This document shows positions 1 to 23,360 of a DNA stretch of 23,360 bases, one piece after another. The position numbers and the translations under genes were made by a program. Below the pieces are notes generated by a model. That model saw only the letters and a program-made list of their open reading frames with translations, was not told the origin of the DNA and searched no databases. How positions within the stretch are numbered: position 1 is the stretch's first letter; each line of letters opens with the position of its first letter. This DNA comes from a virus, in the IMG/VR virus record IMGVR_UViG_3300036832_000500, positions 1-23,360 of that record, one strand, 5' to 3'.

Positions 1-267
1 CGTCGGCGTTTCGCTGACGAGTTGATTGAGTACATTGTCGAGCCAATCAACCGAGATACCGGCATCGGTCGCGATGCGATAACACGTCATTAGCCGATAG
101 GCGAACGTGCCGTCGAGAAGATACCTGTTGAGATTCGCTTGTATGTCGCCGACCGCGAGACGCAACAGTGAGGCCGAACGCCCGACGCCGCTGCCAAAGC
201 TTTTCAACACGTTGGTCGAGCGGAAAACGATACCTTGAAGCTCGGTGAGGACTTTTCTCGTTGCCAT
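1..267 (-). CDS. Partial tail/baseplate gene following the gpN-like protein (5' end only)
   Basis: An open frame starts at an ATG (265-267) two bases after the stop of the gpN-like gene and runs off the left edge without a stop, giving 89 residues beginning MATRKVLTE. The visible part is mostly helical, with Leu/Ala-rich stretches and no signal peptide or catalytic motif. In Mu-like phages the DNA-circularisation protein gpN is about 490 residues, whereas the gene upstream here is only 184. This partial frame may therefore be the detached C-terminal part of a split gpN, or simply the next baseplate gene. No strong Shine-Dalgarno is visible, which fits translational coupling to the gene in front. 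The frame is convincing because it is open, correctly placed and tightly spaced; the function is inference. Confidence 0.7.
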   Translation of the reverse strand, partial: MATRKVLTELQGIVFRSTNVLKSFGSGVGRSASLLRLAVGDIQANLNRYLLDGTFAYRLMTCYRIATDAGISVDWLDNVLNQLVSETPT

Positions 268-269
268 GG

Positions 270-824
270 TTATGCGTGCCCTATGCCGCCTTGACCGAGA
301 GGCGCCCCGCCGGCGAGCACGCCGGTCGAACTATTGATCGAAGCGACGCCTTGATTTTCGGCCGCGCCGGCTTGGCTCGTGAGATTGCCGGCCGCATCGC
401 CCATCGCCTGCATCGCCGGCGCGCCAGCCTCGACGAATTGCATGTCATATTCGAAATACCCGCCGCGCTCGCGCTGATCGCGATAGGACCAGCGCTCACA
501 CATCACGAGCATTGTGCCGAGCAATGGATGTTGCAATAGGCCCGCATCATCGGCATCGAGCGCGCTGTTGAGCGCCGCAACCTGGGTGAGAATGTTGCCG
601 GGAAAACCGTGATCGCCATGGATGACATAGCCGGTGAAACTCCAACGGCTTGCATCACGGCCCATATCTTCGGCATAGGGAATATTGCGCTTGGGATATT
701 GATGGACGACGGTGCGGCGGCCGCCTGCCCGTGTACTCGTCTCGACATGAAACAGCGCGTTGCGGAAGCTCGCTGGCAAAAGGCTGTCACGCCATGGATT
801 GTGAATATCGCTGATACCGGCCAA
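270..824 (-). CDS. DNA circularisation protein, N-terminal domain (Mu gpN-like), TTG start
   Basis: The protein is 184 residues and matches the DNA_circ_N type domain of Mu-like gpN. It opens with an IHNPWRDSL stretch, then an ASFRNALFHVE segment, a GGRRTVVHQYPKR segment and a YVIHGD segment. A stretch reading LLQHPLLG follows, as is usual for this family, in which the protein is a tail/baseplate hub-associated component injected or needed for DNA circularisation. An upstream ATG at 905 would add 27 residues inside the tape-measure gene. I prefer the TTG at 822-824 because a perfect GGAGGAG sits just upstream and the tape-measure stop lies between them, so translation is coupled. It is far shorter than Mu gpN. 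The last 50 residues are Ala/Gly-rich, suggesting that the C-terminal half is missing or encoded separately by the next frame. Confidence 0.8.
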   Translation of the reverse strand: MAGISDIHNPWRDSLLPASFRNALFHVETSTRAGGRRTVVHQYPKRNIPYAEDMGRDASRWSFTGYVIHGDHGFPGNILTQVAALNSALDADDAGLLQHPLLGTMLVMCERWSYRDQRERGGYFEYDMQFVEAGAPAMQAMGDAAGNLTSQAGAAENQGVASINSSTGVLAGGAPLGQGGIGHA

Positions 825-825
825 G

Positions 826-3800
826 TCACTCCTCCATGTTGTGAACGACTTCGCGCGCGACCGTCGTGGCGCCGCCGCCGAGTACGCCATCGGAGTCGTG
901 TGCAACTCTCACGCCTGGTCGGCCGCGGATACGAATGTTGAGCGCGAAATTGGTACCGTGCCGATGGCGAGCTCGCAGACTGAAACTTTCGCCGCCATCG
1001 GCTTCCTCCGGCTTATGGGTGAAAACGCCGCGCTCGAGGCGTTGCCGACGAGCTCGCGCGGCAAAACTTTCTGCCGGCTTCTCGTCCGGCATATTCGTCC
1101 AGAGGACTTTGTGGATTGATGGATCGACTTCGGTTGTCTTGGTTGGCTCGGTTGACGTGTCGCCGACTTTCTGACCGGCGGTCAGCTCCACACCGCGCGG
1201 ATGACGCGGATCGATCCCGAGCACGGTATTAGGATTGACAAGACGGCCCTGCGGATCGCGGACTTCGTAATGCAAGTGCTTGGAATACATTTCCCGGCCG
1301 CCCGGGCCGGTGCCGCCAAGAAAACCAACGACATCACCGGGCGCGACAGTTTGACCGGGCCTGAATTTGCCAAACCCGGCGAGATGCATGAATTTGACTT
1401 GGTAGCCGTTGGCGTAGCGAACGACGACGGTGTTGCCGGCAGCACTGCCCGAGGCGTAAACCCGCTCGACCGTCCCCGATAATTGAGCAATGACAGGCGA
1501 GCCGTACTTGCCTGGAATGTCGACGCCTTGATGTGCGTGGGCTCCCGGGCTTCCCGGATAGGGCCGGCGGATGTCTCCGACTTGGCCCGCGGTCGTGCCG
1601 CTAACGGGCGCGGGCCACGCGCCGCCGGTTGTCGGGACCGCAATTTTATCAGGAGGTTGCGATGCGGGGGAAACCGTCGGCGGCGCGCCTTGTTGCGGTT
1701 GCGGTTGCTGTCGAGCAGCCGCTATTGCTGCATCAGCTTGTCGCGCTCGATTTGGCGGCGGTGTACTTTGGATCGTAGAAAATCTTCGATTAAGTACTGA
1801 ACCCGGAGTAAACCCACCGTGAGTTTCCATCGACTTTTTTGAGTCCGTAACGAATTGCCTGATCGATGCGTCTACATCGAAAGCATTGTTACCCGGCACC
1901 TGCGGATGATTATATTGGAAAATTCCAAAAGATTGTTCGCGCCTGTTACTTACAGCAGTTTGTGGACGATAGTCCGACTCCGCAGCCGCAATTATCATCC
2001 CAAAGCGAGCCCACTCTTCCGCCGAACCAGTTTTGAATCCATACCTCGCACCATCCGAAGGAATGGTGCCGACCAGACCTGAATTTTTGTATGCTGTGAG
2101 CAATTTCTGATAAATGGCCGAACTGCCAGTGCCGCCCGGCAAAGGCATATTTGGATCACCCCCAGGCCCAACGGGGACGCCACCGCGCCGCCCTCCGCCG
2201 CCGGCCGCCGGAGCTCCGCCGCCGCCGCGCCGACGCGGTCCGCCACCACCGCCGCCCGCTGGCGCGCCGCCGCCGCCCGGGGCTGCCGGAGCTCCGCCGC
2301 CACCGGGGAAGCCGGGCAACGCTCCCATAGGCTGCGATAGCCGGCCCGCGACGCCGGCGAGGCCACCGGCGCCAGCGGCCGAAGTGGTGAAGCCCTGACC
2401 GGATAAATAGTCAGTCAAATCGCCGACCTGATCCGTGACCTTGCGTGCGATTTTCTGTAGGTCGCGCAGATATTCGCGATCCTGACGCAGATCGGCGACT
2501 CGGCCCGATGTCGGCCGCGCATTGACCGGTAGACGGTCGCCATCGCCCTCCCCGCGCTCGGTAGGACGCGGGCGCGGCATCGGAACGGTCGGCGCTCCCG
2601 GCTGACGCGTGCGCGGGTCGGCCCGATCCTCGGCGCCCTGGGGCGTGACGGCAACCTCGGGCAATTGGATGGCACCGCCGCCGAGATCCTCGCCGCCGCC
2701 GGCGGCACCCTGCGCCGCGACCGGTGCGAGCGCCGCGATCGTACCAATGAGCGCGAGTGCCGGCGCGAGCCTAGCAATGGCGCCGAGCGCCGAGGCAAAT
2801 GAACCGAGCCATGTAATGAACGCGACCGATGCCAGTCCTTTAAGCACGGTCGTCCATCCGCCGAGATTCTCGGTTACAAATTTGTCTATTTGCTTCAAGA
2901 TCGGCCAAAGCCGTTCGATCGCGTTGACGAACGCCGTCACGCCTCTGCCGATGCTGTCGACGAAATTACGGATATCCGCGGGTTTGAGCGTGCGCATCCA
3001 TTGCGCGAATTGATCGGCCAATTCCTTGCCCGGGCCGGCAAGATATTTCTGCGTCGCGCCGAGGAAGCTTTGGAGCGCCGGCATCAATGCCTGATTGAGC
3101 GTTACTTTTGTGTTGTACCAGGTGCGCTCGAGATTGACCCATTGCAGCATGTAATCTTTCATGTCCGCGGTCGACGCCTCGGCGACCGCGTGCAATCCGC
3201 GCAGATTGAAAATCTCGGACCATGCGACAGACGGCAAACCGAATATATTTTTGATCGAGGTTTGCGCACGCTGATCCATGCGCTGCGTGCGCTGCGCGAG
3301 AAATTCCGCCGCACGATAGATGCCGTCCGGCCCGCGCGTGATAGCGATCAGTTGATTGGCGAGCTCTTTGCCGCCGCGACCCTCCGCAAGCCGTCTGAAT
3401 TCTGCGGACTTGCCACCCTGGGTGCGCAGATTCTCGAGCGCCTGTGTCAATCGGACAACACCACCCTGCGCTTCCGATTGCGACATCCCGAGCACGCGAC
3501 CGGCATCCGTGAGCCGATGCAATTGCTCGACGGTCAGCCCGATTTCTTTTGCAGTGTAACTGAGATTGAGCGAGGTCTGTGCGAAGCCCGCCATCGCTCG
3601 CGTGGCGGCAGCGATGCCGGCGACGAGGCCGCCGCCAAGAAACGCTCCCAGGCCGGTGAGGCCGACAAAAGCAACGATCTCTTTGTTGAGATGCTCGAGC
3701 GTACCCTCGAGCTCCTTGACCGAGGCGATCGTCTTCGGAAACCGCACCGACTCGTCGCGCTGGCGCAGTTGATTGCGGATATGGTCCCATTTCGCCGACG

Positions 3801-3849
3801 CTTCGTCGGTGATCTGGACTTGAACGATCGGTGTTCGTTCTTTCGCCAT
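826..3849 (-). CDS. Second tape-measure protein with lysozyme-like and M23 peptidase domains
   Basis: A 1007-residue protein. Residues 50-270 resemble the preceding tape measure (phrases such as GFAQTSL, SYTAKEIGLT and NLERTW), with a hydrophobic glycine-rich segment near 60-85. Hydrophobic segments follow at 335-385, then a Pro/Arg-rich stretch and an extreme Gly/Ala/Pro linker at 514-567. Residues 578-690 look like a lytic transglycosylase/lysozyme fold, with candidate catalytic Glu624 in AAESDY and a SFGIFQYN motif. Residues 755-875 are an M23/LytM metallopeptidase: H773-x3-D777, H822, and H858-x-H860 are the expected zinc and catalytic residues. The protein probably spans the tail tube and opens peptidoglycan during DNA entry. 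It starts one base after the previous stop with only a weak ribosome site, so it is probably coupled. Having two tape measures side by side is unusual; this copy could instead be a tail lysin grown from a duplicated tape measure. Confidence 0.85.
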   Translation of the reverse strand: MAKERTPIVQVQITDEASAKWDHIRNQLRQRDESVRFPKTIASVKELEGTLEHLNKEIVAFVGLTGLGAFLGGGLVAGIAAATRAMAGFAQTSLNLSYTAKEIGLTVEQLHRLTDAGRVLGMSQSEAQGGVVRLTQALENLRTQGGKSAEFRRLAEGRGGKELANQLIAITRGPDGIYRAAEFLAQRTQRMDQRAQTSIKNIFGLPSVAWSEIFNLRGLHAVAEASTADMKDYMLQWVNLERTWYNTKVTLNQALMPALQSFLGATQKYLAGPGKELADQFAQWMRTLKPADIRNFVDSIGRGVTAFVNAIERLWPILKQIDKFVTENLGGWTTVLKGLASVAFITWLGSFASALGAIARLAPALALIGTIAALAPVAAQGAAGGGEDLGGGAIQLPEVAVTPQGAEDRADPRTRQPGAPTVPMPRPRPTERGEGDGDRLPVNARPTSGRVADLRQDREYLRDLQKIARKVTDQVGDLTDYLSGQGFTTSAAGAGGLAGVAGRLSQPMGALPGFPGGGGAPAAPGGGGAPAGGGGGGPRRRGGGGAPAAGGGGRRGGVPVGPGGDPNMPLPGGTGSSAIYQKLLTAYKNSGLVGTIPSDGARYGFKTGSAEEWARFGMIIAAAESDYRPQTAVSNRREQSFGIFQYNHPQVPGNNAFDVDASIRQFVTDSKKSMETHGGFTPGSVLNRRFSTIQSTPPPNRARQADAAIAAARQQPQPQQGAPPTVSPASQPPDKIAVPTTGGAWPAPVSGTTAGQVGDIRRPYPGSPGAHAHQGVDIPGKYGSPVIAQLSGTVERVYASGSAAGNTVVVRYANGYQVKFMHLAGFGKFRPGQTVAPGDVVGFLGGTGPGGREMYSKHLHYEVRDPQGRLVNPNTVLGIDPRHPRGVELTAGQKVGDTSTEPTKTTEVDPSIHKVLWTNMPDEKPAESFAARARRQRLERGVFTHKPEEADGGESFSLRARHRHGTNFALNIRIRGRPGVRVAHDSDGVLGGGATTVAREVVHNMEE
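829..835 (-). promoter_or_regulatory. Ribosome-binding site deciding the TTG start of the gpN-like gene
   Basis: GGAGGAG on the minus strand ends 4 bases before the TTG at 824 and overlaps the last codons (Met-Glu-Glu) of the upstream tape-measure gene. It is the strongest signal near this junction and is the reason for choosing the non-ATG start. Confidence 0.75.
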
Positions 3850-3850
3850 A

Positions 3851-6166
3851 TCAGGCCTGATTGAAATACGACGGCGTCGAGCGATCGCTGCCGGTGGCGG
3901 CCATCTGCGCGGTACGTTGGATGATCAGCGGCCGAAACAGATTCTCACCAACGCTGGCGTCCTTGGCCTTTTGGACGTCGCTGATATCGATATGAACGTC
4001 GGCACTGCCGCGTAGGGCCATATTCTCGCGCACCATGGCACGCCTGACCGATGGCATAGGCGCGGAAGCGGCGGCGGCGTTTCTCCCGGCAGTTTGATCA
4101 AAACCCGCACCGAGAGCGGCCGAGCCCGCCGGCGCGCTGACGCTCGCGAGCGTGCCTCTAATGATATCGCCACCGATCCCGCCTGCGCCTATCGGTGTCG
4201 TCCCCGGCAATGCGGGAGCGGGTTCATAGAACTTCTGTTGCAATCTGGCGACCGTCGCCGGCCATTCTTTATTCGTGCCCTTCGGATCGTTGGCGACCCC
4301 TGGTGGAGCATAGATGGCTCCCATACCTGCGATTGTTCCGCCGCCTTCCTTGAAAATTCGTGACTGTACTTCGCCAGCTTTGGCGATACCTTGTTCGATC
4401 GTGCCAAATTTCATGAACACTTTATTGGCCTTGCCGACGCCGGCCATCAGACCCGCGGGATTGTTGAAATCTCTTACTGCGCGCGATTTTCCGTAACCGG
4501 TTTCAAACCCGAGAATGCCCGCCATCAACGACGGCGCAAGATTATTGGCGCGGGCAGCATCGACAACAGCTTGATATTTTCCTGCGAATGCTCCGCCCCC
4601 CATCATCCGATCATAGGCGGTTTGGCTGAGATCATTCGTCCAGGTGTCAGGTTTGCCGACGCTGCTATCGACGCCGAAACCGGCCTCTCCGGGCCGGCCT
4701 TCCGGGCCGCCGGGGAGCAGATACGCATTGAGCTTCCCGAGCGAGTAATCGAGCGCCGCGAATTGCTTTGTGAGTTGCTGTTTGGTGACGCGATCCGTCG
4801 CGAGATCGGCGAGATTCTCGACGGCCGATTTTCCTTCGCCCTCGAGCCCCAGCGCGCCGGTCTTTTTGCCTTTGCCCCAAATATCGATGTTGCCGCGAAA
4901 GATGTCGCCGGGCAATTCTTTGAAAAACTCCCACCAACTTTTCGGCGCTTCACCCTTCTTTTTTTCTTCCTCGGTTCGCGTGTCAGGGAATTCGCGGCCG
5001 AGCAGCTTATAGAGCGCGTATATGAATGCGAGTTGCGGGAGGCGTCGCACGAGCAACATCAGCAGCCATCGCCACTTGCCGATAGCTGCGAGCGCAGTTG
5101 CGAGATTGCCGAGGAAGACAAGGATCTGCGACGCGATCAATATCTCGAACACCGCCGGCCACGTGATACCCATCTGTTGCACGACGGCATCTGCCGCAGT
5201 GAATGCCTTGCCAAGATCGGTAACGACGTGTTGCGTGCCCTTGACGATCTCGTCGACCTGCGTCGCAAAGCCCTCCGATCTGACCGAGACGCTGATTGAC
5301 TGAATCCATTTTTCGATATCCGCCAGAAACCTCTTGCCGGCATCCGATTGCAGATAGGTATCGATCGATCGAGTGAGCTCTGTAAATGCCGGCAACAACG
5401 CCGTGCCGATTTGCGTTTTAATGTTGCCCCAGGTGCGCTCGAGATTGATGTTAGCGATATTGTACTCGAGCATTTCCTCTTTGCTTGTATGAATGAGCGG
5501 AACAAGTTGCGGCAGAATGCGACGCAACTCAGCAGCACCTACCGTTCCGACGCCGAGGATCTTCGAGAAGTGTGCCTGCGCGCGCGCCGACATCCCGCTC
5601 ATACGATCGAGCGCGAGTTGTAATGCCTTTTCTGGCCCCTCCTGCTGATAGGACTGCATCAAGTCGTGAAATAAGCGCTGGCCGGTGCCGCGGGCGCCTT
5701 TGGCGAGCTCCTGATACAAACTCGATCTACTGCCCCGCGTGAAGGCTTCCTCGAGCGTGTTTATTGCCGCGGTTATGCCGCCGGCGGCTTCGCTTTCACT
5801 CTGCCCAACGACGCGGAGCGCATCCGTGTAGTTGTGCAGCATATCGGTCGTGACACCGAGCTCGCGCGCGGTGTAATGCATGCGCAAGCCGCTCTGCGCG
5901 AAGTCATCAAGCGCGCGCTTGGCCGCGACCATGCCGGCGACGATGCCGCCGGCACCGAGGATGCCGCTGACGCCAGTGATACTCAGTAGCGAGCGGATCT
6001 CGCGGCCGACCCGCTCGACCGTCTGCCCGAGCAGATTGAAATGCTGTACCGCGCGCCCGGTCGAGACCTGATCGAGGCGCAACAGTTTGCCAACAGCCTG
6101 CTCGGCTGCTCTCGAGATCTCGTCCCGAAGCTGTACTTTTATTTCGATGGTTTGCTGTTCTGGCAT
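3851..6166 (-). CDS. First tape-measure protein with glucosaminidase/lysozyme-like domain
   Basis: A 771-residue protein directly after the tail-assembly chaperone, the standard place for a tape measure. It starts with a charged helical region, then a Gly-rich hydrophobic segment at 62-85, long amphipathic helices to about 330, and strongly hydrophobic stretches at about 341-390 that could insert in the host membrane. Residues 528-650 resemble a glucosaminidase or lysozyme-type domain, with candidate catalytic Glu555 in GFETGYGKS followed by FNNPAGLM. The role is to set tail length during assembly and to help cut the cell wall during infection. The ATG has no good Shine-Dalgarno and an 8-bp hairpin lies 12 bases upstream, so translation may depend on the chaperone frame upstream. 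The N-terminal third is paralogous to the next gene. Confidence 0.87.
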   Translation of the reverse strand: MPEQQTIEIKVQLRDEISRAAEQAVGKLLRLDQVSTGRAVQHFNLLGQTVERVGREIRSLLSITGVSGILGAGGIVAGMVAAKRALDDFAQSGLRMHYTARELGVTTDMLHNYTDALRVVGQSESEAAGGITAAINTLEEAFTRGSRSSLYQELAKGARGTGQRLFHDLMQSYQQEGPEKALQLALDRMSGMSARAQAHFSKILGVGTVGAAELRRILPQLVPLIHTSKEEMLEYNIANINLERTWGNIKTQIGTALLPAFTELTRSIDTYLQSDAGKRFLADIEKWIQSISVSVRSEGFATQVDEIVKGTQHVVTDLGKAFTAADAVVQQMGITWPAVFEILIASQILVFLGNLATALAAIGKWRWLLMLLVRRLPQLAFIYALYKLLGREFPDTRTEEEKKKGEAPKSWWEFFKELPGDIFRGNIDIWGKGKKTGALGLEGEGKSAVENLADLATDRVTKQQLTKQFAALDYSLGKLNAYLLPGGPEGRPGEAGFGVDSSVGKPDTWTNDLSQTAYDRMMGGGAFAGKYQAVVDAARANNLAPSLMAGILGFETGYGKSRAVRDFNNPAGLMAGVGKANKVFMKFGTIEQGIAKAGEVQSRIFKEGGGTIAGMGAIYAPPGVANDPKGTNKEWPATVARLQQKFYEPAPALPGTTPIGAGGIGGDIIRGTLASVSAPAGSAALGAGFDQTAGRNAAAASAPMPSVRRAMVRENMALRGSADVHIDISDVQKAKDASVGENLFRPLIIQRTAQMAATGSDRSTPSYFNQA

Positions 6167-6177
6167 CGTATATGCAA

Positions 6178-6198
6178 CCGGGCGCTATCTGCGCCCGG
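6178..6198 (-). other. Hairpin between tail chaperone and tape measure
   Basis: A perfect 8-bp inverted repeat (CCGGGCGC / GCGCCCGG) with a 5-base loop lies in the 40-base gap between the frameshifted chaperone stop (6207) and the tape-measure ATG (6166). No T-run follows on the minus strand, so it is a poor terminator. It may instead protect mRNA or tune tape-measure translation. Confidence 0.45.
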
Positions 6199-6206
6199 CT
6201 CGATCA

Positions 6207-6841
6207 TCATTCACGCATGCGCCGCATTGCTTCCTCTTCCGCATCATCCTCGTCTTGCAATCGGGTCGTCCATAGAACATCGCGACCCAACTCGCTCACT
6301 GACTTTGCGAGGAAAATTTGCGGATCAACGTGATACCTCTGGGCGAGTCTGTAGCAATTGCGGATATGGTCGTCGGGACGCCTGTTGGTCCCAGCTACAT
6401 AAAAAAACGAAAGACCTTAAACGCGATCGCGTTCCAATCTCTCGCCGCAAGCTTTTGCACGCTCGAGGGCGGAATTGCCGCCAGCCGCGAGATCATCGCG
6501 GCCATTTTCTTTTCATCGAACGAAAGCCGTGGGCGATCCAACCCGACGCCTTCGAGGGTGATCGGATTGCCGGCCTTCTCGATATCGAGGCCGGTCGGCT
6601 CGCGCCATCGCAGCACCAGGATGTCTTCGCCGTGCGCCGGGATCGGCTTTGTCAGCTTGTGCGAAAGCAGATCCTCCGGCATCTCGTCGATGGCGACCGG
6701 CGCCTCGTCGCCCTCCGCGTCGATGTCGACCGGCGGGGCATTTGGATCGAGGCTGTAATCGACCGGTGGCTCGCCCGGCATTGGCTCGCCGGGCACTACC
6801 GGAATATGCCGCGTCGCTGCATTCATCTTGTCGTCAGCCAT
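6207..6841 (-). CDS. Tail assembly chaperone, -1 frameshift product (gpGT-like)
   Basis: If ribosomes slip back one base on the seven-T run at 6401-6407, the first 147 residues of the chaperone continue into a 64-residue extension starting YVAGTNRRPDD and ending at a TGA (6207-6209), giving 211 residues. I translated the whole extension and it is open. It contains a helical FLAKSVSELGRDVLW segment like those in the T domain of other phage G/GT chaperones, and an acidic, Met/Arg-containing tail. In lambda-like phages the long form recruits tail-tube subunits to the tape measure, so both forms are needed in a fixed ratio. Position between tail tube and tape measure is exactly as expected. Frameshifting has not been measured. 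Confidence 0.82.
6375..6407 (-). promoter_or_regulatory. Programmed -1 frameshift signal: slippery T-TTT-TTT plus downstream hairpin
   Basis: In the zero frame the message reads CGT TTT TTT ATG TAG, so a seven-T heptamer sits directly before the stop. Eight bases further on, GGGAC (6388-6392) can pair with GTCCC (6375-6379) across an 8-base loop. Spacing and layout match known -1 signals in phage tail chaperone genes. Confidence 0.82.
6395..6841 (-). CDS. Tail assembly chaperone, zero-frame product (gpG-like)
   Basis: The zero frame gives 148 residues starting MADDKMNAATRH and ending FRFFM just after the slippery run. The first half is acidic and Pro-rich; the second half is helical (LAAIPPSSVQKLAARDWNAI), like the G domain of tail chaperones that bind the tape measure during assembly. 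A strong AGGAGGAGG lies 3 bases before the ATG, fitting a protein made in excess over its frameshifted form. It follows the tail-tube gene by 24 bases and precedes the tape measure. Confidence 0.85.
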   Translation of the reverse strand: MADDKMNAATRHIPVVPGEPMPGEPPVDYSLDPNAPPVDIDAEGDEAPVAIDEMPEDLLSHKLTKPIPAHGEDILVLRWREPTGLDIEKAGNPITLEGVGLDRPRLSFDEKKMAAMISRLAAIPPSSVQKLAARDWNAIAFKVFRFFM

Positions 6842-6865
6842 TGTCCTCCTCCTACTTTCAAACGA

Positions 6866-7228
6866 TTACCCGATTTCCTGACAGCTTGTGCCCTCGAAGC
6901 GCACACGGAATTGGCCCTCCCGGGTGTTGTTCTCAAACGCCGATTTGCAAGCGGCTTCTTTGAGCACGTACACCTTGCCGTTGTTGAGCTCGGCGGTGAC
7001 CGTGACGTCGACCATGGCGTCGAGCACTTCGGTCGACACCTCGGGCGTCGTTGAGACGTCGCCCTCGATCCAGGGCACACGCGGGAGCTCTTGATAGCCG
7101 TGGACGTAGTCCTGTCCGGCCAGCATCGTGCGCTCGAGCGGAGAAGCCGATACGGTAAAGTTGCCACGCAGCGGCAACTGATCACCGTTCACCTTAAAGT
7201 AAGCTGTGCCCGCGATTGCCTGCGCCAT
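6866..7228 (-). CDS. Tail tube protein (Mu gpM-like)
   Basis: A 120-residue protein that I recognise as the Mu-type tail tube family. It opens MAQAIAGTAYFKVNGDQLPL, followed by a RGNFTVS segment, an AGQDYVHGYQE segment and a VPWIEGDVS segment, then beta-rich sequence with a VTVTAELNNGKVYVL strand pair. Length matches the family (about 115-120). It forms the inner tube through which DNA passes. GGAG lies 7 bases before the ATG. In Mu-like tails the tube gene directly follows the sheath gene; here an HNH gene sits between them. Confidence 0.93.
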   Translation of the reverse strand: MAQAIAGTAYFKVNGDQLPLRGNFTVSASPLERTMLAGQDYVHGYQELPRVPWIEGDVSTTPEVSTEVLDAMVDVTVTAELNNGKVYVLKEAACKSAFENNTREGQFRVRFEGTSCQEIG

Positions 7229-7313
7229 TTGGGATCTCCATCAGTTGCGAATGACACATCTGCGGCCCTGATCCCGCGCGGGCCGTTTTGACGATCGAGG
7301 CGCGGGCCTCGTG

Positions 7314-7949
7314 TTAGGTTGGAAGTCGATTGCCTTTAATCTTGTTTGCGACTTGCGTGATCACGCGCAAATTCCAGGGCACATGAAGTCCGCACGATTG
7401 ATCACCATTCAGCGGATAATAGTGGTCTACCTCATAGTTGGTCCCGATCTTGCGGGTGAGAAAATCCGCGATCGCATAGATGCATTCGATGTGCCGCTTA
7501 TGCTCGGCGGTGAGCCAAGCAGGCACAGCATTTAATTCTATCGCTACACTTTTTGCTGCGCGCATTCGCTTGATTGCGGGATGTTGATGCTTGAATTGCC
7601 TCACGCGATCGGGGTTAGCCTTAGTCCATTCTCGTCCGCGTGCGTTGTGTTTTTCTCGTTCAATTGGATCGGCGAGCAAGCGACGTTTCGCCTCGCGTGC
7701 CCATTTTCGATTTAGTTCTTGGCCTTCCGGTGTGTCACGCGATCTTTTCGTGCTCTCGGTGGCGCGCTCAATCGCATAGTCGCGATTTTCGCTATACCAT
7801 TTCCGATAGCGCGCATTGCGACAGTTTCGGCATTCTGTTGAAAGTCCTTCCCATCCTATCGACTTCTTTTTTAGCATGACGAAATGTTCGGTTGTGGCAG
7901 GGAACAATCCGCCACAACACGAACATTGTCGAATAGCTATTATACTCAT
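7314..7949 (-). CDS. HNH endonuclease (probable free-standing homing endonuclease)
   Basis: A 211-residue protein with an N-terminal zinc-ribbon (C9-x2-C12 and C40-x2-C43), a long basic Arg/Lys/Glu helical linker, and a C-terminal HNH nuclease core: EVDHYYPL (D175, H176), GLHVPWNLRVI (N193) and NKIKGN. It would cut DNA using a metal ion. I place the start at the ATG 7947-7949, which overlaps the sheath stop as ATGA; the longer upstream frame only copies sheath sequence. Its base composition is visibly lower in GC and its codon use differs from the tail genes on both sides, suggesting recent arrival. Its position splitting the normally adjacent sheath and tube genes fits a mobile homing gene. 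A packaging role, as for HNH genes near terminases, is less likely here. Confidence 0.85.
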   Translation of the reverse strand: MSIIAIRQCSCCGGLFPATTEHFVMLKKKSIGWEGLSTECRNCRNARYRKWYSENRDYAIERATESTKRSRDTPEGQELNRKWAREAKRRLLADPIEREKHNARGREWTKANPDRVRQFKHQHPAIKRMRAAKSVAIELNAVPAWLTAEHKRHIECIYAIADFLTRKIGTNYEVDHYYPLNGDQSCGLHVPWNLRVITQVANKIKGNRLPT

Positions 7950-9748
7950 CGAAGGATCTCTTGATCCTGTCCACGGTCGTATTGAAGGCGAAATTGTACT
8001 AAAACTGCATAGACTCGCAACTGGTTCACGAGATCCGGCGGCCATAGTACGTTTAGCCTGTTGGGGTTATTAGGATCTCTTTCCACAATAAGGTGGTCTT
8101 TGAAGGCCTGCGCGTTTTCAACGAGGCCATTAAACTCGTCAATCGCATATTGCGCCACGAGCTCAGCCTTGACGATCTTCGGGGTGACGATCTTCTGGCC
8201 GACACCGAACCTCGTTCCATCGTCCGCCAGTTTCGCGCGCGGGAATTTGTTGGTAATGACCGCGCGCTGATTGCGGATGATCGCCGCCAACGTGCTCATG
8301 GTCGTTACTAACTCATACGCATCGTCACTCTGCCCATAGAGATTGAGTTGATAGGTCGTCGTATCGCGCATGATCATCGGCTGACCATCGGACCCACGTT
8401 TCTGCGTCGCGATGCCCACACCGGAGAGGCTATTGAGCTCCGGTAGGATGAACGTGTCCTCCGGTTGCGCGCCGAGGATCTTGTTGAGCGACAAGGTTTG
8501 CAACGGCCGAGCCGGGTCGTTGGTCAGCGCGCGCGCAGCTTTCGCGGCGTAGGCCGCGGCCCATTCATAGACCGGTGATGGTGCAGTCATCTCAACGCTC
8601 ATCACCGACGTCGGGCCGAAGTTACGCGTCTCGCCCCAGGTGATAAAGTCCTCATAAAGGGCTCGCTTGGCACAGTAGAGTCCGCCGTAAAGCTGACGCA
8701 TCCATCCCCAGCGGCCGGTATCGGTGAAGCCCCATTCCTGCTCGAAGTCGAAAAGGGTATTCGAGTCGGTATGAGACAGGGCGACATATTCATATTCATG
8801 TTCGCCGAGGTTTGAGATCAGTACCGTGAAGTCCGGCACGCCGGCGCCGCCGGTCAGCATACCGGTCGCCGGCAAGGTGATGCCGAGTCCGGGCGGAAGC
8901 TCTTGGCCGCCCTGCTTGCCGTAGTAGTTAAGCTGCACGGTGAGATCGTTGCCGTTGACGCCCGGTGTTTTCGAAGTGATGGTAACGACGCCGGCCGCGG
9001 GCGTCGCGATAACAGGAAGTGCAGGAAGATCATTGATAGCCGCGGCCAGAGCGCCGGCAAGCGTGCTCGGCGTATCGGTCGTACCGCAAACGATGGTCAC
9101 GACATGGCCGGCGATGTAGACATATAACTGACCCGCGTCGGTCGGCGCCGCAGTGAACGTGATGGTGCCGTGCGCGGCTACCGATCCGCCGAGCGGCAGC
9201 ACTGGTGCGCCCCAGATCTCATGGGCGAAATTGTTAGAGAACGCCGCGGCAAACATGCACGCGAGGGTCGATCCCTGACCGTACTGGCGATCTGCGTCGG
9301 CCTGCGTTCCGATCGGCTTCGGAATGTTCGGCACCGCGACGCCAGCCGTGACGCCGGCCGGCAGCGTCGTGCTCGTCCATGTCAGGGTGAAAGTCGCGCC
9401 GGTGCCGACGCCGCTGGTCGAGACCTGCGCCACCGGGTTCGTCGGCGGCGTGGCTGTGGCCAGCATGTTCCCCGGATTCGTGATGGTCGTGGTCGCGACC
9501 GCTCCCGCGGTGACAGTCACGACTGTGAGCACGACGCTGTCTGGCAAGATGATCTGATCGCCCACGAGATAACCGGTGCCGGCACCGGCCACCACGGCCG
9601 TGGCGACGTGCTGGGTTGCCGCGATCATTGGCCCGACAACCAAGATCGGCTGGCGGATGATAGGCAAGCCCGCCATCGACGGGTCGATTTCCGCCCAGAA
9701 CAATGGCATGCGCCATTCGGCCGGAATATTGTCAAAGCTGATAGGCAT
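7946..9748 (-). CDS. Contractile tail sheath protein (Mu gpL-like)
   Basis: A 600-residue protein whose N-terminus (MPISFDNIPAEWRMPLFWAE) is characteristic of Mu-type sheath proteins. The C-terminus carries the usual late-sheath features: EYVALSHTDSN, GETRNFGPTSVMS and a final RLNVLWPPDLVNQL segment followed by AVLVQFRLQY. It polymerises around the tail tube and contracts to drive it through the envelope. Residues about 50-135 are a Gly/Thr/Val-rich stretch (GAGTGYLVGDQI ... GTGATFTLTW) that is not part of the conserved sheath core and looks like an inserted beta-sandwich surface domain. This would explain a length greater than the roughly 495 residues of Mu gpL. AGGAG lies 7 to 8 bases before the ATG. 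The stop overlaps the HNH start. Confidence 0.92.
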   Translation of the reverse strand: MPISFDNIPAEWRMPLFWAEIDPSMAGLPIIRQPILVVGPMIAATQHVATAVVAGAGTGYLVGDQIILPDSVVLTVVTVTAGAVATTTITNPGNMLATATPPTNPVAQVSTSGVGTGATFTLTWTSTTLPAGVTAGVAVPNIPKPIGTQADADRQYGQGSTLACMFAAAFSNNFAHEIWGAPVLPLGGSVAAHGTITFTAAPTDAGQLYVYIAGHVVTIVCGTTDTPSTLAGALAAAINDLPALPVIATPAAGVVTITSKTPGVNGNDLTVQLNYYGKQGGQELPPGLGITLPATGMLTGGAGVPDFTVLISNLGEHEYEYVALSHTDSNTLFDFEQEWGFTDTGRWGWMRQLYGGLYCAKRALYEDFITWGETRNFGPTSVMSVEMTAPSPVYEWAAAYAAKAARALTNDPARPLQTLSLNKILGAQPEDTFILPELNSLSGVGIATQKRGSDGQPMIMRDTTTYQLNLYGQSDDAYELVTTMSTLAAIIRNQRAVITNKFPRAKLADDGTRFGVGQKIVTPKIVKAELVAQYAIDEFNGLVENAQAFKDHLIVERDPNNPNRLNVLWPPDLVNQLRVYAVLVQFRLQYDRGQDQEILR

Positions 9749-9758
9749 GGTTTGTCTC

Positions 9759-10112
9759 CTACTTGCTCTTTGGTTTTAGCTCGGCGCGAGCTTCGGCCTT
9801 GGGTTCTGGTCGCTCGGGCTTGAATTCCCGCTTGGGGAACATGGCCGCGGCCTCTTTTCCGCCGGGCACATCTTCGTCGATAGTTATCGAACCGGTGAGC
9901 AATCGGCGTTTGGTGAATTGATCGAACGGCCATTCCACCGATTGATTGATGTCGGGCAGAAAGCCGACGCGCGTGATGCCGTGTTTCATGCGGCGCTTTA
10001 ACGCGTTGGTAGCCGCACGCACGCGGACATGACTCGGACGCGTGAGCTCTGGGTCGACCCGACGCGCTTGGCCGGCCATCGGAACGAGGCCTCTCTGTAC
10101 GATATCGATCAT
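9759..10112 (-). CDS. Small head-tail/tail protein, DUF2635-like position
   Basis: A 117-residue protein starting MIDIVQRGLVPMAGQARR at an ATG (10110-10112) that overlaps the upstream stop as ATGA. A longer in-frame ORF extends to 10718, but that extension only shadows the tail-terminator gene. The body is basic (HVRVRAATNALKRRMKHG); the middle has a WPFDQFTKRRLLTGSI segment, and the C-terminus is rich in Lys, Pro and Glu. Mu-like phages carry a small DUF2635 protein immediately before the sheath gene, with a similar W-x-RR-x2-DGD-like core, so the same role is plausible but the match is loose. Function of DUF2635 is unknown. Confidence 0.72.
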   Translation of the reverse strand: MIDIVQRGLVPMAGQARRVDPELTRPSHVRVRAATNALKRRMKHGITRVGFLPDINQSVEWPFDQFTKRRLLTGSITIDEDVPGGKEAAAMFPKREFKPERPEPKAEARAELKPKSK

Positions 10113-11017
10113 GATGTCGGCTCCTGTGTGAACGTGAAGTTTTGCACGCCGGTCATGGCGCTTTGTTGCATTGGGATCACGCTGATTAGAACGCTGGTCG
10201 TGTCGACGAGAACGCCTTGCACGGTCCAGGTCACACCGGCGGCCGTGATCTGATCGCCGTATTTGAGGGTCGCAAGAAATGTGCTGTTGTCTTGCGCCGC
10301 TTGTCCGACCTTGGCGATGCGCATCAAGTCGAGATTGTCTTGCGGATGGGTGATAAATCCATCCGTTGGGATGACCGTCGTGGCCGGGTTCGAATAGGAA
10401 TAGCTGAGCGTCGTAACGATCGGCGTCGGGATGGTCTCGATCTCCCATTCCGCGCCGACCTGTATCCGCGCCGGATCTTCCGGCCACGGATAGACCGCCT
10501 TGAAGCGCGTCGAGGCAAGGTTGTCGGTGACATTCGGCGGGAAGCGTGTGCCATAGCTGACCGACCAGGTCATTTGCATCTCGAGCACCGGCGTTCCGTT
10601 GTCGCGTCCGATGTTTCCCGGGTTGTGATCGCAATCGCCCTCGGTGACCGCCTCGATCGTCACGCCATCGGGGAATTTCTGCCATCCGGGGATCGTGAGA
10701 TAATTCATGATTGCCCAATGGCCGGCGTCGGCGTTCTCCTCGGCGAGCTCGGGATCGTTGTTAGCCACGATGTAGGAAAAGCCGAGTTTGAGATGATGCT
10801 TGAAATGCGGATCGGTCAGATTGTTGGCGCCATCCTCGTGGAAACGCTCGCCCATGTAATAGACGCCGAGATAAGGCAGGTGTTCCTCGCGGATTGGTTT
10901 TGCGGTCGTGCGGCTAAACTTGGCGCATCCCGTGAACGGCGAGAGGGTTTTAAGCCGCGCGAGGAGCTCGTCACGGATGCGAAAGCCGAACGAATTGATA
11001 CCGACGACCGAAGTCAC
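10109..11017 (-). CDS. Probable tail terminator / tail completion protein
   Basis: A 302-residue protein beginning with a GTG that overlaps the upstream stop (GTGA). Residues 1-120 follow the pattern of phage tail terminators: an IRDELLARL helix, EEHLPYLGVYY, a FKHHLKLGFSYIV strand, then helices (AGHWAIMNYL). Such proteins form a ring at the top of the tail and stop its growth. Residues 200-302 look like an added beta-rich domain (GDQITAAGVTWTVQGVLV). Most terminators are 130-200 residues, so this one carries a C-terminal extension. Position between head-joining genes and the sheath supports the call; sequence similarity alone is only suggestive. Confidence 0.65.
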   Translation of the reverse strand: MTSVVGINSFGFRIRDELLARLKTLSPFTGCAKFSRTTAKPIREEHLPYLGVYYMGERFHEDGANNLTDPHFKHHLKLGFSYIVANNDPELAEENADAGHWAIMNYLTIPGWQKFPDGVTIEAVTEGDCDHNPGNIGRDNGTPVLEMQMTWSVSYGTRFPPNVTDNLASTRFKAVYPWPEDPARIQVGAEWEIETIPTPIVTTLSYSYSNPATTVIPTDGFITHPQDNLDLMRIAKVGQAAQDNSTFLATLKYGDQITAAGVTWTVQGVLVDTTSVLISVIPMQQSAMTGVQNFTFTQEPTS

Positions 11018-11379
11018 GGTTTCGCCGCCACGTTTCTTTTGAGCGTGATGTTCATCATGCCGCCGGCATTACCGACACCGGAGAGATCTTGAACAAAGAA
11101 GCTGCCGCCGGCGATGCTCTGGTCGGGCGGGATATCAACCTGATCGCCTTGCATTGGCATGATCGGGAATTCGGCGATCAGGATATCGATGAAAGGCTTG
11201 TCATCGGAATACATGCCACCGTCTTCGGTCAGCACGTCCGTTGATTTCGTATCGAAATAGGCGCGTCCGCCATAGGCCGGCTGTCCCGGCTGTGAAACCA
11301 GCGGCGTGACCGTGATCGGCCGCGCCCACGTGTCCCAGTTCGGCGAGTAGATCTGATCGTGGAAATTAAAGATCGCCAC
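11014..11379 (-). CDS. Probable head-tail joining protein (head closure)
   Basis: A 121-residue beta-rich protein (GTG start at 11377-11379, AAGGA 8 bases upstream). It begins MAIFNFHDQIYSPNW and has a DKPFIDILIAEFPIMPMQGD segment followed by an IPPDQSIAGGSFFVQDLSG segment, reminiscent of small head-closure proteins that resemble lambda gpFII or gp16-type adaptors. It contains no catalytic motif, signal peptide or membrane segment. Position between the gp10-like gene and the tail terminator supports a joining role. A call from position and fold impression only. Confidence 0.6.
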   Translation of the reverse strand: MAIFNFHDQIYSPNWDTWARPITVTPLVSQPGQPAYGGRAYFDTKSTDVLTEDGGMYSDDKPFIDILIAEFPIMPMQGDQVDIPPDQSIAGGSFFVQDLSGVGNAGGMMNITLKRNVAAKP

Positions 11380-11383
11380 GGCT

Positions 11384-11884
11384 TTATTCCTTCACCGATC
11401 CATAAACGCCGGCCGTGATGTGCTCGATGAATTTATTGGCTTCGTCGAACGCGATGTCGCGCAGAAAAAATCTTTGCTTGTTGGTTACTTGGCGGATGCC
11501 GACATACATAATTCTGTGGTCGGAATCGCGGATCAGAACATTGGTGCCTCTGGGCTCCCAGAGTTTGCCCGCAAATTTGCGCGCCTTCACGCGCAGCGGC
11601 GGCACCGGCACAAACATGAACGGTTTGCCGACGCTGATCATTCCGCGCTCGAAGCCGTGTAGGAAGCCGGGTTTCAGATAGAAGCTGATCAGGTATCCGC
11701 CCTCGGACTTCTCGATCTTGTAAATGAAATTTTTGGCCCATTTGGCGCCGTTGCGCAGCGCCCCGGCGATGTTCTTGCGGCCGCGATCTTCGATTGCTTT
11801 CGCGGTTGCCGTCACTGCGCTGCGAACGATCGGGCCGTTCTCACGCAGATTGGTTTTGACTTCGACCAGGGCGACCATGATCAC
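11384..11884 (-). CDS. Putative gp10-like head-tail connector / minor tail protein
   Basis: A 166-residue basic protein. A helical N-terminus (IVRSAVTATAKAIEDRGRKNIAGAL) is followed by beta strands (GGYLISFYLKPGFLHGFERG, FMFVPVPPLRVKARKF) and a C-terminal helix, a layout like HK97 gp10-type or minor-tail proteins found between the connector and tail terminator. The first codon may be the GTG at 11882-11884, which overlaps the upstream stop as GTGA, or the ATG two codons later (11876-11878); neither has a clear ribosome site. It probably contacts the neck. I cannot name a family with confidence. Confidence 0.62.
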   Translation of the reverse strand: MIMVALVEVKTNLRENGPIVRSAVTATAKAIEDRGRKNIAGALRNGAKWAKNFIYKIEKSEGGYLISFYLKPGFLHGFERGMISVGKPFMFVPVPPLRVKARKFAGKLWEPRGTNVLIRDSDHRIMYVGIRQVTNKQRFFLRDIAFDEANKFIEHITAGVYGSVKE

Positions 11885-12561
11885 ATCGCGAAGCGGGTAT
11901 ATTTGGTGAGAATGTCGCGGTATTGGACGAGCGCCGCGGCCGGGCCGCCCGCCGGCATGAAGCCCGCCATGATCAGATCCTTGGGCGAGAAGTAAACCAC
12001 GCGGCTTTCTTTGTGCGCGAGCAGGCGCACGCCTGAGCCCGAGCCGGTGATCCAGGTCAATGCCGCACGATATTGTTTCACCAGCAGGCCGGTGATCTGT
12101 TGCAACGGCGGGGGCGCCTCGGTGGGCAGGTCATAACCGCCGGTGTAATTGATCACGATGTCGGTATTGCCGCCGGCCAGAATGTAGACTTTTCCGGTCA
12201 GCGGCTCGTAAACGTAGGCCGATGGATCGAGCACAGTGCCGGCCGGCTGTTCGATGCTGGTGATGGTCTCGATCGGATAATGCGAAAGCCAAATTTTATT
12301 TGCACCATTGGGGCAACAAACGGGCCCGACGCATTTCCAGGCTTCCTCGACCGTTTCCTTAGCGAAAGTCGCGTTCTCGATGGCGCCGCGATTGCATTCC
12401 TGCGCGAGCATCTGGGAATTCTGCGTGATCAACAATTGATATTGCGCGTCGTGGCTGGTGTCGGTTGACGCGACGTCAAGCATGGTTTTCAGCGTGGCCA
12501 GATCGATAAGATCGTGGCTGGTCGCTGGCGTGACGACATTGATGATGACGCCATCACTCAT
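11881..12561 (-). CDS. Head-tail connector protein, gp6-like
   Basis: A 226-residue protein starting [12 protein letters not shown]. It has the hallmarks of the HK97 gp6-like (phage_gp6) connector family: an N-terminal HDLIDLATLKTMLDV helix (typical 'L..lK..L.v....D'), DAQYQLLITQNSQMLAQECNR, a YPIETITSIEQ segment, a TGKVYIL strand and an INYTGGYDLPTEAPP segment before a final helical stretch. gp6 proteins form a ring beneath the portal. The longer upstream frame (to 12729) is a shadow of the small gene in front; the ATG at 12559-12561 overlaps that gene's stop by 8 bases and has GGAG 10 bases upstream. Confidence 0.86.
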   Translation of the reverse strand: MSDGVIINVVTPATSHDLIDLATLKTMLDVASTDTSHDAQYQLLITQNSQMLAQECNRGAIENATFAKETVEEAWKCVGPVCCPNGANKIWLSHYPIETITSIEQPAGTVLDPSAYVYEPLTGKVYILAGGNTDIVINYTGGYDLPTEAPPPLQQITGLLVKQYRAALTWITGSGSGVRLLAHKESRVVYFSPKDLIMAGFMPAGGPAAALVQYRDILTKYTRFAM

Positions 12562-12760
12562 TGCGGAGGAGCTCCAACAGCTTGTTGGCGCGCTGGCGCT
12601 CGCGCGCCAAGAGCAGGAGCAGACGCCGGTCGCGTGCCGAGGAGGACAATCCTTGCAATGCGACCGGCGCCGCCTTGCACAGCGCCGCAATGGTGGTTGC
12701 TGCGGTGCGCAACTCGGCGACCCGGGCACTTTGTAGGATTGCTTGCGCTTGCGGGGTCAT
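12554..12760 (-). CDS. Small hypothetical protein between collagen-like and connector genes
   Basis: 68 residues from an ATG (12758-12760) that overlaps the collagen-like stop as ATGA. The predicted protein is almost wholly helical: [17 protein letters not shown], then Ala/Leu/Arg-rich sequence ending [19 protein letters not shown]. It contains one Cys and has no recognised domain. Its tight coupling on both sides supports its reality. A longer version reaching 12871 is not supported because the extra part shadows the gene upstream. Unknown function; it may be a small assembly or neck factor. Confidence 0.65.
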
Positions 12761-13956
12761 CTTGTCTCGATTTGGAATTGTTCGAATAAGCCGCGCAATT
12801 CTATGGCCGGCCCCGGCTTTCCGTTCGACATGATGGGCGTCGCGAGATAGCGGGCGCGATCGACTTGCCAACTCGTGATCACCGGGGCATCGGCGCCGCG
12901 CTCACCGGCGAGACCGCGCTCGCCGCGCGGCCCCGCGGGCCCGGCCTCGCCCGGCTTGCCTTTGCGGGCCTGGACGAGGGATTGCCAACCCTCCCCCGGA
13001 CATGGCCCGGGGGCGTCCTGCTTGGCGATGAACGTCCCGCCGTTAAGGGCGACGATATCGAGCTCGAGATAATCCGCCTCGGCCTGCCATATTCCGCGCA
13101 CGCGCGGAGAGTGGGCATCGCAGCCACGCGCCGCAAGCGATATCCATTCGGCGCTCGGTGGCGTATGCGCGGTATCGCGGAGCGCCTGCCACAATCCGCC
13201 GGCGTGGGTGACGATGTTGCCGGCGTAGTGCACGGTCCCGGGCGTGAAGGCGCGCGCGATTGGCATCGTCCCCATGGGCCCCTGCTCGCCCCGCGGGCCG
13301 ACCACGGTCTCGCCGGCGGACCCCGGGGGCCCGGGAGGGCCGATTACGGTCTCTCCGGCGAGGCCTTGTGGGCCCGGAGGGCCGGGAGAGCCCGGAGGAC
13401 CGCTATCACCACGCGGGCCAGCATCGCCGCGTTCGCCGGCGGGGCCTTGCTCGCCGGGCTCGCCTTTGGCACCTTGTTCGCCTTTCTCGCCTTTTTCTCC
13501 GGAGATGCCATGTTCGCCTTGTTCACCGCGCGCACCCTGCGCGCCATCCTTGCCGAAATCTCCGACATCACCCTTTTCGCCCTTCTCTCCCTGGGTGCCT
13601 GGGTCGCCCTTTTCACCTTTCTCGCCGCGCTCGCCCACTGAGCCTTGCGGGCCGGTTGGCCCGGCCTCGCCGCTATGGAGCTCGGCCACGCGCGCATCGA
13701 TCCGCGCCATCATGACGGCGATCGCCTCGCGCGTCTGCGCGCTCTCCACGGCACGCAATTCGATGGCTGCGGTGCGCAGATTGGCAATCGTGGCCTCGGC
13801 CTGCGCCGCGATCAGTTCGCGATCGCGCCGGCACGCCTCGCGCATGATCGCGACGACTTGGCCGCACGCCTCGCGCAACTCACTGAGAAGTTGCTGCGGG
13901 TCGTCGATCGTATCGGTCGGCGGCATCGAGAATGCTTCGAGTGTGCCGTCTGACAT
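12757..13956 (-). CDS. Collagen-like virion protein with repeated carbohydrate-binding-like modules
   Basis: 399 residues from the ATG 13954-13956, which overlaps the portal 3' end by 77 bases. Residues 20-95 form a helical, probable coiled-coil trimerisation region. Residues 96-230 are Gly-X-Y collagen repeats rich in GEKGEKGD and GPPG, with a duplicated GETV(I/V)GP interruption. Residues 241-345 hold two related modules of the type ending in W-x-S-L ([27 protein letters not shown]), similar to chitin-binding-3/CBM5-12 modules. A second short Gly-X-Y stretch (341-366) and a short C-terminal domain follow. Phage collagen-like proteins are usually fibres; here the gene sits in the head module right after the portal, so a head or neck decoration fibre binding surface sugars is plausible. 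The much longer ORF upstream of this ATG is a portal shadow. Confidence 0.85.
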
Positions 13957-15346
13957 TGAGCTCGCTACTCTTGCCGTTACCGGCCGCGGTTGGCGGTTGT
14001 TTCGGCGGTTGGAAATTGGGCGCCGGCGCCTCGGGCGCGGCGTGCGCGGCGGGCGCCGCGTGCGGCGTAGGGGCCGACGGGATCCCGGATGCCGCCTCGA
14101 GCGGTACGACCTGGGCCTGCACGCGCGGCGAGTCACCGAAAGGAACGTTCTCGTAACCCTCGAGATTTCTGGCCTCATTGGGCGCGAGGATGCCGCCTTG
14201 CACGGCGCGAGCGAGACCTTCGATCCGGCCTTTGAATGCCGAGCGCAGCAACGCCGCGGTGTCGAATTCGACGTATTCGTCGGGCTGGCCTTTGAGTTGG
14301 AACAGCAAGCCAAAAGCTTGTTCCACGTGTTCGAGCGTGAAGCCTAGGCCACTCGCGATCCAGCTTTGCATGAGGAGCTCGGTCGAGGCATATGAATGCG
14401 CGTGGCCGACACCGAGCACTTGCAGCGGGACGCGGAAGGCGAGCGCGATCTTCTCGTCGCTCAATTTCATGATCTCGGCGATCTGCGTATCCTTCGCCGC
14501 CATTGACCACGGTTGCACCTTGATGCCATGCGTCAGAATCGGCACGCCGCCCGGGCCGCAACCGCCGAGATTCTTGGCTTGCTCATTCCATTGCTGGCGG
14601 AGCTCCTCGACTTTATCGCGATTGAGCGTTAGATCGGTTGAGAGCACCGCCGAGGGCCGCGCCTGGTTGATATAGAATTGCATCTGTTGTTGCGTCATCG
14701 CCTGGGTCATGGCGAGCTCGCCCATCGCTGCCATCAACGGCGATTCACCGCGCAGCGGATAGGGATACATCCGCGAGGCGTGCAGACGGATATGCAACAC
14801 GTCACGCGCCGGCACGAATAGCGCTGCCTCTTGTGCGATCTGATTGCTGATCACGTAATTGCCGGCGAGCTTGTAGAAGATCTCTCCGCCCGCCACGATC
14901 TGCGGAAAGCTTTGCCTGGAGTCCATAAGGTGCAATTCGCTGACCTCGAACCGATCGTTGCGCAATGCCAGCGCATATGCGTTGCCGTCGAGGTAAAGCC
15001 ACCGCACTACGTTCAAGAGAAAATTGGAGATGGACTCATATTCGTTTGGCTTGCGCAGAATGCGTGACAGCGCCGATGTCGTGACGCGATCGCGGCCGCC
15101 TTTGTCGTTGCTGCGCCAATGGTCCCCCGGCAGCATCGACACGGTTTGAGAATACGCACTGACGCAGGCCTCGACCATTGCCGATTGGCTCGAAGTACTT
15201 TGCAGGTCATAGCCTTGCTGCCACCAATTGAACGCCGCGCCGTCGGGGAGCCAACCGCCGCTTATCGGGAGCCAATATGGTCCCGGGCGATAAGCCCCCT
15301 CGACTGCCTTGCGCACCCAATCGGTGACGCGCGTCAGTGCGCCCAT
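13880..15346 (-). CDS. Portal protein (HK97 family)
   Basis: 488 residues starting [17 protein letters not shown]. Family features are clear: an N-terminal [19 protein letters not shown] segment, a [13 protein letters not shown] segment, an [14 protein letters not shown] segment, an [20 protein letters not shown] segment, a [14 protein letters not shown] segment and an [23 protein letters not shown] segment. Twelve copies form the ring at the capsid vertex through which DNA enters and leaves. The C-terminus is Pro/Ala-rich and overlaps the collagen-like gene. An upstream ATG at 15430 would add 28 basic residues that only shadow the previous gene; the ATG at 15344-15346 comes one base after that gene's stop, so I prefer it although its ribosome site is weak. 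Confidence 0.92.
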
Positions 15347-15347
15347 G

Positions 15348-15551
15348 TCATTCGCGCTTGGCTGCTGGCGTGGCTGCGCGGGTCTGATAGGCGGCTGTCG
15401 GCTTTTTGGCCTCGGCCTGCTTTTTGGCAAGCGTGCCGCCGACGGCCTGTCCTTCGTCTTCCGGGCTTCCGTCCGGCTCTTTGTCCATCACGTGCTCGCC
15501 CATTGCGGCCGCGTCGTTCTCGGCCTGTGTCGGCGTCGGCTTACCTGCCAT
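15348..15551 (-). CDS. Small acidic/Ala-rich hypothetical protein before the portal
   Basis: 67 residues, MAGKPTPTQAENDAAAMGEH onward, with an acidic Glu/Asp/Pro middle (DKEPDGSPEDEG) and a Lys/Ala-rich end; probably disordered. It has one of the best ribosome sites in the window: GGAGGA 5 bases before the ATG. Its stop is one base before the portal start, so it may serve to couple portal translation. No family recognised; small disordered proteins here can be scaffold- or portal-associated. Confidence 0.7.
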   Translation of the reverse strand: MAGKPTPTQAENDAAAMGEHVMDKEPDGSPEDEGQAVGGTLAKKQAEAKKPTAAYQTRAATPAAKRE

Positions 15552-15586
15552 GATAGTCCTCCATTAGGTTTGAGATAGGTAAAGAA

Positions 15587-15613
15587 GCGCGCCGGGTGTC
15601 CGGCCCGGCGCGC
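15587..15613 (-). terminator. GC-rich hairpin after the protease-capsid gene (possible terminator/attenuator)
   Basis: A perfect 10-bp inverted repeat (GCGCGCCGGG / CCCGGCGCGC) with a 7-base loop starts about 12 bases after the capsid stop. On the minus strand it is followed by TTCTTTACC, a weak T-rich tract. It may end or reduce transcripts so that capsid mRNA is more abundant than portal mRNA. The strongest hairpin seen here; termination itself is inferred. Confidence 0.6.
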
Positions 15614-15625
15614 AGTCACCGGGAA

Positions 15626-17929
15626 TTACGACCAGGTGACATTCTGCGTCCACGCGACCGTGCCAGCACGTCGGATTAGCCAATTGAGCGGCATGACCAT
15701 TCTTAGGCCGATGCTATCGGTCTGCCAGAGCGAGCGCTGTGGCGAAGCCACCACCGCCGGCGAACCTGATGCAAGATCCGTCGGCGCCGTATCCTCCATA
15801 TGCAAGGTCGCCTGGTCACTAAGCTCCATACGTATTGAATCGCCACCGACACTAACAAAGTCCGCGGCGTCAATAAGTATCATGGTTTTAACCGGAACCG
15901 TCGACGACTTAATAACCGGAATGGTATTAAGTGTGCCGCGTTCTAGTTCGTCACGGAACAGGAATTGACCGAAGTTTGGTCCCGTGATCAGCGACGCTCC
16001 GAGCACGTCGGTCGGATTGAGCAGCCACGCCGGCGCGCGAACATTGCCATAGAGACTTGTCGTCAATGCGCCTTGCAGCGCCTTGATGTCGCCGACGATG
16101 GCCGCGAAGCCGCCACCGGCAGTTGCCGTCAACGCCGCAACGCCGTTGAGCAAGCCGGCAGGCCGCACCGCGGTCGCCGGATTGGCATCGAGCAAGACGC
16201 TGTCGACTGCGACGCTGGTGTCCTGCTGGATCGCCTCGCGGATAAGTCCCTCGATCGCCGGCGTCGAGTGCTCCTCCATCTCCCTGGTAAAGACGCTGAT
16301 CACGGCCACCTTTTTCGGGACCAACGTTTGCGAGGTAAATGCGCCCTGCCGCACGGGAATAGCATTACCTTCACCGACGAATGAGCCGGCTATCGTCGGC
16401 GTCCTCGAGCGTGTCGGAATAACGATTTTCGCGGCTTGGCCAAAGCTAAGAGAAAGCCCTTTAGCCGAGAGCGGGAGAAACACCGATGTCGGCATTAACA
16501 GCGGCATGAGATCCGCATATTTCTGTTGCGCGAGTTCCTGCGCCCATCCTGCCACGGTCGTCATTGCCGGCGCCGAGGCGGCTTTCATAACGATGTCGGT
16601 GACGACTTTTGTCATCTCGTCATCGCCGTAGATCCGCTGGCGGACTTCGTCGAGCGGTCGGCCCCATTCTTTCGACCGCACCGCGGCCGTGCCTGCACGC
16701 ACGAGATACTCGAGCGGGGCGAGCTCTTTTCTACGGCCGACGATTACCGCAGGTGAGGCGATAGTGGCGCCGCCGCCGCCATTCGCCGCCACCGTCACCG
16801 TGGCCGGGAGATTGCGCCGCCCATTGTTGCCGTCGTCGTCCAGGAGAGCTCGGCGTGCGAGCCGCTTTTCCGATTCGACCAACGTTTCGTGCAGCGCTTC
16901 ATGCTGCGCGATTTTGGCGTTGAGCTCTCTGGTTTTCTGCATATCGGCATCGCTGACATTGTCGTCATTGATGTGTTCGAGATGCGCATCCAATTCGTCG
17001 CTATAAGCGACGATCTTGGTTTGCACATCGGCAATACGTTGTGAGAGCGACATGGCGCCCCCCTTTCCGTTGTGAGGTGTCTTGCCGTGCTTGGCAGTGA
17101 AAGCCCGTTGCTTTTCGGTCTTGCTTCTGGCGCCGTGCTTGGCAAAGCAGAGATCGATTGTCTCCGGGGAAACGTGGAGCGATTTTGCAATCGCGAGAGC
17201 GTTGGCGTTGGCCGGTACTGCGACGAGCGACGTCTCGACTAACTCTTGCTCGAGAAAGCGAGCGCCGCCCCATGGATCTTTCTCGTCGAGCGGCTCGTGC
17301 TTGATCGGTTTGAAGCCGACCGAAACCGCTTTGAGAATTCCGGCCTCGACGAGTTTAATAATTTCGTCGATGCGTGCGCTCGTCCCTTTGGGCGCGAGCA
17401 CGAGATCACCGACCAAAGCTTTATCTTGGACGCGCAGGTTACGCCACTTACCTATCGGGAAATTCGCAGTGTGATTAAACAAAGCTATGGGGTTTTTCAG
17501 GAACGAGTCGAGGCGCCAACCATCTGACATGATGACGTCGCCCATGCGGTCGATGCTTTCGTCAGAGAGCACGAATGCGGCGCCGTCGTGCGCACCTTCA
17601 TGCGTCTTATGCACGAGGCTGGTCGGGCTGGGCCCGCGCAGCTTGCGATTTTCCCAGGCCGTTTCGCAGGCCGTTTCAGCAGCGTCGTCGTCCATGCCCT
17701 GTTCCGTAAGGTCGGATTGACAACGGTCCATGAATTCTTCTTCGCTCTCGTCATCTTCGGGCGCAATGTCGATTTGCTTCGGTTTCGAACCGCCGTGTGC
17801 TTGCCGCCAGATGTCGAGACAAATGGCAACAGCTTGTTCCTGATCACGCTTGCCGTCGCCCATCATCTCGGGGACGCAACGCGAGCTGAAGTCCGACTGA
17901 CTTTCGCCTTTGTGCGGGGCCATCGGCAT
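15626..17929 (-). CDS. Prohead protease / major capsid protein fusion (HK97 type)
   Basis: 767 residues. Residues 5-97 hold two copies of a short module (ES-x3-F-x2-RC ... C-x3-W). Residues 100-250 are the HK97-type prohead serine protease: candidate catalytic His153 (LFNHTANFPIG), Ser203 (AVSVGFKP) and an acidic residue in the ELVETSLVAVPANANA motif. Residues 293-365 are a helical, scaffold-like delta region, and residues 370-767 are the HK97-fold capsid protein (ASAPAMTTVAGWAQELA ... EGNAIPVRQ ... ending VAWTQNVTWS). The protein assembles the head, then cleaves itself. AGGAGG lies 5 bases before the ATG. An internal AAAGGGGGG sits 4 bases before Met293, so a free capsid protein of 475 residues may also be made. 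The capsid half is clearly paralogous to the 352-residue protein at 19879-20937. Confidence 0.94.
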   Translation of the reverse strand: MPMAPHKGESQSDFSSRCVPEMMGDGKRDQEQAVAICLDIWRQAHGGSKPKQIDIAPEDDESEEEFMDRCQSDLTEQGMDDDAAETACETAWENRKLRGPSPTSLVHKTHEGAHDGAAFVLSDESIDRMGDVIMSDGWRLDSFLKNPIALFNHTANFPIGKWRNLRVQDKALVGDLVLAPKGTSARIDEIIKLVEAGILKAVSVGFKPIKHEPLDEKDPWGGARFLEQELVETSLVAVPANANALAIAKSLHVSPETIDLCFAKHGARSKTEKQRAFTAKHGKTPHNGKGGAMSLSQRIADVQTKIVAYSDELDAHLEHINDDNVSDADMQKTRELNAKIAQHEALHETLVESEKRLARRALLDDDGNNGRRNLPATVTVAANGGGGATIASPAVIVGRRKELAPLEYLVRAGTAAVRSKEWGRPLDEVRQRIYGDDEMTKVVTDIVMKAASAPAMTTVAGWAQELAQQKYADLMPLLMPTSVFLPLSAKGLSLSFGQAAKIVIPTRSRTPTIAGSFVGEGNAIPVRQGAFTSQTLVPKKVAVISVFTREMEEHSTPAIEGLIREAIQQDTSVAVDSVLLDANPATAVRPAGLLNGVAALTATAGGGFAAIVGDIKALQGALTTSLYGNVRAPAWLLNPTDVLGASLITGPNFGQFLFRDELERGTLNTIPVIKSSTVPVKTMILIDAADFVSVGGDSIRMELSDQATLHMEDTAPTDLASGSPAVVASPQRSLWQTDSIGLRMVMPLNWLIRRAGTVAWTQNVTWS
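17054..17068 (-). promoter_or_regulatory. Internal ribosome-binding site inside the protease-capsid fusion
   Basis: GGAAAGGGGGG (17058-17068) stands 4 bases before the ATG of Met293 (17051-17053), which begins MSLSQRIADVQTKI, exactly at the start of the helical delta region. Use of this start would release extra capsid protein without protease, solving the stoichiometry problem of a one-to-one fusion. Confidence 0.55.
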
Positions 17930-17958
17930 GAAAGCCTCCTGAATTAGGTTTTAGTTGC

Positions 17959-18165
17959 TCATCTGCTCCGTCGACGCACATACTGCCGATTGCGTGCCGG
18001 CAGTTCGAGCCCAGTGCGATAGACCACGTGGCGCAGATGGTGCGAGATCGAATGCAGCAACTCGCTGTCGTAACTTGAACGCGAACGCACCCGCTCGCGC
18101 AGAGCGCAGAAATCACACCACGCGTGATAGGCGTGGCGATGGATGCAGAAATAGTTATCCGTCAC
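17959..18165 (-). CDS. Small Cys/His-rich protein (possible zinc-binding)
   Basis: 68 residues from a GTG at 18163-18165, with AAGGA 9 bases upstream formed partly by the stop of the methyltransferase gene. Its N-terminus (NYFCIHRHAYHAWCDFC) holds Cys7, His9, His11, His14, Cys17 and Cys20, a likely zinc site. The C-terminal half is very basic with several His and Arg. It fills most of the gap between the methyltransferase and the protease-capsid fusion. A competing frame at 17844-18116 overlaps the fusion gene and lacks a ribosome site. No family recognised; it could be a small nucleic-acid or protein-binding factor of the head cassette. Confidence 0.62.
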   Translation of the reverse strand: MTDNYFCIHRHAYHAWCDFCALRERVRSRSSYDSELLHSISHHLRHVVYRTGLELPARNRQYVRRRSR

Positions 18166-18177
18166 GGCGCTCGGTCC

Positions 18178-18699
18178 TTATTCGATGACGACACAATGCT
18201 GTTCGGCGGCCCGGCTATCATCGCGATATTTCACTTCTCGCAGCGTGATCCAATGATCGAACGCGGCTTGTTCGTGTTCGGTCACGATCCAGAATTCGTC
18301 CATAACGATTACGGTACCGGGGATGATGCGCGGCGTGAGCGCCTCGAGCACGGTCATGGTCGAGGCATAGAGATCGCAGTCGATGTGGATCAGTGCTGCG
18401 TCGCCGTGATGCGTCGCAAGAAATTGCGGCAGCGTTTGCGCGAACAGACCAACGATAAGCTCGACGTTGTCCGGCACAGTTGGCGGCGTGCACGCAAACT
18501 CGCCAGCGGGATAGTTGCCCCATGGTTCGGCGAGGCCTTTGAAACTGTCGAAGCCGTAGACCTTGCGCGGGGAGAGCTCATTTGCCAGCACCCGGATGGT
18601 GCCTCCGGTGGCGACGCCGAATTCCAGGATCAGCCCCTCGGGAGCCGCCAGCACGCTTGCGCGTTTGAGGATCTCAATTCGGTCGCGCAATCTGAGCAA
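18178..18699 (-). CDS. SAM-dependent methyltransferase, TylF/MycF-like
   Basis: 173 residues. Class I methyltransferase features: SAM loop LILEFGVATGGTIRVLA (Glu26 to Gly33), VYGFDSFKGLAEPWG (Asp51), then ALIHIDCDLYASTMTVLE (Asp107, Asp109) and PGTVIVMDEFW (Asp134). The latter two are the metal and sugar-hydroxyl handling motifs of TylF-type O-methyltransferases, which methylate sugar hydroxyls in macrolides and glycans. It is short for the family (usually 200-250) and begins at a TTG (18697-18699) or the TTG three codons later, inside the end of the glycosyltransferase gene, so the two are probably coupled. The likely substrate is a sugar made or attached by that neighbour. Family call strong, substrate inferred. 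Confidence 0.84.
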   Translation of the reverse strand: MLRLRDRIEILKRASVLAAPEGLILEFGVATGGTIRVLANELSPRKVYGFDSFKGLAEPWGNYPAGEFACTPPTVPDNVELIVGLFAQTLPQFLATHHGDAALIHIDCDLYASTMTVLEALTPRIIPGTVIVMDEFWIVTEHEQAAFDHWITLREVKYRDDSRAAEQHCVVIE

Positions 18700-19882
18700 A
18701 GGCGCTCGTCCAATCGCCGGCGGTTTGCTGGCGGCAAAAGTGGATGTTTTGATAAAGCGGCGATTGCCATCGCCAGCTATGCCAGTACGACAGCAAGGCG
18801 TGAATGCGGGGGTGGCCGATCGCGCCGGCGAGATGCAGCGCCGCGGTATCGACGGCGACGATCTCGTCGAGCACGGACATCAGCGCGGCGCAGTCGGCGA
18901 AATCTTGGAATTCGCAGGCCGCGACGCCAGCGGCGAGGGCTGCGTCGACGCCTTGCTGTTGCACGCTGTACAACTGGCCTCGGTCGGCAAGCTGCTCGAC
19001 GAACATGGCAAGCGGCGCCGCGCGCGGATAGTCGCCGTCGGCTTGCACCCCGACCGACCATGCGATGCCGATTGTTTTTTGCCCAGCATCGACACGATCG
19101 CGCCATTGGCTGCGCAATCCGGTCTCGACTTCGAGATAAGGCGCGAGCGGAATCTTGTCCGGCGATTGGCAAAAGAAGTGCAGGAGCAGAATCAGCGGGC
19201 AGAAATAATCGGCGTCGACGAAGTCACTGACGACGAGCCCGCATTGCATGCCGAGTTGGGCGAGCTCGAGCGGCATTTTCAGGATGACGTCGGCGCCCAT
19301 CGCTTTGAGCTGCGCGACGTAGCGCAGCGCCATGATGCTATCGCCGAAGCCGTGATCGTGGATCAGCAGCAAGCGCTTGCCGCGCAGATCCTCGCCCTGC
19401 CATGGTTGCATCCCGAGCTCGAGTGCCGCGCGATAATTCTTGCGCATGAAGATCGGCGACCGCTCGCCCTCGGCGTACTGCTCGAACCCCTCGACCCATT
19501 GCCCGAGCGAGAGCAAGATCTGCGCCCGGTTGCGCTTGGCGTAGGTGGTTGGCGCGATGCCGATTGCGTTGTCGATCTCGCGTAGCGCGCGGGCCGGCTC
19601 GTTGGCGCGATAGAGCGCAAGCGCGCGATTGAAGTGCGAGAGATAGTCATCGATCATGCCGTCGCGGCTCATTTCTTGCGGGATCGCATGATAGCCGACC
19701 GGGCGGCCATTGCGATTGACGCAAAGCCTGCCATCCGGGCGGCCACGGCCGCGCACGTCGAGCACTTCGCCGTCCGCGGTGAGACCGCGCCAACCCTGCG
19801 GCGTCGTTTCGCAGGCAACGACGGGCGCGAGCTCGAGCGCATCGAAGATTGCGAAATGCTCGCCGATCGGTTTGCTGGTCAT
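18674..19882 (-). CDS. TPR protein with GT9-like glycosyltransferase domain
   Basis: 402 residues from the ATG 19880-19882, which overlaps the small capsid gene's stop as ATGA. Residues 1-70 are beta-rich; 76-145 form TPR-like helices (HFNRALALYRANEPARALRE, then KRNRAQILLSLGQWVEGFEQY). Residues 168-372 match the GT-B fold of family 9 (heptosyltransferase-like) proteins that often follow TPRs: a LLLIHDHGFGDSIMALRYV nucleotide-fold start, PYLEVE, KTIGIAWSVG, DFADCAALMSVLDEIVAVDT, then AALHLAGAIG with the donor-site Asp345/His350 pattern, and a WRW near the end. It would transfer a sugar from a nucleotide-sugar donor; TPRs often select the protein acceptor. Its place between two capsid genes suggests a virion protein acceptor. 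Confidence 0.86.
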   Translation of the reverse strand: MTSKPIGEHFAIFDALELAPVVACETTPQGWRGLTADGEVLDVRGRGRPDGRLCVNRNGRPVGYHAIPQEMSRDGMIDDYLSHFNRALALYRANEPARALREIDNAIGIAPTTYAKRNRAQILLSLGQWVEGFEQYAEGERSPIFMRKNYRAALELGMQPWQGEDLRGKRLLLIHDHGFGDSIMALRYVAQLKAMGADVILKMPLELAQLGMQCGLVVSDFVDADYFCPLILLLHFFCQSPDKIPLAPYLEVETGLRSQWRDRVDAGQKTIGIAWSVGVQADGDYPRAAPLAMFVEQLADRGQLYSVQQQGVDAALAAGVAACEFQDFADCAALMSVLDEIVAVDTAALHLAGAIGHPRIHALLSYWHSWRWQSPLYQNIHFCRQQTAGDWTSAFAQIARPN

Positions 19883-20937
19883 TTCCATGTCGGCGTCAGC
19901 CAAGCCACCCCTTGCACGCTGCGCAACGCCCACGTTATTGGCCAGCGAACCTTAAGCGCGAGCGAGTCGGTTTGAAACATGCTTTTCTCGGCGGCGGTGC
20001 CGGCTGCGCCCGGGGCGGTGTCGTCCATGACTAAGGTCGCGGCAATGCCGGTCTCGATGTCAGGATTTGGTGACAGGGCTGCGACGAGCGCGGCCGGTGC
20101 GATCGCGCAGATGTCATTGCCAAGCGCCGTCGAGCCATAAACGTCGAGCAAGTCTGTCTGCTCAGCGCGCAACTCCAGCCCGAGCGCGCGCCCCGGTGAC
20201 GCGACGATGATATAGGGCCCAGGACCAGCAACCGGCGCAATTGCATTGATCAGCGTCGCGACGTCCTCGAATACCGCCTCGAAGGTATCGGTCGCACTCG
20301 ACGCCGTCTGCGCCACGATGCCGTTGCGGATCCCTGCCGGCCGCGCCGTAGTCGCGGCGTTGCTATCGAAGAATGCGGCATCGAGCGCGGCCCCCATCGC
20401 CCGCACGAGCGCGTCGCCGATCGCAGCCTCCGCATTCGAGGACGCCATCAGTTCACGAGTCAGCGCGGCAATCGCTGCCAGCTTGAAGGGATTCAATGCG
20501 GCGGCCGTCGACGCTAGTTGGCGCACCGGAATCGGTGTGCCCTCGGCAACGAATGACGCGTTGCCAGCGCCCACCGTGAAACCGGGAACGGAGATCTGTC
20601 CCACACCATCCATATTGAACAGCAACCCGCGACGGATCACCGTGGCCGCCGACGATGTCGGCGCCAGCGCCTCGGCCGCGTCCATGATGATTTTGTGCGC
20701 CAACTCTGCCGCCCAACCGACGACGCTGGTCATTGCCGGGGCCGACGCCGCGCGCACAATCAGATCGGACGGCCACAACCGTTGCGCAACCTCGGCCGCT
20801 GTCGTGCGCTGAATCTGCGCTAATGCCTGCGCCGTGATCAGCCGCCGGAAACTGTTGCCGGGCGGGAATTCGGGCTCACGTTGGAACGGTGACGGAGAGG
20901 GACTATTCGGCCGGTGGAATGATTCGAGCACGCTCAT
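19879..20937 (-). CDS. Second, smaller HK97-fold capsid protein (paralogue of the major capsid)
   Basis: 352 residues. It shares clear blocks with the capsid half of the fusion gene at 15626-17929: ASAPAMTSVVGWAAELAH, a GTPIPVRQ segment, an ALTRELM segment, a TARPAGIRNGI segment, a MDDTAPG segment and FQTDSLALKVRWPITWALR, finishing VAWLTPTWK. It lacks the protease and the helical delta region. It could form pentamers or a minor shell component, or act as a decoy or assembly regulator. I set the start at the ATG 20935-20937 because GGGAGGAGG lies 7 bases upstream and the ATG overlaps the previous stop as ATGA; a longer ORF to 20955 would start inside the ribosome site. Confidence 0.88.
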   Translation of the reverse strand: MSVLESFHRPNSPSPSPFQREPEFPPGNSFRRLITAQALAQIQRTTAAEVAQRLWPSDLIVRAASAPAMTSVVGWAAELAHKIIMDAAEALAPTSSAATVIRRGLLFNMDGVGQISVPGFTVGAGNASFVAEGTPIPVRQLASTAAALNPFKLAAIAALTRELMASSNAEAAIGDALVRAMGAALDAAFFDSNAATTARPAGIRNGIVAQTASSATDTFEAVFEDVATLINAIAPVAGPGPYIIVASPGRALGLELRAEQTDLLDVYGSTALGNDICAIAPAALVAALSPNPDIETGIAATLVMDDTAPGAAGTAAEKSMFQTDSLALKVRWPITWALRSVQGVAWLTPTWK

Positions 20938-21131
20938 GGGTTCGCCTCCTCCCAACCGCCGGGGTAGATGTAGAGCTCGCGAGTCGAGCGCGGGATCCGT
21001 TCCCCGTTTGCTACCTCAAAGGTAGTTGTGCCGCCGTCGATAGTGCGCACGATACCCTCGAACATTTTCGCATCGTCAGGGCAAAGCTTAAACTTAAAGT
21101 GCTCGCCTATGTGTAGTCGATACGGCTTCAT
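20934..21131 (-). CDS. Small hypothetical protein after the large terminase
   Basis: 65 residues, MKPYRLHIGEHFKFKLCPDD onward, starting at an ATG (21129-21131) that overlaps the large-terminase stop as ATGA and ending where the small capsid gene begins. The sequence looks like a compact beta-barrel (VRTIDGGTTTFEVANGERIP) without catalytic or membrane features. A tight overlap on both ends supports that it is real. It could be a head decoration or a small regulatory protein; I recognise no family. Confidence 0.7.
   Translation of the reverse strand: MKPYRLHIGEHFKFKLCPDDAKMFEGIVRTIDGGTTTFEVANGERIPRSTRELYIYPGGWEEANP
20945..20953 (-). promoter_or_regulatory. Strong ribosome-binding site of the small capsid gene
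   Basis: GGGAGGAGG on the minus strand, 7 bases before the ATG 20935-20937, decides the start of the small capsid gene and implies high expression, consistent with a structural protein made in quantity. Confidence 0.75.
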
Positions 21132-22792
21132 CCGATCAAGGCCTTAACATCGATGTCGGGCTCGGTGCGATCCTTGGAGCGCAACCCCATGCACATCGCC
21201 AGCGCCACCGCGCCGTCAATGCGACCCCGAGCTTTCTCTTTGTCGAGCTTGCGATTGCCCGCGGCGTCGGTGGTTGCCACCGCGTTCGCTAGATTCCAAT
21301 TGAGGCACGGGTTGTTGTCGTGCACCAGCTTGCCGTCATAGATCGCGTGCTCGAGGGCGTCGATCGCTGGCGCCATGCCTTTGAAGTTTTGCGGCCATGG
21401 CACCAGCCGAAGACCGTCGCCGCCCTTGCCTGCATCCTTGTAGGCCTGCAAACCGACAGCGTCGAATTCCCGTAGCAGATCGTCCATTCGCCACGGATCA
21501 TACGCCAGCGCACGAACTTGATACTGTTGACAGAGCTCGGCCACGCGCATCACGACGACCTTCGGATTGATGCTGCGGCCAGGCGAAACGAGGATGTGTC
21601 CGGCATCAGCCCAGTGCACATAACGCCGTTCGCCGGAACCAAAATCGCGATTGGAATGCGTGACGAGATGATCCTCGGGCTTCCAGAAATACGGCTTGAT
21701 GCGAATCGGCTCGTTGGCCGAGGCCATGATCAGCGCCGTCAGATCGACCACGCTCGAGAGATCGAGCGCGAGATAAACCTCCTCGCCATCTTCGAATCTC
21801 GCATCGCCGATGTGCGACATCCATTCAGCTCGCGAGATTAACGTCGATGTTGGAGAAATTCTTTGGTTCAAAAATAGGTTGCGGACTTTGGGTTCCTCGG
21901 CGGGCAATCTTTTGGCCATCCTCACCGCGGTTGCGAGATCCTCATAGTTGCGAAAATCCCCCAGCGCAGGGTTGGCCTTTTTCCATTGCTTTTCGTCGTC
22001 GAGATCGCAATCCTCGTCGGCACAATGCAAGTGGCAGACGATCGAGGGATCAGTCTTCGACAACCCGTCGTCGATCAGCTTGCTCAAAATGTGTTCGGGA
22101 TCATTGCTCTGGGTGCTGATCACGATGAACAGCGGCTCCTCGCGCGCGCCAAAACTCGTGTCGAGAACGTTGTAGAGATTTCGATTCTTAGCCTGCGCGA
22201 GCTCGTCAAAGATCGCGACGCTGGGCATGTAACCGTGCTTGGTGCCGGCTTCCGCAGAGATCGCGCGATAGATCGATCCCGTCGAGCGCACCAGCATCGT
22301 TTTGGTCGATGCAACGATCTCGATCTGCTCACGAAGCTCGGGCTCGAGCTCGACAATTTGCTTGGCAAATTTGAAAACGATAGCGGCCTGCTCACGGTCG
22401 TTCGCTGCCGAATAGATCTCGCCGTTAACGATCGCCTCGGGCCCGATCAAATGGGCGAGTGCAATCGTTGCAATCAATGCAGTCTTACCGTTCTTGCGCG
22501 CGATCGAGAGGATCGCCCGCCGCACCGCGCGCTTGTCCTCATCGGTGTGCGGCTCGTAAATGTCACGAATGAAAGATTTTTGCCACTTCGCAAGCTTGAA
22601 CCGCTCGCCCTGTCCTCGACCGCTCGGAACCGTGAGCAGTTCAATGAACCGAATAACGGCGTCAGCCCGCTCTTTGCCGCGCGCTGTCCGCCGAACCGGC
22701 GACGAGACCCTCGAACTTCCCCGCCGGCTTTTGCGCTTTGACGGTGCTGATCCGGGAGCGGGCGGCCGGGGTGAATCCAAACTCACTTGCAT
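21128..22792 (-). CDS. terL: Terminase large subunit
   Basis: 554 residues, the motor and nuclease that packages DNA into the head. Walker A-type ARKNGKTA lies near residues 98-105, Walker B VAIFDE near 192-197, and a coupling motif VISTQS near 225. The RNase H-like nuclease begins at VYLALDLSSVVD (Asp near 344), with further acidic residues at ALAYDPWRMDD (near 432) and RIDGAVALAMC at the end. This is the P27/HK97-type Terminase_1 family and its length is normal. The start at 22792 overlaps the small terminase by 131 bases; no other start codon lies between that region and the conserved ADAVIRFIELL segment, so the overlap seems genuine. Confidence 0.95.
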   Translation of the reverse strand: MQVSLDSPRPPAPGSAPSKRKSRRGSSRVSSPVRRTARGKERADAVIRFIELLTVPSGRGQGERFKLAKWQKSFIRDIYEPHTDEDKRAVRRAILSIARKNGKTALIATIALAHLIGPEAIVNGEIYSAANDREQAAIVFKFAKQIVELEPELREQIEIVASTKTMLVRSTGSIYRAISAEAGTKHGYMPSVAIFDELAQAKNRNLYNVLDTSFGAREEPLFIVISTQSNDPEHILSKLIDDGLSKTDPSIVCHLHCADEDCDLDDEKQWKKANPALGDFRNYEDLATAVRMAKRLPAEEPKVRNLFLNQRISPTSTLISRAEWMSHIGDARFEDGEEVYLALDLSSVVDLTALIMASANEPIRIKPYFWKPEDHLVTHSNRDFGSGERRYVHWADAGHILVSPGRSINPKVVVMRVAELCQQYQVRALAYDPWRMDDLLREFDAVGLQAYKDAGKGGDGLRLVPWPQNFKGMAPAIDALEHAIYDGKLVHDNNPCLNWNLANAVATTDAAGNRKLDKEKARGRIDGAVALAMCMGLRSKDRTEPDIDVKALIG

Positions 22793-23150
22793 GCTTCAAC
22801 ATCGCCTTTCCATGTTCCGTAATCGCGCGAGCGAGCGGGTGATGCCGGAGCCCGTCGTCCGTGATGATCGGACGACCGGCCGCGACCCATTTCTGCCACG
22901 CAATCTCCGCGAGCTCATACTCGCGGCAGTAGGCAACAAGCGGATGAACGTCGACCCACGTGAATACCCGCCACCGAAATAACTCGGCAACAATCCGCTC
23001 CCATTCGGCCCGCGCTAAGCCGGTGAGCTCGGTCGGCGGCTCCGGGGGCTCCGGTGGTAATATCACCACGGGCTCGTCAAGGTTCAATTTGTGCTTGCCC
23101 GGATTGCCGCGCAAAATTTTGAGTTGCGTCGGAATGTGAGATCGCGACAT
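22662..23150 (-). CDS. terS: Terminase small subunit (P27 family)
   Basis: 162 residues; it binds the phage DNA at packaging and brings it to the large subunit. It opens MSRSHIPTQLKILRGNPGKH and has the family pattern: LARAEWERIVAELFR, DVHPLVAYCREYELAEIAWQKW, GRPIITDDGLRHHPLARAI, EHGKAMLKHASEFGFTPAAR. The C-terminus overlaps the large terminase in another frame. A GAGTGG just before the ATG is only a weak ribosome site. It is the first gene of the visible operon. Confidence 0.93.
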   Translation of the reverse strand: MSRSHIPTQLKILRGNPGKHKLNLDEPVVILPPEPPEPPTELTGLARAEWERIVAELFRWRVFTWVDVHPLVAYCREYELAEIAWQKWVAAGRPIITDDGLRHHPLARAITEHGKAMLKHASEFGFTPAARSRISTVKAQKPAGKFEGLVAGSADSARQRAG

Positions 23151-23360
23151 TGGCCACTCAGCCCATTAGGAGCTCGCTGGTGCGTTTTTTTGGCGCCGGA
23201 GGCACCAGGTAGGGTCGAACCGCTTTTAGCGAACGTGGTCCCCTCCGCGCCCGCTCTCGTGTCATTCCAAACGTCACCCGACCGCAACCGAACCAAATTC
23301 ACCCGGATCCACAAATCATCGAGCCTCGATCGAATTTTAATTCGGCCTCACGCGCGACAT
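23151..23360. other. Region upstream of the small terminase, no supported gene
   Basis: 210 bases. An imperfect 6-bp stem (GGTGCC / GGCGCC, one G-T pair) with a 3-base loop is followed on the minus strand by seven A, so it is not a minus-strand terminator. Short open frames on the minus strand end within it; one from about 23358 stops near 23300 and could be the tail of an upstream gene. A cohesive-end or small-terminase binding site could lie here, but I see no diagnostic repeat and no clear promoter. Confidence 0.4.

Follow-up and report, generated by a model that had tools for sequence, protein, structure and literature searches.

The window analyzed here, which is the whole of a 23,360-base IMG/VR record, carries between its two capsid genes a putative glycosyltransferase (GT) with predicted TPR and GT-B domains and a TylF-type O-methyltransferase (MT). 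The linkage of this GT to a capsid gene is a trait of the viral lineage to which the window belongs. Soil may be where this phage comes from, which is a guess based on the accompanying contigs. Judging from sequence, structural modeling, and analogy with known systems, we consider it fairly likely that a capsid protein is O-glycosylated in the cytoplasm during head assembly and that the added sugar is then O-methylated.

A putative glycosyltransferase and a methyltransferase lie between two capsid genes

The main structural genes of the window are on the minus strand (Table 1), in the order terS, terL, a gene of 65 aa, cap1, GT, MT, a Cys/His-rich frame, a protease-capsid fusion, a gene of 67 aa, portal, a collagen-like gene, and tail genes including the sheath. 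No RNA families or tRNAs were found in the window. As for the capsid genes, the product of cap1 matches Pfam Phage_capsid (1.6e-10; 41.3 bits against a curated cut-off of 24.2) and the major head protein family phrog_617 (1.1e-19), and it is 52–67% identical to the cap1 of nine relatives. Its structure model, at a pLDDT of 36, is too low in confidence for judging an HK97 fold. The fusion matches Peptidase_S78 (3.5e-8), Phage_capsid (3.3e-12), and phrog_617 (2.9e-81), and the two capsid domains of the window are 32% identical. The lineage, as noted in the window and in L083, L090, L102, and L134, has two HK97-type capsid genes (three in some contigs), only one of which carries a protease. Related phages with a single capsid gene have no GT.

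The coordinates bear out the original prediction that the GT and MT genes overlap each other and that the former overlaps the upstream capsid gene through an ATGA, by which translation of cap1 and GT may be coupled. Since the MT frame has no ATG start, one of two TTG codons presumably serves as its start. The gene order that had been predicted holds for GT, MT, and the protease-capsid fusion, but the Cys/His-rich frame is not part of the conserved cassette. We left it out because its only homologue found (59% identity) is elsewhere, upstream of terL in phage L159. This small gene, being in different places in two phages (17959-18165 in the window and L159:4988-5170), is probably mobile.

Table 1. 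Features of the head operon, in window coordinates
Feature	Position	Strand	Evidence or remark
Terminase large subunit	21128..22792	-	Pfam TerL_nuclease 1.3e-33; upstream boundary of head operon
cap1, protease-free second capsid gene (HK97-type)	19879..20955	-	Candidate acceptor; start TTG 20955 or ATG 20937
ATGA	19879..19882	-	cap1 stop (TGA at 19879) shares bases with GT ATG (19882-19880)
TPR/GT-B glycosyltransferase (GT), 402 aa	18674..19882	-	Weak Pfam matches, AlphaFold2 model, Foldseek, 91 viral homologues
GT N-terminal five-strand beta domain, residues 21-66	19685..19822	-	Conserved E25, G30-W31-R32, T35, G38
GT TPR helices, residues 76-140	19463..19657	-	Pfam and model; putative acceptor-binding part
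GT-B catalytic domain, residues 170-400	18683..19375	-	Model and Foldseek
GT motif H175-DHGFG-D181	19340..19360	-	Conservation 1.00 at H177, G178, G180, D181 and 0.97 at H175 (91 homologues)
GT C-terminal motif D345-TAALHLAGAIG-H357	18812..18850	-	97-100% conserved in 91 homologues, bar residue 349
Overlap of GT end and MT frame	18674..18699	-	26 bases with TTG 18699; 17 bases with alternative TTG 18690
TylF-type SAM-dependent O-methyltransferase (MT), 173 aa	18178..18699	-	Pfam TylF, PHROGs, PDB matches
MT motif HIDCDLY	18367..18387	-	Partner D134-E135 at 18300-18295
Cys/His-rich frame, 68 aa	17959..18165	-	Open frame; no family match; outside conserved cassette
Prohead protease-major capsid fusion	15626..17929	-	Other candidate acceptor; closing gene of cassette
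Portal protein	13880..15430	-	Pfam Phage_portal 1.2e-65; downstream head gene
Collagen-like gene	14313-12757		After portal

The GT is predicted to combine TPR helices with a GT-B catalytic domain

The Pfam matches of GT to TPR (8.5e-4) and GT9 (2.2e-3) both lie below the curated cut-offs, the Glyco_transf_9 score being 17.8 bits against a cut-off of 22 (21.4 for the L058 homologue), so that the original assignment was weak by itself. A direct sequence search of the PDB with GT returned nothing meaningful, and a search with its profile gave only non-significant TPR matches. The assignment is firmed up by the predicted fold and by conservation in the 91 homologues. In an AlphaFold2 model of good quality computed from 12 homologues (pLDDT 86.8, pTM 0.84), a five-strand N-terminal domain is followed by TPR helices and then by GT-B; the first of these may be an acceptor-binding part. 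Residues conserved at 97–100% among the viral homologues include H175, H177, G178, G180, D181, R187, W275, and R287, together with D345-T-A-A, H350, H357, and SWRW (369–372). The first of the two motifs in Table 1 stands at what we take to be the position of the N-terminal catalytic-Asp motif of GT9 enzymes, while the Pfam GT9 match comes from the second.

When the model was compared with solved structures using Foldseek, the nearest folds were GT9 enzymes (3tov, 7e-6; 1psw, 1.5e-5) and TPR-bearing O-GlcNAc transferases (OGT; 5djs, 5.9e-4), with the protein heptosyltransferase TibC lower among the matches. GT shares the GT-B fold and GT9-like motifs with the GT9 heptosyltransferases and TibC, but superposes on them with a TM-score of only 0.37–0.44 by query length and has additional TPR and beta domains. 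O-GlcNAc transferases (family GT41) act on Ser/Thr of proteins. They also join TPR to GT-B and are among the best Foldseek E-values, but their superposition is weak (TM 0.2–0.3), the TPR of the phage GT is short, and no sequence similarity was found.

Since LPS heptosyltransferases are among these closest GT9 folds, the pair might instead place a heptose-like sugar on LPS or capsule of the host, in receptor masking or superinfection exclusion, with MT capping it. TylF-type enzymes, too, are found in small-molecule and polysaccharide pathways. We nevertheless regard modification of the host surface as rather unlikely. A soluble, TPR-bearing GT has the architecture of protein O-glycosyltransferases such as OGT and FlmG, its gene is in the head operon with a stop-start overlap with a capsid gene, and no membrane or polymer-export gene was recognized among the neighbors scanned. 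Moreover, the viral homologues of GT adjoin capsid genes, rather than being confined to the company of host-surface genes.

Two distinct types of methyltransferase serve the same place

The MT belongs clearly to the TylF family, with Pfam matches to TylF (PF05711; 3.7e-15, 56.3 bits against a curated cut-off of 23) and Methyltransf_24 (1.3e-12), and PHROGs matches to phrog_6608 (3.8e-39) and phrog_8858 (9.3e-29). Its sequence matches in the PDB include the TDP-rhamnose 3'-O-methyltransferase CalS11 (9.9e-8), MycF, and NovP. Profile and PDB matches to TylF, MycF, NovP, and CalS11 are significant and the DCDLY and DE motifs are kept, although MT is shorter (173 aa versus 250–280). The HIDCDLY motif is presumably the metal/catalytic region. 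H105, D107, D109, Y111, D134, and E135 do not vary among 10 MTs from the lineage or among 10 diverse MTs of viruses, so that the motifs of MT, like those of GT, are intact in homologues. The median dN/dS of the TylF-type MT is about 0.16.

An MT gene lies within 6 kb of GT in 62 of 91 loci, where it is of the TylF type and downstream in 11, and of a second type in the others (downstream in 42, upstream in 9). In most relatives this second type is at the place of MT, and in others it is upstream of cap1. It has a median dN/dS of 0.18 and is only 19–27% identical to the TylF type, which indicates that the MT role is filled by two distinct enzyme types. Methyltransf_24 matches all 45 MT members that were scanned, and TylF matches 10 of them. 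Methylation looks optional, no MT having been detected within 6 kb in the remaining 29 of 91 loci. On the interval from terL to the protease-capsid gene, MT is found only where GT is present (9/23 versus 0/15), and the two genes have been relocated together in L086/L088 and L146/L152.

Phages also glycosylate DNA, and PHROGs weakly ties the second MT type to a family named DNA methyltransferase. GT could thus act on a modified base and MT in a DNA hypermodification pathway, which we deem highly improbable, since no base-modifying enzyme was recognized among the window genes scanned, the fold and TPR of GT match protein-directed enzymes, and the MT of the window matches sugar O-methyltransferases.

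Linkage of GT to a capsid gene is a trait of the lineage

A search of other phages for the same gene order, proposed with the original prediction, found it in dozens of contigs. A search of viral contigs with cap1 found ten, and in each of them GT either follows cap1 directly or is separated from it by a single small gene. A profile search then yielded 134 GT relatives, corresponding to 91 distinct viral loci after dereplication at 95% nucleotide identity. In 78 of these cap1 is the direct upstream neighbor of GT, and in 4 it is further upstream; in 4 more, the nearest upstream match is p114, a small head-region gene. Recurring in dozens of distinct contigs, this order is not due to chance.

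Could GT and MT merely be accessory genes that recombination has left in the head operon and that play no role in the virion? The gap before the protease-capsid gene also holds a highly variable 44-member family, which indicates that the region accepts insertions, and the clade includes at least one loss of GT (L187). However, GT stays in place, its catalytic residues are kept at a mean pairwise identity of 48%, it is under purifying selection (median dN/dS 0.18), and two unrelated MT types serve one place. Passive cargo is therefore a distinctly unlikely explanation.

Outside this lineage, a tblastn search of 50,697 GenBank phages with GT gave no match, and bacterial genomes contain only distant TPR-GT relatives, with up to 35% identity. 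One of these, in Acetobacter, stands in a flagellar locus with cheW on one side and flgH/flgA/rod genes on the other. When related prophages were sought in 385 genomes of the Acetobacter class, the matches were all weak and confined to the protease part. In a Methylophilaceae genome (L074), a TPR-TylF methyltransferase and a TPR-GT are adjacent (8381-9586 on the minus strand and 9665-11056 on the plus strand), a bacterial version of the pairing.

The two capsid proteins are the candidate acceptors

Next, we considered which protein GT might modify, using 38 dereplicated loci retrieved without GT as a query. Of the 26 loci with cap1, 23 have GT, whereas none of the 12 without cap1 does (Fisher p 1.7e-7). 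The tree requires only two changes of GT, one gain and one loss (the latter in L187), so this p value is not independent evidence. Three GT-less lineages (L187, L197, and L198) have cap1, which shows that the second capsid does not need GT. Distances between GT sequences correlate with those of the protease-capsid fusion (Spearman 0.82) more than with those of cap1 (0.54) or portal (0.58), the bootstrap interval for the difference between the first two being 0.135–0.463. GT divergence thus tracks the protease-capsid more closely, which argues against cap1 as the sole partner. In cap1 we saw no Ser/Thr-rich tail that might serve as acceptor, and a contrast of GT-bearing with GT-less cap1 sequences, of which the latter supplied five rows, gave only weak candidates for acceptor Ser/Thr. 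We therefore retain both capsid proteins as candidates, other virion proteins being less likely.

The same chemistry might be directed at the collagen-like fibre, at the decoration-like p114, or at a tail protein, which we judge unlikely but by no means negligible. In L086/L088 the GT-MT pair is between p302 and the tail sheath gene, and PMC11600133 reports that mycobacteriophage enzymes act on the tail tube too. The collagen-like gene, for its part, comes after portal in all relatives for which sufficient sequence is available; however, it is found in 22/22 GT-less as well as 33/33 GT-bearing relatives and is therefore not specifically linked to GT. Its longest Gly-X-Y runs span 9 to 210 triplets among relatives. 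As for p114, the window and the majority of GT loci gave no match to it, and the position of GT directly downstream of cap1 in the great majority of loci also speaks against another acceptor. The original prediction, in which the phage decorates either its capsid or its collagen-like fibre with sugar, is thus supported in part: both enzymes are intact, under constraint, and linked to the head operon across a large phage lineage, and their closest functional precedents are protein O-glycosylation and phage capsid glycosylation, while the fibre shows no specific link to GT.

Proposed mechanism and comparison with known systems

The architecture that GT shares with FlmG, its relative in a flagellar locus, and the kinship of MT with enzymes of Che8 and cluster O phages make capsid O-glycosylation followed by O-methylation the best explanation. 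In this mechanism, the TPR part of GT, perhaps with the beta domain, would bind a newly made capsid subunit during head assembly, and the GT-B domain would transfer a sugar from a host nucleotide-sugar to Ser/Thr, translation from overlapping genes holding GT beside its substrate. A host origin of the donor is presumed because no sugar-nucleotide synthesis gene was recognized among the window genes scanned. MT would then O-methylate a hydroxyl of that sugar as a cap. The outcome would be a capsid bearing short glycans that are methylated in part and that probably shield the surface of the particle or tune its properties. It is we who infer that the acceptor is a protein, that this protein is the capsid, that MT acts on the sugar, and that the phage benefits.

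FlmG, the flagellin O-glycosyltransferase of Caulobacter, binds flagellin through a TPR domain that is joined to a GT-B domain (PMC7591256). Like the phage GT, it has an N-terminal TPR and a C-terminal GT-B in one soluble protein, and its acceptor is a self-assembling structural protein. However, FlmG is 596 aa long and uses pseudaminic acid, whereas the phage GT has few TPR helices and an extra beta domain; the likeness considered here is one of architecture.

Mycobacteriophages provide most of the documented cases in which phage enzymes glycosylate virions (PMC11600133, PMC11256854, and Freeman 2023 as cited there). The enzymes of cluster O reportedly act on both capsid and tail tube proteins (PMC11600133), and the Che8 capsid is reported to be glycosylated (PMC11256854). 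The nearest GenBank phage relatives of MT are part of Che8 gp108 and a cluster O O-methyltransferase, with 38–46% identity. Cluster O (Corndogvirus) and Che8 thus resemble the window in having phage-encoded GTs with a homologous O-methyltransferase. In cluster O the glycosylation genes are also in the head operon by protease and capsid, the order in phage Dylan being terL, portal, O-methyltransferase, three GTs, protease, and capsid; this structural linkage is absent in Che8. In contrast to the several GTs of the mycobacteriophages, the lineage of the window has one TPR/GT-B enzyme, as well as two capsid genes and a tail sheath.

Relative to known phage virion glycosylation, the enzyme class and the two capsid genes of the lineage are what differs here. 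We give about an even chance to the reading as a whole, namely, that a large dual-capsid, sheath-bearing lineage absent from GenBank phages runs FlmG/OGT-like capsid O-glycosylation with a TPR/GT-B class not found in the GenBank phages searched and with interchangeable sugar O-methyltransferases. If it is true, virion glycosylation would have arisen independently of the mycobacteriophage systems, and its conserved linkage to capsid genes across dozens of metagenomic contigs would make it a broader phenomenon, involving more than one enzyme class. Sugar-coated virions may then exist well beyond mycobacterial phages, and GT would be a compact TPR glycosyltransferase whose acceptor may be a protein in the course of assembly. 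The natural contrasts within the lineage (GT-less relatives, MT-less relatives, and swapped MT types) make the function directly testable.

Other genes and genomes of the lineage

Members of the variable 44-member family, found near GT/MT and before the protease-capsid gene (e.g., L058:10518-13493 and L144:2575-4254), have a repeated EPRDxxGKWTDGG-like motif that looks like a shared signal on differing cargo domains; they are possibly internal virion proteins. The p114 gene product, of 110–120 aa and with no family match found, recurs near capsid genes, including those of single-capsid relatives (L070:4012-4356, L071:4171-4512, and L163:3944-4300), and is a possible head decoration protein. 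Another single-capsid relative, L280 (IMGVR_UViG_2513237098_000002), is a 72-kb contig that might point to the host group, its IMG number resembling that of an isolate genome rather than of a metagenome.
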